DNA of 64,000 nt, from NCBI GenBank assembly GCA_947258695.1, contig CAMYJG010000003.1, positions 1-64,000 of the forward strand, given 5' to 3'. This stretch comes from an uncultured Ectothiorhodospiraceae bacterium (GTDB taxonomy: Bacteria; Pseudomonadota; Gammaproteobacteria; UBA6429; Thiohalophilaceae). This document shows positions 1 to 64,000 of the stretch, one piece after another. A model generated the notes under the pieces. The model worked only from the letters and a program-made list of their open reading frames with translations. It was not told where the DNA came from and did no database searches. The position numbers and the translations under genes are program-made. Position 1 is the first letter of the stretch, and each line of letters starts with the position of its first letter.

Positions 1-696
1 AGTAAATTATCAAAATTATGGTCACCTATTCTTAAATACCTTGAAGAAAATTCAAATGTCGACTTACGTTTTGCAACAGCACGAAATATTAATACTTTTG
101 AAAAACGTCTGGTCACGGGTAAATATGACATCGTATACATGAATCCCTATCACTATACCGTATTTCATGACAAGCAAAATTATAATGCCTTTGCAAAAGC
201 GAAAAAGAAGAGATTGAAAGGCATTATCGTTGTAAAAAAAGACAGTCCTTACAAAACACTCAATGACCTGGATAACTCAGAATTTGCGTTTCCTTCAAAC
301 GCATTTGCCGCTAACCTGGTGCCAAGAGCAGTATTAACAAAAAAAAATCTGTCCTACTCATCAAAATATGTGTCATCGCATGACTCGGTTTATCGTAATA
401 TTGCACGTGGTCGTTACCCCGCAGGTGGCGGTGTCATGCGTACCTTCAAAAATACATCTCCTGAATACCGTGACAAGTTAAGAATACTTTGGAAATCTGA
501 TGGCTATACACCACATGCTTTCGCAGCACATCCACGTGTTCCAAAAGAAATTGTCGATAATTTACAAAAAGCTCTTTTAAATATGGAACAAGATCCAAAA
601 GGAAAAGCGTTACTGAGAAATATCAGGTTAAAAGGAATTGAAAAAGGAACTGATAAAGAATGGGATGATGTACGTGCGCTAAATATCGAGTCTTAG
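1..696 (+). CDS. PhnD-like phosphate/phosphonate-type ABC substrate-binding protein (5' truncated)
   Basis: The open frame runs into the window from its left edge, so the signal peptide and N-terminal lobe are missing. The first internal Met is at 139, but the frame is open and protein-like from base 1, with the segment NTFEKRLVTGKYDIVYMNPY typical of PhnD-type type-2 periplasmic binding proteins. The motif SPYKTLNDL followed by FAFPSNAFAANLVPR is the usual hinge and ligand-loop region. Such proteins bind phosphate, phosphite or phosphonate in the periplasm, or act as sensor input modules; the ligand cannot be told here. No permease or ATPase gene follows: the next gene is a convergent crp-like regulator 17 bases away, so this gene may be a lone binding protein or the end of an operon lying to the left. 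Confidence 0.78.
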   Translation, partial: SKLSKLWSPILKYLEENSNVDLRFATARNINTFEKRLVTGKYDIVYMNPYHYTVFHDKQNYNAFAKAKKKRLKGIIVVKKDSPYKTLNDLDNSEFAFPSNAFAANLVPRAVLTKKNLSYSSKYVSSHDSVYRNIARGRYPAGGGVMRTFKNTSPEYRDKLRILWKSDGYTPHAFAAHPRVPKEIVDNLQKALLNMEQDPKGKALLRNIRLKGIEKGTDKEWDDVRALNIES

Positions 697-713
697 GGCT
701 CAATAATTGAATG

Positions 714-1388
714 TTAACGGCTGTGATACACCACGATATCCATGCCCTTGACTTCAATCATGCCATCTTCTGTCATCTGTTTTAATACTCGCCCAACCGT
801 TTCACGCGAGCAGCTGACTATGCGCCCTATTTCCTGGCGTGAAATATGAATTTGTGTGCCTTCTGGGTGTGATAACGCAGTTGGCTCATGACATAAATCA
901 AGCAAGGTTCGCGCAATGCGACCAGCAACATCCATCGACGTCAAAAGACTAATTTTGTGAGTGGATTTTAATAAACGTACCGATAATTGATAACCTACTA
1001 TGGTTAGAATTTCAGCATGCTGTTCTTTGAGCTCCTTTTTTACCAGAGTCTCAAACCTATCATAATTAATTTCAGCTAATTCACACGCCGTTCGCGCCCT
1101 GACCATTGCAGATCGTTCTGTATCCTGAATAAACAGGCCTATCTCGCCAATAAAATCCCCTTTATGTAGATAACCGAATATAACTTCACGACCATCTTCA
1201 TCAGTACTAGTGACTGCAACAGAACCTTCAACTATGTAGTACAACTTGTTTGCTGTATCCCCTTCCCTGAAAATAATACCTTTTTTAGGAAATTTTCGAC
1301 GTTCACAAAATGATAAAAAATGTTTTAGCGTTTCATCATTTAATGGTGGCACCTTAGGAATATTTTTTTCATTTATAAAAAGTGGCAT
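714..1388 (-). CDS. crp: Crp/Vfr-like cAMP-responsive transcription regulator
   Basis: This 224-residue protein has a cyclic-nucleotide domain at about residues 20-135 and a winged helix at about 155-224. It is close to E. coli CRP over its length. The phosphate-binding cassette GDFIGEIGLF..ERSA has the Gly81-Glu82 and Arg92-Ser93 pair that contacts cAMP. The Thr127-Ser128 pair of CRP is swapped to Ser142-Thr143. The recognition helix region reads SRQEIGRIVSCSRETVGR (183-200), nearly the CRP sequence, so it should bind TGTGA-type sites. No FNR-type cysteine cluster is present. It is divergent from the cysC operon across about 300 bases that hold a candidate CRP half-palindrome. It could be a Crp paralogue rather than the only Crp of the cell. 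Confidence 0.85.
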   Translation of the reverse strand: MPLFINEKNIPKVPPLNDETLKHFLSFCERRKFPKKGIIFREGDTANKLYYIVEGSVAVTSTDEDGREVIFGYLHKGDFIGEIGLFIQDTERSAMVRARTACELAEINYDRFETLVKKELKEQHAEILTIVGYQLSVRLLKSTHKISLLTSMDVAGRIARTLLDLCHEPTALSHPEGTQIHISRQEIGRIVSCSRETVGRVLKQMTEDGMIEVKGMDIVVYHSR

Positions 1389-1558
1389 TCTTTTCTCTCA
1401 AATATATTTATATATCTATTTATATATCCATTGTTTTGCTTAAATCATCATTAAACATAAAAAAATATAAAGACATATTTACATAGATATTACATGTCTT
1501 TGCTTCTTATAAAAAGCATTTTTACGTGACAATTATTAACATATTCCCTTACTAAAAC

Positions 1559-1574
1559 TGCTAGGTTGATCACA
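1559..1574. promoter_or_regulatory. Candidate CRP-type site in the crp/cysC divergent region
   Basis: TGCTA-N6-TCACA matches the CRP consensus TGTGA-N6-TCACA in 8 of 10 arm positions, with a perfect right half. It lies in the 300-base gene-free stretch 1389-1689 between the divergent crp-like gene and cysC, where autoregulation would be expected. The rest of that stretch is AT-rich with repeated TATATTTATATA tracts near 1400-1430 and no other structure I can support. This is a by-eye match only. Confidence 0.28.
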
Positions 1575-1698
1575 GAAATTGGCTAGATAAAACGTTTCTG
1601 CAGCCGCTAAGCTTGAGTGTAAGTTATATGGATATTTATTTTAACAGCAATTGATTTTTTAATTGCTAGTCACGAACCGCTAATGAGAGATGTATGTC

Positions 1699-2331
1699 AT
1701 GAATACTGCAATTTGTGAAATTCCAAAACTAGAATCTAAAAAAGATTCAAATATACACCCACACCAAAACTTTGTAACGCGTGATAAACGTAATGAAGAC
1801 CTCGGTCATCAAAGTGGTGTTGTCTGGTTAACAGGCCTCTCAGGAGCGGGCAAATCAACCATTGCCAGTTTAGTAGAAAGAATGCTGTTTCAACAAGGTT
1901 ACACCATATCAATATTAGACGGTGACACGCTTCGCACCGGACTAAACAATGATTTAGGTTTTAGCAAAGAAGACAGGGAAGAAAATCTACGCCGCACAGG
2001 TGAAGTGGCATCAATTTTTGCTAATACCGGCCATATCGTTCTGGCTTCTTTTATTTCACCTCACCATAAAGGTAGAGAATCAGTCAAAAGCATTGTTGGC
2101 GACAACTTTTACCTGGTGCATGTACATGCAGACATCGATGATTGTATTTCACGCGATCCAAAAGGTCTTTACAAGAAAGCCATGTTTGGTGGGATTGAAA
2201 ATTTTACCGGTATTGGTCAGGAATATGAAAAGCCTGAAGTTACAGATTTAACGATTAATACTTCTGATTCCTGTGTTGCAGATAGCGCAATGCAACTGGT
2301 GTCATTCATTAAATCGAAATTTGAACTGTAA
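1699..2331 (+). CDS. cysC: Adenylylsulfate (APS) kinase
   Basis: CysC phosphorylates APS with ATP to make PAPS, the sulfate donor for sulfotransferases and for PAPS reductase. The P-loop GLSGAGKST, the ILDGD motif, the FSKEDREENLRR substrate loop, the SFISPH segment with the family serine and RDPKGLYKKA are all present. Length (210 residues) is close to E. coli CysC (201). An ATG at 1690 is also in frame, but the GAGAG ribosome site at 1685-1689 abuts it directly and is well spaced from the ATG at 1699, so 1699 is preferred. No cysD/cysN ATP sulfurylase lies alongside. The gene is followed after 30 and 20 bases by a CHR-family transporter and a sulfotransferase, which points to PAPS supply for sulfation rather than cysteine synthesis. 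That last point is inference. Confidence 0.9.
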   Translation: MNTAICEIPKLESKKDSNIHPHQNFVTRDKRNEDLGHQSGVVWLTGLSGAGKSTIASLVERMLFQQGYTISILDGDTLRTGLNNDLGFSKEDREENLRRTGEVASIFANTGHIVLASFISPHHKGRESVKSIVGDNFYLVHVHADIDDCISRDPKGLYKKAMFGGIENFTGIGQEYEKPEVTDLTINTSDSCVADSAMQLVSFIKSKFEL

Positions 2332-2361
2332 TCTATCTTGTTATGATGAAGGGCGCTTTAT

Positions 2362-3624
2362 ATGTCGGACGTACCTATCTCTAAAGATTTAACCGCGTTG
2401 CAAGATATCTCTGAAAGTAAAATATCTCTTGGCTTCCTGTTTTTAACATTCTTAAAAATAGGAAGTCTCGCGTTCGGTGGTTACATGGCATTAATTTCCG
2501 TAATAGAAAATGTCATGGTTAAGAAACATAAATTAATTAGCCACCAGGACATGCTAGACGGCGTCTCTCTTGCCAATTTATTACCTGGGCCAATAGCAGT
2601 TAATGTTGTTGCTTTCACTGGATATCGAGTACGTGGCCACCTGGGAGCTATTGTCAGCACTACCGCCGTAATACTCCCTTCATTCATATTAATTCTCGGA
2701 TTAAGTTATATCTATTTTAACTTTGGTGAAGTAGTCAATTTTAAAAATATCTTCTCAGGCTTTATGCCTGCTGTTGCAGCCATTGTCTTTAGTGTCGCGT
2801 GGCGACTAGGCAAAAAAACATTAACGGGTAACATTGAATATGTAATAGCTATTATTGCAGCAACCACATTATTTTTTATTCCCCTGGCATTTAAAATATA
2901 TGTTCCTGTTAGTTTAATGTTTTTCGCTGGTCTGGCAGGATATTTTCTTTTTAATGATAAAAGTAAAAATCTAACAACTAATAAACCGTTAGCAAAATTA
3001 TCAAACAAGCAGCGGCTCGTAACAATTTCTTTACTTTTAATATTAGTGTTTCTATGGTTTTACCCGCTACCGATAGATAAAAATAGCGTCTTATTTTTAG
3101 CTATTACTTTTTCCAGTATGAGTTTAATGTTATTTGGTGGAGGCTATGTTTTCATTCCTGTTATCGGAAGTATAGTCGTTCTCCAAAATGGCTGGCTGAC
3201 ATCACAAGAATTCAATGACGGAATAGCGCTAGGCCAGGTGACACCCGGTCCGATTCTGATCAGCGCAACGTTTATTGGTTATAAAGTAGCTGGTTTCTGG
3301 GGTGCACTGTGGTCCACAATAGGTATATTTGCAGTCCCAGCAATTTTAATGATAGTAGCCTCACGCTGGTTTGATTTTTTACGCCAGTCGTCACATACCC
3401 AGGCCATTATGCATGGAATACATAGTGCCGTCATCGGCATGATAGCTGTCGCCGCTTTCATTATTTTTAAATCGTCTTTCCCTGCCTGGAATATTGACGA
3501 ACTACTTAATTCTTGGCCACTTATTGCAATTTTTATTGCTTCACTTATCGGCTTAATTAAATTTAATCTGGATGTTATCTGGATTATTCCTCCAGCGGGT
3601 CTGCTGGGATACCTCTTTTTATAA
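2362..3624 (+). CDS. chrA: CHR-family (chromate ion transporter) membrane protein
   Basis: A 420-residue inner-membrane protein with the two homologous halves of long-chain CHR transporters. Each half carries the family signature: FGGYMALISVIE with NLLPGPIAVNV in the N-half (about residues 37-85) and FGGGYVFIPVIG with GQVTPGPILIS in the C-half (about 255-315). About ten to twelve hydrophobic segments are visible. Characterised members export chromate and are thought to exchange it with sulfate or similar oxyanions. Here it sits between an APS kinase and a sulfotransferase with short spacers, so an oxyanion role tied to sulfate is plausible, but the substrate is not visible in the sequence. 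Confidence 0.85.
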   Translation: MSDVPISKDLTALQDISESKISLGFLFLTFLKIGSLAFGGYMALISVIENVMVKKHKLISHQDMLDGVSLANLLPGPIAVNVVAFTGYRVRGHLGAIVSTTAVILPSFILILGLSYIYFNFGEVVNFKNIFSGFMPAVAAIVFSVAWRLGKKTLTGNIEYVIAIIAATTLFFIPLAFKIYVPVSLMFFAGLAGYFLFNDKSKNLTTNKPLAKLSNKQRLVTISLLLILVFLWFYPLPIDKNSVLFLAITFSSMSLMLFGGGYVFIPVIGSIVVLQNGWLTSQEFNDGIALGQVTPGPILISATFIGYKVAGFWGALWSTIGIFAVPAILMIVASRWFDFLRQSSHTQAIMHGIHSAVIGMIAVAAFIIFKSSFPAWNIDELLNSWPLIAIFIASLIGLIKFNLDVIWIIPPAGLLGYLFL

Positions 3625-3644
3625 TTATTTATCAGGAGATAAAA

Positions 3645-4652
3645 ATGCAATCGATATTTATGGTTGGTGAACAACGCTCTGGTTCAAATTTACTTCGCGT
3701 CATTCTTAACGAATCAAGTAAAATAGCTGCACCACACCCACCACACATTTTACAACGCATGATGCCTCTACTCCCGGTATATGGAAATTTAGAAAACGCT
3801 AAAAACTTTAAAAAATTAATCGAAGATGTGTGTCGATTAGTTGAGTTAAATCCTGTGCCATGGGATAAAGTAAAGCTAGACCGCAAGGAAATTCTTAAGC
3901 GCTGCCATGAAAAATCATTGATCGCTGTTTATGGTGCGGTAATGGATCTGTATGCCGAAGCGCATAATGCCACTGCCTGGATTTGCAAAAGCATGCAAAA
4001 CATTCAATGGGCAGATGAACTAAATATATATTTTAATAACCCGAAATATATTTACTTATACCGCGATCCACGTGATGTTGCTCTTTCATTCACTAAAGCT
4101 GTCATAGGTGAAAAACATCCTTACTTCATAGCAAAACAATGGAATAAATTACAGGAGTTATGTATTGCGCAAATGAACTGGCACGGAACCGAAAACATTT
4201 TCCCGATTAGTTATGAAGAACTGGTAAAAGATCCTGAAGATATTGTACAAAACCTTTGTCAATTCCTGGGTATAGAATTTTCAAGTAAGATGCTTGATTT
4301 TCATAAATCTAAAGAAGCCGAACGCAGCGCTAAATCAAGTTCTTTATGGGAAAACTTAAGTCAACCTATCAATTCAAGTAACTCTAAAAAATTCTTGACT
4401 GAATTAACAACAGAAGAGATTAAAATCATAGAATCAATAACCGGTGATGTTATGGACACACTTGGTTATGAACGCGCCGTTGTTAAGAAAGGTGAAGAGC
4501 TTACTTTCTCAGAGCAAGACATTGAACGTTTTGCGCAGGAAAATGCTGACGCAAAAGCTAAAAAAGCCTCTCAAATTGACCCGAGCGATCTTAAAAGACG
4601 AAAATTACAAACAGGTTTTATTAACCAGATCGCTGGTAAGACTGCTGCATAG
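3645..4652 (+). CDS. PAPS-dependent sulfotransferase family protein
   Basis: The N-terminus FMVGEQRSGSNLLRVIL is the 5'-phosphosulfate binding loop of sulfotransferases, and YIYLYRDPRDVALSF (about residues 128-142) is the 3'-phosphate binding motif. The C-terminal half has the PISYEELVKDPEDIVQNLC element typical of the family. At 335 residues it is of usual length with a charged C-terminal tail (AQENADAKAKKASQ). A strong ribosome site AGGAG at 3632-3636 sets the start. It has no signal peptide or membrane anchor, so it should be cytoplasmic. It is third in the cysC-chrA operon, which would give it its own PAPS source. The acceptor (lipid, glycan or small molecule) is unknown. Confidence 0.85.
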   Translation: MQSIFMVGEQRSGSNLLRVILNESSKIAAPHPPHILQRMMPLLPVYGNLENAKNFKKLIEDVCRLVELNPVPWDKVKLDRKEILKRCHEKSLIAVYGAVMDLYAEAHNATAWICKSMQNIQWADELNIYFNNPKYIYLYRDPRDVALSFTKAVIGEKHPYFIAKQWNKLQELCIAQMNWHGTENIFPISYEELVKDPEDIVQNLCQFLGIEFSSKMLDFHKSKEAERSAKSSSLWENLSQPINSSNSKKFLTELTTEEIKIIESITGDVMDTLGYERAVVKKGEELTFSEQDIERFAQENADAKAKKASQIDPSDLKRRKLQTGFINQIAGKTAA

Positions 4653-4679
4653 CTCAGCAACAACACCTTTAGTTTAGTC

Positions 4680-4717
4680 CCATGATTGCAATAACATGAA
4701 TGGTTTTGCAATCATGG
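4680..4717. repeat. Perfect 12-bp inverted repeat after the sulfotransferase gene
   Basis: CCATGATTGCAA at 4680-4691 pairs with TTGCAATCATGG at 4706-4717 around a 14-base loop. It lies 28 bases after the stop codon. It is not followed by a T-run, so it is not a standard intrinsic terminator. It may be an mRNA 3' stem or a dyad operator for the response regulator gene that starts at 4911. Confidence 0.55.
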
Positions 4718-4910
4718 AACAAATTACTATTACCTTAAATAAAGTCGGTAATTTACTATTTCTACATACCTTTCTATATAGTAGTACTTCATACTGAATT
4801 CGTTTTACCATAATTTTCGTGTGTAAATATGATATAACACGACTGTTATCTACATATGTATCAATTTTTGTATTAGTATTTAAACAATCCATCACTTCGA
4901 GTACTGATGC

Positions 4911-5687
4911 ATGACGTCACAAACTGCGAATATCTTAATTGTTGAAGACGATGAACTAAGTAGAGAGCTTTTAAAAAGACGGCTGGAAGCCGATCATCAC
5001 AAAATTACTAGCGTTTCTGGCGGCACTAAAGCGCTCAGCTTATTAAAATCAGAAGTATTTGATTTCATTCTTCTCGATATTAATTTACCTGATATTGATG
5101 GGGTGACCATCCTCGAACAAATTAAAAATGATCTTAATATAGAGAAAACACAGGTCATCATGGTCACAGCGAATAACGACCGAGAAATGGTGATTAAATG
5201 TCTTGATACAGGCGCTATCGATTACCTGATTAAACCCTACTCTACATCATTAGTTAAATTAAGAATTTGGCGCTACTTCAAAAATACTAAGCATGAGCAT
5301 GACATAAGCCACGCAAAAATATTGCTGGTCGATGACCAGGAATTAAACCGTGATGTACTTGCTCATCGACTATCGAAAACAGGTTACCAGATTACCAGTC
5401 TTGGCAATGGCCAAGAAACCCTGGATTTACTGGAAAAAGAAGAATTTGATCTGATATTACTTGATATTATGATGCCAGACATCAGTGGAATTGAAGTTCT
5501 CACTAAAATCCGTGCAGCTGGTAAACATAACAACACACCTGTTATTATGATAACAGCGATTGAAGATGTCAAAACGGTAAATGAATGCATCAATGCAGGA
5601 GCCGATGATTATATTATGAAACCGGTCAATACCAGCCTGCTTAAGTTTCGTATTCAATCCTGTTTGCAGTCGCGACGAACTTTATAG
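4911..5687 (+). CDS. Tandem two-receiver (REC-REC) response regulator without output domain
   Basis: Two complete CheY-like receiver domains fill the 258 residues. The first (about 5-120) has the acidic pair EDD, the phosphoacceptor in LLDINLPDIDG and Lys in LIKPYS. The second (about 137-255) has VDDQ, LLDIMMPDISG and IMKPVN. Both aspartate pockets and both conserved lysines are intact, so both should be phosphorylatable. There is no DNA-binding, GGDEF or kinase domain, so it probably acts by protein contact or as a phosphate relay or sink. No histidine kinase lies next to it. It is preceded by about 260 bases without a gene that hold the inverted repeat at 4680-4717. Confidence 0.85.
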   Translation: MTSQTANILIVEDDELSRELLKRRLEADHHKITSVSGGTKALSLLKSEVFDFILLDINLPDIDGVTILEQIKNDLNIEKTQVIMVTANNDREMVIKCLDTGAIDYLIKPYSTSLVKLRIWRYFKNTKHEHDISHAKILLVDDQELNRDVLAHRLSKTGYQITSLGNGQETLDLLEKEEFDLILLDIMMPDISGIEVLTKIRAAGKHNNTPVIMITAIEDVKTVNECINAGADDYIMKPVNTSLLKFRIQSCLQSRRTL

Positions 5688-5748
5688 ATCAAATACAGTC
5701 ATATCATTTATTAATTATTTAATTAAAGATAACCAAAGGTATTATTCA

Positions 5749-6429
5749 ATGAAACAACTGATAATTACATTAACCATTACTTGCCTAACTTTTTTAACTG
5801 GTTGCACAACTTTTGATGCCTATACCGGAGAAGAGAAAACATCGAGTACAGCAAAGGGAGCCGGGATTGGCGCAGGTGCAGCATTAGTACTGTCTTACCT
5901 TAAAAATAAGAATAAAAGCAGTAAAGAGCGAAATCAACGAATGCTTCGTGATGCAGGTATCGGTGCTATCATAGGCGGTGGCGCAGGTTATTACATGGAT
6001 ACACAGGAAGCCAAGTTAAGAAAACAGTTGCGTGGTAGCGGGGTTAGTGTACAACGTGATGGTAATAATATTAATTTAATCATGCCAGGTAATATTACGT
6101 TTGCTACCGACGGCAGAAACCTGAACTCTAAATTTTATAACGTACTTGATTCGGTTGCATTAGTTGTAAAAGAATACAATAAAACAACCATAGTCGTTGC
6201 AGGCTACACAGATAGCACTGGTTCAGCAAGCTATAATCAGAAATTATCTGAAGATCGGGCCAGTTCAGTTGCGGATTTTATCGTCAACAAGAAAATTAAC
6301 CCGGCTAGAATTGAAGTGGTTGGCTTCGGCGAACAAAACCCGATTGCAACAAATAAAACCGCTCAAGGTCGTAGCTTAAATCGCCGCGTAGAAATCACAC
6401 TATTCCCGATTACTGAGCAAGCACAATAA
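5749..6429 (+). CDS. OmpA-family lipoprotein with glycine-zipper segment
   Basis: The N-terminus is a lipoprotein signal ending in the lipobox LTGC (Cys19). Residues about 38-85 are two glycine-rich hydrophobic stretches (GAGIGAGAAL and GIGAIIGGGAGYYMD) like the glycine zipper of YiaD-type proteins. The C-terminal about 110 residues form an OmpA/MotB peptidoglycan-binding domain with GYTDSTGS..YNQKLSEDRA and VVGFGEQNPIATN..GRSLNRRVEI. It should be anchored in the outer membrane and grip the cell wall. Length (226) is that of YiaD relatives. The next gene starts 19 bases downstream and also encodes an exported protein, so the two are likely co-transcribed. Confidence 0.88.
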   Translation: MKQLIITLTITCLTFLTGCTTFDAYTGEEKTSSTAKGAGIGAGAALVLSYLKNKNKSSKERNQRMLRDAGIGAIIGGGAGYYMDTQEAKLRKQLRGSGVSVQRDGNNINLIMPGNITFATDGRNLNSKFYNVLDSVALVVKEYNKTTIVVAGYTDSTGSASYNQKLSEDRASSVADFIVNKKINPARIEVVGFGEQNPIATNKTAQGRSLNRRVEITLFPITEQAQ

Positions 6430-6448
6430 AGTCTAGCTTTTACTTCAC

Positions 6449-7135
6449 ATGCTGCTTCAACTAATTATAGCGCTAACTTTAATGTTAGCGTTTTCAGTTT
6501 CTCATGCTGATCAAGCACCTTCAGCAGCTGAATTAGATAAATGGTTTATGAGTGATGATCCTGCACCACCTTCGCAAAGTGCGGATAGCGACTTAATTTT
6601 TATTGAACCACCAACCAATAAAATTCCATTACATTCTATTAATAATATTACAATTAAGCCACAGAGCTTAAAAAACGGCTGGGTCGAACTCCAGCAGTGT
6701 TATAAACAATTAGATCCTGTTCCAGAGATGGAAGTGGTTTATCAGTATAAGAATCTGCGTAAACTAAGCATAACTTCTAGAAAAAATATTAAGCTTGCTT
6801 ATATTAAAAATCAATCAGTACAACTTGAAGATGTATCACGAAATGCAGAGTTATGTATATCCGCACAGGTTAAAAATTTTTATATTAATAAAAATGGCAC
6901 GTTCACATTGAAAAATGGTCCCTATCATCGACAGTTCCTCGATGGTTTCTTCCCTTTCCATTTAACATTAAAAGTTACCTATCCTCGAGATTTACTCAGA
7001 TTTATGAACAGTAAACCAAAATCTCAGGAGGGCTTTATTGTTACCCACACTGAGAATACTTTATTGATCAATAGTTACTTCACTGGAAAGTTGAATACTG
7101 AAATAAGCTTTAAAGCACAAATGAAAAATAGATAA
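6449..7135 (+). CDS. Exported protein of unknown function
   Basis: I do not recognise this 228-residue protein. It opens with a clear Sec signal peptide (LLQLIIALTLMLAFSVSHA, cleavage likely after the AHA-like site near residue 20). The mature part is rich in beta-type segments and has two cysteines (QQCYKQ and ELCISA) that could form a disulfide. No transmembrane helix follows, so it is periplasmic or outer-membrane associated. It follows the OmpA-like lipoprotein gene at 19 bases, which suggests an envelope role. Downstream lies the end of tRNA-Leu on the other strand. Confidence 0.6.
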   Translation: MLLQLIIALTLMLAFSVSHADQAPSAAELDKWFMSDDPAPPSQSADSDLIFIEPPTNKIPLHSINNITIKPQSLKNGWVELQQCYKQLDPVPEMEVVYQYKNLRKLSITSRKNIKLAYIKNQSVQLEDVSRNAELCISAQVKNFYINKNGTFTLKNGPYHRQFLDGFFPFHLTLKVTYPRDLLRFMNSKPKSQEGFIVTHTENTLLINSYFTGKLNTEISFKAQMKNR

Positions 7136-7180
7136 TGATATTGCTTAAAAGGCTAACAGAGAAATACTGAAGTTTAAAAA

Positions 7181-7267
7181 TGGTGCCCAGGGCCGGAATC
7201 GAACCGGCACGGTGTTGCCACCGAGGGATTTTAAGTCCCTTGCGTCTACCAATTTCGCCACCTGGGC
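7181..7267 (-). tRNA. leuZ: tRNA-Leu(TAA)
   Basis: Read on the minus strand this is an 87-base class II tRNA starting GCCCAGGTGGCGAAATTGG and ending with an encoded CCA (7181-7183). The acceptor arms GCCCAGG/CCTGGGC pair fully. The anticodon loop holds TAA, there is a long variable arm, and the T-arm reads GGTTCGATTCC. Its position after tRNA-Gly and tRNA-Cys downstream of pgsA is that of E. coli leuZ. Confidence 0.96.
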
Positions 7268-7522
7268 AGATGACTTGTACTACTTTCAATACCCTGTCGT
7301 GTCTGATAGCTGTCGTTTTGTTAACGACCGTCTACCACAACGCCACCTGGGCAGATGACTTGTACTACTTTCAATACCCTGTCGCGTCTGATAGCTGTCG
7401 TTTTGTTAACGACCGTCTACCACAACGCCACCTGGGCAGATGACTTGTACTACTTTCAATACCCTGTCGCATCTGATAGCTGTCGTTTTGTTAACGACCG
7501 TCTACCACAACGCCACCTGGGC
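7268..7522 (-). repeat. Three 85-bp tandem repeats, each with a partial copy of the tRNA-Leu 5' end
   Basis: Units are 7268-7352, 7353-7437 and 7438-7522. They differ at only two positions that I can see, inside cg(t/c)(g/a)tctg. Read in the tRNA direction, each unit begins with GCCCAGGTGGCG and then GGTAGACG, which match the first about 24 bases of the adjacent tRNA-Leu with one small change in the D-loop. The other about 61 bases are unrelated to tRNA and contain a perfect 6-bp hairpin GTCGTT-AACAA-AACGAC. The array fills the whole spacer between tRNA-Cys and tRNA-Leu and abuts the tRNA-Leu 5' end without a gap, so it should be part of the same precursor RNA. The open frame on the other strand here is an artefact of the repeat. 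Confidence 0.92.
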
Positions 7523-7529
7523 TAAAAAG

Positions 7530-7604
7530 TGGAGGCGAGGATCGGATTCGAACCGACATAAGAGTGATTTGCAATCACTTGCATAGCCTTTCTGCTACCT
7601 CGCC
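7530..7604 (-). tRNA. cysT: tRNA-Cys(GCA)
   Basis: On the minus strand: GGCGAGGTAGCAGAAAGG, anticodon loop with GCA (TTGCAAA), T-arm GGTTCGAATCC and encoded CCA at 7530-7532. Length is 75 bases. It is separated from the first 85-bp repeat by 7 bases. It corresponds to E. coli cysT in position. Confidence 0.96.
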
Positions 7605-7626
7605 GTAATCTGTTGTTGTAGATTTT

Positions 7627-7632
7627 ATTATA
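7627..7632 (-). promoter_or_regulatory. Candidate -10 box for the tRNA-Cys/repeat/tRNA-Leu transcript
   Basis: On the minus strand a perfect TATAAT lies 22 bases upstream of the tRNA-Cys 5' end, downstream of the terminator that follows tRNA-Gly. The -35 region at 17-base spacing is only a T-run, so recognition would lean on the -10 box. If used, tRNA-Cys and tRNA-Leu would be transcribed separately from pgsA/tRNA-Gly. Confidence 0.4.
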
Positions 7633-7647
7633 CGTCTACTACAACAT

Positions 7648-7688
7648 AAAAAAACCCCGGAGTTAGCCATTGCAGCGCCGAGGTTTTT
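7648..7688 (-). terminator. Intrinsic terminator between tRNA-Gly and tRNA-Cys
   Basis: On the minus strand AAAAACCTCGG pairs with CCGGGGTTTTT (11 pairs, one U-G) around a 17-base loop and ends in seven T. The stem is nearly symmetric, so it could work both ways. It sits just after the tRNA-Gly 3' end and would end the uvrC-pgsA-tRNA-Gly transcript. Confidence 0.75.
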
Positions 7689-7695
7689 AAGAATT

Positions 7696-7771
<76 letters not shown>

Positions 7772-7831
7772 TTCGAAGGCCGGCTATTTTATAGATACAG
7801 GCCCCAGAGTCAAGGGTTTATATGGTCTTTT

Positions 7832-8395
7832 TTAGCCTTCTTTAATCAAACTTGGCCATGCCGCAATCATATAACTAACCATTGACCAGAGGGTTAAAGC
7901 GGCTGATATATACAGCAAAATATAACCAAATTGCAGTGGCGAAAACCAGCCAATATTGTGTTCATACAACATGAATCCTATCGCCCATAGCTGCCCCGCT
8001 GTCTTAAACTTTCCAACCAGGGAGACTTTGACCTTGGCGTTATCGCCAATATTTGCCATCCACTCACGCAGGGCTGATATGGTGATTTCACGGCCAATAA
8101 TAACCGCCGCAGGAATGGCAATCAGGGGGCCAGGATGGGCGCTAACAAGCAGTACCAGCGCAACACTCACGGTCAACTTATCAGCAACAGGGTCTAAAAA
8201 CGCACCAAAATCAGACTGTTGATTAAGTACCCGGGCCAGGTAACCATCAAACCAGTCAGTGACGCCTATTATAAAGAAGGTCGCAGCCAACACGACATTC
8301 TGGTATTGAAATTCTGGCCAGTAAAAAACCACCACCAGCACCGGTAATAGTGCGATACGAAACAAAGTCAGGATATTTGGGATATTAAAATTCAT
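7832..8395 (-). CDS. pgsA: CDP-diacylglycerol-glycerol-3-phosphate 3-phosphatidyltransferase
   Basis: PgsA makes phosphatidylglycerophosphate, the committed step to phosphatidylglycerol and cardiolipin, in the inner membrane. The CDP-alcohol phosphatidyltransferase motif DGYLARVLNQQSDFGAFLD plus PVADK gives the D-x2-DG-x2-AR-x8-G-x3-D-x3-D pattern (about residues 46-72). The N-terminus MNFNIPNILTLFRIALLP is the family start, and four to five hydrophobic segments follow. Length (187) is near E. coli PgsA (182). It follows uvrC by 20 bases and precedes tRNA-Gly, the classical gammaproteobacterial order. Confidence 0.95.
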   Translation of the reverse strand: MNFNIPNILTLFRIALLPVLVVVFYWPEFQYQNVVLAATFFIIGVTDWFDGYLARVLNQQSDFGAFLDPVADKLTVSVALVLLVSAHPGPLIAIPAAVIIGREITISALREWMANIGDNAKVKVSLVGKFKTAGQLWAIGFMLYEHNIGWFSPLQFGYILLYISAALTLWSMVSYMIAAWPSLIKEG

Positions 8396-8415
8396 TTATT
8401 TTTTCTAGTTATTGG

Positions 8416-10266
8416 TTAATCAGCATCCATATGAAACGTATCATATATTTTTTTAGCCAGTTGCTTACTGATGCCGGGTACCCTGGCAATGTCTTCAACA
8501 CCGGCTCGTGTCACTTCCTGCAATCCACCAAATTGTTTAAGCAATTGTTGCCGCCGCTTCGGTCCTAAACCAGCAATACCCTCTAAAACGGATGTGGTAC
8601 GTTTTTTAGCGCGGCGATTACGGTGTCCACTGATAGCAAACCGATGTGCTTCATCACGAATTTGCTGTGTCAGGTGTAAAGCTGGTGAATCAGCTGGCAG
8701 TATAATCTTGCGATCGGTAGCCGACAAGTAAAGTGTATCTAAATCCGGGTTTCTTCCCTCACCTTTAGTTACCCCTATCAGCATAACATCATTAATCTGC
8801 AACTCTTCCATGACCTCTCTTGCCTGGCTGACCTGGCCTTTCCCACCATCGATAAATAAAATATCAGGAAGTTTCATTTCCCCCTCTTTCAACCGTTTAT
8901 AGCGTCGCATTAATGCCTGTTTCATTGCAGCATAATCATCACCGGGGGTGATATCTTCAATATTAAAACGGCGATAATCTGTTTTTAACGGGCCTTTATC
9001 ATCAAACACCACGCAAGAAGCAACGGTTGCTTCCCCCATAGTATGACTGATATCAAAGCATTCCAAACGTGTTGGCATTTCATCAAGCTCCAACGCCGTT
9101 TGTAACGCTTCGTAGCGTTGTAACACGGTTGCATGACTATTTAAGCGACTCTGTAGTGCCTGCATAACATTCTGCATCGCCATTTCCAGCCAACGGGCAC
9201 GTTGTCCGCGAGGTTTAGCCTGAAGCTTGATACTTCGCCCACTTTGATCTTTTAGCACTTGTTCGATGACGTCTTTATGCTCGATTTCATGACTTAAAAT
9301 AATATCAGACGGGATTTCCCGTCCATGGCTTTGTGCGTCACCGAGATAATACTGTGTAATAAACGTGCTTAAAATTTCAGCCGGTTCCGAGTTTTTAGCA
9401 TTTTGTGGGAAAAAGGTTTTATTACCAAGGTTGCGGCCAGCGCGAATTGAAAAAAGTTGTACGCAAGCAATGCCATTTTGTAATGCCGTGGCGATGATGT
9501 CCTGGTTACCATCTTCACTGTCAATGTATTGTTTTTCCTGGATTCGCTGCAAGCTCGCTATTTGATCTCTAAAGTGTGCCGCTTTTTCAAAATTAAGATC
9601 TTTCGATGCCTGCTCCATTTTTTCAATTAGTTGCTGAATCACGATATTACTTTTACCCTGTAAAAACATGACAGCATGTTCAACGTCTTCAGCATATTCT
9701 TCTTTAGTAATCAGGCCGACACAAGGTGCTGTACATCGTTTAATCTGGTGTTGTAAGCAGGCACGAGAGCGATTGCTGTAAAAACTGTCCTCACATTGCC
9801 TGACCGGAAATATCTTTTGTAATAATGACAGAGTCTCACGAACAGCACCGGCGCTTGGGTAAGGGCCAAAGTAACGCCCTTTCCGTTTTTTCGCCCCTCG
9901 ATGAACACCTAAGCCTGGGAAATCATGCTTACTCGATAAATAAATGAAGGGATAACTTTTATCATCTCTGAATAAAACGTTATAACGAGGCTTAAGCGAC
10001 TTAATCAGGTTATTTTCTAGAATTAATGCTTCATTCTCGGTGTGTGTCACCGTGACTTCAATGTCCCGTATATGCGAAACCATGACACGCGTTTTTGGAC
10101 TACTGACATTTTTTAAAAAATAGCTTGAAACACGATTTTTTAATACTTTGGCTTTACCAACGTATATCACAACCCCTTTTTCATCGAGCATGCGATACAC
10201 GCCTGGTTTTTTAGGGATAGTTCTTAATGCGGTTTTTGCATCAAATTGATTACTGTTGGTTACCAT
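8416..10266 (-). CDS. uvrC: Excinuclease ABC subunit C
   Basis: UvrC makes both incisions in nucleotide excision repair with UvrAB. Domains in order: GIY-YIG nuclease (KKPGVYRMLDEKGVVIYVGK, about residues 19-40), a Cys-rich region with ACLQHQIKRCTAPCVG, a UVR helix pair (EQASKDLNFEKAAHFRDQI), the RNase H-like C-terminal nuclease (ECFDISHTMGEATVASCVVF ... DILFIDGGKGQ) and two helix-hairpin-helix motifs at the C-terminus (GIAGLGPKRRQQLLKQFG). At 616 residues it is full length. It lies between uvrY and pgsA as in E. coli. Confidence 0.97.
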   Translation of the reverse strand: MVTNSNQFDAKTALRTIPKKPGVYRMLDEKGVVIYVGKAKVLKNRVSSYFLKNVSSPKTRVMVSHIRDIEVTVTHTENEALILENNLIKSLKPRYNVLFRDDKSYPFIYLSSKHDFPGLGVHRGAKKRKGRYFGPYPSAGAVRETLSLLQKIFPVRQCEDSFYSNRSRACLQHQIKRCTAPCVGLITKEEYAEDVEHAVMFLQGKSNIVIQQLIEKMEQASKDLNFEKAAHFRDQIASLQRIQEKQYIDSEDGNQDIIATALQNGIACVQLFSIRAGRNLGNKTFFPQNAKNSEPAEILSTFITQYYLGDAQSHGREIPSDIILSHEIEHKDVIEQVLKDQSGRSIKLQAKPRGQRARWLEMAMQNVMQALQSRLNSHATVLQRYEALQTALELDEMPTRLECFDISHTMGEATVASCVVFDDKGPLKTDYRRFNIEDITPGDDYAAMKQALMRRYKRLKEGEMKLPDILFIDGGKGQVSQAREVMEELQINDVMLIGVTKGEGRNPDLDTLYLSATDRKIILPADSPALHLTQQIRDEAHRFAISGHRNRRAKKRTTSVLEGIAGLGPKRRQQLLKQFGGLQEVTRAGVEDIARVPGISKQLAKKIYDTFHMDAD

Positions 10267-10374
10267 ATAAGTTGATTTTACGTTTTTACAGAGTCACACA
10301 GCAATCCAACGCAAAGATCACTGGAATTGAAACCATAATTAACTTTAATAAAATATGGTAAGTTATTGATTATA

Positions 10375-11022
10375 TTAAGGAAGTGGGGATTCTTCAATAA
10401 AACCATGCTGCATGGCAAGCTTGGTGAGCTCAATATCATTTTGTACAGACAGCTTACCCAGCAAACGGTAACGGTAGGTACTCACCGTTTTTGGGCTTAG
10501 GGAAAGTTTTTCTGAAATATCTGAGACCTTTAAGCCCTTAATCATCAGACCCAGTACTTCCAGCTCACGTTTTGACAATGACTTGAAGGGTGAAGCGTCA
10601 CTCTGTCCCGTGTTTGAGAGCGCTAATTTTTGCGCGACTTCAGTACAAATATAATTTCGAGATGCCATTACCTCAGAGATGGCGTGTGAAATTTCGGCTA
10701 TCCCCGAGTCCTTGGTTAAATAGGCGTTGGCACCTGATTTTATTAACCGTTGGGGAAATAACTCATCACTATGCATACTAATGATAACGATTTTCAGCTC
10801 AGGGAAATCACGGCGTAAAATTTCTGTCGTTTTAATACCATTAAGACCTGGCATATTGATATCAAGAATTGCGACATCAGGAGCGTGTTCTTTAACGTTT
10901 AAAATAGCATCATTACCATTGTCTGCTTCTGCTACAACAGTAAAACCATCTACATCATCTAATAACCGTTTTAGACCCGTACGAACCAGACTATGATCAT
11001 CAGCTAGAATAATTTTTATCAT
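10375..11022 (-). CDS. uvrY: LuxR/FixJ-type response regulator of the GacA/UvrY family
   Basis: It has an N-terminal receiver (DDH acidic pair, phosphoacceptor in VAILDINMPG, Lys in LTKDSG) and a C-terminal LuxR helix-turn-helix (LSKRELEVLGLMIKG ... LSPKTVSTYRYRLLGKL). UvrY/GacA answers to BarA/GacS and drives Csr/Rsm regulatory RNAs. The ATG at 11022 gives MIKIILADDH, which matches the family start. A TTG at 11058 would add 12 residues and is less likely. The uvrY-uvrC-pgsA order supports the assignment. No partner kinase is in the window. Confidence 0.88.
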   Translation of the reverse strand: MIKIILADDHSLVRTGLKRLLDDVDGFTVVAEADNGNDAILNVKEHAPDVAILDINMPGLNGIKTTEILRRDFPELKIVIISMHSDELFPQRLIKSGANAYLTKDSGIAEISHAISEVMASRNYICTEVAQKLALSNTGQSDASPFKSLSKRELEVLGLMIKGLKVSDISEKLSLSPKTVSTYRYRLLGKLSVQNDIELTKLAMQHGFIEESPLP

Positions 11023-11059
11023 CTTATATAACGGGGGTGGTATATATTGTCTAAACAAT

Positions 11060-11374
11060 AACCTAAATCACCTGTTTTGGATAGGGCAAGTTTCCTTATT
11101 GTTCAATATATTATGCAACACAGTACGGCATAATTCGATTATGACTGCAAACAGATCTATCGATAAATCACTAAGTTGATGTAACAAGTATGAAGTTTGT
11201 AAAACGCGTATCTGTCTGTCACAGCACAACAAACAGATTGAAGGATAGGCGGAGAATTCAGGATTAGCCGGGGAACGCCTCTCGTCCTTCGGGCCAGCAT
11301 TTTACAAATACTCTTCTAGCCTGCTGCAGGGTGTTAATTTTCCGTGGATTCTCACCTTCCAAACAGGTAAGACG
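11060..11374. other. Gene-free stretch with regularly spaced GGA motifs (possible small RNA)
   Basis: The region between uvrY and the tRNA-Ser terminator has no supportable coding frame. On the plus strand it holds GGA at 11243, 11251, 11261, 11272 and 11346, the first four at 8-11 base spacing, and then the strong hairpin-T terminator at 11375-11402. That is the layout of a short CsrA/RsmA-binding RNA beside the gene for a UvrY/GacA regulator. I see no perfect Gac box and only a weak promoter-like TTGATG at 11174, so this is a candidate, not a call. Confidence 0.25.
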
Positions 11375-11402
11375 AAAAAACCAGCTGATAGCTGGTTTTT
11401 AT
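11375..11402. terminator. Bidirectional intrinsic terminator downstream of tRNA-Ser
   Basis: AAAAACCAGCT and AGCTGGTTTTT form a perfect 11-bp stem around the loop GAT. A-run and T-run flank it, so it can end tRNA-Ser transcription on the minus strand or any plus-strand RNA from 11060-11374. Confidence 0.85.
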
Positions 11403-11409
11403 AGTTTTA

Positions 11410-11498
<89 letters not shown>

Positions 11499-11685
11499 AA
11501 ATTTGCACAAATACAGGTTCTGCCCCATATCTGAGGGTGCGCAGCATACATCATGAAAACCTAATTTTCCAGTAATAATTAACCTTGAAATTCGAATCTA
11601 GTGCCTTGATATTATGAACTAATAGCGTATGCTTTGGTCTATTACATAAGTAAATTACTATACAATTATTACGAGGAATATCTTT

Positions 11686-12351
11686 ATGTTAGGAAATCAG
11701 TCAGTTGCGTCTCGCCCTATTGAGTCGGTATTGTCCACCAATAAGGTCATTCGTAGCACATATCAATTACTGTCTATGACACTCTTATTTAGTGCTTTTG
11801 CGGCCTACCTGAGTATCGCAATGCAGGCATCTCAAGGTATGGGCCTGGTTGCGACTATAGTGGGTATCGTCATGCTATGGTTTGTTTTACCACGCACGGC
11901 TAACTCTGCTGCAGGTATCCCTGTCATTTTTGCGATTACCGGCTTGCTCGGCTTTGGTGTCGGCCCAATGGTGGCATATTACCTTTCTGTAAATCCAAGT
12001 ATCGTTATGACTGCATTAGGTGGTACTGGCGTTATCTTCCTGGGTTTATCAGGTTATGCACTTACCACACGTAAAGACTTTAGCTTCATGGGTGGTTTTT
12101 TAATGGTTGGCCTGCTTGTTATCGTCGGTGCGGCATTACTCAACATTTTCATGGGCATCCCAGCGTTGTCTCTGACAATTAGTGCAGCTGTTATTATGAT
12201 TATGAGTGGCTTCATTTTGTATGAAACTTCATCCATCATTCACGGTGGTGAAACAAACTACATTATGGCTACAGCAAGCTTATTCTTGTCTATCCTGAAT
12301 ATCTTCACTTCATTATTGCATTTACTGGGTGCTTTAGGCGGTGATGATTAA
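11686..12351 (+). CDS. yccA: Bax inhibitor-1/YccA family membrane protein
   Basis: A 221-residue inner-membrane protein with seven hydrophobic segments from about residue 25 onward, the Bax-inhibitor-1 (TMBIM) fold. E. coli YccA binds and modulates the FtsH/HflKC protease. Family features include MTLLFSAFAAYLSI in the first helix and SGFILYETSSIIHGGETNYI in the sixth-seventh helix region, with the acidic residues that form the pH/Ca2+ latch in relatives. A GAGGAA ribosome site lies 8 bases before the ATG. It is followed by a strong terminator. Its closeness to tRNA-Ser(TGA) matches the E. coli order. Confidence 0.9.
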   Translation: MLGNQSVASRPIESVLSTNKVIRSTYQLLSMTLLFSAFAAYLSIAMQASQGMGLVATIVGIVMLWFVLPRTANSAAGIPVIFAITGLLGFGVGPMVAYYLSVNPSIVMTALGGTGVIFLGLSGYALTTRKDFSFMGGFLMVGLLVIVGAALLNIFMGIPALSLTISAAVIMIMSGFILYETSSIIHGGETNYIMATASLFLSILNIFTSLLHLLGALGGDD

Positions 12352-12375
12352 TTCATTAGTCATTGATTAATCAAA

Positions 12376-12408
12376 GACCCGCTTAAATTTTAAGCGGGTT
12401 TTTTTTTA
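12376..12408 (+). terminator. Intrinsic terminator after yccA
   Basis: ACCCGCTTAAA pairs with TTTAAGCGGGT with almost no loop, followed by a run of ten T. It lies 25 bases after the yccA stop. Confidence 0.88.
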
Positions 12409-12434
12409 CTAATTACTTAACTTGGAGTTATAGA

Positions 12435-12620
12435 ATGGATTGGTTAAAGATTGGATCTGCGGCGTTACTGATCGGTATGCTTGTGATGATCTGGCCGCGA
12501 ATGCGTCATGCAATGAAACACACACCTAAAGGCACATCGGAAGACTGGAAAAGCTTTCTTATTCCTTTAATTGCAGTCGTGGGTTTTGTGGCTTTTTTAA
12601 TTATGATGGTCAGGGGCTAA
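12435..12620 (+). CDS. Small two-helix membrane protein
   Basis: A 61-residue protein with a hydrophobic segment at about residues 5-20 and another at about 43-59, joined by a positively charged loop (RMRHAMKHTPKGTSEDWK). A GGAG ribosome site lies 9 bases before the ATG. Small proteins of this shape occur near yccA/serS in related gammaproteobacteria as far as I recall, but I know no function. It is separated from yccA by a terminator, so it needs its own promoter. Confidence 0.65.
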   Translation: MDWLKIGSAALLIGMLVMIWPRMRHAMKHTPKGTSEDWKSFLIPLIAVVGFVAFLIMMVRG

Positions 12621-12631
12621 ATTAAAAAAAC

Positions 12632-12727
12632 TGTGCTTGCGAGTTGAGCAAAGTAAAGCGTAGCAACCTCATAATCATTCCTCTTTACGATGAGATTGCT
12701 TCAGTCACTTTGTTCCATCGCAATGAC
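12632..12727. repeat. Palindromic intergenic repeat element
   Basis: Imperfect inverted repeat: left arm 12637-12672 (TTGCGA ... AGCAACCTCAT) and right arm 12690-12724 (ATGAGATTGCT ... TCGCAA) around a 17-base centre. The sequence resembles widespread 'GTCATTGCGA...GAAGCAATCTC' intergenic palindromes. It lies between convergent genes and would form a long hairpin at the 3' end of the serS transcript. Confidence 0.7.
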
Positions 12728-12728
12728 G

Positions 12729-14027
<1,299 letters not shown>

Positions 14028-14032
14028 TTAAA

Positions 14033-14344
14033 TTAATTTGATTCGTTGATTTCAGCAGACCATTTTAGCATGTGGCCCGTTTTTATTTGATCACCCATAT
14101 GCTCAATAATGCTATTTATTATTTCTTCGCTATCAAAAAACTCGACCACGATAGGTAAATTTAAAGAGAGATCGACAATATCTGCACCATGAATGACGCC
14201 CGATTCACCGTAGCCGGAAATACCACGGAATACCGTTAAGCCGCGTAGTTTTTCCCAGTCACGTAAGCGTTTCATCAGGTTCTTTAATTGAGTTTCCCCT
14301 TCTGAGAGATAAATTCGTACTACTGTCACTTTTTGCATTTTCAT
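14033..14344 (-). CDS. DUF190 family protein
   Basis: A 103-residue protein starting MKMQKVTVVRIYLSEGE, with the DUF190 pattern GLTVFRGISGYGESG and LPIVVEFFDSEE. DUF190 proteins have a PII-like ferredoxin fold and often accompany crcB, suggesting a regulatory or helper role in fluoride export. The longer frame beginning at 14389 reads inside crcB. The ATG at 14344 overlaps the crcB stop in an ATGA arrangement, which indicates translational coupling and fixes the start. Confidence 0.85.
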   Translation of the reverse strand: MKMQKVTVVRIYLSEGETQLKNLMKRLRDWEKLRGLTVFRGISGYGESGVIHGADIVDLSLNLPIVVEFFDSEEIINSIIEHMGDQIKTGHMLKWSAEINESN

Positions 14345-14715
14345 AATTGTCGTCCTGCAATAACACCCAGCCAGGTTGCAGCCAGGCATAGAAATAAATT
14401 AAAAAACATATTGAAAAACGCTTTTGTCATGTCACCCGCCTGAATCAGGTTAAACGTTTCCATTGAAAAAGTTGAAAACGTGGTAAAGGCTCCAAGAAAG
14501 CCAATCACAATAATAGGACGCCAAAATTCAGCCAGTAATAAACGTTCAAGTAATAGAATTGAGATAAAGCCCATTAACAGCGAACCCAACACATTAACGG
14601 CTAACGTTCCATAGGGAAAGTCTGAACCGAGAAAATGGTGTACGCTACTTGATGTGAGATAACGCATTATTGCACCAAGTGCACCGCCTATCGCTATGGC
14701 AAAGATACTGTTCAT
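14341..14715 (-). CDS. crcB: Fluoride efflux channel CrcB/Fluc
   Basis: A 124-residue protein with four hydrophobic helices. Family motifs are GGALGAIMRYL near the N-terminus, GTLAVNVLGSLLMGF in helix 2 (the polar Asn track) and GFLGAFTTFSTFSMET with the phenylalanine box in helix 3. Fluc channels are dual-topology dimers in the inner membrane. There are only 9 bases between rarA and crcB, so no fluoride riboswitch can lie immediately upstream; it is read as part of the rarA transcript and coupled to the DUF190 gene. Confidence 0.93.
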   Translation of the reverse strand: MNSIFAIAIGGALGAIMRYLTSSSVHHFLGSDFPYGTLAVNVLGSLLMGFISILLLERLLLAEFWRPIIVIGFLGAFTTFSTFSMETFNLIQAGDMTKAFFNMFFNLFLCLAATWLGVIAGRQL

Positions 14716-14724
14716 ACCGGTAGT

Positions 14725-16056
14725 TTACCCTTTCTTCCCTGCTTTATGATCTAAATCACGCAAGTAAGCGAGTTTTTCTTTAATTTTTATCTCAAGCCCG
14801 CGCTCTACTGGTTGATAGTAGTTTTGCTCTGGCATGCTATCGGGGAAGTAAGATTCTCCGGCAGCATAGGCTTCAGGTTCATCGTGAGCATAGCGATATT
14901 CTTTTCCATAACCTAACTCTTTCATTAGTTTGGTCGGTGCATTTCGTAAATGAACAGGAACTTCAGCTGAAGCATATTGCTTAACGTCTGCCTTAGCCTG
15001 GTTGTAGGCATTGTAAACCGCATTACTTTTAGCCGCACTAGCGAGGTAAAGTACCGCCTGGGCAAGAGCCAATTCACCTTCCGGACTGCCTAACCGTTCA
15101 AGCACATCCCAGGCTTGCATGGCTAAGGTTAAAGCGCGCGGGTCAGCATTGCCAATATCTTCACTTGCCATGCGTACAACCCGACGGGCAACATAAAGCG
15201 GATCACAGCCCCCGTCCAACATTCTTACTAGCCAATATAATGCGGCATCTGGCGCTGAACCCCTGACTGATTTATGTAAGGCCGATATTTGGTCATAAAA
15301 CGCTTCACCATGATTATCAAAGCGCCGTACATTTTCAGCTGATATGTTGCTGATGGTGTTCTTATCAATAATATTGTTGTCTGTTAAATCACTGGCAATC
15401 TCCAGTAAATTTAATGCTCGACGCGCATCACCATCAGCAACTTGCCCAAGTAATCGTAAGCTTTCATCGTCGATAGAAAGGTTCTTATTACCTAAACCAT
15501 TTTCCTTATCAGCTAAAGCACGTTTTAATATTTGAGTTATATCTTCTTCTGATATCGACTTTAAAACATAAACTCTCGCCCTGGAAAGTAATGCATTATT
15601 TAATTCGAAAGATGGATTTTCAGTAGTGGCACCGATAAAGGTGATTGTGCCATCTTCAACAAACGGTAAAAATGCATCCTGTTGAGATTTATTAAAACGA
15701 TGTACTTCGTCAACAAATAAAATACTGGGCTTTCCTTGTTGTTGATATAGCTGAGCCCGGTTTACTGCCTCACGAATATCCTTTACTCCGGACAACACGG
15801 CTGACAAACTGATAAATTCAGCATCACAGTAATTTGCAATCATTCTTGATAACGTTGTTTTACCGGTGCCCGGTGGGCCCCACAAGATCAAAGAATGCAG
15901 CTTGTTGTTTTCAATGGCTTGTCTCAGCGGTTTTTCATCACCAAGTAGATGTTCCTGGCCTACAATGTCGTCTATTTTTTGTGGACGCATACGATCCGCA
16001 AGTGGTTGCCATTCACTGCTATCTGTTGAAGAAAAAAGATTTTGTTCCTGAGTCAT
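14725..16056 (-). CDS. rarA: Replication-associated recombination protein A (AAA+ ATPase)
   Basis: RarA/MgsA acts at stalled replication forks. The sequence has a clamp-loader-type AAA+ core with Walker [17 protein letters not shown] (about residues 58-73), Walker [17 protein letters not shown] and sensor 1 [13 protein letters not shown]. The C-terminal MgsA tetramerisation region follows ([17 protein letters not shown]..., NAYNQAK). At 443 residues it matches E. coli (447). Its place between lolA and serS is conserved. Confidence 0.95.
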
Positions 16057-16078
16057 CAGAAAAGCTCGCTAGCGGAAA

Positions 16079-16693
16079 TTACTGCCCGATTACATCAACA
16101 CCTTTTGGTGGTGTGAATTTAAACCGGTTATTTTCTATTACCGGATTTTTTATTATCTTGTTAAATTCCAGGCGTGTTGTTTGTCCAAAATTATCACGCA
16201 TTTCCATTGCTTTAAGATTATTATTTTTAAAGGCCAGGCTAACCGATTCAAAATTATTACTCTCTTTCTTCGGTGTTAACTCAAACCATAACCAACCATC
16301 ACTCACACCTGTGTTTTCAATATGATAAGCCTGGGTTAGATGCCTGGGATTACCTAGCAGCATAGCCGGGGTATTTATTAATAAGTTGCCCTGTGGTTTT
16401 ACCACCACTTGCTCCAGGTCTTCATCATAACTCCAGAGTTTTTTACCATCAGCAACATAAATCAGTTTATACGGATTTGTGTACTCAAGGTAAAAGTTAT
16501 TCGGACTCTTTACTATAATTATGCCGGTGCTTTTTTGTTTACTAATATTATTTTGCGTAAATACCGATTGGGTAAATGTGGCTTCCAGGGTGTGTAACTT
16601 ATTCAAGTACTGCGTTAATACACTTGAGTTAGCATTAAAGCTAACTGCAAACAAAAAACATAAATAACAAAGTTTTCTCATTTTTAATTTCAT
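16079..16693 (-). CDS. lolA: Outer-membrane lipoprotein carrier protein LolA
   Basis: LolA ferries lipoproteins across the periplasm from LolCDE to LolB. The ATG at 16693 gives MKLKMRKLCYLCFLFAVSFN, a Sec signal peptide; the longer frame upstream lies inside ftsK and is not used. The mature part has the LolA features LEATFTQSVFTQ, GIIIVKSPNNFYLEYTNPYK and the C-terminal RLEFNKIIKNP. Length 204 (E. coli 203 with signal). It follows ftsK by 10 bases. Confidence 0.93.
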   Translation of the reverse strand: MKLKMRKLCYLCFLFAVSFNANSSVLTQYLNKLHTLEATFTQSVFTQNNISKQKSTGIIIVKSPNNFYLEYTNPYKLIYVADGKKLWSYDEDLEQVVVKPQGNLLINTPAMLLGNPRHLTQAYHIENTGVSDGWLWFELTPKKESNNFESVSLAFKNNNLKAMEMRDNFGQTTRLEFNKIIKNPVIENNRFKFTPPKGVDVIGQ

Positions 16694-16703
16694 TTTCACT
16701 TTA

Positions 16704-19001
16704 TCAATCTTTTGGTGGCGGTGGAGCAAGAACTTCTCTGCTGCCATTTGATTCTGCCGGCCCTACTATTCCTGCCAGCTCCATCGCCTCTACCATTCTT
16801 GCCGCACGGTTGTAACCAATTTTTAAGCGGCGTTGTACGCCCGATATAGAAGCTTTTCTTGTTTCTGTCACTATGCGTACGGCATCATCAAATAATTCAT
16901 CACCTTCATCATCGTCATTGTAGCCTGGCATCGAATCATTATTCTTAGGACCTGTGGTGACTTCTTCAATGTATTGAGGTTTACCACTTTTCTTTAAACT
17001 TTCTACCACGTTATTGACTTCATGATCATCAACGAATGCGCCATGGATACGGTTCGGTATCGCTGTACCGGGTGGCAGGTACAACATATCACCATGACCT
17101 AACAACTGTTCTGCACCCATCTGGTCTAAAATGGTTCGTGAATCAACACGTGATGAAACCTGGAACGCTATCCTTGTAGGAATATTTGACTTAATTAACC
17201 CGGTCAATACATCAACCGAGGGTCGTTGTGTCGCGAGAACCAGGTGAATTCCTGAAGCACGTGCTTTTTGCGCTAATCGTGCAATCAACTCTTCAACTTT
17301 TTTCCCGACCACCATCATCATGTCGGCTAACTCATCCACTACGACAACAATATAGGGTAAAGGTTGCAAGTCACCGGCAGGAAGTTCTGAGTCTGCAGGA
17401 TGAAAAGGATCCTTGATCGGATTTTTTGCTTTAATCGCATCATTCACTTTTTTATTAAAGCCGGTAATATTTCTGACTTTTAAATTAGCCATCAATTTAT
17501 AACGCGTATCCATTTCAGCAACACACCAACGAAGTGCATTTGCCGCTTCTTTCATATCGATGACAACAGGAGCAAGCAAATGTGGAATGCCATCATAAAT
17601 GGAAAGCTCCAGCATTTTAGGATCAATCATGATCATGCGCACTTCACTCGGCGTCGAGTTATAAAGCAAACTCAAGACCATCGCATTCAAAGCTACCGAC
17701 TTACCCGCACCGGTGGTACCTGCCACCAGTAAGTGTGGCATTTTTGCTAAATCAGCAACACAAGGTATACCGCTGATATCTTTTCCTAGAGCAAGGGTTA
17801 ATGGTGATTTAGAATCCGCAAACGCTTTAGAGCTGATAATTTCACTCAAGCGAACAGTTTCACGATGTTCGTTTGGTATCTCTAAACCAATGGTTGTTTT
17901 ACCGGGAATGACTTCAACGATACGAACACTGATTGCCGATAAAGAACGGGCAAGATCTTTTGCCAGGTTTGATATTTGATTTACCTTTGTGCCAGCCGCC
18001 GGTTGTAATTCAAACCGGGTAATAACAGGACCAGGATGCACAGCTTCAACCTGAGCATCGATGCCAAAATCCTGTAACTTCATTTCTACTTGTTGAGAAA
18101 TCGCCTTGAGCGCTTCTTCAGACAATATGTGTTGACTCGGCGTCGCACCGTCAAGCAATGAGATCGAAGGCAGCGAACCATCTGAATCAGCAACAAATAA
18201 TGATGCCTGTTTTTCCTTTTGCACACGCTGACTTTGTTGAACCGGTTTTGGTTGGGATTGAATAACCGGTGCTTTACGTTTTTTGATTTCCTGGCGTTGT
18301 GCTGTCACTTTAAATTGCTGATCACGTTTCTTTTTCATTTGATATGTTTTGTACATATCATGTAAACGTAAAAAGAGCTGCTTAACCACGTTTAAAGCAT
18401 TAAGTGTGTAAGAGCCCGTGGTGTCCATTAACCAAAGCCATGACAAATGTGTAAACAGGGTGACACCGGCAAAAAATATGGCGAGTAATAGTAAAGTTGC
18501 CCCTATGATATTGAAGCCCTGTTCCATTTTTTCGCCAAGAATTTGTCCCAAGATGCCACCTGCATTCTGCGGTAACGGGCTTACCACGGCAGCGTCATGC
18601 ATACTGGCTAAAGCACACCCCGCAAATAAAGTCAGGATAAATCCCACTGCACGCAAGGCAAATCCTCGCTTATCAAAGGCATGTTCCTTTTGTCTGTCCC
18701 GGTAAATCAGTAGGCCTGAATACGCCACCATGATCGGAAATAGGTAAGCCAGGTAACCAAACCCCAAGAAAAAAAGATCTGAAAAATAGGCGCCAAATGG
18801 CCCTCCCAGATTTGCAATTTCTACTTGACCGGCATTACCACTAAATGTCCAACCAGGATCTGACTTCGTGAAAGATGCCAGTGACAGAAATAAATACAAA
18901 GCGGTAAAACCAAAGATAAATAACGCGCCCTCTTTCACGCCACGGGTGATGTGGCTTGCAAGTGGTTTTTTATCGCTTGATGTTTGTTTAGCTTGTGCCA
19001 A
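16704..19001 (-). CDS. ftsK: DNA translocase FtsK
   Basis: FtsK pumps chromosome ends through the septum and activates XerCD at dif. Four to five membrane helices occupy residues about 25-190, followed by a short linker (about 200-290, QKKRDQQ...QKEKQASLF) and the RecA-like motor with Walker [17 protein letters not shown] and Walker [14 protein letters not shown]. The C-terminal gamma winged helix reads [20 protein letters not shown]. At 765 residues it belongs to the short-linker form, unlike the 1329-residue E. coli protein. It is followed by lolA and rarA as in enterics. Confidence 0.97.
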
Positions 19002-19169
19002 TTTATGAGTTCTTTATGATTATTTAGTTAATATTAATTATAGAATAATAACATAAGTTATTAATATTATTAGAATATTTACTATTTAATTGCTACTTTT
19101 CTCAGAAATAGTCTTTGTACAACTATATTACCGAAAAAGTCGAGAAAATGTGTCGATCCAGCCGGCTTT

Positions 19170-20222
19170 TTAAGATAAAGCGGGTAATATTATCGCCCCA
19201 TTTTCTACATTTACCCCCATCGATAAACCGGCATTCGAGCGCCAATTCTCATCACATAGTTCTAGCACATAAGGTAATAAAGCCGCAGAAAGCGCCTGTG
19301 TCGAGGTTCGAGGCACGGCGCCAGGCATATTGGTGACACCAAAGTGAATCACTTCTTCCCAGACAAAAGTTGGGTTTTCATACGTAGTAGGACGCGTAGT
19401 TTCGATACAACCCCCCTGATCTACCGAAATATCAATGATCACACTCCCTGCTTTCATCGATTTCACCTGTTCAGCTGAGACCAAGTGAGGCGCAATAGCA
19501 CCGGGAATAAGTACCGCCCCAATTAACAAATCAGCCTTTTTCACCGCCTCAGCAATCTCACTATCATCAGGTTTTTTTACAGAAACATTAGGGCCCATGG
19601 CCTTGAGTTTTTCATGCTTGGCCTCATTTGGGTCAAACACAAGTACATTTGCCCCTAATGCGGCAGCCACTTGTGTCGCACCTGAACCCGCCGTACCACC
19701 GCCTAATACAACCACATTCCCCTTATTCGAGCCAGCGACACCACCGAGTAAAATGCCCCGTCCCCCGCTCGGCTGATGTAATAAATGGCTGCCGACCTGG
19801 ACCGCGATACGCCCTGCAATATCACTCATCGGCGCTAACAACGGCAGGTGTTTATCAGCAGTCACCGTTTCAAAAGCAATCGCGGTTAAGCCAATCTCTA
19901 ATAACGATTTGGTTAATTCCGGGGCAGCAGCTAAGTGCAGGAATGAAAAAAGAATGTGGTCCTGACGTAGATAGCCAAGCTCCACTGATTGCGGTTCTTT
20001 CACTTTGACAATAAGCTCAGCGGCATCATAAAGCGCCCTGGCAGATTGATGCACCGTTGCCCCAGCAGAAATGTACTCATCATCTGTGTAGCCACTCAAT
20101 ACGCCAGCATCCTGCTCAACATACACCTGCTGATTTTGATTCACTAATTCCTTAACAGCCGCAGGGGTTAATGCAATCCGTCCTTCAAGTGTTTTTATTT
20201 CACGCGGTATACCTATTTTCAT
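19170..20222 (-). CDS. ald: Alanine dehydrogenase
   Basis: Ald interconverts alanine and pyruvate plus ammonia with NAD. It starts MKIGIPREIKTLEGRIALTP, has the catalytic Lys and His regions (VKVKEP and LHLAA) and the NAD-binding VVLGGGTAGSGATQVAAALG (about residues 170-190), then IDISVDQGGC and FGVTNMPGAVPRTST. The protein is 350 residues, about 20 shorter than usual (371). The final residues NVENGAIILPAL fall where most homologues continue with a C-terminal helix, so the tail may be trimmed. It is divergent from trxB with 135 bases between them. Confidence 0.93.
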   Translation of the reverse strand: MKIGIPREIKTLEGRIALTPAAVKELVNQNQQVYVEQDAGVLSGYTDDEYISAGATVHQSARALYDAAELIVKVKEPQSVELGYLRQDHILFSFLHLAAAPELTKSLLEIGLTAIAFETVTADKHLPLLAPMSDIAGRIAVQVGSHLLHQPSGGRGILLGGVAGSNKGNVVVLGGGTAGSGATQVAAALGANVLVFDPNEAKHEKLKAMGPNVSVKKPDDSEIAEAVKKADLLIGAVLIPGAIAPHLVSAEQVKSMKAGSVIIDISVDQGGCIETTRPTTYENPTFVWEEVIHFGVTNMPGAVPRTSTQALSAALLPYVLELCDENWRSNAGLSMGVNVENGAIILPALS

Positions 20223-20354
20223 ATTCGACCTTTACGCTGCTGTTCTCATTCCGTAACATACCACAAAACTTTTTGACCATTGTGTTGCCTTATCGTTTCC
20301 TGCTGAAATGATTAAATCTTGGCCATATTTAGAATAATTCGTATTGGAGTCTAG

Positions 20355-21311
<957 letters not shown>

Positions 21312-21480
21312 TGTAAAATTCATTATACTTGCAGGTTAATCCAATTAATGTGCACTTCTATTAAGTAGATGGGCGCTTTTTTATAGACAAGATTGTTCAA
21401 AAAATTGATATTATTCTTCGATTTAAGCTTTATAATAAAAATGCTATGCTACAAACACAATAATGCTAGGTAGATATTGA

Positions 21481-22158
21481 ATGGCTGAAAATAATAAAGA
21501 TCAATTAGCTCTCAAACATAACATCGGCGACACAGTTCAATTACAGTTTATTCCGGGAAAAGAGGAAGATCGCTACTATGTTAAATTAGTTGGTTTTCTT
21601 GATGGCAAAAGTATTATTGTCACTACTCCCCGTGCTCAGGGCGCGGCTCTAAGAATAGCTAACGATCAACAATTCATTGTACGACTTGTTAGTGGAAATG
21701 CTGCTAAAGGTTTTAATGCAACCGCAATCTATTCTACTACCCGACCTTACCCGCATATTCATTTAACATTTCCGGACAACCTTGAATCAACAACTGTACG
21801 TAAAGCAGAACGTATTGAATGTAAATTAATAGTCTCTGTTCAAAATGAAGAAGATGGCAAAACCTTTGATAAACGTAAAAGTGCATCAATGCAAAATCTC
21901 AGTACTGTCGGCGCACAGTTAACCACCAATGAAGCTCTAGGAGACAAAGGTGATAAAATTTCAATCGCCTGTAAAGTCAATGTTGCTAAATTTGAGCAAT
22001 ATTTAAATATCACGGGTATCATCCGACGAATATCAGAAAAAGAAAATGATGATGATAGCAAACTCGAATATGGTATAGAATTTATGATACCTGATGATAA
22101 CGACAAATTACTGTTACATGCTTTTATTTATGAGCAGCTATTAAATATCTCCACATAG
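21481..22158 (+). CDS. PilZ-domain protein, YcgR-like flagellar brake type
   Basis: A 225-residue two-domain protein. The N-terminal half (about 10-105) is a YcgR-N-like beta domain (IGDTVQLQF, AALRIANDQQFIVRL). The C-terminal half has the c-di-GMP motifs RKAER (RxxxR) and NLSTVG (N-x-S-x-x-G), so binding should be intact. YcgR proteins slow flagellar rotation on binding c-di-GMP. No flagellar gene is in the window, so the target is inferred from the family only. The next gene starts 18 bases downstream. Confidence 0.85.
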   Translation: MAENNKDQLALKHNIGDTVQLQFIPGKEEDRYYVKLVGFLDGKSIIVTTPRAQGAALRIANDQQFIVRLVSGNAAKGFNATAIYSTTRPYPHIHLTFPDNLESTTVRKAERIECKLIVSVQNEEDGKTFDKRKSASMQNLSTVGAQLTTNEALGDKGDKISIACKVNVAKFEQYLNITGIIRRISEKENDDDSKLEYGIEFMIPDDNDKLLLHAFIYEQLLNIST

Positions 22159-22176
22159 ACTCTTCTCGTTTTATAA

Positions 22177-23316
22177 ATGACGCTTAGTATAGAAACGATA
22201 AATTCACTTCACGAGGTTTCTGCAGCAGAATGGAATAAACTTACCGGAAATAATTTCCCTTTTATTCGCTATGAATTCTTAATTGCTTTAGAAAATAATA
22301 ATGCCGTTGGTAAAGAGTTTGGCTGGTTAACTCATTTTTTTCTGGCTTATGAAAACAATGTATTAATCGGTGCACTGCCAGCTTATATAAAATTTAATTC
22401 ATACGGTGAATTTGTTTTTGACTGGGCCTGGGCAGATGCATACCAACAAAACCACCTTCGATACTATCCTAAGTTAGTCACATCCATCCCTTATACTCCA
22501 GCTACAGGGCCACGTATTTTGGTGGAAGATATAGAACGGTATGATGAAATCGCTAATGCAATAACAAACGCTGTATTAAATTTTGCAGAGCAGTCACAAC
22601 TGTCGTCATATCACTGCTTATTCACCAATGAAAGAGACACAACTTTTTTTTCCAATAATCCTCATTTTATGATGCGGTTAGGTTGTCAATTTCACTGGAC
22701 AAACAATAACTATAAAAATTTCACCCATTACCTTGAGCATTTAACCTCAAAAAAACGCAAACAAATAAAACGTGAACGCCGTATTGTTAAAGAACAAAAT
22801 ATTGTATTTGAACTCTTAAATGGCCATCAAGCCACTGAGAAACACTGGGATATTTATCACCGCTTTTATGAAAGCACGTTTGAACGTAAAAGTGGAATGC
22901 CGACTTTGTCAAAAGGCTTTTTTATGGAAATAGCACAAACCATGCCCGACAATATTGTGCTGGTATTAGCAAAATACCAGGGTGAATATGTGGCAAGTGC
23001 ATTTAACCTGAAAGGTGTTGATACTTTATATGGCCGACACTGGGGTTGCAGTGAAGACTTTAATAACCTGCATTTTGAAGCATGTTATTATCAGGGGCTT
23101 GAATATTGTATTGATAACGAACTCAAGCATTTTGAACCGGGTGCACAGGGTGAACATAAAATAGCACGTGGCTTTATGCCTACAAAAACGTGGTCTGCAC
23201 ACTGGATTGCACACCCACAGTTTCGAGAAAGCATCTCACATTTCCTCAATCATGAAACACAAGGTATGCTACATTATATTGACGAGCTCAATGAACATAG
23301 TCCATTCAAGAAATAA
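22177..23316 (+). CDS. GNAT/FemAB-like acyltransferase (DUF482 family)
   Basis: A 379-residue protein of the COG3146 type, often labelled GNAT or 'peptidogalycan biosynthesis' protein. Recognisable segments are NFPFIRYEFLIALENN at the N-terminus, TPATGPRILV near residue 105, TSKKRKQIKRERR at about 190, and the C-terminal YGRHWGCSEDFNNLHFEACY followed by FEPGAQGEHKIARGFMPTKT. Two tandem acyltransferase folds are likely, as in Fem ligases. The substrate is unknown. It ends 2 bases before aat, so it is probably co-translated with the two aminoacyl-tRNA-protein transferases that follow. Confidence 0.8.
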   Translation: MTLSIETINSLHEVSAAEWNKLTGNNFPFIRYEFLIALENNNAVGKEFGWLTHFFLAYENNVLIGALPAYIKFNSYGEFVFDWAWADAYQQNHLRYYPKLVTSIPYTPATGPRILVEDIERYDEIANAITNAVLNFAEQSQLSSYHCLFTNERDTTFFSNNPHFMMRLGCQFHWTNNNYKNFTHYLEHLTSKKRKQIKRERRIVKEQNIVFELLNGHQATEKHWDIYHRFYESTFERKSGMPTLSKGFFMEIAQTMPDNIVLVLAKYQGEYVASAFNLKGVDTLYGRHWGCSEDFNNLHFEACYYQGLEYCIDNELKHFEPGAQGEHKIARGFMPTKTWSAHWIAHPQFRESISHFLNHETQGMLHYIDELNEHSPFKK

Positions 23317-23318
23317 AT

Positions 23319-24068
23319 ATGACCGCCCCCTATCTTCTTAGCACTCAAGATAAAACTCATTTTCCAGATGTTCAATTAGCATTAAGCGAGCCTGACGGAT
23401 TATTGGCTGTGGGTGGAGACTTGTCGCTTGAGCGCTTATTGGCCGCTTATCAGCAGGGCATTTTTCCATGGTACAGTGAAGGTCAACCTATCTTATGGTG
23501 GTCACCTGATCCCCGAATGGTCATGCAACCTTCCGAGGTAAAAATATCGCGCAGCCTGGCTAAAACAATTCGAAACAAACAATTTACTATAACATTCGAT
23601 CAACAATTTCAGGATGTCATGATCGAGTGTTCTAAACCACGCCTGGAAAAAGGCTCGGTTCAAAGTGAAACATGGATACTTGATGAAATGATTGAAGCTT
23701 ATACTCAACTCCACCAGTCAGGTTATGCTCATAGTGTAGAATGCTGGCAAGACAATACGCTTGTCGGTGGTTTATACGGTGTAGCTATCGGTAACGTTTT
23801 TTTTGGTGAATCTATGTTTTCTCGAGTTTCTAATGCATCAAAAATTGCTTTTGTCTATTTATGCAAACAGTTAGAACAATGGGGCTTCAAACTAATTGAC
23901 TGCCAGGTTTATACGTCTCATCTTGAAAGCCTTGGCGCAAAAATGATTCCAAGAAAGCAATTTGTAGCGTTGCTCCATGAATATACCAAACAGCCTGATA
24001 AGCAATGGCAAGTTGATGATAATTTAACTTGCCACGTGATATCACATATGAGTAATAACAATGAGTGA
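23319..24068 (+). CDS. aat: Leucyl/phenylalanyl-tRNA-protein transferase
   Basis: Aat adds Leu or Phe from tRNA to proteins with N-terminal Arg or Lys, marking them for ClpS-ClpAP. Family motifs are PDGLLAVGGDLSLERLLAAY, GIFPWYSEGQPILWWSPDPR and, later, GGLYGVAIGNVFFGESMFS. At 249 residues it is full length (E. coli 234). Its end overlaps bpt by 8 bases, so translation is coupled. clpA and clpS are 2-4 kb away. Confidence 0.95.
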   Translation: MTAPYLLSTQDKTHFPDVQLALSEPDGLLAVGGDLSLERLLAAYQQGIFPWYSEGQPILWWSPDPRMVMQPSEVKISRSLAKTIRNKQFTITFDQQFQDVMIECSKPRLEKGSVQSETWILDEMIEAYTQLHQSGYAHSVECWQDNTLVGGLYGVAIGNVFFGESMFSRVSNASKIAFVYLCKQLEQWGFKLIDCQVYTSHLESLGAKMIPRKQFVALLHEYTKQPDKQWQVDDNLTCHVISHMSNNNE

Positions 24069-24786
24069 TGATATCCCACCAATCGAAGAAATCGGTTTTT
24101 GCATAACCCCCGAACATGATTGTAGCTACCTGGATAATCGCCAGGCCATTACACTTTTTGTTGACCCCGATTACCCTGTCGTTATGCAACAATACAGCTC
24201 ACTCGCCAAGCTTGGTTTCAGGCGCAGTGGTGAAAACATCTATCGTCCACATTGTTCTGATTGTGGTTTATGTATCCCTGTTCGCATTCCTGCTGAGGAG
24301 TTTAAACCTAACCGAAGTCAGCGCCGCAATAAAAGCTTAAACAGTGATCTTACTCTCAAAGTTAAAGAGGCTGTTTATAACGATGAACATTACCAGTTAT
24401 ATCGCAACTATATGAAAGGCAGGCATGCAGGTGGTGGCATGGATAATGATGAACCCACTAGCTACGAATCATTAATAACCGCCAGCTGGAGCTCATCTAA
24501 ACTTCTCGAGTTTCGTTTAGAAAATAAACTCGTGATGGTCGCTGTTATCGACTGTTTCGAAGATGGCATCTCAGCTGTCTACACATTTTTTGATCCTGCC
24601 TATTCAAATCGCGGCCTCGGCGTGTTTGGTATTTTATCTGAAATTGACTACGTTATTTCTATGAAACTGGACTGGCTTTACCTTGGGTATTGGAACCCAG
24701 AGTCGAATAAGATGTCGTATAAGAGTCACTATCAACCGATAGAGTTTTTTGATGGTCAGGAATGGCAGTGGCTGACAAAGAAATAA
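24061..24786 (+). CDS. bpt: Aspartate/glutamate leucyltransferase (Bpt)
   Basis: Bpt adds Leu to proteins with N-terminal Asp or Glu, the second bacterial route into the N-degron pathway. The ATE-type N-domain has the CSDCGLCIPVRIP cysteine cluster (about residues 60-72) and the C-domain has GVFGILSEIDYVISMKLDWL then GYWNPESNKMSYKSHYQPIE. At 241 residues it is the usual size. It overlaps aat by 8 bases, an arrangement that places both N-degron transferases under joint control. Confidence 0.94.
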   Translation: MSDDIPPIEEIGFCITPEHDCSYLDNRQAITLFVDPDYPVVMQQYSSLAKLGFRRSGENIYRPHCSDCGLCIPVRIPAEEFKPNRSQRRNKSLNSDLTLKVKEAVYNDEHYQLYRNYMKGRHAGGGMDNDEPTSYESLITASWSSSKLLEFRLENKLVMVAVIDCFEDGISAVYTFFDPAYSNRGLGVFGILSEIDYVISMKLDWLYLGYWNPESNKMSYKSHYQPIEFFDGQEWQWLTKK

Positions 24787-24918
24787 TCACAATTGTGCTA
24801 TTTCTGACGCGTTATTTCTGTTGATATAGTTCACACTTTATTGAGCTAAAGAATAAATTTAAACAAATTAACAATATTGTCACAATTTTAAGCTACATTT
24901 ATTTAAACAGGGAGAAAA

Positions 24919-24972
24919 ATGGTCGATACAGTAAATAGTGCAGCAATAATCCCAATTATTCTGCAACGTTAA
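24919..24972 (+). CDS. Possible 17-residue leader peptide
   Basis: ATG at 24919 after the strong ribosome site GGGAG (24910-24914) opens MVDTVNSAAIIPIILQR and stops at 24972. It lies 41 bases before the next gene. It is too short to judge by composition. A ribosome-site/ATG match of this quality may be chance in an AT-rich spacer. Confidence 0.25.
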   Translation: MVDTVNSAAIIPIILQR

Positions 24973-25013
24973 CCTAAGCAACCATCCAGAACTGGATGAA
25001 ACGGAGGTTCACA

Positions 25014-25247
25014 ATGTTAAGCTTCCTTTATCGCCTGGCTCATGACTTTGAACTTAGTCACGGTTACCGAGCAAATTTACTCTATATTTCACAGCAGCAT
25101 TATGACGTATTACGTCAGGAACTCGCTGAAATCGATAATCTCGATAAATTAAGCCAATTTTTAGGCATGGATCTCGTCTTCTCAGAAGAAGCGACACATC
25201 CTCATGTGGTGTGGCAGCCGATCGAGTGGACCAAAATCACGGCTTGA
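25014..25247 (+). CDS. Small conserved-looking protein of unknown function
   Basis: The ATG at 25014 follows GGAGG (25003-25007) at good spacing; an in-frame ATG at 24996 lies upstream of that site and is rejected. The product is 77 residues, MLSFLYRLAHDFELSHGYR..., with a mixed helical pattern and a C-terminal half rich in acidic and aromatic residues (FSEEATHPHVVWQPIEW). There is no signal or membrane segment. I do not recognise a family name. It lies between bpt and infA. Confidence 0.65.
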   Translation: MLSFLYRLAHDFELSHGYRANLLYISQQHYDVLRQELAEIDNLDKLSQFLGMDLVFSEEATHPHVVWQPIEWTKITA

Positions 25248-25353
25248 TTTTAAAAACCAGATAATTCTCACACGAAAGCAATCAGCCTTTGATGTTTTCG
25301 CCTGATTCAGGCATTATTGCGCCTGATTTTATAACCGTGGTTTTGAGAATTAG

Positions 25354-25572
25354 ATGGCAAAAGAAGAACACATTGAAATGGAAGGCACCGTTATCGATAC
25401 GATGCCGAATACAACTTTTAAGGTTGAGCTTGAAAACGGGCATGTTGTGACCGCCCATATTTCTGGCAAAATGCGTAAAAACTATATTCGTATTTTGACT
25501 GGCGATAAAGTGACTGTGCAACTAACTCCTTATGATCTGAGCAAAGGTCGCATTGTCTTCCGCGGACGTTAA
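25354..25572 (+). CDS. infA: Translation initiation factor IF-1
   Basis: A 72-residue OB-fold protein, exactly the E. coli length: [39 protein letters not shown] and [13 protein letters not shown]. It binds the ribosomal A site during initiation. The gene stands alone on the plus strand with convergent clpA beyond a palindromic element, as in E. coli where infA neighbours aat and clpA. Confidence 0.97.
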
Positions 25573-25581
25573 ATAACTTTC

Positions 25582-25655
25582 TACCACAAAGAACTCGGAG
25601 GCACACAGAGTCATCCATACTTTTTTCTCTGTGAAACCCTGTGACCTCAGTGGTT
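25582..25655. repeat. Palindromic intergenic repeat between infA and clpA
   Basis: The left part CTACCACAAAGAACTCGGAGG..CACAGAG (25581-25610) is an imperfect reverse complement of CTCTGTG..GTGACCTCAGTGGTT (25628-25653). It resembles the dispersed 'CTCTGTG...CCTCTGTGGT' palindromes found between genes in many proteobacteria. It lies between two convergent genes, where a transcript-end stem is expected. Confidence 0.65.
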
Positions 25656-25674
25656 CAATCTTTTAGTTTATAAA

Positions 25675-27942
25675 TCAAGCATCCTGTTTAGCAGGTAAAT
25701 TTTTACTCTGCGTTTCAAATACCAGCTCATCATCTTTAACCGTTACTGTAACGTGGCCACCTTTTGCCAGGTTACCGAACAGTAAATCTTCTGCCAGAGG
25801 TTTCTTCACTTTTTCCTGGATAACGCGCGTCATCGGCCTGGCCCCCATCACCGGATCGTAACCTTTAATTGCTAACCAGGTACGAACCTCATCATCAATG
25901 GTTAAAGAGACGCCTTTTTCTTCAAGCTGGTGTTCAAACTCAAAGATAAACTTATCAACAACCTGGGCAATCATATCCTGACCAAGTTGTTTAAACTGAA
26001 TAATGCCATCCAGGCGGTTTCTGAACTCAGGTGAGAAGGCTTTTTTAATGGACTCCATACCATCTGAGGAATGATCCTGCGCGGCGAAGCCCATAGAAGA
26101 TCGACTCAACATATCCGCACCCGCATTGGTGGTCATGATAATCGTGATATTGCGGAAGTCCGCTTTGCGACCATTATTATCGGTTAAGGTACCGTGATCC
26201 ATCACTTGTAATAACAGGTTAAAGACTTCTGGATGCGCTTTTTCAATTTCGTCCAGTAATAAAACGGCATGCGGATGTTTATTAATCTCTTCGGTTAATA
26301 ATCCACCTTGATCGTAACCAACATAACCTGGAGGTGCACCAATCAAACGTGAAACTGTATGTCGCTCCATGTATTCAGACATATCAAAACGGATTAACTC
26401 GATGCCCATAATACGTGCGAGCTGACGAGTCACTTCTGTTTTACCGACGCCCGTTGGCCCAGCAAACAAGAATGAACCGATAGGCTTATCTTCATGGCCT
26501 AACCCTGCGCGAGATAATTTGATCGCAGTCGCTAAACTGTCGATGGCTTCATCTTGCCCAAAAATAACCAGCTTGAGATTACGCTCAAGATTTTTCAATG
26601 TTTCCATATCATCGGTAGAAACCGTTTTTGGAGGAATACGAGCAACTTTTGCCACGATCGCTTCAATTTCCTTTATGCCAATTGTTTTCTTACGCTTCGA
26701 TGCCGGTTGTAACTGTTGAAAAGCACCCGCTTCATCGATTACGTCAATCGCTTTATCGGGTAAATGCCGATCATTAATATAACGTTCCGCCAACTCAGCT
26801 GCACCACGCAATGCTGGATGGGTATATTTTACATTGTGGTGTTGTTCAAAACGTGGTTTTAAGCCCTGTAGAATCTGCACACACTCTTCAACCGTGGGTT
26901 CAGGTACGTCAATTTTTTGAAAACGTCTGGCCAGGGCACGATCTTTTTCAAAGATACCGCGATATTCCTGGTAGGTGGTTGAACCAATGCATTTTAAATC
27001 ACCATTTGATAATACGGGCTTAATCAGATTTGAAGCATCCATCGCACCACCTGATGCAGCACCGGCACCAATTATGGTGTGAATTTCATCAATAAATAAA
27101 ATCGCATCGTCTTCTTTTTTAAGCTGGGTCATAACCGCTTTAAATCGCTTTTCAAAATCACCACGGTATTTAGTACCAGCAAGTAAAGCACCTAAATCAA
27201 GTGAATAAATAACCGAGTTTTGAATAATATCCGGAACTTCATTTTCGACAATGCGTTTTGCTAAACCTTCAGCTAATGCCGTTTTACCTACCCCGGCTTC
27301 ACCAACAAACAACGGGTTGTTTTTGCGGCGTCGACATAACACCTGAATAGTACGCTCAACTTCATTTGAGCGACCGATCAGTGGATCTATTTTTCCACTT
27401 TCAGCAAGTTCATTTAAATTAGTCGTGTATTGCGTTAATGGATTTTGCGCGGCCCCTTCTTGCTCATCATCACCGAGCTCAATTTCTTCATCCATTTCTT
27501 CATCAGAAGATAAGCGGTTAATGCCATGCGAAAGATAATTAACCACTTCAAGACGGCTGATATCCTGCTTTTTAAGAAAGAACACAGCTTGAGATTCTTG
27601 CTCACTGAAAATTGCGACCAGCACATTGGCCGCCGATACTTCCTGTTTGCCAGAAGACTGCACATGGAATACGGCACGTTGTAACACACGTTGAAAACCT
27701 AATGTAGGCTGTGTATCACGATCATCATTCGGTGGTAGCAGTGGCACCGTCTCTTGCAAGAAAGTATCCAGCTCCGCTTTTAAAGCAGGAATATCTGCGC
27801 CACAAGCTAACAGGATTTCGCGTGATACATTATTATCAAGTAACGCTAATAACAAATGCTCGACCGTCATGAATTCGTGGTTATTATCACGCGCTTCACG
27901 AAATGCCTGGTTCAAGGTTTGCTCGAGTTCTTTATCCAACAT
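25675..27942 (-). CDS. clpA: ATP-dependent Clp protease ATP-binding subunit ClpA
   Basis: ClpA is the AAA+ unfoldase that feeds ClpP. The N-domain (residues 1-150) docks ClpS. D1 has Walker [17 protein letters not shown] and Walker [14 protein letters not shown]2 has [16 protein letters not shown] and [13 protein letters not shown] ClpP-docking loop of the IGF/L type is expected near GIIQFKQLG. Length 755 (E. coli 758). It lies 18 bases after clpS on the same strand, so the adaptor and unfoldase are co-expressed. Confidence 0.97.
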
Positions 27943-27960
27943 CTTATATGGCCTTTCAGT

Positions 27961-28296
27961 TTAGGAATCTGCTTCCATTGTGCATAACAACGGGTGCTGA
28001 TTCTGTCTCGAATAATCGTTTACTTGCTCAACTTTTGTTTCTGCTATATCACGAGTATAGACGCCACAGACACCTTTGCCTTTAGTATGGACATTTAACA
28101 TGATGTTTTGTGCTTTTTCGTGAGGTAAGTTGAAAAATGCTTGCAAAACATGCACCACAAAATCCATTGGTGTGTAGTCATCATTAAGAATAATGACCTT
28201 GTACATAGGGGGTTTCTTAAGCTTGGGTTTCGCTTCCGCAGTAGCGACACCATCATCTATATCATCGCCGGGTATTTGTTGTAACTCTTTGCTCAT
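27961..28296 (-). CDS. clpS: ClpS, N-degron adaptor of ClpAP
   Basis: ClpS binds N-terminal Leu, Phe, Tyr or Trp and hands the protein to ClpA. The pocket residues are present: [10 protein letters not shown] (Asp-Asp and Met) and the [10 protein letters not shown] loop with its His. An unstructured acidic N-tail (about 25 residues) precedes YKVIILNDD. Length 111 (E. coli 106). With aat and bpt nearby, the whole degron-writing and reading set lies within 5 kb. Confidence 0.96.
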
Positions 28297-28518
28297 AACT
28301 TAAATTCTATCTTATTAGACCTTTTTTTGTGATGCTTGTTTCAAATTGATGAATAAAATTTGTGCAGAATGTAAAAAATTGTCTATATTTATCACTGATT
28401 ATCGTATTTTCAATATCTAGAGCGGTTATTTCACATTTTATGTGGATATTAGCTCTAACCTTCATTGAAATGTATGGGATCAAATGATGTTTTTCAATGA
28501 CACGGAGGCTAGGAAGCA

Positions 28519-28758
28519 ATGTCTACAGGCACGGTAAAGTGGTTCAGTAATAGTAAAGGCTATGGGTTTATTTCACCATCAGAAGGCGGCGAAGATATTT
28601 TCGCTCATTTTTCGGTGATTACTATGGAAGGTTATAAAACCCTAAAAAAAGGACAATTTGTTGAGTATGAAGTTACTGCCGGTCCAAAAGGTCAACATGC
28701 AACTGAGATAAAGCTAGGCGAATTTTCCGAGGATCATAGTAGCAGCACCCAGCATTAA
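28519..28758 (+). CDS. cspD: Cold-shock-domain protein, CspD-like
   Basis: A 79-residue CSD protein with both RNP motifs (KGYGFISP and EDIFAHFS). EGYKTLKKGQFVEYEV and GPKGQHATEIK match CspD, which in E. coli is divergent from clpS exactly as here. CspD binds single-stranded DNA and inhibits replication in stationary phase; simple RNA chaperone activity is the alternative. A GGAGG ribosome site lies before the ATG. It ends in a strong terminator. Confidence 0.88.
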   Translation: MSTGTVKWFSNSKGYGFISPSEGGEDIFAHFSVITMEGYKTLKKGQFVEYEVTAGPKGQHATEIKLGEFSEDHSSSTQH

Positions 28759-28783
28759 ACCTTATCCTAATAATTTATAAAAA

Positions 28784-28819
28784 ATACCTCGTACAAATAT
28801 TTGTGCGAGGTATATTTTT
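28784..28819 (+). terminator. Intrinsic terminator after the csp gene
   Basis: ATACCTCGTACAAA pairs with TTTGTGCGAGGTAT (14 pairs, one G-T) around a two-base loop and is followed by a T-rich tail. Confidence 0.88.
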
Positions 28820-29435
28820 GCCCGAAATCATTCCTTAGTTCTATCTGAATCGACTAAGCTAGAGTAAAATCTGCTGATGTCACTCATTCTTTTCAATAAA
28901 CCTTATGGTGTGATCAGTCAGTTCAGAGAACATGAAAAACACACTCCCCTTTCTGAATTTATTACTGAAAAAAATTTTTATCCTGCTGGACGATTAGACC
29001 ACGACAGTGAAGGTTTATTAATTCTGACAGACGAAGGTCAAATTCAACACTGCCTCAGCCACCCAAAACATAAACTCCGCAAAACATACTGGGTACAAGT
29101 TGAAGGTGAGATAACAGATGCTGCTTTATCTGAGCTTGAGTCGGGCGTTATGCTCAAAGATGGCCTGACATTACCCGCAAAAGCACGAAAAATTGACCCG
29201 CCTGATATATGGCCACGTGATCCACCGGTCCGTTATCGTGCTGCAATACCGACTTCCTGGTGCGAATTAAGCATAAACGAAGGCAAAAATCGCCAGGTTC
29301 GTCGAATGACGGCTGCCGTTGGCTTTCCAACACTTCGCCTGGTTCGCTATTCTGTTGGGGAATTCACAATAGATGGCTTATCACCCGGAGATTGGCGTAA
29401 AATCCCCACTCCACAACAATTAACACAACAAGCAA

Positions 29436-30990
<1,555 letters not shown>

Positions 30991-31013
30991 TTTTCAATAC
31001 AAGAAGTAACAAG

Positions 31014-31634
31014 ATGGAAAACATTGAATTACGTACCCTTGCCCTCGCCGGTGTATTCCGTGCCGCGGCACTCGTGAATATTTTAGCCAACCAAGGCACC
31101 ATTTCTGAAGATGAGTTACGCACGAGTATAAATAGTATTTTTGAAACAGATCCGGATGATGTAGTGAACGTCTATGGCGAAGTAAAAAATTTATCATTTG
31201 GTTTTAAAACACTACTTAACCAGCTCAGCAAAGATAGTCAGCAAAGGGATATGGACATCGCGCGTTATGTGGTCAGCATGATATTCCTGGAGCGGCAACT
31301 AATGAAAAAGCCGGATATGCTTGAAATACTTTCTTCAGGTGTTGAGTTAGCCGCACGTCAAGCTGAACACTTTTCCACCACTCATGAAAATGTTATATCC
31401 AACCTTGCTGATTTATATAGCCGTACCATCAGTAAGATTGGTCCGCGTATCATGGTCAATGGTGAGCAAAGTTACCTCGAAACAACGGCTATTTCGAATA
31501 AAATCAGAGCGGTACTACTAGCAGGAATCCGCAGTGCCGTTTTATGGCATCAACTTGGGGGACGACGCTGGCATATCATCTTCAATCGACGTCGCTATAT
31601 TCAAAATGCTAAATTATTACTGGAAAACGCTTAA
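31014..31634 (+). CDS. hflD: High frequency lysogenization protein HflD homologue
   Basis: A 206-residue, mostly helical protein. In E. coli HflD is a peripheral membrane protein that binds phage lambda CII; its normal role is unclear. Family features are TLALAGVFRAAALVNILANQG at the N-terminus and IRAVLLAGIRSAVLWHQLGG RRW near the C-terminus. It lies 23 bases after mnmA, as in E. coli. Confidence 0.92.
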   Translation: MENIELRTLALAGVFRAAALVNILANQGTISEDELRTSINSIFETDPDDVVNVYGEVKNLSFGFKTLLNQLSKDSQQRDMDIARYVVSMIFLERQLMKKPDMLEILSSGVELAARQAEHFSTTHENVISNLADLYSRTISKIGPRIMVNGEQSYLETTAISNKIRAVLLAGIRSAVLWHQLGGRRWHIIFNRRRYIQNAKLLLENA

Positions 31635-31729
31635 TTCGACCGGTAAAAATTCAGCTCACATTCCAAGCCCATCCACGCTATAATGGCGCCCTGATACCAA
31701 ATTTAAATAACCAATAGTTAGGAAATAAC

Positions 31730-34399
31730 ATGAGTAACAAATGTAATAGTTTTAATGCCCGCGATATTCTTAAGGTTAATGGGAAAGATTACGAGTTTTA
31801 TCGTTTGGATGCCATTAAAGGCAGTGAAAACCTCCCTTTTTCCATGAAAATCTTGCTGGAGAACCTATTACGTTTTGAAGATGACTTAACCGTCAATAAA
31901 GAAGATATAGAAGCATTAGCCAGCTGGGACCCTCAAGCTGCTCCCAGCCAGGAAATTGCCTTTCGCCCCGCTCGTGTTTTAATGCAAGACTTTACTGGTG
32001 TGCCGGCCGTGGTTGATTTAGCCGCTATGCGTGATGCGATGAAAAACCTCGGCGGTGACCCGGACAAAATTAATCCATTACAACCGGCGGAACTCGTTAT
32101 TGATCACTCTGTCCAGGTTGATAAATTTGGTAACCAGTCAGCCTTCGAAGAAAATGAATCCATGGAATACCAACGTAACCAGGAACGCTATGCTTTTCTG
32201 AAATGGGGACAAAAAGCATTTTCAAATTTCAAAGTAGTACCTCCAGAAACCGGAATTGTTCACCAGGTTAACCTTGAGTACCTCGCCCGTACTGTATTCA
32301 CTCAAACAAATGATGGTGTATTACAGGTTTATCCAGATTCACTGGTGGGTACCGATTCTCATACCACCATGATCAATGGTCTTGGTGTACTCGGCTGGGG
32401 CGTAGGCGGAATTGAAGCCGAAGCCGCGATGTTAGGTCAGCCAATTTCTATGTTAATTCCACAAGTTGTTGGCTTTGAATTAAAAGGTCAATTACCTGAA
32501 GGCACAACCGCTACTGATTTAGTTTTACAGGTTGTTGAAATGTTACGCGCGCATGGCGTAGTTGGAAAATTTGTTGAATTCTTTGGTGAAGGTTTAGATA
32601 GCCTGCCACTTGCTGATCGTGCAACACTAGCGAACATGGCGCCAGAATATGGTGCGACATGTGGTATCTTCCCGATTGATGAAGAAACTATCAATTACTT
32701 ACGTTTATCGGGTCGTGATGAAGATTCTATTGCGGTTGTTGAAGCCTACGCAAAAGAACAAGGCTTCTTTAGAACTAAAGATACGCCCAAAGCAAAATTC
32801 AGCTCTACAGTAGAACTCGATATATCAACGGTTGAACCTTGTATTTCAGGCCCTAAACGCCCACAAGATCGCGTTTTGTTAAAAGAATCTCAAGCAAAAT
32901 TTAATGATTCATTAAAATCATTAAAAGATGAACGCGGTTCAACCAGTAGTGGTACATCAGCAACGACTATTAATGGAAAAGATGTTGAAATTAAAGATGG
33001 TGCGGTAGTAATCGCGGCAATTACGTCTTGTACTAACACCTCTAATCCATCTGTTATGTTAGGTGCTGGTCTTGTTGCGCGTAAGGCTCGTGAAAAAGGC
33101 TTAAACGTTAAACCCTGGGTGAAAACATCATTAGGTCCGGGTTCACGTGTTGTTTCAGATTACCTTGATCACGCTGGTTTAACCGAAGATTTAGATGCAC
33201 TAGGTTTTAATGTTGTAGGTTATGGTTGCACGACCTGTATCGGTAATTCAGGCCCGTTACCGGTAGAAGTCAGTAAAGCAATTAGTGATGCTGACTTAAC
33301 AGTGACCTCGGTACTCTCTGGCAACCGTAACTTTGAAGGTCGTGTGCATGCAGAAGTTCGAATGAACTACCTCGCCTCGCCACCTTTGGTTGTGGCCTAT
33401 GCAATCGCAGGCACCATGGACATTGATTTACAAAAGGATTCATTGGGCAAAGATAAAGAAGGTAACGATGTTTACTTAAAAGATATCTGGCCCTCACAAC
33501 ATGAAATTCAGGATGTTGTAAATGCGAATGTCACGCGTGAACAATTTACTGCGTCATATAAGGATGTGTTTGTTGGGAATGAGCGTTGGGCGAATTTATC
33601 TTCACCTGAAGACCAATTGTTTGAATGGGATAATGATTCAACTTACGTACAAAATCCACCCTACTTTACTGACATGAACAAAGAGGCTGGAACAGTTGAA
33701 GATATTAGCGATGCACGTGTACTCGCCTTACTGGGTGACTCGGTAACAACGGATCATATTTCTCCTGCCGGCGCTATCAAGCAAGATAGCCCTGCTGGGA
33801 AATACTTGATGGATCATGGTGTCGCAACTTCTGATTTTAATTCATACGGTTCTCGTCGTGGTAATCATGAAGTGATGATGCGCGGTACCTTCGCCAATAT
33901 TCGCTTGCGTAACAAACTCGCACCGGGTACCGAAGGTGGTATAACCCTTAAATTGCCAGAAGGAACACAGACTTCAATTTACGAAGCGGCTATGGATTAC
34001 CAAAAAGAAGGTATTGCCAGCATCGTTATCGCGGGTAAGGAATATGGTTCAGGCTCGTCACGCGACTGGGCTGCTAAAGGACCGCGTCTGCTGGGTGTGA
34101 AAGCGGTGATTGCTGAAAGCTATGAACGTATCCATCGAACCAACCTGGTGTGTATGGGGATAGTTCCTTTACAGTTTAAAGATGGCGAAACAGCAGCCAG
34201 CCTGGACTTAACCGGCCATGAAGTTTTTTCCATTACGGGCTTAAACAATGGTGATGCTAAGGAAGTCAATGTAGTCGCTAAAGGTGACAAAGGCGAAATC
34301 AGCTTTACCGCTAAAGTACGTATTGATACGCCACAGGAAATTATCTATATGAGAAACGGTGGCATACTTCATTACGTTCTACGCCAACTTGCTGCTTAA
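31730..34399 (+). CDS. acnA: Aconitate hydratase A
   Basis: AcnA isomerises citrate and isocitrate through cis-aconitate in the TCA and glyoxylate cycles and belongs to the IRP1/AcnA group. The 4Fe-4S ligands are Cys in [14 protein letters not shown] (about residue 434) and the pair in [12 protein letters not shown] (about 500-503). [20 protein letters not shown] and the C-terminal swivel domain [17 protein letters not shown] are intact. Length 889 (E. coli 891). It has its own terminator. It stands between hflD and purB, which are adjacent in E. coli. Confidence 0.97.
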
Positions 34400-34423
34400 A
34401 CGATTGACTAAACGCGAATAAAT

Positions 34424-34450
34424 AAGCCGGTGCCTAGAACCGGCTTTTTT
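34424..34450 (+). terminator. Intrinsic terminator after acnA
   Basis: AAGCCGGT pairs with ACCGGCTT around a 7-base loop, followed by six T. Confidence 0.85.
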
Positions 34451-34587
34451 ATGCTTGTATGTTTTATCCCTATGATTTCATTACTAATTCCCTGATATCA
34501 GCTAATCCTTAAATACCAATTAGGCTGAAATACGGGTAGAATACAGGCCAATATTTATCGACAATTCTTAATATTTATTAGTCTTAA

Positions 34588-35964
<1,377 letters not shown>

Positions 35965-35971
35965 TCTGAGA

Positions 35972-36985
35972 ATGATGGATAAAAGATATAGCAACAATGA
36001 AAAGTGTCCCGTTAAAGATTTGTTGTCTCTGATCCTGCAAGACGATATTGAAAAACTCAGAAACGCATTATTAGACGCTATATATAAGTCTTATCCAGAC
36101 AGTGAGCTATACTTGTATGAACAAGGCTATAGCTATTATGACTCCGACCACAGTGGATTTGCGCCAAAGTTAATTTCATGCAGAAGCAATAATGAGAATT
36201 GCGCTAAAAAATCACAACTCATGCAATTAGCTTCTGAATCAGATTCAATCGAGTTTGACGGTTTTAAATATTTACCCACTGAAGATTATGTCCAGGTATT
36301 TGCAGTAGAAAGCGAACGTTCCAGTCGTGGCTTGTTAATCTCGATTAACGAATCCGTCATTCCTGAACACTATATAAACACATTACTTAGCGCGTATAAC
36401 CACCAGGTATACCTGCTACGAAATAAAGATACGGATTCTCTTACCGGGCTTTATAACCGCCAGTCATTTGATACTAAACTAAAAAAACTTCATGATAATT
36501 TTGGGCTGGAAAAAAGAGCAGATGATGAACCGAGTAAATATTGTTTAGCCCTGATTGATATAGATTTATTCAAACAGGTTAACGATAAGTATGGTCATGT
36601 TTATGGCGATGAAGTATTGCTCTTATTCTCTAACCTGATGAAAAAAGCTTTTCGTGATTTAGATATGTTATTTCGCTATGGTGGTGAGGAGTTTTGTGTG
36701 TTAATAAATGACGTATCCATTCAACAAGCCGACTTAATATTGAATCGATTTAGAACCAACGTAGAAGAATTCAATTTTTCAATGGAAAATAAAGTTACCA
36801 TCAGCATTGGCTATACTGAATTTACTAACAAGATACCATTAGCAAACATAATTGAACGGGCTGATAAAGCCCTCTATTTTTCTAAAGAACATGGGCGTAA
36901 TTTATGCAGTGGATATGAAACATTGCTCGAAGAAAACAAAATAAAAGACTTTAATATCGACGAAGGTGATATCGAGCTTTTTTAG
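35972..36985 (+). CDS. GGDEF-domain diguanylate cyclase
   Basis: Residues about 1-150 form a soluble N-terminal sensor region of no family I can name (possibly GAF-like). The GGDEF domain follows from DSLTGLYNRQSFD (155-167). The active site GGEEF is at 237-241 and an RDLD inhibitory (I-site) motif sits exactly five residues upstream, so the enzyme should make c-di-GMP and be subject to product inhibition. There is no membrane segment. It starts 7 bases after purB. Confidence 0.92.
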   Translation: MMDKRYSNNEKCPVKDLLSLILQDDIEKLRNALLDAIYKSYPDSELYLYEQGYSYYDSDHSGFAPKLISCRSNNENCAKKSQLMQLASESDSIEFDGFKYLPTEDYVQVFAVESERSSRGLLISINESVIPEHYINTLLSAYNHQVYLLRNKDTDSLTGLYNRQSFDTKLKKLHDNFGLEKRADDEPSKYCLALIDIDLFKQVNDKYGHVYGDEVLLLFSNLMKKAFRDLDMLFRYGGEEFCVLINDVSIQQADLILNRFRTNVEEFNFSMENKVTISIGYTEFTNKIPLANIIERADKALYFSKEHGRNLCSGYETLLEENKIKDFNIDEGDIELF

Positions 36986-37018
36986 AGACAACTTCTACGT
37001 TACAAAGAAATATATTCA

Positions 37019-38155
37019 GTGACACTCAACTTAAATATCGAACACTTCCTTAAAAACCATTGGCAAAAAAAGCCTCTGCTTATTCGACAAGCATTTCCAG
37101 ATTTCCAATCTCCCATTAGTACTGAAGAACTTGCCGGGCTGGCTTGTGAAGACTTTGTTGAGTCACGAATTATTTCTGAACACAACGATTTTCCAAAATG
37201 GAAACTCGAAAACGGGCCGTTTAATGAAAATCGCTTTTCTACATTAGCAGAAAACAATTGGACTTTATTGATTCAAGGATTAAACAAAATACTTCCTGAA
37301 TTTGACGATCTACTGCATAAGTTTGATTTTATTCCCAGCTGGCGGGTTGATGATCTCATGGCCAGTTATGCGGCACCGGGTGGAAGTGTTGGTCCGCATA
37401 TTGATCAGTATGATGTTTTTTTATTACAAGCATCAGGACGACGGAAATGGATGATTAATGAGACACCTGTCGAAGCTGACAATTTTGAAGATGGACTTGC
37501 TTTAAATATCATCAAAGACTTTGCAGCGGAGTCAGAATGGATACTCGAAGCTGGTGACATGCTATATCTTCCGCCTAATGTTTCGCACTACGGCATAGGT
37601 ATGGAAGACTGTATCACCTTTTCAATAGGTTTCAGAGCGCCCTCTCATGCAGAACTACTTTCTGCCTATGTTGATGAAAAGATAACGATGCTTGACGATA
37701 GTATACGCTACCGCGATCCAGATTTAAGCACAAATAAAAATAGCGGTGAAATAACACCTACTGCCATAGACAATATTCAAAATATTTTACTTTCCCAGTT
37801 TAAAGACAGATCGAATTTAGAAGACTGGTTTGCGCGTTTTATTACAGAATATCATACTGACACCGAGGTTTTGTCTGAATGTTCTTTAACCTTAAAACAG
37901 TTTGACACTAAATTTAAACAAAAAAAACAGATTCGACGTGCAGCAGCCATCAGGGCAAATTACCTTGTAACACATAGCGGACAACTTAAGTTATATGTAA
38001 ATGGTGAACAACAAATAATTGAGCCAGGCCAAAAACACCTTGCCAGATTATTCTGTAATCAACATATTTGGGCTTATGCAGACTTAGATATTCAAGCAAT
38101 CGAGTACTTCAGCCAGCTTTACAATCAAGGATACCTGGAATATATCGATGAGTAA
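37019..38155 (+). CDS. roxA: Ribosomal protein uL16 arginine hydroxylase RoxA (YcfD-like)
   Basis: A cupin/JmjC 2-oxoglutarate oxygenase. The N-domain starts LNIEHFLKNHWQKKPLLIRQ. The iron ligands are His and Asp in GPHIDQYDVF (about residues 122-131) and His in NVSHYGIG (about 187). The C-terminal winged-helix part follows. RoxA hydroxylates an Arg of L16. Length 378 (E. coli YcfD 373). The start codon is GTG at 37019. It overlaps the next gene by 8 bases. E. coli ycfD is also close to purB. Confidence 0.92.
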   Translation: MTLNLNIEHFLKNHWQKKPLLIRQAFPDFQSPISTEELAGLACEDFVESRIISEHNDFPKWKLENGPFNENRFSTLAENNWTLLIQGLNKILPEFDDLLHKFDFIPSWRVDDLMASYAAPGGSVGPHIDQYDVFLLQASGRRKWMINETPVEADNFEDGLALNIIKDFAAESEWILEAGDMLYLPPNVSHYGIGMEDCITFSIGFRAPSHAELLSAYVDEKITMLDDSIRYRDPDLSTNKNSGEITPTAIDNIQNILLSQFKDRSNLEDWFARFITEYHTDTEVLSECSLTLKQFDTKFKQKKQIRRAAAIRANYLVTHSGQLKLYVNGEQQIIEPGQKHLARLFCNQHIWAYADLDIQAIEYFSQLYNQGYLEYIDE

Positions 38156-38570
38156 CATCTCAATTAAAGTCGTCGATTTCAATGACAATATGGCTGATAT
38201 TAAAGAAATTCGGACTAGTGTATTTATTAAAGAACAACATGTGCCTGAAGAACTAGAATGGGATGAATTTGACAGTGAAGCCACCCATATTTTAGCCTAT
38301 TATGACAATAAAGCGGTTGCAACAGCGCGATTACTCAAAAATGGTCATATCGGCAGAATGGCTGTACTTAAGGAATTCCGTAATCGTAATATAGGCAAAA
38401 ACATGCTTAAATATATTCTAGAATTGGCAAAAAAACACTTAGTCACTGATATCAGGTTATCAGCTCAGGAACATGCGGTAGAATTTTACAGAAAAATGGG
38501 ATTTTCTGTCGTAAGCGATGTCTATATGGATGCAGGCATACCTCATTACGATATGAAATACAGCGGATAA
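38148..38570 (+). CDS. GNAT family N-acetyltransferase
   Basis: A 140-residue GNAT protein. The acetyl-CoA loop is GRMAVLKEFRNRNIGKNMLK (about residues 68-87, R/Q-x-x-G-x-G/A pattern) and the C-terminal part AQEHAVEFYRKMGFSVVSD is of the YjgJ/ElaA kind. The substrate is unknown. It overlaps roxA by 8 bases and is followed after 5 bases by the next gene, so it belongs to the same operon. Confidence 0.88.
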   Translation: MSNISIKVVDFNDNMADIKEIRTSVFIKEQHVPEELEWDEFDSEATHILAYYDNKAVATARLLKNGHIGRMAVLKEFRNRNIGKNMLKYILELAKKHLVTDIRLSAQEHAVEFYRKMGFSVVSDVYMDAGIPHYDMKYSG

Positions 38571-38575
38571 TTAAT

Positions 38576-39091
38576 ATGCAAGATGAAAATAAAAACTATA
38601 AATATAAATCAGCTGATACTGATATATCTTTATCCAGCAGAGATGAAGTTAAAATAATTAATATCGCGCTTACTCAAAAATCAGTACGAAACATTGATAT
38701 TATATCAAGAAATCTTGACCCGGGAGTTTTTAACAACACTGATTTCTTTGATGCGATAAAAGCACTGTCTATATCAAGTAAATTTACCAAGGTTCGAATC
38801 CTGGTTAAAGACAGTGATCCGATTGCTAAGAATGGACATAAAATCATAAAATTAATTCAACAACTTACCAGTAGCATTGAAGTGAGAAAAATTTCTGAAG
38901 AATACAAATCATATAATGAAGCTTTCTCACTATATGATGGCAAAGGCGTCATCTATTTACGCTACGCCGATAGATACGAAGGGTTTGCAAACTTCGATCG
39001 ACCTCGCTTAGCTACTGAACTATCTAATTTTTTTAATGAAGTATGGGAACATAGTGTACCTGATGCAGAATTACGCAGGCTATATATATGA
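38576..39091 (+). CDS. Uncharacterised protein, likely DUF7931 type
   Basis: A 171-residue soluble protein with alternating beta/alpha segments (VRNIDIISRNLDPGVF, FTKVRILVKDSDPIAKNGHK, GVIYLRYADRYEGFANFDR). Proteins of this shape follow a GNAT gene in Pseudomonas and relatives and are labelled DUF7931 in my memory. The fold hints at a phospholipase-D-like half without its HKD motif. Its stop overlaps the next ATG (ATGA), so translation is coupled with the exported protein downstream. Function unknown. Confidence 0.6.
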   Translation: MQDENKNYKYKSADTDISLSSRDEVKIINIALTQKSVRNIDIISRNLDPGVFNNTDFFDAIKALSISSKFTKVRILVKDSDPIAKNGHKIIKLIQQLTSSIEVRKISEEYKSYNEAFSLYDGKGVIYLRYADRYEGFANFDRPRLATELSNFFNEVWEHSVPDAELRRLYI

Positions 39092-39882
39092 TAAAACCAC
39101 TTTTCCTATTATTAATATCACTACACATCACTATCGTCATTTCACCTGTTAACGCAGAAGAAGGTGAAGTCGCTGTCAATGAAGTGACATCAGTAAATCT
39201 TAAATATATTTCAGGTGATGATGTAATCTCGGTACTAAAATCATTAATTGATGATTCCATTTCAATAAGCCATAAAGACAAGGTACTTTTAATCAACGGA
39301 ATCCCTAATAAAGTAAAAAGTATACTTCCAATTATATCTCAAATTGATAGTGCTCCCACAGCATTAACTATCGAGTTTATTGCCTCAAACAGAAAAATAG
39401 ACTTCAATCCGTCAAGTAATACTTATACCAATATAAACAAAAACAAAACTTCGCAATCGATGGCGATAACTGAACGCCAATGGGTTATTTTAAAAACGGG
39501 CTTATCTATTCCAATAGCACAACGAACTCGCTCTGCTGATGGCACTGAAACACAATCATTTCGTTACAAAAAAGTCAGCAAAAGTTATATTTTCAAAGTC
39601 CATGAGTTTAGTGGCTGGTCAGTTATACAGGTAGGTGTTGACAGCGCAGAAGTCACCCATGGACCAGTTGGCCCAATCGAACACCTTCAGTTAAACACAA
39701 CCATCGTTGGTAAAACAGGCGAATGGCTAGAAGTAGCCACGGCGAATAAAATAATCCCTGATGGTAATAATAAGATTTACTCTTCAAGCAGTTCTGGTAA
39801 AAAACATATTCATTTATATGTCAAAGTAAAAAAACCAGAATCTCAAGATATAATAAAAAAAGATACTGAAATCACCCAATGA
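39088..39882 (+). CDS. Exported protein with a secretin-N-like domain and C-terminal secretin-like strand region
   Basis: The Sec signal peptide is IKPLFLLLISLHITIVISPV. Residues about 30-90 (VTSVNLKYISGDDVISVLKS ... DKVLLINGIPNKVKSILPII) have the shape of a secretin N-domain, as in GspD and PilQ. The rest (IEFIASN..., LKTGLSIPI, VIQVGVDSAEVTHGP) resembles the beta-sandwich following it, but no membrane gate domain is present at only 264 residues. It may be a periplasmic or outer-membrane helper protein rather than a pore. It overlaps both neighbours by 4 bases. No type II, III or IV secretion gene is near. Confidence 0.55.
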   Translation: MIKPLFLLLISLHITIVISPVNAEEGEVAVNEVTSVNLKYISGDDVISVLKSLIDDSISISHKDKVLLINGIPNKVKSILPIISQIDSAPTALTIEFIASNRKIDFNPSSNTYTNINKNKTSQSMAITERQWVILKTGLSIPIAQRTRSADGTETQSFRYKKVSKSYIFKVHEFSGWSVIQVGVDSAEVTHGPVGPIEHLQLNTTIVGKTGEWLEVATANKIIPDGNNKIYSSSSSGKKHIHLYVKVKKPESQDIIKKDTEITQ

Positions 39883-41684
39883 ATATACATTATACGGTTA
39901 AGCTTCATAATCCACATGCACACACTTTTAAAATTACCTTAACAATCAACGCTCCCGATCCAGAGGGACAAGTATTATCGTTGCCAGCCTGGATTCCTGG
40001 CAGTTACATGATTCGAGATTTTGCTAAAAACATCATCACCATAAATGCAAAATCTAATAACAAATTTATAAGGCTAGAAAAACTAGATAAAAGCAGCTGG
40101 AAAGCAAACACGACAGATTCACCTCTTATTATTGAGTATGAAGTCTATGCCTGGGATTTATCGGTACGATCAGCACACTTTGACATGACCCATGCTTTTT
40201 TTAATGGCACCAGTTTATTCCTAATGCCTCACGGACTTGAAGTTGAACCCTGCACTGTAGAAATTCAACCACCTCAAGAGCAGAAGTATTCAGACTGGAA
40301 AGTGACGACCTCGTTAACAAAACAAGACACTAGCGCTTCTGGCTTTGGTAGCTATCAGGCGCTGGACTATGATGAGTTAATCGATCATCCAGTAGAAATT
40401 GGTACTCAAACAGAATTTGACTTCACAGTAGAAAATACAAAACATAGTATGGCGCTTACCGGCATTCATCGTGCTGATAGCACCCGTTTAATTAAAGATC
40501 TAACTAAAATATGCCAAACCCATTGTACAATGTTTGGTGAACTACCTAAGTTAGATGAATATATTTTTCTTGTCATGGTCACCGGTGATGGCTATGGTGG
40601 TTTAGAACACCGTAGCTCCACCAGCCTGATGTGTTCACGAGATGATTTGCCCTTAGAAAATCAACCGCTTGATCCTGATGAAAAATACCGAAACTTCCTC
40701 GGCTTATGCAGCCATGAGTATTTTCATACCTGGAATGTAAAGCGTATTAAACCAGAAGGCTTTCTACCCTACGATTTATCCACTGAAACCTATACCCGTC
40801 AACTCTGGGCATTTGAAGGCATTACCTCTTACTACGATGAACTGGCATTAATTCGCAGTAAAGTTATCTCGTTAGAAAGTTACCTGGAACTCCTCGGGCA
40901 AACCATTACCCGCGTATTACGTGCTAAAGGTCGCCTTATCCAAAGTATTGCCGAGTCAAGCTTTGAAGCCTGGACTAAATTTTATAAACAAGATGAAAGT
41001 GCCCCTAACACCATCGTTAGTTATTATGCTAAAGGTGCCCTGCTCGCATTATGCCTTGATCTGTCAATAAGATTAAAAACTAATCATGAAAAATCACTCG
41101 ATGATGTCATGCGCTATCTTTGGATAAATTACGGCAAGAAATCTATTGGTGTCCCCGAAGGAAAAATTGAATCCATCATAAGCGATATTAGCGGTATTGA
41201 TTTTAGCGATTTCTTTAAAAACTATCTCTATGGAGTAGAAGAGCTTCCCTTACAAGAATTACTGGCAAAGTTTGGCGTTTCCTACAATTTACGAGCAACA
41301 ATATCTGCCGATGACAAAGGTGGCAAACCTGCTGATAAAACCACTTCATCAACCTCAAGTATTGGCGCACGTTTTGTCGAAAACTCACTCGGCGCAAAAA
41401 TAACGCATGTCTTTACGGGTGAGAGTGCTGAATTAGCCGGCTTATCCGCCGGAGATATTGTTATAGCCATTAATGATTTGCAGGTTAATAAAACAACAAT
41501 ACAAAGCTTTATTAACAACTACAACGAAGGTGATGAACTAACGATACATGCCTTCCGCCGAGACGAATTAAAGGTCTTTAAATTAACACTAAAAGCCGCA
41601 GAATTAACCACCTGCTATTTGCAAGTAAATAAAACATCTTCAGATGAAGAAAAAAACCATCAAGATAAGTGGCTATATCCTTAA
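39879..41684 (+). CDS. M61 family peptidase with PDZ domain
   Basis: A 601-residue glycyl-aminopeptidase-type metallopeptidase. The N-domain is a beta region (PAWIPGSYMIRDFAKNI). The catalytic domain has the zinc motif HEYFHTWNVKRIKPEGF (HExxH, about residue 285) and GEGLEHR-like GYGGLEHRSST upstream. A PDZ domain lies at about 495-575 (GESAELAGLSAGDIVIAIND). No signal peptide is visible. Members cleave N-terminal Gly/Ala peptides. It is the last gene of the operon that starts at purB or roxA. Confidence 0.9.
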   Translation: MNIHYTVKLHNPHAHTFKITLTINAPDPEGQVLSLPAWIPGSYMIRDFAKNIITINAKSNNKFIRLEKLDKSSWKANTTDSPLIIEYEVYAWDLSVRSAHFDMTHAFFNGTSLFLMPHGLEVEPCTVEIQPPQEQKYSDWKVTTSLTKQDTSASGFGSYQALDYDELIDHPVEIGTQTEFDFTVENTKHSMALTGIHRADSTRLIKDLTKICQTHCTMFGELPKLDEYIFLVMVTGDGYGGLEHRSSTSLMCSRDDLPLENQPLDPDEKYRNFLGLCSHEYFHTWNVKRIKPEGFLPYDLSTETYTRQLWAFEGITSYYDELALIRSKVISLESYLELLGQTITRVLRAKGRLIQSIAESSFEAWTKFYKQDESAPNTIVSYYAKGALLALCLDLSIRLKTNHEKSLDDVMRYLWINYGKKSIGVPEGKIESIISDISGIDFSDFFKNYLYGVEELPLQELLAKFGVSYNLRATISADDKGGKPADKTTSSTSSIGARFVENSLGAKITHVFTGESAELAGLSAGDIVIAINDLQVNKTTIQSFINNYNEGDELTIHAFRRDELKVFKLTLKAAELTTCYLQVNKTSSDEEKNHQDKWLYP

Positions 41685-42110
41685 TTATAAATATGGCTAA
41701 TAACGACTGCGACTTCAACTGGTCGATGCAACACATGGTCATGAATATCGACTAACATTGATAATAGTTTGCTGGTGAAATAAAACTACCAACCATATCA
41801 TCTACGTGATAACTACAAATGTCTTAAAACAAGAAATTCAATAATCCTTGTAAATACTTCTTCTAAGTATCGTTTCACGTTTTCAAGCCACTATAATATT
41901 TTTATCTAGTAAGCTGTTGAAATTATAGCGTTAATTAATCCCTGATTATTCGTCAGGTTGAATATATGACATTAATTGCCCTTTGCCTGGTTTTAATAAT
42001 CGATAAATATTCCTGTAGGTTTCTGATATATTTGGATATTATTAATTTTTATCGGACAGATATAGCTAATAGCGTCCACATATTTAACTGTTAAATTACA
42101 TTAATATATT
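41685..42110. other. Gene-free AT-rich stretch
   Basis: No coding frame, tRNA or strong hairpin-T terminator is visible in these 426 bases. A short dyad CCTGA-N7-TCAGG lies at about 41941-41957. It precedes the nhaA remnant and may include that gene's old promoter. Confidence 0.6.
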
Positions 42111-42482
42111 ATGAATAATACACAAGAAACTTTTATATCAAGATTTTTAAAATTAGAGTCAGGTGGCGGCATAACTCTCATGCTCGCGGCTGTGCTTGCT
42201 CTTATATTTGCTAATTCACCTTTGCATTCTTATTACGCTTTACTTCTTGATACCCCGGTAGAAATTAGAATTGGCGCATCAGAAATTGCTAAGCCTTTAT
42301 TACTTTGGATAAATAATGGATTAATGGCCGTTTTCTTTTTCCTTGTTGGTCTTGAGTTAAAGAGAGAAGTTTTAGAAGGAGAACTTTCCGATAAACGAAA
42401 CATTATAACGCTACGTCTGTTAACTAAGTGGTTAGACATAAAAACTGGTGAAAATATTTTCAGCGAGACAATTAGTACATGA
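42111..42482 (+). pseudogene. nhaA: 5' remnant of a Na+/H+ antiporter gene (nhaA)
   Basis: Residues 1 to about 100 match NhaA from its start (SRFLKLESGGGITLMLAAVL, ALIFANSPL, LLLWINNGLMAVFFFLVGLE, LKREVLEGELSDKRNI). Homology then stops abruptly at about base 42412 and the frame ends after 22 unrelated residues (RLLTKWLDIKTGENIFSE). A full NhaA has about 390 residues and twelve helices; this one keeps only about two and lacks the ion-binding aspartates. It should not function. The break point abuts the accessory pair of genes at 42479-43230, so a deletion or insertion event there is likely. Confidence 0.88.
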
Positions 42483-42817
42483 AAACTAAATTACCATTAC
42501 CTCAGGACAAGAAATTAACAATTGTATTTAGAGTCGAACCCGGTTGTCTGGGCCCTGATGGTGGTGAGCATGTTGAGGAATTCTGCAATTCAGCAAAAAT
42601 TGATTTTGAATATGCTGATTCAGATTATATATATTGGGAGATCATTCCCAGGCATGATAAATCTCTGCCCGAAATGCAATTCAAAGTAGGTAATAAGATA
42701 TTAACTCATGAAAAAGCCGTAAAGTATTTAGGTATGTTTGATAAAAACCTGGATGAGCTTGAAGAATATTTCCATGAAAATATTGCTATTCTGATTGGTA
42801 ATTATATGAGACCTTAG
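42479..42817 (+). CDS. Unknown soluble protein next to the nhaA break
   Basis: A 112-residue protein starting MKTKLPLPQDKKLTIVFRVE with CLGPDGGEHVEEFCNSAKID, a C-terminal helical region (YLGMFDKNLDELEEYFHENI) and no membrane segment. I do not recognise it. Its ATG overlaps the end of the nhaA remnant's frame by 4 bases, and it is followed after 26 bases by psiE. It probably arrived with psiE. Confidence 0.6.
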   Translation: MKTKLPLPQDKKLTIVFRVEPGCLGPDGGEHVEEFCNSAKIDFEYADSDYIYWEIIPRHDKSLPEMQFKVGNKILTHEKAVKYLGMFDKNLDELEEYFHENIAILIGNYMRP

Positions 42818-42843
42818 TTGATATAATAATTAGGAATTTATAA

Positions 42844-43230
42844 ATGAAAATAAATGAATTTGGAAATAAAACAATTGTCTTAGCAGAAAATATCGGACTG
42901 GTAATAATTGCAATAGCTACAGTTATAGCAGTAGCAATAGAAGTTACTTCAATGATTTCTGCAAGAACAGTCACTTTAGCTGACTTATTATTGCTATTTA
43001 TATATCTGGAAGTTTTTGCAATGGTTGCCATGTATCTTAATTCAGGAAAGCTACCTGTCCGCATGCCTTTGTACATCGCAATTGTATCATTGGCTCGATA
43101 CCTTATTTTAGATATGAAAAGCATGGATAACTGGCGGATGCTGGGTGTTTCTGGTGCAATATTGCTTATAGCAATTGCTGTTCTTTTACATCGATACGGT
43201 CACACAAATTTTCCTTACAAAGATAAATAA
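42844..43230 (+). CDS. psiE: PsiE family (phosphate-starvation-inducible) membrane protein
   Basis: A 128-residue protein with four hydrophobic helices. The segment LFIYLEVFAMVAMYLNSGKL followed by VRMPLYIAIVSLARYLILDMK is the PsiE signature. PsiE is induced on phosphate starvation in E. coli; its mechanism is unknown. It follows the unknown 112-residue gene closely. The 215 bases after it hold no gene I can support. Confidence 0.82.
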   Translation: MKINEFGNKTIVLAENIGLVIIAIATVIAVAIEVTSMISARTVTLADLLLLFIYLEVFAMVAMYLNSGKLPVRMPLYIAIVSLARYLILDMKSMDNWRMLGVSGAILLIAIAVLLHRYGHTNFPYKDK

Positions 43231-43445
43231 CAGCTAAACAAAATGTATTGAGTCGATAAAAAATATGAAATCACATGGTATCCATCTATGTTATTTATAT
43301 CGTCAAAATTTACCCGGCAAACATCGAACCTTACATGGATTAGCATCTATATAATGAACAATAAATGGTATGCTTGTATATAAATCTCCTTTAGCTTAAG
43401 TAACGTATACCTGCTTTTTACATAAAACTAATATATTTTTATTCT

Positions 43446-43808
43446 ATGAGCAATAAAAGACAATTACATCGAGTTGAATTTGACTGTTTTGTTGAGTTTG
43501 TTACTACAGACTCTCATCATGTATGTGAACTCATTGATATTTCACTTAAAGGTGCGCTTATTGCTGGCTGCTCAGGTGCAACACCTGCTCCCGGAACACC
43601 GTGTCAACTCATTATTAGTCTTGATGAACAAAAAAACAATCAAATTATTATGAACGGTATTGTTGCACACAAAATAGAAAACCGTGCCGGCGTACGTTGT
43701 GATTCTATTGATGTAGATAGTATGGTTCACCTTAGAAAACTCATTGAGTATAATCTCGGTGATGTTGAGCTGGTTAATCGTGACTTCGATAATCTGGTCT
43801 TACACTAG
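43446..43808 (+). CDS. Single-domain PilZ protein
   Basis: A 120-residue PilZ domain with both c-di-GMP motifs: RQLHR (RxxxR) at residues 5-9 and DISLKG (D-x-S-x-x-G) at about 35-40. The rest fits the six-stranded barrel plus C-terminal helix. It should bind c-di-GMP and act on a partner. It is convergent with the DsrS-like gene, with 16 bases between them. Confidence 0.88.
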   Translation: MSNKRQLHRVEFDCFVEFVTTDSHHVCELIDISLKGALIAGCSGATPAPGTPCQLIISLDEQKNNQIIMNGIVAHKIENRAGVRCDSIDVDSMVHLRKLIEYNLGDVELVNRDFDNLVLH

Positions 43809-43824
43809 ATTATTCTGGCCATAT

Positions 43825-44946
43825 TTATTTTCCACGTAAAACAGCTATTTCTTTCAATAGCGGGCTAATAATATGATCGATTTTCTTACGCATTAATGAG
43901 CCAATTGCATCTGTTCTGGAAAAAACAGGTGTTAATAGCGATTCATTCAGTAAAGAGAAAATAAGAATTGATCTTAGTAAAGGCTTTAAGTAAGAATCTA
44001 TCTCAAGCACTTGTTGAAGCTGTTCAGTTTGCATAGAGCTTACTTCAATATATTTTTCTACATCGCTAATTAATAAATCAATATCATCATATTTAACTTC
44101 ATTAGGACGCGCGTCTGAAAAATATCCTTTAATGGTATCGAATAAAAAAACCACCACCTCCTGGTTAGATGGTTTTTTCATTACCGTTTCCATGGTTTGT
44201 AAATAAGCTTGTCCTTGTTCGCTCAATAAACGAAGAATGATTTGCGCATAAACATTATCATTTAATGTACTCAGTTGAGATTTTATCTCTTCATATGATT
44301 TATGTTTCGCTACTTTCAGAGGCAATTCATCAGGCAGTGCTTTTAAAAAGCCAACTAGCAATGCATTTTTACGCTGACCTTTTTTCCATAAACTTGCTTT
44401 AACTTCATCGGTAATCAAATTGCGTTGTAATACGAGTTGCGCTGACTTCAGCATGGCATGCGGTTCTTCCTCAAAAGGTAAAAACTCAACTAAAAAATCG
44501 GCCAGTTCTTTACCCATGCTGCCATCAATCACGTCATCATGACGTAATAAACAACGTGCATTTGCCGCTGTCGGCATTGCCCACCACGCGCGTCTTGCGA
44601 TCTCATTGGTTACTTCATCAGCATTAACTACGGCAACAATCGCTTCGGACTCTCCTAGTAACAATAAGCGTTCCAGGCTTTCATTGGTTCTCGACTGCCC
44701 CATACGGGTCCAGCGACGTAAAAAAATAGGGTAGCCACCGGGTGAGCCTAATACATGGGTAGAGATAAGCTCCTTGACTTCTTTCACATATACTTCATCT
44801 TTACAGTTCGCTTTTAAGTCAACTCTCGCCTCACCCTTCTCCGATAAGCCATAAACAATCATTTTTGATTCATCGATACGAATCGCTTGTAAATCCTGGT
44901 GTAGTAAAACATTCAGGCGTAAATTATCTTCATTAGAAAGGTTCAT
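43825..44946 (-). CDS. DsrS-like protein, associated with a MoxR/VWA unit
   Basis: A 373-residue soluble, largely helical protein. The N-terminal segment (EDNLRLNVLLHQDLQAIRID, STHVLGSPGGYPIFLRRWTR) matches, from memory, the proteins named DsrS in sulfur-oxidising gammaproteobacteria such as Allochromatium, where the gene ends the dsr cluster; its function is not established. Here no dsrAB or other dsr gene is present. It lies downstream of moxR and the VWA gene on the same strand, separated by a long hairpin element. A role as client or regulator of the MoxR/VWA pair is inference. Confidence 0.5.
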   Translation of the reverse strand: MNLSNEDNLRLNVLLHQDLQAIRIDESKMIVYGLSEKGEARVDLKANCKDEVYVKEVKELISTHVLGSPGGYPIFLRRWTRMGQSRTNESLERLLLLGESEAIVAVVNADEVTNEIARRAWWAMPTAANARCLLRHDDVIDGSMGKELADFLVEFLPFEEEPHAMLKSAQLVLQRNLITDEVKASLWKKGQRKNALLVGFLKALPDELPLKVAKHKSYEEIKSQLSTLNDNVYAQIILRLLSEQGQAYLQTMETVMKKPSNQEVVVFLFDTIKGYFSDARPNEVKYDDIDLLISDVEKYIEVSSMQTEQLQQVLEIDSYLKPLLRSILIFSLLNESLLTPVFSRTDAIGSLMRKKIDHIISPLLKEIAVLRGK

Positions 44947-44962
44947 AATATATTTTCTTTAA

Positions 44963-45045
44963 AAACCACTGGGACACGGGGAGCACTGGGGTGTATTAAT
45001 AATAATAAAAATAATTCCCTGTGCTCCCCGTGTACCCTGTGGTTT
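44963..45045. repeat. Long imperfect palindrome between the VWA and DsrS-like genes
   Basis: AACCACTGGGACACGGGG plus AGCACTGGG (44964-44990) pairs with CCCTGTGCTCCCCGTG and ACCCTGTGGTT (45018-45044) around an AT-rich loop. About 25 of 28 positions pair. It lies within a minus-strand gene series, so it would form a large stem in the mRNA. It is of the dispersed 'CTCCGTGT...CCTCCGTGGT' kind. Confidence 0.75.
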
Positions 45046-45050
45046 ATTTG

Positions 45051-46397
45051 TTAATTCAATTGGACGCGTTGACCCCACGGCACTTTCGCCTTGCCTTTTA
45101 CCAACCATAATACATCAAAGCTCGGTTCAACTTTAGGGAACTCACCTTCTGCATCGGTAAAATAGACGAGTATATCTGGCGTTTTATCTTGTTTGTTTGC
45201 CCAATTAAATACTGGTGTGAAACGAGTACCACCACCGCCTTTAATACTTTTAGGCAAACTAAATTCATCCCAGGGTTCAAAAGTAAAAGGACTACCTGCT
45301 GATAACTCTGAATCGCACGCCAACAAAGTCACTTTTGCACGCATTTGCGCTTTCAGCGAATCAATTTCTGAAACAAACTCCTGAATTTCACTCATGCTAA
45401 TTGAACCACTGGTATCAAGCGCAATCACAATATCTAATTGAGCACTTCTTAAACTGGGATAGATAGCTGGATCTCCACGACGCGTTGATGGACGTGTATA
45501 AGTATAATCATCACGAGCAATTGCATTAAGGTAACGCGATACCAGGTTACGCCACGGCAACTGCGGTTGTAATAAAAAATCAACCATACGTGCCATTTCA
45601 CCATCAAGCTTACCGGCTTGCATCGCCTGCTGTGCAGCGCCAGCCATACGTTGTTGCCATTGTACGCTCAGGTTTTCTTTTTCCTGGTGAGTTAAAGGCT
45701 GCGGTTTTTCTGCACCTTTACTGTTTTTATCTTGCTGTTGTGTTGACTGAGACTGATTCCCACCATCTTTATCGTTGTTGCCTGACTGATTACCACCCTG
45801 ACCGGTTTGTTGCTCAGGTGATTGTTGCGAGCCTTGTCCCTGGTTGGGTTGTTTATCTTTTTGTGTGTTGTCCGCATCTGAATCATTATTCGGTGGAGGA
45901 GCAACATTATTCTCCCCTTCTGAATTAGAATCATCGTACACATGTTGATCCAGTGTTTCCTGATCATCCAGGTCATCAATCAAAGGATAGATTTCTTCCG
46001 CTGTCATCCCCTCATATTCAAGCATTCTCAGGGTGCCGGGTGGTGGTGTTAAACCATCTTTTTCTAATAATGGATTTATTGCATAGTCACATGCTAAATC
46101 CCATTTATGCGTAACTCGATGTTGACGACGTGCGAAGTGAGAAAGCGCACAATGTAGGGCTTCATGCGATAACATGAATTGTGTTTCTTCGATTGATAAA
46201 CAATCAATGTATTCACTGTTGTAATAAAACTTGCGTGCATCGGTTGCGGTTGTTTTACACCATTCCGGATCGGCTTCTTCCATTGGCAAACGCAACACTA
46301 AGGCACCCAGGAATGGCTTATCGATAATCAGCCGGGTTCGCGCTGACGCTAACTTTAATTCAACCTTACTTAACTCGACAGGACTCTCAGCAGTCAT
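45051..46397 (-). CDS. Metallopeptidase-like/VWA-like domain protein (DUF2201 type)
   Basis: A 448-residue protein. The N-domain (about 1-130) has a HEALH zinc-type motif (LSHEALHCALSHFARR) as in putative DUF2201 metallopeptidases. A low-complexity Asn/Gln/Gly linker (about 160-235) follows. The C-terminal VWA-like domain starts at about 310 with the MIDAS motif DTSGSIS (DxSxS) and GGGGTRFTPVF. Such proteins pair with MoxR AAA+ ATPases, the partner being upstream by 14 bases. The system may act in metal-cofactor or complex maturation, as for other MoxR/VWA pairs. Confidence 0.85.
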   Translation of the reverse strand: MTAESPVELSKVELKLASARTRLIIDKPFLGALVLRLPMEEADPEWCKTTATDARKFYYNSEYIDCLSIEETQFMLSHEALHCALSHFARRQHRVTHKWDLACDYAINPLLEKDGLTPPPGTLRMLEYEGMTAEEIYPLIDDLDDQETLDQHVYDDSNSEGENNVAPPPNNDSDADNTQKDKQPNQGQGSQQSPEQQTGQGGNQSGNNDKDGGNQSQSTQQQDKNSKGAEKPQPLTHQEKENLSVQWQQRMAGAAQQAMQAGKLDGEMARMVDFLLQPQLPWRNLVSRYLNAIARDDYTYTRPSTRRGDPAIYPSLRSAQLDIVIALDTSGSISMSEIQEFVSEIDSLKAQMRAKVTLLACDSELSAGSPFTFEPWDEFSLPKSIKGGGGTRFTPVFNWANKQDKTPDILVYFTDAEGEFPKVEPSFDVLWLVKGKAKVPWGQRVQLN

Positions 46398-46411
46398 AAT
46401 TCAGAGGTCTC

Positions 46412-47452
46412 TTAGTAAAGCATTACGTCCGCTATTGCATTCGACCATTGCGCAAATTCTGGTACAGCAAAAATATCATTGCCAATGGCACGGTGCATAT
46501 CTGATACAAGCATGACGCCCATTTCACGTTGTGGGAACGCTGAAGCATAATTCAAAATATGGCCATGTACCGTTTTTGCTTGATCCGTTTCTTGAACACG
46601 AATAGCGTGTCCGACTAACGAAGATGCAACGGCATATTGTAAATCAATTTCTTTGGGTGATTGAACCTGTTCACCTTTAAGAATGGCACTGATGTCAGGC
46701 AGCTGATCCAGGTTATTAATAAACGCATTCAGTTCAATACCTGCAGCCGGGCCAACACACGCTTGTAACGCACCTAAACGAATATCATTTTGGTGTTCAA
46801 ATTTTTGTACCGCGCGATGGGCAAACTCCCATGAACGAGGCGAAGGAAAAGCAACCGGGTTATGCGCCGGATCAAATTCAAATAAAAGTTCTGGTCGAAA
46901 ACGCACAAAGGCAATCACTCGATCATCAATGTCATTTTTATAGGCCCAGGCAACCCAGTCATCGACGTTAACTTCAAAGTCGAAATGTGAAAAACGATTC
47001 GCTAACGGTGCCGGCATGGTATAGGTTACGCCACGATCACCTTGCCTGTTACCCGCCGCGAATATTGCCCAACCTTTCGGCACTTCGTACTCACCCAGTT
47101 TACGATCAAGAATTAACTGATACGCTGCAGCTGAAACACTGGGCGGGGCCGAGGTTATTTCATCTAGAAATAAAATCCCTTTTTCGCCATGTGTCTCAGC
47201 ACTGGGTAACATTGAAGGAATCGCCCATTCAACATTATGACCTTCACGAAATGGTATACCGCGCAAATCACTCGGCTCCATTTGTGATAAACGAATATCA
47301 ATTAACGGTGCGTCATGACGCTTGGCAATTTGTGAAATGATTTGTGACTTACCGACGCCAGGCGCACCCCACAACATAACCGGTGTATGGTGACCATCTT
47401 CCGTACTTAAAAATTCTTTATCTAAAACTGATGTTAAATGTGCTGGACGCAT
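46412..47452 (-). CDS. MoxR-family AAA+ ATPase
   Basis: A 346-residue AAA_5 ATPase. Walker A is LWGAPGVGKSQII (residues 28-40), Walker B GILFLDEITSAPPSV and sensor 1 FAAGNRQGD. The N-terminus MRPAHLTSVLDKEFL starts directly with the ATPase core. MoxR proteins act as chaperones with VWA partners. It is the first gene of the moxR-vwa-dsrS-like series on the minus strand, and follows the HDAC-like gene by 46 bases, so it may be transcribed with it. Confidence 0.9.
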   Translation of the reverse strand: MRPAHLTSVLDKEFLSTEDGHHTPVMLWGAPGVGKSQIISQIAKRHDAPLIDIRLSQMEPSDLRGIPFREGHNVEWAIPSMLPSAETHGEKGILFLDEITSAPPSVSAAAYQLILDRKLGEYEVPKGWAIFAAGNRQGDRGVTYTMPAPLANRFSHFDFEVNVDDWVAWAYKNDIDDRVIAFVRFRPELLFEFDPAHNPVAFPSPRSWEFAHRAVQKFEHQNDIRLGALQACVGPAAGIELNAFINNLDQLPDISAILKGEQVQSPKEIDLQYAVASSLVGHAIRVQETDQAKTVHGHILNYASAFPQREMGVMLVSDMHRAIGNDIFAVPEFAQWSNAIADVMLY

Positions 47453-47498
47453 TTATTGCTCTCTAAATATATTTAAAACTCATTAATAATTAAAATTA

Positions 47499-48464
47499 TC
47501 AAGCTGTGGGATTATTGGTATTTACAACTAACTTAGCTAACTCAGCTATCAATTTATACGATTGTTTTGTATATCCACCACTTGTCATAATAACGGTTGG
47601 GATAGCTCGTTTAGCTAACTGTTCAACTACAAATTTGTCTCGCTTAATAATTCCAGAATAACTAACTTTCAAACTTCCCAAGGGATCCGTATCTAAAATA
47701 TCATTCCCCGCGTTATAAAAAACTAACTTAGCATCACTATTTTCATCCAAAAAGGATAATAAGTTTTCTTCCAGAATACTCAAGTATTTATCATCTGACA
47801 TTCCGGCTTTTAATGGAATCATATAAGGAAACTCATCAACATCACCTTCATGAATACCGGGGTAAGACTGAAACCCATACATATCAAAATTTTTAACTTT
47901 GCTGGTATCTTTTATAGTCGCTTCAAATCCATTTCCGCGATGCGCATCAAGGTCAATCATCAATATCTTATCATCGTCATTTAAATGTTTTTTATCTTTA
48001 CTATTCGCAATACTCAAAGCTGCATCAGCAAAAAAACAAAAGCCCTCACCATGATCAGCAAAAGCATGATGATACCCACCACCTATATTCATAACCATAT
48101 TGTTATTTTTTAGTGCCAGCTCTGCAGCAAGAATAGTTCCATTACATGCAAGCCGAACAGGCTCAATTAATAACTTATATAAAATATAGTGTGGAATAAA
48201 TCTTAAAAGTTTTATCTCGACAACCTTAGAAATCACTGAAGAATAGGACAGTGAATCCAGGTAATCTTGATTGTGTACTTTAAGAAGTACTTCATCTGAT
48301 ACGATTTCTATTGGTTCAACCCAAAGAGAATCAATTTCCCTTTCAAATTCCGAATATATAATATCCCAAGCTTTACTAAACTTTCTTCCTTCAAAGGGAT
48401 GAAATTTATTTAGCCATGACAAATTAAAGTCATACTTATTTGAATAAATAAGACAAGGATTCAT
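47499..48464 (-). CDS. Histone-deacetylase family (arginase-fold) amidohydrolase
   Basis: A 321-residue HDAC-superfamily enzyme with a complete active site: the His pair GGGYHHAFADHGEGF (132-133), the zinc ligands in IDLDAHRGNGFE (Asp173, His175), the third Asp in GNDILDTDPLGSLKVS and the catalytic Tyr in SGGYTKQSY. It resembles class IV/bacterial HDAC-like deacetylases (acetylpolyamine or acetoin-utilisation types). The substrate is unknown. Its ATG overlaps the stop of the upstream gene (TAATG), so the two are translationally coupled. Confidence 0.88.
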   Translation of the reverse strand: MNPCLIYSNKYDFNLSWLNKFHPFEGRKFSKAWDIIYSEFEREIDSLWVEPIEIVSDEVLLKVHNQDYLDSLSYSSVISKVVEIKLLRFIPHYILYKLLIEPVRLACNGTILAAELALKNNNMVMNIGGGYHHAFADHGEGFCFFADAALSIANSKDKKHLNDDDKILMIDLDAHRGNGFEATIKDTSKVKNFDMYGFQSYPGIHEGDVDEFPYMIPLKAGMSDDKYLSILEENLLSFLDENSDAKLVFYNAGNDILDTDPLGSLKVSYSGIIKRDKFVVEQLAKRAIPTVIMTSGGYTKQSYKLIAELAKLVVNTNNPTA

Positions 48465-48976
48465 TACGGTGTTTTATCACTTTTAATTTGTAATGCATAC
48501 GTTGCTACTTCATTAGGGCTCCACATGGAAATATAATTACCCATAAATCTTAATTTTAGAATTGTTCTCATAAATTTATTCGTAACTGCACTTGCAATTG
48601 ATAAGCGAGGTGAATTTGAAGGTGAAACACCCGATCCAATTTCTAAAAAAGAGGCAACTACCGTAGAACAATTTAAATCTTTCATATTATATTTAGATTC
48701 ATTATCTTTAAAGTTCATCCAATGTTCTATCATTTCATCTTCATTTAATTTATTAATTCGTATTTGTTGATCAGAATGCCTTCCTTCTAACCGCAAATCG
48801 ACCTTATAACTACTTGGATAATGTGAGTCATGCTCATCTCCAAGCTTAATATCTCCTTTTGCGCTAGCGCTGCCCTTTGGCCAAAAACTTATATAAGTAT
48901 TTTTATTTTCAATCTCTAATGATGCATGCCCTACATCATCAGCGCTATTATTCCATATGTGTACTATCACGCTCAT
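48464..48976 (-). CDS. Unknown protein with papain-fold-like His/Cys signature, coupled to the HDAC-like gene
   Basis: A 170-residue protein. The N-terminal VIVHIWNNSADDVGHASLEI with His17, the segment YISFWP and, later, LNCSTVVASFLEIGSG with Cys103 give the His...Cys layout seen in permuted papain-fold enzymes (NlpC/P60, LRAT or effector-type peptidases). I cannot assign the family with confidence. No signal peptide or membrane segment. It ends in the TAATG overlap with the HDAC gene, so it is translated just before it. It may alternatively be a binding protein without activity. Confidence 0.55.
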   Translation of the reverse strand: MSVIVHIWNNSADDVGHASLEIENKNTYISFWPKGSASAKGDIKLGDEHDSHYPSSYKVDLRLEGRHSDQQIRINKLNEDEMIEHWMNFKDNESKYNMKDLNCSTVVASFLEIGSGVSPSNSPRLSIASAVTNKFMRTILKLRFMGNYISMWSPNEVATYALQIKSDKTP

Positions 48977-49183
48977 CCTTAAGCCCTCTTTCTTGGGTTA
49001 CTATAAATATACTCTTTACTTACTTCATTACGACTTTTCTAACTTGCTATTTCATTTTTCAAAAATATTAGAGTTTCTACCGTTCTTGTTGCGAAGGCAA
49101 ATTCTTTGAGAAAGAGGAATGTCCAATTAGTACATAACCTTTCGAAAAGGATTATCACGCCCGCAAAATGGACTGTGGTAAGT

Positions 49184-49612
49184 CTAAAAGCCGGCTTTGG
49201 CGTACCACTCTTTGGCTAGAGCTTCATCTTTCTCTACCCCATTGCCTTGCTCATACATCATAGCAATGGTCGTCATTGAACCCACCATGCCTTGATCAGC
49301 GGCTTTTAAAAACCATTTAATTGCTTCTTCAGCATTTTTCTCAACACACTCGCCTTCCATATACATAAAGCCAAGACCGTGTTGAGCAACAGCATGCCCT
49401 TGTTCAGCTGCCGCGGTCATATATTCCACCGCTTTGTCTTCATTCGGTGCCACACCTAAACCATTTTGGAACATAATGGCACAGCGATGTTGTGCATCGG
49501 CGTTGCCTTTTTCAGCGAACGGCGAAAGCAGTTGTATCGCCGTGGAAAAGTGTTTGGATTCAAATGCCGCCATGGCACTATTAAAATCAACAATATCTGC
49601 AGCATCATTCAT
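49184..49612 (-). CDS. Sel1-like repeat protein
   Basis: A 142-residue protein with about three Sel1/TPR repeats of 36 residues: AIQLLSPFAEKGNADAQHRC, AVEYMTAAAEQGHAVAQHGL and AIKWFLKAADQGMVGSMTTI. These are protein-protein interaction helices. There is no signal peptide, so it is likely cytoplasmic. It is alone on the minus strand; 207 bases upstream of it on the right side lead to the divergent phosphoribosyltransferase gene. Confidence 0.88.
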   Translation of the reverse strand: MNDAADIVDFNSAMAAFESKHFSTAIQLLSPFAEKGNADAQHRCAIMFQNGLGVAPNEDKAVEYMTAAAEQGHAVAQHGLGFMYMEGECVEKNAEEAIKWFLKAADQGMVGSMTTIAMMYEQGNGVEKDEALAKEWYAKAGF

Positions 49613-49821
49613 ATCAAAATTCTCTTAAAACAGGCTAAAATTAGCCCATCATTATATCCTAAAATCGATACTTGACGCACCAACTAGGTTATGACTACTT
49701 AGATAGGGATGATTAGGCAATAAACCTGCCCTATAGGGATATATTTCCCCTGATAATAGCTTTGTATACTTCTGAACCTGATTAATATAACCATATTAAC
49801 TATATGGTCTTTGAGGGCATT

Positions 49822-50958
49822 ATGTCAGCTATAGCTTCTACCGATTCTAAACTTGATGCAGCACTCGCCATGCGAGATGCCATAGCAAAAGTCGCCACTG
49901 GGCCTGAATACAGTAAAGATTTATCATTCGACGAAGCAAAAGCTGCAATGGACTTTGTGCTCTCTGATGAGACTGATCCAGTACAAACCGCTGTCTTTTT
50001 TATCGGCCTACGCATGAAGCGTGAAACCGATGATGAAAACAAAGGCATCTTACAGTCGATTAAAGAAACGACAATTACGGCACAGGCAAATGTTGATGAA
50101 TTAGTTGATGTTGCTGATCCTTATGATGGTCATGCTCGTGGCTTACCAATGTCAGCGTTTATCGCCCCTGTTCTGGCCGCCAATGGTGTACCAGCAGTCT
50201 GCCATGGACTTGATTACGTCGGTCCAAAATACGGTATTACGCAACATAATGTATTAAAAGCAGCGGGCGTTAAAATAGATTTAAGCCCGGCTGAAGCGGC
50301 AAAACAAATTGAAAACAAAGCCTATGGTTGGGCCTATGTTGACCAGGCTCAATTTGCGCCTCGCTTACACGATTTAGTAAATTTTCGTACCCGAATCATT
50401 AAGCGCCAGGTATTAACTACCGTAGAAGTGCTGGTTAAGCCGATTACGGCTAAAAACAAAACACACTTACTGACCGGCTACGTGCATAAAGCTTATCCCC
50501 CAATATACGCTGAATTAGCCCGTTTTTCTGGCTATGACACAGCCATGATCGTGCGCGGCGTTGAAGGTGGTGTTATTCCATCATTGCAACAACCCGGCAA
50601 GCTCTGGTCATATTACGACAAAGGTGAAGAAACTGCCGTCGAGCTTGACCCAAAATCACTCGGGTTTGAGCAAAAAACACGAGCCGTTCCACTGCCTAAA
50701 GATATTCCACAACTCGAGAATCAAGGTGCAAGCATTATTAAGCCCTTTGATACTGATATTGCTGCTCAACGTGCTGCAGAAGCAGGTTTAGCCGCGTTAA
50801 ATGGAGAAAAAGGTGCTGCATATAACAGCCTGGTTTATGCCGCATCAATCACCCTGAACCATCTTGGCAAAGCCGATTCGCTACAAGCTGCCGCTGACAT
50901 GGTCAGAAAAACACTGGATTCTGGCAAAGCCCTGGCACATTTCCAGGGTAAAGCTTGA
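49822..50958 (+). CDS. TrpD-like glycosyl/phosphoribosyltransferase (TrpD2 type)
   Basis: A 378-residue member of the anthranilate phosphoribosyltransferase family. It has the class III pattern VADPYDGHARGLPMSAFIAP and GPKYGITQHNVLKAAGV, then TGYVHKAYPPIYAELARFSGYDTAMIVRGVEGG, but lacks the glycine-rich GTGGD loop of true TrpD, so it belongs with TrpD2/YbiB-type proteins that bind nucleic acid or other substrates. The ATG at 49822 follows GAGG at 49813 and is preferred over the ATG at 49804. No other trp gene is near. Confidence 0.8.
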   Translation: MSAIASTDSKLDAALAMRDAIAKVATGPEYSKDLSFDEAKAAMDFVLSDETDPVQTAVFFIGLRMKRETDDENKGILQSIKETTITAQANVDELVDVADPYDGHARGLPMSAFIAPVLAANGVPAVCHGLDYVGPKYGITQHNVLKAAGVKIDLSPAEAAKQIENKAYGWAYVDQAQFAPRLHDLVNFRTRIIKRQVLTTVEVLVKPITAKNKTHLLTGYVHKAYPPIYAELARFSGYDTAMIVRGVEGGVIPSLQQPGKLWSYYDKGEETAVELDPKSLGFEQKTRAVPLPKDIPQLENQGASIIKPFDTDIAAQRAAEAGLAALNGEKGAAYNSLVYAASITLNHLGKADSLQAAADMVRKTLDSGKALAHFQGKA

Positions 50959-51037
50959 TTAAATTAAACTAACTAAAAGAATTTGAACAATTGTTCTTAA
51001 ATTGAGATAATTACCGGATTATTCCGAGGAGATACCA

Positions 51038-51232
51038 ATGAACCAAGAATATTATGATGCAGTAACTAAAATGGAAGAAATGGGCGTAGATGCTGAATAC
51101 ATCCAGGGCTGGCAAGGTGGATACGTTCACAATCCAGAACGTGAAGAGCAACGTGTAAACGAAGCTTACAGTGCAGGTTATGAAGATGGCCAAGAGCGCA
51201 CTACAGAGAACTTCGGTAACTGGACTAAGTAA
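51038..51232 (+). CDS. Small acidic protein with RMF-like segment
   Basis: A 64-residue protein with a GAGGAG ribosome site. The C-terminal half (YIQGWQGGYVHNPEREEQRV, AYSAGYEDGQE) recalls the AYxxGYxxG and W-x-G-W pattern of ribosome modulation factor, but the protein is acidic where RMF is basic, so a ribosome role is doubtful. I do not recognise a named family. It has its own strong terminator, suggesting a high-level short transcript. Confidence 0.6.
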   Translation: MNQEYYDAVTKMEEMGVDAEYIQGWQGGYVHNPEREEQRVNEAYSAGYEDGQERTTENFGNWTK

Positions 51233-51253
51233 TAACCCACCCAGTTCCATTTC

Positions 51254-51288
51254 AAAAAAGGCCAGGTTTAAAACCCTGGCCTTTTTTA
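51254..51288 (+). terminator. Intrinsic terminator after the small acidic protein gene
   Basis: AAAAAAGGCCAGG pairs with CCTGGCCTTTTTT (13 pairs) around an 8-base loop. The flanking A- and T-runs make it bidirectional in form. Confidence 0.9.
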
Positions 51289-51395
51289 TTGCCTTCAGGT
51301 TAAATCGGTCGTTATATTTTACTGATTTTTTCTTCAAGAAAACCTTACAAGGTCCGATACAACTGTAAACGAAGTAATTACTTAGATAGTGAACT

Positions 51396-52664
51396 ATGAA
51401 AATCAAAGTTGCTAGTGAAGATTTAAAGCTTGGCATGTATATCTCTGAGCTCGACATCCCATGGATCGAGTCACCTTTTTTGTTCCAGGGTTTCCCATTA
51501 AAAAATAATGAAGAACTGCAAGAAGTGCAGTCGACCTGTAAATACGTCTACGTTGATACAGAAAAAACACCTGTCAACTTAACCACAAATTTGAAAACGC
51601 TAACCGCAGCAAAACAAAAACCAGTTCAAAAGAAAAAGCGTAAACCCACCAAAATAGATTTTACCGATACCATCACGCTAAAACGTTCTAACTTTGACAA
51701 AAATACGTTTACAGAAAATCTTATTAAAGCAAGAAAGGCCCGTGATAAAACCCGGGGTTACATTGATACCATGCTTGCAGAAGCTAAGATGGGAAAAATC
51801 ATTGACACCCATACTGCAAAAACATTAGTCGCTGAACTGGCCAGTAATATCGTTGAAAACCTCGATGCCTCAATGTGGTTAACTCAATTAAAAAGTAGAG
51901 ATGAATATACTGCCATTCACAGCTTAAATGTCTGCGTACTTTCTTTAACATTCGGTCGTGCATTAGGTCTAAATATTAATGAGTTAGAAGAGCTGGGGTT
52001 AGGTGCACTCTTGCATGACATTGGTAAAATGCGTGTTCCACTGAAAGTGCTAAATAAACCAGGCAAGTTAACAAACGATGAATTTGAAATAATGAAATCT
52101 CATCCTGGTATGGGTTATGAGTTAGTGCGTGGTGATAAAACTTTATCTGCAGAAGTATTAAATATTATTAAAAGTCATCATGAACGACTTAACGGTCAAG
52201 GCTATCCAGATTGCCTGAAAGAAGATGAAATCAGTTACTTTACAAAAATCGTATCGATTGTCGATGTATATGATGCCATTACCAGCGACCGCGTATATCA
52301 CGATGGCATGACCCCTCATGAAGCACTAAAAAAACTCTACGAGTGGATGCCGAATAATTATGATACGGAACTTATGCAGTCATTTATTCGTACCATTGGA
52401 ATTTACCCAGTCGGTAGTGTCGTAGAATTAAAAACGGGTCATATTGGGCTGGTGGTTAAGCTCAGTGAATCTCACCGCTTAAAACCCGTTGTTATGTTAA
52501 TTATGAATCGAAACAAAGAATATTATCCAAGAAGAAAACTGGTTAACCTGGCCAGTTCTATCTGGGACAAACGCGACGGCAAACCAGAAATAAAACGAAT
52601 CCTCGATGCCAAAGAATATAATATTGATGTTAAAAAAATCATCAATGAAGAATCACTTGAATAA
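51396..52664 (+). CDS. HD-GYP c-di-GMP phosphodiesterase with DUF3391 N-domain
   Basis: Residues about 1-130 are the DUF3391 region (DLKLGMYISELDIPWIESPF). The HD-GYP domain (about 150-340) has the His in TAIHSLNVC, the HD pair ALLHDIGKMRVP, the HHERLNGQGYP motif and DVYDAITSDRVY, so metal and substrate residues look intact. HD-GYP enzymes hydrolyse c-di-GMP to GMP or pGpG. There are no membrane segments. It ends in a terminator shared with the convergent OMP gene. With the GGDEF and PilZ genes it adds to the c-di-GMP content of this window. Confidence 0.92.
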   Translation: MKIKVASEDLKLGMYISELDIPWIESPFLFQGFPLKNNEELQEVQSTCKYVYVDTEKTPVNLTTNLKTLTAAKQKPVQKKKRKPTKIDFTDTITLKRSNFDKNTFTENLIKARKARDKTRGYIDTMLAEAKMGKIIDTHTAKTLVAELASNIVENLDASMWLTQLKSRDEYTAIHSLNVCVLSLTFGRALGLNINELEELGLGALLHDIGKMRVPLKVLNKPGKLTNDEFEIMKSHPGMGYELVRGDKTLSAEVLNIIKSHHERLNGQGYPDCLKEDEISYFTKIVSIVDVYDAITSDRVYHDGMTPHEALKKLYEWMPNNYDTELMQSFIRTIGIYPVGSVVELKTGHIGLVVKLSESHRLKPVVMLIMNRNKEYYPRRKLVNLASSIWDKRDGKPEIKRILDAKEYNIDVKKIINEESLE

Positions 52665-52677
52665 TTGAGTTCCGCAA

Positions 52678-52708
52678 TAAAAAAGCCAGGATAAACCTGG
52701 CTTTTTTA
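52678..52708. terminator. Bidirectional intrinsic terminator between HD-GYP and OMP genes
   Basis: AAAAAAGCCAGG pairs with CCTGGCTTTTTT around a 5-base loop between two convergent genes. Confidence 0.9.
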
Positions 52709-52724
52709 TAAACATACTCAGTTA

Positions 52725-53291
52725 TTAAAAGTTAATCGAAACACCTGCAAAAACACCATCACTAGATACATCAACTGATGCTCCAAGATCATCATCTGGC
52801 TCAGAAGAGATCACTTTATATTCAAGTATTGCGGATACACTATCAAACGGGAATTTCACGCCAACCATACCCTGAAAGCCTATTCCACTTCCGGATCCAA
52901 CGATGGTTACCACTGAAACACCAGCACCAGCGCCGAAATAGGGTTTAACATGCGGACTAAGATCAAAATATTTCCGTATGGTGCCCATGACTATCAGGGT
53001 ATTCATATCATTTGCAGAGGTACTGGGACTACTTGCAAGAATATCATTTGAATAGCTAATCGTTTCAATGCCCCATGAAAGTCCCAGGCCAAACTCCCTT
53101 TCATATTCAATTGAGAAAACTGATGATGCAGAGTCATCAAACGTCACTGTACGCGAACCAATATTTTGCGTCTTTTCACTTAAAGTCAAACTTGCAGTTT
53201 TAATATTTATGCTGCTTCCTAGTGCATTAGCTAGCGAACTAGTAGCTAGCATGGTGACTAAAACAGTGGTTTGTATCATTTTGCTTTTCAT
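52725..53291 (-). CDS. Small outer-membrane beta-barrel protein
   Basis: A 188-residue exported protein: signal peptide MIQTTVLVTMLATSSLANA, then alternating amphipathic strands (SSVFSIEYEREFGLGLSWGI, YFGAGAGVSVVTIVG, GSGIGFQGMVGVKF) and a C-terminal aromatic end VFAGVSINF, the BAM signal. It fits the OmpW/OmpA-like eight-strand barrel group. Ligand unknown. It is followed by the bidirectional terminator and is upstream-divergent from the CheY-like remnant. Confidence 0.8.
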   Translation of the reverse strand: MKSKMIQTTVLVTMLATSSLANALGSSINIKTASLTLSEKTQNIGSRTVTFDDSASSVFSIEYEREFGLGLSWGIETISYSNDILASSPSTSANDMNTLIVMGTIRKYFDLSPHVKPYFGAGAGVSVVTIVGSGSGIGFQGMVGVKFPFDSVSAILEYKVISSEPDDDLGASVDVSSDGVFAGVSINF

Positions 53292-53471
53292 TTTTCATCC
53301 TTTTAAATGTTCATTTAACCCGTTAAGTATTGCACATTTTATAAATTATGCTGATGTATACAGATCACATATTCACACTATTTATGTAACTTTATAAGAA
53401 GCACGTTTCTGCCGACTTCTATCATTAATATTTTGCCGTGAATAAACTTAACGAATCATGAAGAGAAGATA

Positions 53472-53833
53472 ATGGCAAAAATACTATCCGTTGGTAACGA
53501 AAAAGTATTTCGCGATTAATCGAAGCAGTTCTCATCGAAAATGGGCATGAAGTCGTTACCGCAGATGATGGTGTTGAAGGACTAGCGGAAACCCGGAGCC
53601 AGCAGTTTGATTTGATTTTATCTGACATCAATATGCCAAATATGACAGGCATTAGTATGGTGAGTAAAATACGTCGCTTAACCGGTTACAAGCATATTCC
53701 AATTATCATGCTAACGACAGAAAGCAGCGATTTCAAAAAATCTAAAGCAAAATCAATGGGAGCGACAGGCTGGTTACAAAAACCATTCGACCCGGAACGG
53801 TTAATGAAAGCTGTAAACAAATTAGTTGGCTAG
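53472..53833 (+). pseudogene. Decayed CheY-like single-receiver gene (frameshift and lost acidic pair)
   Basis: From ATG 53472 the frame reads MAKILSVGNEKVFRD and stops. One base is missing in an A-run (53510-53514, GAAAAAGTA), and after a -1 shift the receiver continues without a break: KSISRLIEAVLIENG to the end at 53833. The phosphoacceptor LILSDINMP, MLTTESS and QKPFDPERL remain. The acidic pair expected in VDDE is VGNE here, so Mg2+ binding would be lost even if the frame were restored. It is 120 residues when joined. A sequencing slip could explain the shift but not the altered pocket. Confidence 0.8.
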
Positions 53834-53841
53834 CTTAAAAT

Positions 53842-54390
53842 TTATTTAAATAAATTAGGAACAGATTTTCGCAAATGAGACATGATATCGCGTACTTCTA
53901 TTTCGATAATCTGATCTGCCACCCACTTGTTATTTTTATCCCCCATAATTAATGCCATTTTATCGCCAAAAAAGCGCTTCATTGGGAAACTTGGGCCATC
54001 TTTTTCATCATAAGAAAATTGAGCATAGTCATTAATGCGTTCATTCAGCTGATTAACGAAATCCTCACGATAATCCCCCGCACCAATTAAATCACGTTTA
54101 TTATCTTCAAGGTGTTTTGATGTTTTCGTCACCAGCTCAGTGATAAAACGAACCCGCTCATTTTCATCAAAATTTTCAATCGTCATGCGATCAATCATAT
54201 GAATGGTAAAGATTAAAAATTCAGTGATAATCTTTAGTCGCTGCTCATGAGTATCTGTTTGAAAATCATTATTTTCTAAACTGAGCAAACAATTTCCCGC
54301 GATTCGCCAGGTAATAAATGCGACCGCTCCGGCAATCTCTTCAACGCTATGGGTCTTACCTCTTTTGCTCCAACGACTTTTAATTCTCAC
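53842..54390 (-). CDS. Helical protein of unknown function
   Basis: A 182-residue protein that I do not recognise. It starts with a very basic segment (MRIKSRWSKRGKTHSVEEIA) and is mostly amphipathic helix (LKIITEFLIFTIHMIDRM, RFITELVTKTSKHLEDNKRD). A moderately hydrophobic stretch at about 60-78 may be buried rather than membrane-spanning. It is convergent with the CheY-like remnant, 8 bases apart. No operon partner. Confidence 0.65.
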   Translation of the reverse strand: MRIKSRWSKRGKTHSVEEIAGAVAFITWRIAGNCLLSLENNDFQTDTHEQRLKIITEFLIFTIHMIDRMTIENFDENERVRFITELVTKTSKHLEDNKRDLIGAGDYREDFVNQLNERINDYAQFSYDEKDGPSFPMKRFFGDKMALIMGDKNNKWVADQIIEIEVRDIMSHLRKSVPNLFK

Positions 54391-54598
54391 TATAAACCCT
54401 CATAAATCAAACACTTAAACAATATTGTTAATGTTGATACTATAAATAAAAACATCCCATTATACCTACTCATTGTCAAAAAATACGAATGAATGGTGTC
54501 ACTTTGGTCTTTGTAATAACCATGGTAGGATAAATCAGAGTATTTTACTCGACTACTAAGCGTCAACAATATCCCGAAGGTAGGATAAACTTATCAGA

Positions 54599-55651
54599 AT
54601 GCAGGAAAAACAAGTCATCATTAACGCACTCACTGAGGTTGTGCAGCAAAACTGTCATATCGCTGATGCGACTCATGCCGGTGATTACACCCTGTGTATC
54701 TACTTACTGAAGATGCGAGAACTCTACCGCTGGGAACAAAAAGAGAAATTTTCAAAGCAATTAGCCAATGAATCTGTCGGAAAATGGTTACGCCAACGTG
54801 AAGAGCTGTGGGATGGACTAGAGCATGCTAACTACCACGATATCAAAATCGAGCAACAATCCTTCCCACCTTTTGAATCTGATCTCATCAACCAAACCAT
54901 ACAACAACATAACTTAATCTACAGCGGTGGAATGGGAATAAATAACCGACCACACTTTTTCCTCGCGGAACTTGATACATCTGAACAACATAAAGATTAC
55001 TCTCTCTATATTGCTGGAAAAGAATATGCCCGTGATATGTCAGCACCACCAGCGATGTCACAGCAAAACACCATCTATATAAGAAAAGAAAGTTTCCGTC
55101 GGTTACTTTGGGAAAAGCTGGAAACCTGGCGCTGGAACAGGCCTGACAATGCCTTGGGGCGTGCATTTGCTTGTTATGACTGTGAAAATGATCTTGATGC
55201 TGCACTAACCCAAATGACAGATATTGAAGTACAAAACGTAATTCAACATGAGCATGGTGAAATACAAGCAGGTAAATTACTGGGGGACGAATGGCAGCAG
55301 CTTGTTTATTCACTTCCTCATTCAAAAGCGTCAATTATGCTGCGTGCTGTTCGTGATCACATGGCAGACAGCCTGACAACATTACCCGCCTTATTAGAGA
55401 GAAATTCCGCACCTTCCTGGCATTTTTATTTTGGTAACTTGTCGAATATGAGAAAAGATCTCTACCCAGAATTAATTAAAGGTTACGATGAGTGGTATGA
55501 ATCCGGTTCCTTAAATAAAATGACAGACATTACTGAACAAGGTAAAGAACACTGGTCTCAGTTGTGCCAACAAATCCTGAAAGTTAATGAACCTAATGTA
55601 AAATCCCAGCAATCAACTATTCAAAATATTGTTGAAAACAATCGCTTATAA
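54599..55651 (+). CDS. Sfum_1244-family protein
   Basis: A 350-residue soluble protein matching from memory the family named after Syntrophobacter Sfum_1244. Characteristic parts are HIADATHAGDYTLCIYLLKM (about 20-40), NLIYSGGMGINNRPHFFLAE, KEYARDMSAPPAM, and EHGEIQAGKLLGDEW. It is mostly helical with many Trp/Tyr. The function is not known to me. It stands alone, with about 200 bases upstream and 425 bases downstream free of genes. Confidence 0.6.
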   Translation: MQEKQVIINALTEVVQQNCHIADATHAGDYTLCIYLLKMRELYRWEQKEKFSKQLANESVGKWLRQREELWDGLEHANYHDIKIEQQSFPPFESDLINQTIQQHNLIYSGGMGINNRPHFFLAELDTSEQHKDYSLYIAGKEYARDMSAPPAMSQQNTIYIRKESFRRLLWEKLETWRWNRPDNALGRAFACYDCENDLDAALTQMTDIEVQNVIQHEHGEIQAGKLLGDEWQQLVYSLPHSKASIMLRAVRDHMADSLTTLPALLERNSAPSWHFYFGNLSNMRKDLYPELIKGYDEWYESGSLNKMTDITEQGKEHWSQLCQQILKVNEPNVKSQQSTIQNIVENNRL

Positions 55652-56076
55652 ATCTCACCATTTTTTAGCTGTTTTTAAATCGGGTACGATTTTCATCAAT
55701 AAACTTTAATTTAGCTAATCGAATAACCGATATCCGATACAAACATTGCAAATTTCAATTTTTCCTGAATTAAAGCTTTAGCATAGGTTCAATACTCTTT
55801 TCTTTTTATTTCTAATATTCTAAATATAAGTAAAAGACCCATTCCCATTTAATATTGATTTTTAAATATTAACGTACTAAATAACTTTCACACTTGAAAG
55901 GTTGAAAGGTTGAAAGCTCGTGCTAAATTATCTGGAATGATTTCTGCATAGTACTAATTAAGCTAACAAATATGTTAGAAAACTTTAGTATTGTGCTACA
56001 TTTTGGTGCAGCCCATAATCTGGATGCTCAAAATAAAACAGTATTTATGATTTGATTTAGAACCATAAGGTTTCAA
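55652..56076. other. Gene-free stretch upstream of the DUF2126 gene
   Basis: This 425-base AT-rich region has no supportable gene. It holds a short direct repeat, GAAAGGTT at 55894 and 55902 followed by GAAAGCTC, inside ACTTGAAAGGTTGAAAGG. It is the likely promoter region of the transglutaminase/ATP-grasp/alpha-E operon. I see no clear terminator after the Sfum_1244-like gene. Confidence 0.5.
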
Positions 56077-59000
56077 ATGACAATTCGTGTAGGTATACAC
56101 CATAAAACAGTTTATAAGTTTGACCGACTGGTATCTCTTTCGCCACATGAAATTCGGCTGCGACCAGCACCGCATACCCGTACACCTGTGCATCAATATT
56201 CCATTAATGTCGAACCTGACGATCATTACATAAACTGGCAGCAGGATCCCTTTGGTAATTTTATTGGACGCTATGTTTTTAATAATAAAACGCGTCAACT
56301 AGTTATTGAAGTCGACCTGGTGGTCGATATGGTCACCATCAATCCGTTTGATTTTTTCGTTGAAGAATATGCAGAAAAATTTCCCTTTGAATATGTTAAG
56401 CAAAATAAAAAAGAACTCACACCTTATTTTGAATGTATTGAATCTGGACCATTATTAACCGAATGGGTAAATAATGTATCGAAAGAACCTAAACGCATCG
56501 AAGACTTTCTGGTTGATTTAAACTACAAACTACATCAGGACATCGGCTATGGCATAAGGATGGAACCCGGTGTACAAACTTGCGAAGAAACATTAACACT
56601 GGCAAAAGGTTCCTGTCGCGATAGTGCCTGGTTGCTGGTGCAAATATTCCGGCATCTTGGTTTAGCGGCCAGGTTTGTTTCTGGTTACCTGATTCAACTC
56701 ACTTCCGATGTTAAATCTCTTGATGGTCCATCGGGTCCTGAGGAAGATTTCACCGACCTGCATGCATGGACAGAAGTTTATGTACCCGGCGCAGGCTGGA
56801 TAGGCCTTGATCCCACCTCAGGTCTGTTTGCAGGTGAAGGTCATATCCCGCTTGCCTGCACACCTGATCCAGTCAGTGCTGCTCCCGTTACAGGTGCCAT
56901 GGATGAATGTGAAGTTGAATTCGAATTTGAAAATACTGTGACGCGAATTCATGAAGATCCTCGTGTTACCAAACCATATTCAGATGAACAATGGCAATCT
57001 GTTATGTTGCTGGGTAAAAAAATTGAATCTGAACTAATTGAAAATGATGTAAGACTTACGATGGGTGGTGAGCCAACCTTTGTTTCAATTGATGATATGG
57101 ATGGCGCAGAATGGAATATTGAAGCACTGGGATCACATAAACGAGAACGTGCTGAAGTTATTTTAAGACGCCTGTGGAAAAAATTTGCAACGGGTGGTGT
57201 GCTCCATCATGGACAAGGTAAATGGTATCCCGGCGAACCTCTACCACGTTGGGCATTAAGCAGTTACTGGCGTGAGGATAGTGTGCCGGTGTGGCAGAAT
57301 CCCGAATTAATCGCTGATCCAATGCAAACAGGCAGTATGACTAAAGATCATGCTGAGGCGTTTTCAAATCACCTGGCTAAAAATATTGGCATTCCTTCTG
57401 AACACGTCATTCCCGCTTATGAGGATGTACTGTATTACCTTTGGAAAGAAGGTACTTTGCCCGATAACCTTGATGTCTTGGACAATAAACTTTCAAATAA
57501 AATAGACAGAGATCGTTTACGTCGTGTCTTCGAACAGGGACTGGATGAAGTCGTAGGGTATACGCTACCCATTGCCTGGGAGCCGGTTGAAGAACGCTGG
57601 GTAAGTTCTCGCTGGTCATTTAACCGGCAAAATATGTTTCTTCTTCCTGGTGACTCTCCAATGGGTTTCAGGCTACCTCTGGATAGTCTGAAATGGGAAG
57701 AAGAGAGTGAACGTCACAAGCACATTGATGCCGATCCCTTTGCCGAGCATGAAAAATTAACGGACACTATTAGTGAACGTTTTAGACACTTTGAACCTGC
57801 CTATCAGGGTAGAGAGCCCCTCAGTGAACAAACTATTGCCGATGAAGAACATGAAAGTGGTTTCTTTGTCAGAACCGCCATGTGCGTAGAGCCGAGAGAA
57901 GGTAATCTACATATTTTCCTGCCTCCCATTTCTAAACTAAATCACTGGCTTGAACTGATTAGCTACATTGAGAACACTGCAAAAACACTCGCCTTACCCA
58001 TTATCTTAGAGGGCTATGAAGCCCCCCATGACTCACGCTTGAAACGTTTTTCTGTAACACCTGATCCAGGTGTGATTGAAGTTAATATACACCCGACCAA
58101 TAACTGGAGTGATCTGGTTAAAAATACAGAAATACTATATGAAGAAGCCCATCAATCACGTCTTGGCACTGAAAAATTTATGCTTGATGGACGACATACC
58201 GGCACCGGTGGTGGTAACCATATTACACTCGGTGGCGTCACACCCGCTGACAGTCCTCTTCTTCGAAAACCTGAATTATTAAGCAGCCTGATACGATACT
58301 GGCAAAATCATCCCTCTTTATCCTATCTATTTTCAGGCATGTTTATTGGGCCAACCTCTCAGGCACCTCGTATTGATGAAGCACGCGATGATAGTTTATA
58401 TGAACTGGAAATTGCGCTAAAACAAATTCCTAAAGGTGAGATACCTTTACCCTGGACGGTCGATCGAGTAATGCGTAATTTGCTGGTGGATATGACGGGT
58501 AATACACACCGCGCAGAATTTTGTATTGATAAACTTTATTCCCCCAACTCACCAACTGGACGCCTTGGTATCGTTGAGTTTCGTGGTTTTGAAATGCCGC
58601 CTCACCCCCGTATGTCTATTGTACAAAATTTATTACTACGCACCTTGGTATCAAGGTTCTGGAAAAAACCTTATGAAGAAAAACCTGTTCGTTGGGGTAC
58701 AGAATTGCATGACCGCTTTATGTTGCCACATTATGTTGAAACTGATTTTAAAGAAGTTGTCACCGATCTTAAACGAAGTGGTTATCCGATAGAATATGAG
58801 TGGTTTGATCCTTTTACCGAATTCCGGTTCCCGGTCTATGGCAGAACTAACATCGGTGATATTCAAATCGAACTCAGATTTGCGATTGAACCCTGGCACG
58901 TATTAGGCGAAGAGATCAGTACTCAAGGTACATCAAGATATGTTGATTCATCAGTCGAACGTCTTCAGGTAAAAGTACGGGGTATGACAAATGACCATCA

Positions 59001-59367
59001 TGTGATTGCTTGTAATGGTCAAACTTTACCCCTCAGAAATACCGGTGAAAAAGGTGAGTATGTTGCTGGTGTCAGGTATAAAGCCTGGGACCCTGTTTCT
59101 GGTCTTCATCCAACCTTACCCATCGACTCTCCCCTGGTATTCGATTTAATTGATAAATGGTCTAAAAAATCGCTTGGAGGCTGTACTTATTATGTGGCTC
59201 ACCCTGGAGGCAGGAATCCGGAAACCTTCCCAGTCAATGCTAATGAAGCCGAATCGCGGAGATTAGCTAGATTCTCTATGGCAGGACATACAGGAGGAAA
59301 ATTACACATTAAAGTAAAACACCCAAATCCAGATCACCCTTTTACTCTCGACTTAAGGAATACCTAG
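56077..59367 (+). CDS. Transglutaminase-DUF2126 fusion protein
   Basis: A 1096-residue protein. Residues 1-85 are a bacterial transglutaminase N-domain (MTIRVGIHHKTVYKFDRLVS). The transglutaminase core at about 165-270 has the triad Cys (AKGSCRDSAWLL), His (DLHAWTEVYVPG) and Asp (IGLDPTSGLF). From about 330 on is DUF2126 (RLTMGGEPTFVSIDDMDGAEWN, MLDGRHTGTGGGNHITLGG, RNLLVDMTGNTHRAEFCIDK, GIVEFRGFEMPPHPRMS), part of which resembles carboxylate-amine ligase folds. It is the first gene of a cluster with ATP-grasp and alpha-E genes 25 and 2 bases apart. The cluster is predicted in the literature to make or process peptides; the product is unknown. Confidence 0.92.
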   Translation: MTIRVGIHHKTVYKFDRLVSLSPHEIRLRPAPHTRTPVHQYSINVEPDDHYINWQQDPFGNFIGRYVFNNKTRQLVIEVDLVVDMVTINPFDFFVEEYAEKFPFEYVKQNKKELTPYFECIESGPLLTEWVNNVSKEPKRIEDFLVDLNYKLHQDIGYGIRMEPGVQTCEETLTLAKGSCRDSAWLLVQIFRHLGLAARFVSGYLIQLTSDVKSLDGPSGPEEDFTDLHAWTEVYVPGAGWIGLDPTSGLFAGEGHIPLACTPDPVSAAPVTGAMDECEVEFEFENTVTRIHEDPRVTKPYSDEQWQSVMLLGKKIESELIENDVRLTMGGEPTFVSIDDMDGAEWNIEALGSHKRERAEVILRRLWKKFATGGVLHHGQGKWYPGEPLPRWALSSYWREDSVPVWQNPELIADPMQTGSMTKDHAEAFSNHLAKNIGIPSEHVIPAYEDVLYYLWKEGTLPDNLDVLDNKLSNKIDRDRLRRVFEQGLDEVVGYTLPIAWEPVEERWVSSRWSFNRQNMFLLPGDSPMGFRLPLDSLKWEEESERHKHIDADPFAEHEKLTDTISERFRHFEPAYQGREPLSEQTIADEEHESGFFVRTAMCVEPREGNLHIFLPPISKLNHWLELISYIENTAKTLALPIILEGYEAPHDSRLKRFSVTPDPGVIEVNIHPTNNWSDLVKNTEILYEEAHQSRLGTEKFMLDGRHTGTGGGNHITLGGVTPADSPLLRKPELLSSLIRYWQNHPSLSYLFSGMFIGPTSQAPRIDEARDDSLYELEIALKQIPKGEIPLPWTVDRVMRNLLVDMTGNTHRAEFCIDKLYSPNSPTGRLGIVEFRGFEMPPHPRMSIVQNLLLRTLVSRFWKKPYEEKPVRWGTELHDRFMLPHYVETDFKEVVTDLKRSGYPIEYEWFDPFTEFRFPVYGRTNIGDIQIELRFAIEPWHVLGEEISTQGTSRYVDSSVERLQVKVRGMTNDHHVIACNGQTLPLRNTGEKGEYVAGVRYKAWDPVSGLHPTLPIDSPLVFDLIDKWSKKSLGGCTYYVAHPGGRNPETFPVNANEAESRRLARFSMAGHTGGKLHIKVKHPNPDHPFTLDLRNT

Positions 59368-59392
59368 CTTATAACAATTATGAATTACTTTA

Positions 59393-60859
59393 ATGGAACC
59401 TCTCATGCGCATTAGTTTCTCTCACTATGATCCAGGCCTCTTTTACGACGAAGGTTTCGTGTCTAAAAATCGTGCACGTCATTCAAGTAAGGAGATGATT
59501 AAATTATTTCGTAAAATGCATGAGGATGAATTAGCTGCAAGACAATCATCAGCGGAGCTGGCGATAATAGAAATGGGTATATCATTTACTGTCTATACTG
59601 ATAAAGATGGCAACATCGATCGCAGTTGGCCTTTTGATATTGTTCCTAGAATCATACCTAAATCTGAGTGGGACAAAATAGAATCAGGATTGAAGCAACG
59701 TGTTAAAGCATTGAATTTATTTATTGATGACTTGTATAACGAACAGAATATTATTAAAGATGGTGTTTTCCCAGCAGAGGTATTAGCCGACTCAAAAAAC
59801 TTTAGACCTGAATGTGTCGGTATCAAACCTAAAGCAGGAATTTGGGCGCATATTTGTGGCTCTGATCTGGTGAGAGATACCGATGGAACAATGTATGTGT
59901 TGGAAGATAATCTTCGCGTTCCCTCTGGCGTCTCTTATATGCTCGAAAACAGAGAAGTCACTAAACAGGTATTTCCTGAACTGTTTGAAACCTATGCACC
60001 GTTACCGGTGGATGACTATCCTACCGATCTCCATGAAATGCTGACCTCCATTTCACCCAGAAAAGTAAAACGTCCGGAAGTGGTGCTATTAACACCAGGC
60101 ATCTATAACTCTGCCTATTTCGAACATGCTTATCTTGCACATCAAATGGGTGCAGAACTGGTCGAAGGCAGAGATTTGTTTGTCGATAAAGATGAATGTG
60201 TCTATATGCGTACGGTAGCGGGAGCGCAACGTGTCGATGTGATTTATCGCAGAATTGACGACGACTTTATTGATCCTGAAGTATTTCGTGAAGATTCAAC
60301 CCTCGGTGTCCCTGGTCTGATGCGTGCGTGGAAAGCCGGTAATGTAGGCATTGCCAATGCGCCGGGAGCAGGTGTGGCAGACGATAAAGTGGTATATGCC
60401 TTTGTACCCGATATGATCCGTTATTACCTGAATGAGGAACCCGGTATTCCGAATGTGCCAACCTACCGTTGTATGTATAAAAAAGAACGAGACTATGTAC
60501 TCGCTAATCTTGAAAAACTGGTGGTTAAACCGGCAAATGAATCAGGTGGTTATGGCATGATGATTGGGCCTGCCGCTACAAAAACTGAACGAAAAACATT
60601 TGAGAAACTCATTAAAAGAAATCCCCGAAATTATATTGCGCAACCGACTCTTGGCATATCTACAGTACCCACTATCGTCGGTAAAACACTGGAACCAAGG
60701 CATGTTGATTTGAGACCCTTTATTCTTAGTGGTAAAAAGTCTGCGATCACAACGGGAGGATTAACCCGAGTGGCAATGCGCAAAGGTTCATTAGTCGTTA
60801 ATTCATCTCAAGGGGGCGGTTCAAAAGACACCTGGATTGTTTCGGACGTGAGGAAATAA
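59393..60859 (+). CDS. Circularly permuted type-2 ATP-grasp protein (DUF404/DUF407)
   Basis: A 488-residue predicted peptide ligase. Features are FYDEGF near the N-terminus, FDIVPRIIP, GVKPKAG-like VGIKPKAGIWAHICGSDLVR, YVLEDNLRVPSGVSYMLENR, NAPGAGVADDKVVYAFVPDM and LVVKPANESGGYGMMIGPAA (ATP-binding loop). Proteins of this type pair with alpha-E proteins. Start could be 59393 or the ATG at 59405 (MRISFSHYDPG), the latter with GGAA spaced at 9 bases; the first is kept. It ends 2 bases before the alpha-E gene. Confidence 0.92.
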   Translation: MEPLMRISFSHYDPGLFYDEGFVSKNRARHSSKEMIKLFRKMHEDELAARQSSAELAIIEMGISFTVYTDKDGNIDRSWPFDIVPRIIPKSEWDKIESGLKQRVKALNLFIDDLYNEQNIIKDGVFPAEVLADSKNFRPECVGIKPKAGIWAHICGSDLVRDTDGTMYVLEDNLRVPSGVSYMLENREVTKQVFPELFETYAPLPVDDYPTDLHEMLTSISPRKVKRPEVVLLTPGIYNSAYFEHAYLAHQMGAELVEGRDLFVDKDECVYMRTVAGAQRVDVIYRRIDDDFIDPEVFREDSTLGVPGLMRAWKAGNVGIANAPGAGVADDKVVYAFVPDMIRYYLNEEPGIPNVPTYRCMYKKERDYVLANLEKLVVKPANESGGYGMMIGPAATKTERKTFEKLIKRNPRNYIAQPTLGISTVPTIVGKTLEPRHVDLRPFILSGKKSAITTGGLTRVAMRKGSLVVNSSQGGGSKDTWIVSDVRK

Positions 60860-60861
60860 AC

Positions 60862-61803
60862 ATGCTTTCACGTGTAGCTGAATCGATTTACTGGGCAGGT
60901 CGTTATATTGAACGAGCTGAGAATACTGCCCGGCTTATTCGTGTTAATTCTTACTTGATGTTAGATACACCCAAAGGAATTTCCCCCGGCTGGAAAGCAC
61001 TGATCCCAATTAGCGGATTGAATGAAGAGTTCAAAAATTATAGCAATGATCCAAGCGAACGTGATGTGATTAAATTTCTCATCGGAGATCAGAAAAATCC
61101 AGGCTCTATTTTAAATTCACTTAAATATGCACGAGAAAACTTTCGCACCGTACGAGAAGTCATTCCACGTACAGCCTGGCAAAAACTTAATACCCTCTTC
61201 CTGTATTCAAAGGAAAATGTCTCAACGGGTTTAACTCAAAAAGGTAGAGATAAATATCTCGACCGAATTATTTCTGGCTCGCAACAACTCCATGGATTAA
61301 TGGCTTCAGTAATGTATCGTGATGAAGCATGGCATTTTTTGCGTATTGGTCGAAGTATTGAGCGCGCAGAAATGACAACACGTATAGTTGATGTTCGTTC
61401 GGAAAATATCCTAACAGACATAGACGAATCATTTGAATCAATGAGTTTTAAAAATATTCAGTGGATTAGCATTTTAAAATCTCTTTCAGCTTATTCCATT
61501 TACCGACGTAGAATAGATGTTCGAGTAGACAGGTCATCAATATTGGAATTTTTATTCCATGACAAATTGTTTCCCAGGTCACTAGCTCATTGTATCGCGT
61601 CTGTTGAAGAGAGTGTTGGGATGCTGGCGAATAGCCCCAGTCCACTAAAGTCACTTAGGGTAATTGAAAATAAACTTAATAAGCAAAATCTTGAGAAGCT
61701 AAAACTTGACACGCTGCATGCATTTATTGATGAAATTCAATTAGGTATAAGACGCTTTCATAATGCACTCGAAAAACAGTATTTTCTTTCACCTTACAAA
61801 TGA
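60862..61803 (+). CDS. Alpha-E domain protein (DUF403)
   Basis: A 313-residue all-helical protein with the two conserved alpha-E repeats: MLSRVAESIYWAGRYIERAE NTARLIR at the N-terminus and DEAWHFLRIGRSIERAEMTTR at about 150-172. The motif is R-x-x-E-x-x-Y-W-x-G-R-Y-x-E-R-x-E. It always accompanies the permuted ATP-grasp protein, and its role is unproven. It ends 111 bases before the Anbu gene on the same strand, a gap that could hold a promoter. Confidence 0.92.
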   Translation: MLSRVAESIYWAGRYIERAENTARLIRVNSYLMLDTPKGISPGWKALIPISGLNEEFKNYSNDPSERDVIKFLIGDQKNPGSILNSLKYARENFRTVREVIPRTAWQKLNTLFLYSKENVSTGLTQKGRDKYLDRIISGSQQLHGLMASVMYRDEAWHFLRIGRSIERAEMTTRIVDVRSENILTDIDESFESMSFKNIQWISILKSLSAYSIYRRRIDVRVDRSSILEFLFHDKLFPRSLAHCIASVEESVGMLANSPSPLKSLRVIENKLNKQNLEKLKLDTLHAFIDEIQLGIRRFHNALEKQYFLSPYK

Positions 61804-61914
61804 ATAAAATTTATAATGCGTCTTTCAACTACAATCTATACAGAGTTGACTAATTCGGTTTCTATATGACAAAAACATTTAATACTTTAACTCAATAATA
61901 GAAGAGGCTTATAC

Positions 61915-62754
61915 ATGACTTACTGTGTTGGACTTTGCCTTGATGAAGGCCTTGTTTTTGCTTCTGACTCACGCACGAATGCGGGCGTGGATTATGTGAC
62001 GACCTATAGCAAAATGCATGTTTTTAACCCGTCCCCGGATCGCCTTTTTGTGATTCTGTCTGCGGGTAACCTCGCCACTACGCAGGAAGTGATCAATCAT
62101 ATTCAACGTGATATCGACTACCCAACCGGTGCACCGAATTTAACTAACGTTAAGTACTTATTTGAAGCCGCTGAGTACGTAGGAAAGATTAGTCAACAGG
62201 TGCAACAGGAATATAGTCAGGCTTTTACCAAGTCAGGCATCAGTGGGACAACAACATTATTGATTGGTGGACAGATTACCGGCCAACCGCATGGTCTCAT
62301 TATGATTTATCCCCAGGGTAATTATATCAGCTCTTCTCCACAGACACCTTACTTACAAATTGGTGAGAGTAAATACGGAAAACCGGCTCTCGATCGCATT
62401 TCACATACGGGACTCTCATTACATGAAGGCGCTCGCCTGGCGTTGGTGTCACTGGATGCGACAGCACGCTCAAATATTACGGTGGGCCCGCCTTTTGAAG
62501 TGGCAACCTATGCAAAGGACAGAATGCAGTTAAGCTCTCGTTGCAGTTTTGACGAATCTGATTCCTACCTTATCAATCTACGTCAAGCCTGGAATTCGGG
62601 GATTAATAATGTATTTCAGGGATTACCGGATTTTGAATCAAGTCAGCAGCAGGTATTTGACTTAAAGATGTCCCAGACAACATCTCAAACAGTGTCTCAG
62701 AAACAAGAAATTCAAGCGCAGCAAATGATGAAACCACAACAAACCATCACTTAA
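61915..62754 (+). CDS. Anbu, proteasome-like Ntn hydrolase (first copy)
   Basis: A 279-residue Anbu protein. After Met removal the nucleophile is Thr1 (TYCVGL), with Asp17 (FASDSRTNAG) and Lys32 (YSKMHVF), the proteasome catalytic set. ISGTTTLLIGGQ and SSQTPYLQIGESKYGK are family segments. A Gln-rich tail (SQTTSQTVSQKQEIQAQQMM) extends beyond the fold. Anbu forms helical or lock-washer assemblies and its substrate is unknown. The ribosome site GAAGAGG precedes the ATG. A second, nearly identical copy begins at 63858, after a transglutaminase gene in the opposite direction. Confidence 0.93.
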   Translation: MTYCVGLCLDEGLVFASDSRTNAGVDYVTTYSKMHVFNPSPDRLFVILSAGNLATTQEVINHIQRDIDYPTGAPNLTNVKYLFEAAEYVGKISQQVQQEYSQAFTKSGISGTTTLLIGGQITGQPHGLIMIYPQGNYISSSPQTPYLQIGESKYGKPALDRISHTGLSLHEGARLALVSLDATARSNITVGPPFEVATYAKDRMQLSSRCSFDESDSYLINLRQAWNSGINNVFQGLPDFESSQQQVFDLKMSQTTSQTVSQKQEIQAQQMMKPQQTIT

Positions 62755-62798
62755 ATAGAAGTCCCGTTTCACTATATACTCAGCTTGTCACAACAGTT

Positions 62799-63596
62799 TT
62801 AATCAGGCGGCCCAGCTAATAATTCCGCCCGAACATCCATACTACTATAAATTGCTGGCGGACCAAACTGATGGTATATCGCAACATCAGCCGCATCACG
62901 CCCGTAAGCCACAGCAACCCTCCCACCACGAAGCTCTTCATCAGTTGGATCAAACGTATACCAGCGGTCACCCACATATGCCTCGAACCAGGCATGCATG
63001 TCCATAGGTTCAAGTCCGTAAAGGTAACCAACAACCAATCGCGCAGGAATGCTAATGCTACGACACAGTGCTATACCAAGATGGGCAAGATCGCGACACA
63101 CTCCCTCTCTCTGAGCGTTTACCTCAGCTGCAGACAATGGATATTCACTTGAACCGGGTACATAACGAACAGAGTTTCGAATCCATTCACTAATTGTCAT
63201 AACCTGATCGTAACCTGGCGGGTCACCTGCTACGATATCTAGGGCTAGGTCACCAAACCTATCCGATTCACAGTAACGACTTGGACGTAAAAAAGACAAA
63301 ACTGAATCGGGTAGATTCTGAATATCGACAAAGGAAGCGCTGGGTTCTTTATCAACGTAATCTGCAGTCATTAAAACAGCTGAGGTTTGAATAGTAAAAT
63401 GGCCTGCAGGCGCAATCATTCGCTGACAAAGATTTCCAAAAATATCTGTAAATTCAACTACCTGCACGCTCGGCGTGAGTGTATACGCTTCTCGTGCTAT
63501 CCATTGTTGCTCACCACTGCGTGGACGAAGCATGAGGATTAAGGGTGTAGAATCACCCATTTCAAACTCGAGATTACATGTGGTTTGTATCCACAT
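62799..63596 (-). CDS. Transglutaminase-like protein linked to the Anbu cluster
   Basis: A 265-residue protein with an N-terminal beta domain ([20 protein letters not shown], the 'bacterial transglutaminase-like N' type) and a transglutaminase core: Cys in [19 protein letters not shown], His in [15 protein letters not shown] and Asp in [12 protein letters not shown]. The triad is complete. It lies on the minus strand between the two Anbu copies, convergent with the first and divergent from the second. Such proteins are usual Anbu-cluster members and may be amidases or crosslinking enzymes. Confidence 0.92.
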
Positions 63597-63857
63597 TATG
63601 AATATTCCTTAACAGTTAATAAAAACAAATCCACAGACGATGAATCACCTTATTCAGATATATAATTACCTTTCATTTTCACTACAAGTATTACTAAATT
63701 CATTAATAGTATTACGCGTAAATATATTAGCACACGAGTAATAATGGAAATTATTAGAGGAAATTACAATGATAATTTTATCTAATCTTGCTTTCATACG
63801 AATTAAATTTAGACCATACTGTATGAAACTTTGATCAATAATATGTAGACTTATTTT

Positions 63858-64000
63858 ATGACTTATTGTGTTGGACTCTGCCTTGACGAAGGCCTTGTTT
63901 TTGCCTCTGACTCACGCACGAATGCCGGTGTCGATTACGTGACGACCTACAGCAAAATGCATCTTTTTAACCCGTCCCCGGATCGCCTTTTTGTGATTCT
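63858..64000 (+). CDS. Anbu, second copy (3' truncated by window edge)
   Basis: The first 143 bases match 61915-62057 with only 10 differences by my count. Nine are silent third-position changes and one changes Val to Leu (MHVF to MHLF). Thr1, Asp17 and Lys32 are kept, so this copy should also be catalytic. The upstream flank is unlike that of the first copy. The 261 bases upstream (63597-63857), between the divergent transglutaminase and this gene, hold no other gene that I can support. Confidence 0.92.
   Translation, partial: MTYCVGLCLDEGLVFASDSRTNAGVDYVTTYSKMHLFNPSPDRLFVI

Follow-up and report, generated by a model that had tools for sequence, protein, structure and literature searches.

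What are the repeats that stand between two tRNA genes of an uncultured Ectothiorhodospiraceae bacterium, and do they serve the tRNA that follows them? The leaders of tRNAs are usually regarded as disposable. The repeats lie in a window of 64,000 nucleotides, the whole stretch of DNA that was analysed (positions 1 to 64,000 of contig CAMYJG010000003.1, assembly GCA_947258695.1). Positions 7771-7181 of the minus strand hold tRNA-Gly(GCC), tRNA-Cys(GCA) and tRNA-Leu(UAA) in the glyW-cysT-leuZ arrangement. The 262 nt gap between tRNA-Cys and tRNA-Leu(UAA) consists of three 85-bp units and a 7 nt spacer. Each unit combines a copy of the tRNA-Leu 5' end with a hairpin (P2) and a 3' end complementary to the 5' strand of the next unit or tRNA (P1). 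The features are listed below in the direction of the tRNA genes.

7786..7813, minus strand: promoter-like TTGACT-16-TAAAAT before tRNA-Gly (a consensus match only)
7696..7771, minus strand: tRNA-Gly (GCC), glyW-like
7530..7604, minus strand: tRNA-Cys (GCA), cysT-like
7438..7522, minus strand: unit 1, 85 bp, adjoins tRNA-Cys (repeat detection)
7500..7522, minus strand: tRNA-Leu 5'-end copy in unit 1, GCCCAGGTGGCGTTGTGGTAGAC (from the sequence)
7482..7498, minus strand: P2 hairpin of unit 1, GTCGTT-AACAA-AACGAC (covariation across loci)
7438..7443, minus strand: unit 1, P1 strand that can pair with nt 5-10 of unit 2 (7428-7433)
7353..7437, minus strand: unit 2, 85 bp (repeat detection)
7415..7437, minus strand: tRNA-Leu 5'-end copy in unit 2 (from the sequence)
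7397..7413, minus strand: P2 hairpin of unit 2 (covariation across loci)
7353..7358, minus strand: unit 2, P1 strand that can pair with nt 5-10 of unit 3 (7343-7348)
7268..7352, minus strand: unit 3, 85 bp, abuts tRNA-Leu (repeat detection)
7330..7352, minus strand: tRNA-Leu 5'-end copy in unit 3 (from the sequence)
7312..7328, minus strand: P2 hairpin of unit 3 (covariation across loci)
7268..7273, minus strand: unit 3, P1 strand TCATCT that can pair with AGGTGG, nt 5-10 of tRNA-Leu (7258-7263)
7181..7267, minus strand: tRNA-Leu (UAA), leuZ-like

Tandem Repeats Finder places the array at 7256-7522 (period 85, 3.1 copies, 98% matches). A repeat search of the window gives unit spacings of 85 and 85 and pairwise identities of 98-99%, and shuffled sequence gave no repeat matches of this kind. 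The copies are unlikely to be assembly duplicates because they differ by private substitutions. No units were found elsewhere when the same genome was searched. The minus strand of a unit reads GCCCAGGTGGCG-TTG-TGGTAGAC-G-[GTCGTT AACAA AACGAC]-... and terminates in ...CAAGTCATCT. The opening GCCCAGGTGGCG is identical to the tRNA-Leu 5' end at 12/12 positions, TTG stands where the tRNA-Leu D-loop has AAAT, and TGGTAGAC is again identical to tRNA-Leu. The sequence after it forms a perfect 6-bp hairpin. A unit can thus be divided into (a) the tRNA 5'-end copy, (b) TGTGGTAGAC followed by P2 and (c) the P1 3' end. The preliminary description had reported three 85-bp repeats between tRNA-Cys and tRNA-Leu, inside a tRNA precursor, that copy the tRNA-Leu 5' end and hold a perfect 6-bp hairpin. 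The sequence bears this out; the repeats fill all but 7 nt of the gap, and the hairpin is in addition conserved across loci. The units are not tRNA pseudogenes: the likeness to tRNA-Leu is confined to the first ~23 nt, and neither ARAGORN nor the Rfam tRNA model calls them as tRNA. Only the tRNAs match an Rfam family above the cut-off, the remainder being weak noise. In the open-access literature no published description of the element was found.

The units of the window lie in the tRNA-Cys–tRNA-Leu spacer, downstream of the promoter-like site before tRNA-Gly. Several other carriers have a -10-like TAGAAT or TATACT directly before the first unit, and in these the units may form the 5' leader of a leuZ transcript. 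Between tRNA-Gly and tRNA-Cys of the window (7640-7690, minus strand) there is a GC-rich inverted repeat and then a T run. The same arrangement occurs in the gly-cys spacers of many loci, and in the window's genus a TATAAT-like sequence follows it. The gly-cys-leu cluster may therefore be split into two transcripts; a search for terminators with loops of up to 8 did not return the inverted repeat. The sequence GTTGTGGTAGAC resembles GTTGTAGTAGACG of the gly-cys spacer in the window's genus, a likeness that is not general.

The element is present in scattered, distant gammaproteobacteria, and its hairpin is kept while the letters change. A first scan of ~85,000 genomes for two GCCCRGGTGGCG copies 50-80 nt apart yielded 41 loci. 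Fifteen of these come from gammaproteobacteria and have the layout GCCCRGGTGGCG-TTGTGGTAGAC-hairpin-...-AAGACCATCY in common before tRNA-Leu(UAA), L048 being the weakest. Because an exact 12-mer was demanded, the conservation of the tRNA 5'-end copy among these loci is in part a product of data selection, a bias that is only partly offset by scanning the class sample with the model and the pattern. A covariance model (R1) and a motif scan were run over 369 gammaproteobacterial genomes and identified 11 carriers (~3%) in 8 families. Every match in the 11 carriers sits directly before tRNA-Leu(UAA). An independent pattern scan, used in place of a model without the tRNA-like part, matched 11 genomes, 9 of which are carriers, and a reversed control pattern matched none. 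The scan of ~85,000 genomes and the covariance model together give ~25 gammaproteobacterial loci with the element. Copy number ranges from 1 to 3, a figure that may be off since most carriers are metagenome-assembled. Copies within a genome are more alike than copies of different genomes. Outside the tRNA-like first 12 nt, units from different families share 69-76% identity; the flanks up- and downstream of the arrays mostly stay close to 58%, which is what this aligner gives for random sequence.

Some of the leader units stand before tRNA-Leu(UAA) genes with group I introns. Such introns occupy the anticodon loop in L036, L059 and L061 (RF00028 above threshold in Rfam) and, by sequence, in L049, L056 and L110. 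A separate, similar-looking arrangement was seen in Bacteroidota and similar contigs (L039, L047, L050, L052, L057, L064, L066-L068, L070, L077, L079). There a copy of the tRNA-Leu 5' 12 nt is followed by a palindrome (e.g. CCCGATAGCTATCGGG, CCTGCCTGCCGGCAGGCAGG) and then GGTAGACG, before tRNA-Leu (GAG, CAA, CAG).

Two features of the units look selected, P2 and P1. In 22 loci the P2 arm that follows GTAGAC pairs far better with its own partner than with those of other loci. The own-arm pairing score is 262 and the best permutation 218; none of 20,000 permutations was as good, a count that is not a strict probability as the loci share ancestry. The covariation score of P2 is 0.356 against a shuffled mean of 0.217 and is reached by 0/500 shuffles. 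In a structure-guided alignment 127/132 cells are paired, and some positions show all four Watson-Crick types. These compensatory base-pair changes place the element with the structured non-coding RNAs that have a conserved fold. U.G pairs are present and A.C absent, which argues that the transcribed sense strand acts as RNA. RNAalifold recovers both P2 and P1 unprompted. Units without a good P2 occur in L048, L085 and L090.

P1 is the complementarity between the 3' end of a unit (CCAUCU, CCAUCC or UCAUCU) and nt 5-10 (RGGUGG) of the following tRNA-Leu or unit. Its summed complementarity is 304, compared with 161.7 +/- 12.1 in shuffles. Nearly all AGG-type loci have CATCT, and GGG-type loci have CCATCC, CCATTC, CCACTC, CCACCT or CCGCCT with the pairing kept. 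Leaders that lack units show a background complementarity to RGGTGG (z 3.2), in part because the CCA of tRNA-Cys abuts tRNA-Leu and pairs with TGG. The distance from the CCATCY strand to the tRNA varies between 0 and 14 nt. Units without a good P1 are found in L042, L048, L069, L084, L085 and L090. When the full array of the window is folded P1 appears at low probability, and the strand could pair with the next 5' end or, just as well, with the one that opens its own unit, so that P1 would close the unit itself. The predicted geometry puts the RNase P cleavage point in the hairpin loop, with tRNA nt 5-10 occupied.

The third part of the unit, the tRNA 5'-end copy, is probably not essential, as two genomes keep P2 and P1 without it. 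In G287 (L131) and G192 (L132) tRNA-Leu is preceded by P2, the AGGG motif and the anti-5'-end strand, and the tRNA 5'-end copy is degenerate or absent. The core of the element thus looks like a leuZ leader element. The copy would be the remnant of a tandem duplication of the leader together with the tRNA 5' half, and would keep the array recombining. At position 5 the copy has A or G, almost always in agreement with the base of the tRNA at that locus. Downstream of leuZ in L062 and L069 lies a degenerate second tRNA-Leu with a D-arm that is the unit's GCGTTGTGGTAGAC and not that of leuZ, which suggests an exchange between units and tRNA copies. A tRNA-Leu paralogue with the unit's D-arm was considered as a common source and rejected: none occurs in the 369 genomes, despite these pseudogenes. 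The tRNA-Cys–tRNA-Leu spacer of L036 (G052) is ~100 nt long, ends in TGTCATCT like the 3' end of a unit and has no recognisable tRNA 5'-end copy; it is possibly a decayed unit.

Among the same-genus genomes in which the tRNA cluster was found, G006 has one unit of 87 bp, 88% identical to those of the window. G007, G002 and G005 have no units, the tRNAs being 6-8 nt apart. At the junctions the match is exact: CTTGTTA is followed by the unit and then leuZ in G006 (L002), and directly by leuZ in G002 (L004). The junctions are accounted for by the 12-bp direct repeats, through which a unit can be lost or gained. The presence of the element in ~3% of the sampled gammaproteobacteria and its absence from close relatives indicate that it is dispensable. 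The unit-less G007 has an ORF resembling a tyrosine recombinase (L003, 1984 onward) that starts ~170 nt past the 3' end of tRNA-Leu, which suggests an integrated element at leuZ.

The preliminary description took the 5' copies for decoys. The GCCCAGG strands of the units would pair with the 3' acceptor strand of tRNA-Leu and compete with its own 5' strand. When the last unit and tRNA-Leu are folded together the unit strand does take the acceptor strand in 13/14 loci, and the tracking of the tRNA base at position 5 also fits. However, units with a shuffled body predict the swap nearly as often (mean 0.87 vs 0.91 for the real ones). The swap is therefore an effect of the energy model and not of selection, and it was rejected as evidence for decoys. 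In the full three-unit transcript of the window the true acceptor stem has P = 0.90, and G192 and G287 have dropped the copy while retaining the hairpin and the anti-5'-end sequence. These results do not support decoy pairing as the main mechanism, and we consider it very unlikely.

A neutral origin has more in its favour. Partial tandem duplication of the leuZ leader and the tRNA 5' half, varied by slippage, would account for the tandem arrays with exact boundaries and the copies that are near-identical within a genome, and the degenerate outer copies of L042, L049, L062, L074 and L078, the clean losses between congeners and the patchy distribution agree with it. The palindromes would then be kept by template switching at the DNA level rather than by selection on RNA. 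Yet conservation between families is well above that of the flanks, P1 variants retain pairing, and no DNA-level process predicts that P2 keeps its pairing as letters change, with U.G and no A.C. We regard neutral debris as a rather unlikely account. Exact empty sites, tandem arrays and the spread over unrelated families are also what would be expected if a recombinase supplied in trans had placed a short cassette site-specifically at the tRNA-Leu 5' end and used the 12-bp direct repeats for attachment. In the sampled genomes, however, the element was found neither at a second genomic site nor in mobile DNA, and the variable 0-14 nt between CCATCY and the tRNA breaks the geometry of a recombinase core. 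Phages gave no match; in viral contigs the unit itself matched nothing and the only hits were three chance ones, in unrelated sequence without tRNAs nearby, so that an origin from a phage or satellite was rejected; insertion as a mobile cassette is highly improbable. The units could instead be released by RNase P and RNase E as trans-acting small RNAs or sponges. The hairpin and the conserved motifs outside it (GTGGTAGAC, AGGGTRTA, AAGACC) fit a released RNA, and the operon type is that of the E. coli 3'ETS-LeuZ sponge of RyhB (PMC6191717). The spacer differs, however, being upstream of leuZ rather than 3' of it, no Rfam family matches, and the P1 strand varies in step with the neighbouring tRNA, pointing to a role in cis. 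A regulatory RNA derived from the spacer is accordingly given little weight, and we think it improbable.

The reading that we tentatively prefer, at a little less than even confidence, is that the array consists of tandemly repeated, structured leader elements of pre-tRNA-Leu(UAA), which act in cis and steer folding or the moment of cleavage by RNase P. The sequences show how the units are built, that P2 covaries and that P1 has both an excess of complementarity and variants with the pairing kept. They also show a fixed position before tRNA-Leu(UAA), conservation above that of the flanks and clean presence or absence among congeners. From this structure we infer the function. The leader would act in cis within the precursor, with P1 forming during transcription. 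P1 would keep the 5' strand of the tRNA from wrong pairings or delay the formation of the acceptor stem. In this way it would determine when RNase P cleaves, and the leader would be degraded afterwards. The 12-bp tRNA 5'-end copies would be the sites at which slippage or unequal recombination alters the copy number. Pairing in the leader is reported to alter the binding of bacterial RNase P (PMC9433436). A more specific version makes the leader, which copies the tRNA 5' end and carries its antisense, a new class of RNA switch that acts in cis within tRNA precursors. Alternative pairings of the 5' strand, with the leader or within the acceptor stem, would decide the maturation of tRNA-Leu(UAA), and repeat number would be the rheostat. 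That version is a distinctly speculative one, and we hold it to be improbable as well.

Repeats within tRNA transcripts are known from other systems. The tyrT (tRNA-Tyr) operon of E. coli has ~178-bp repeats with a tRNA 3' end, downstream of the tRNA. In both cases the transcript of a tRNA holds tandem repeats that include part of the neighbouring tRNA, but the units described here are ~85 bp long, carry the 5' end and lie upstream. Unlike the tyrT repeats they also have a covarying hairpin and a spread over several families. In Photobacterium phosphoreum a repetitive tRNA-Pro/tRNA-His cluster reportedly consists of repeated whole tRNA genes or pseudogenes. It shares with our array the tandem amplification of tRNA-derived sequence in a gammaproteobacterial tRNA operon, whereas here only the 5' end and a leader element are repeated. 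The 3'ETS-LeuZ of E. coli is likewise non-tRNA spacer RNA of a glyW-cysT-leuZ transcript. It is a 3' external spacer that acts as an sRNA sponge (PMC6191717), whereas the present spacer precedes leuZ. The yjdF riboswitch is also a leader RNA with tRNA-like parts, but it has a full tRNA-like fold and precedes an mRNA (PMC9142559), whereas here the leader precedes a tRNA and copies the 5' strand alone.

The units are probably an undescribed RNA element that helps to control the folding or excision of a tRNA. The covariance model R1 provides a handle for finding further cases. A conserved and covarying leader that holds both a copy and the antisense of the tRNA 5' end would make the regulated maturation of one tRNA, which decodes UUA/UUG, directly testable.
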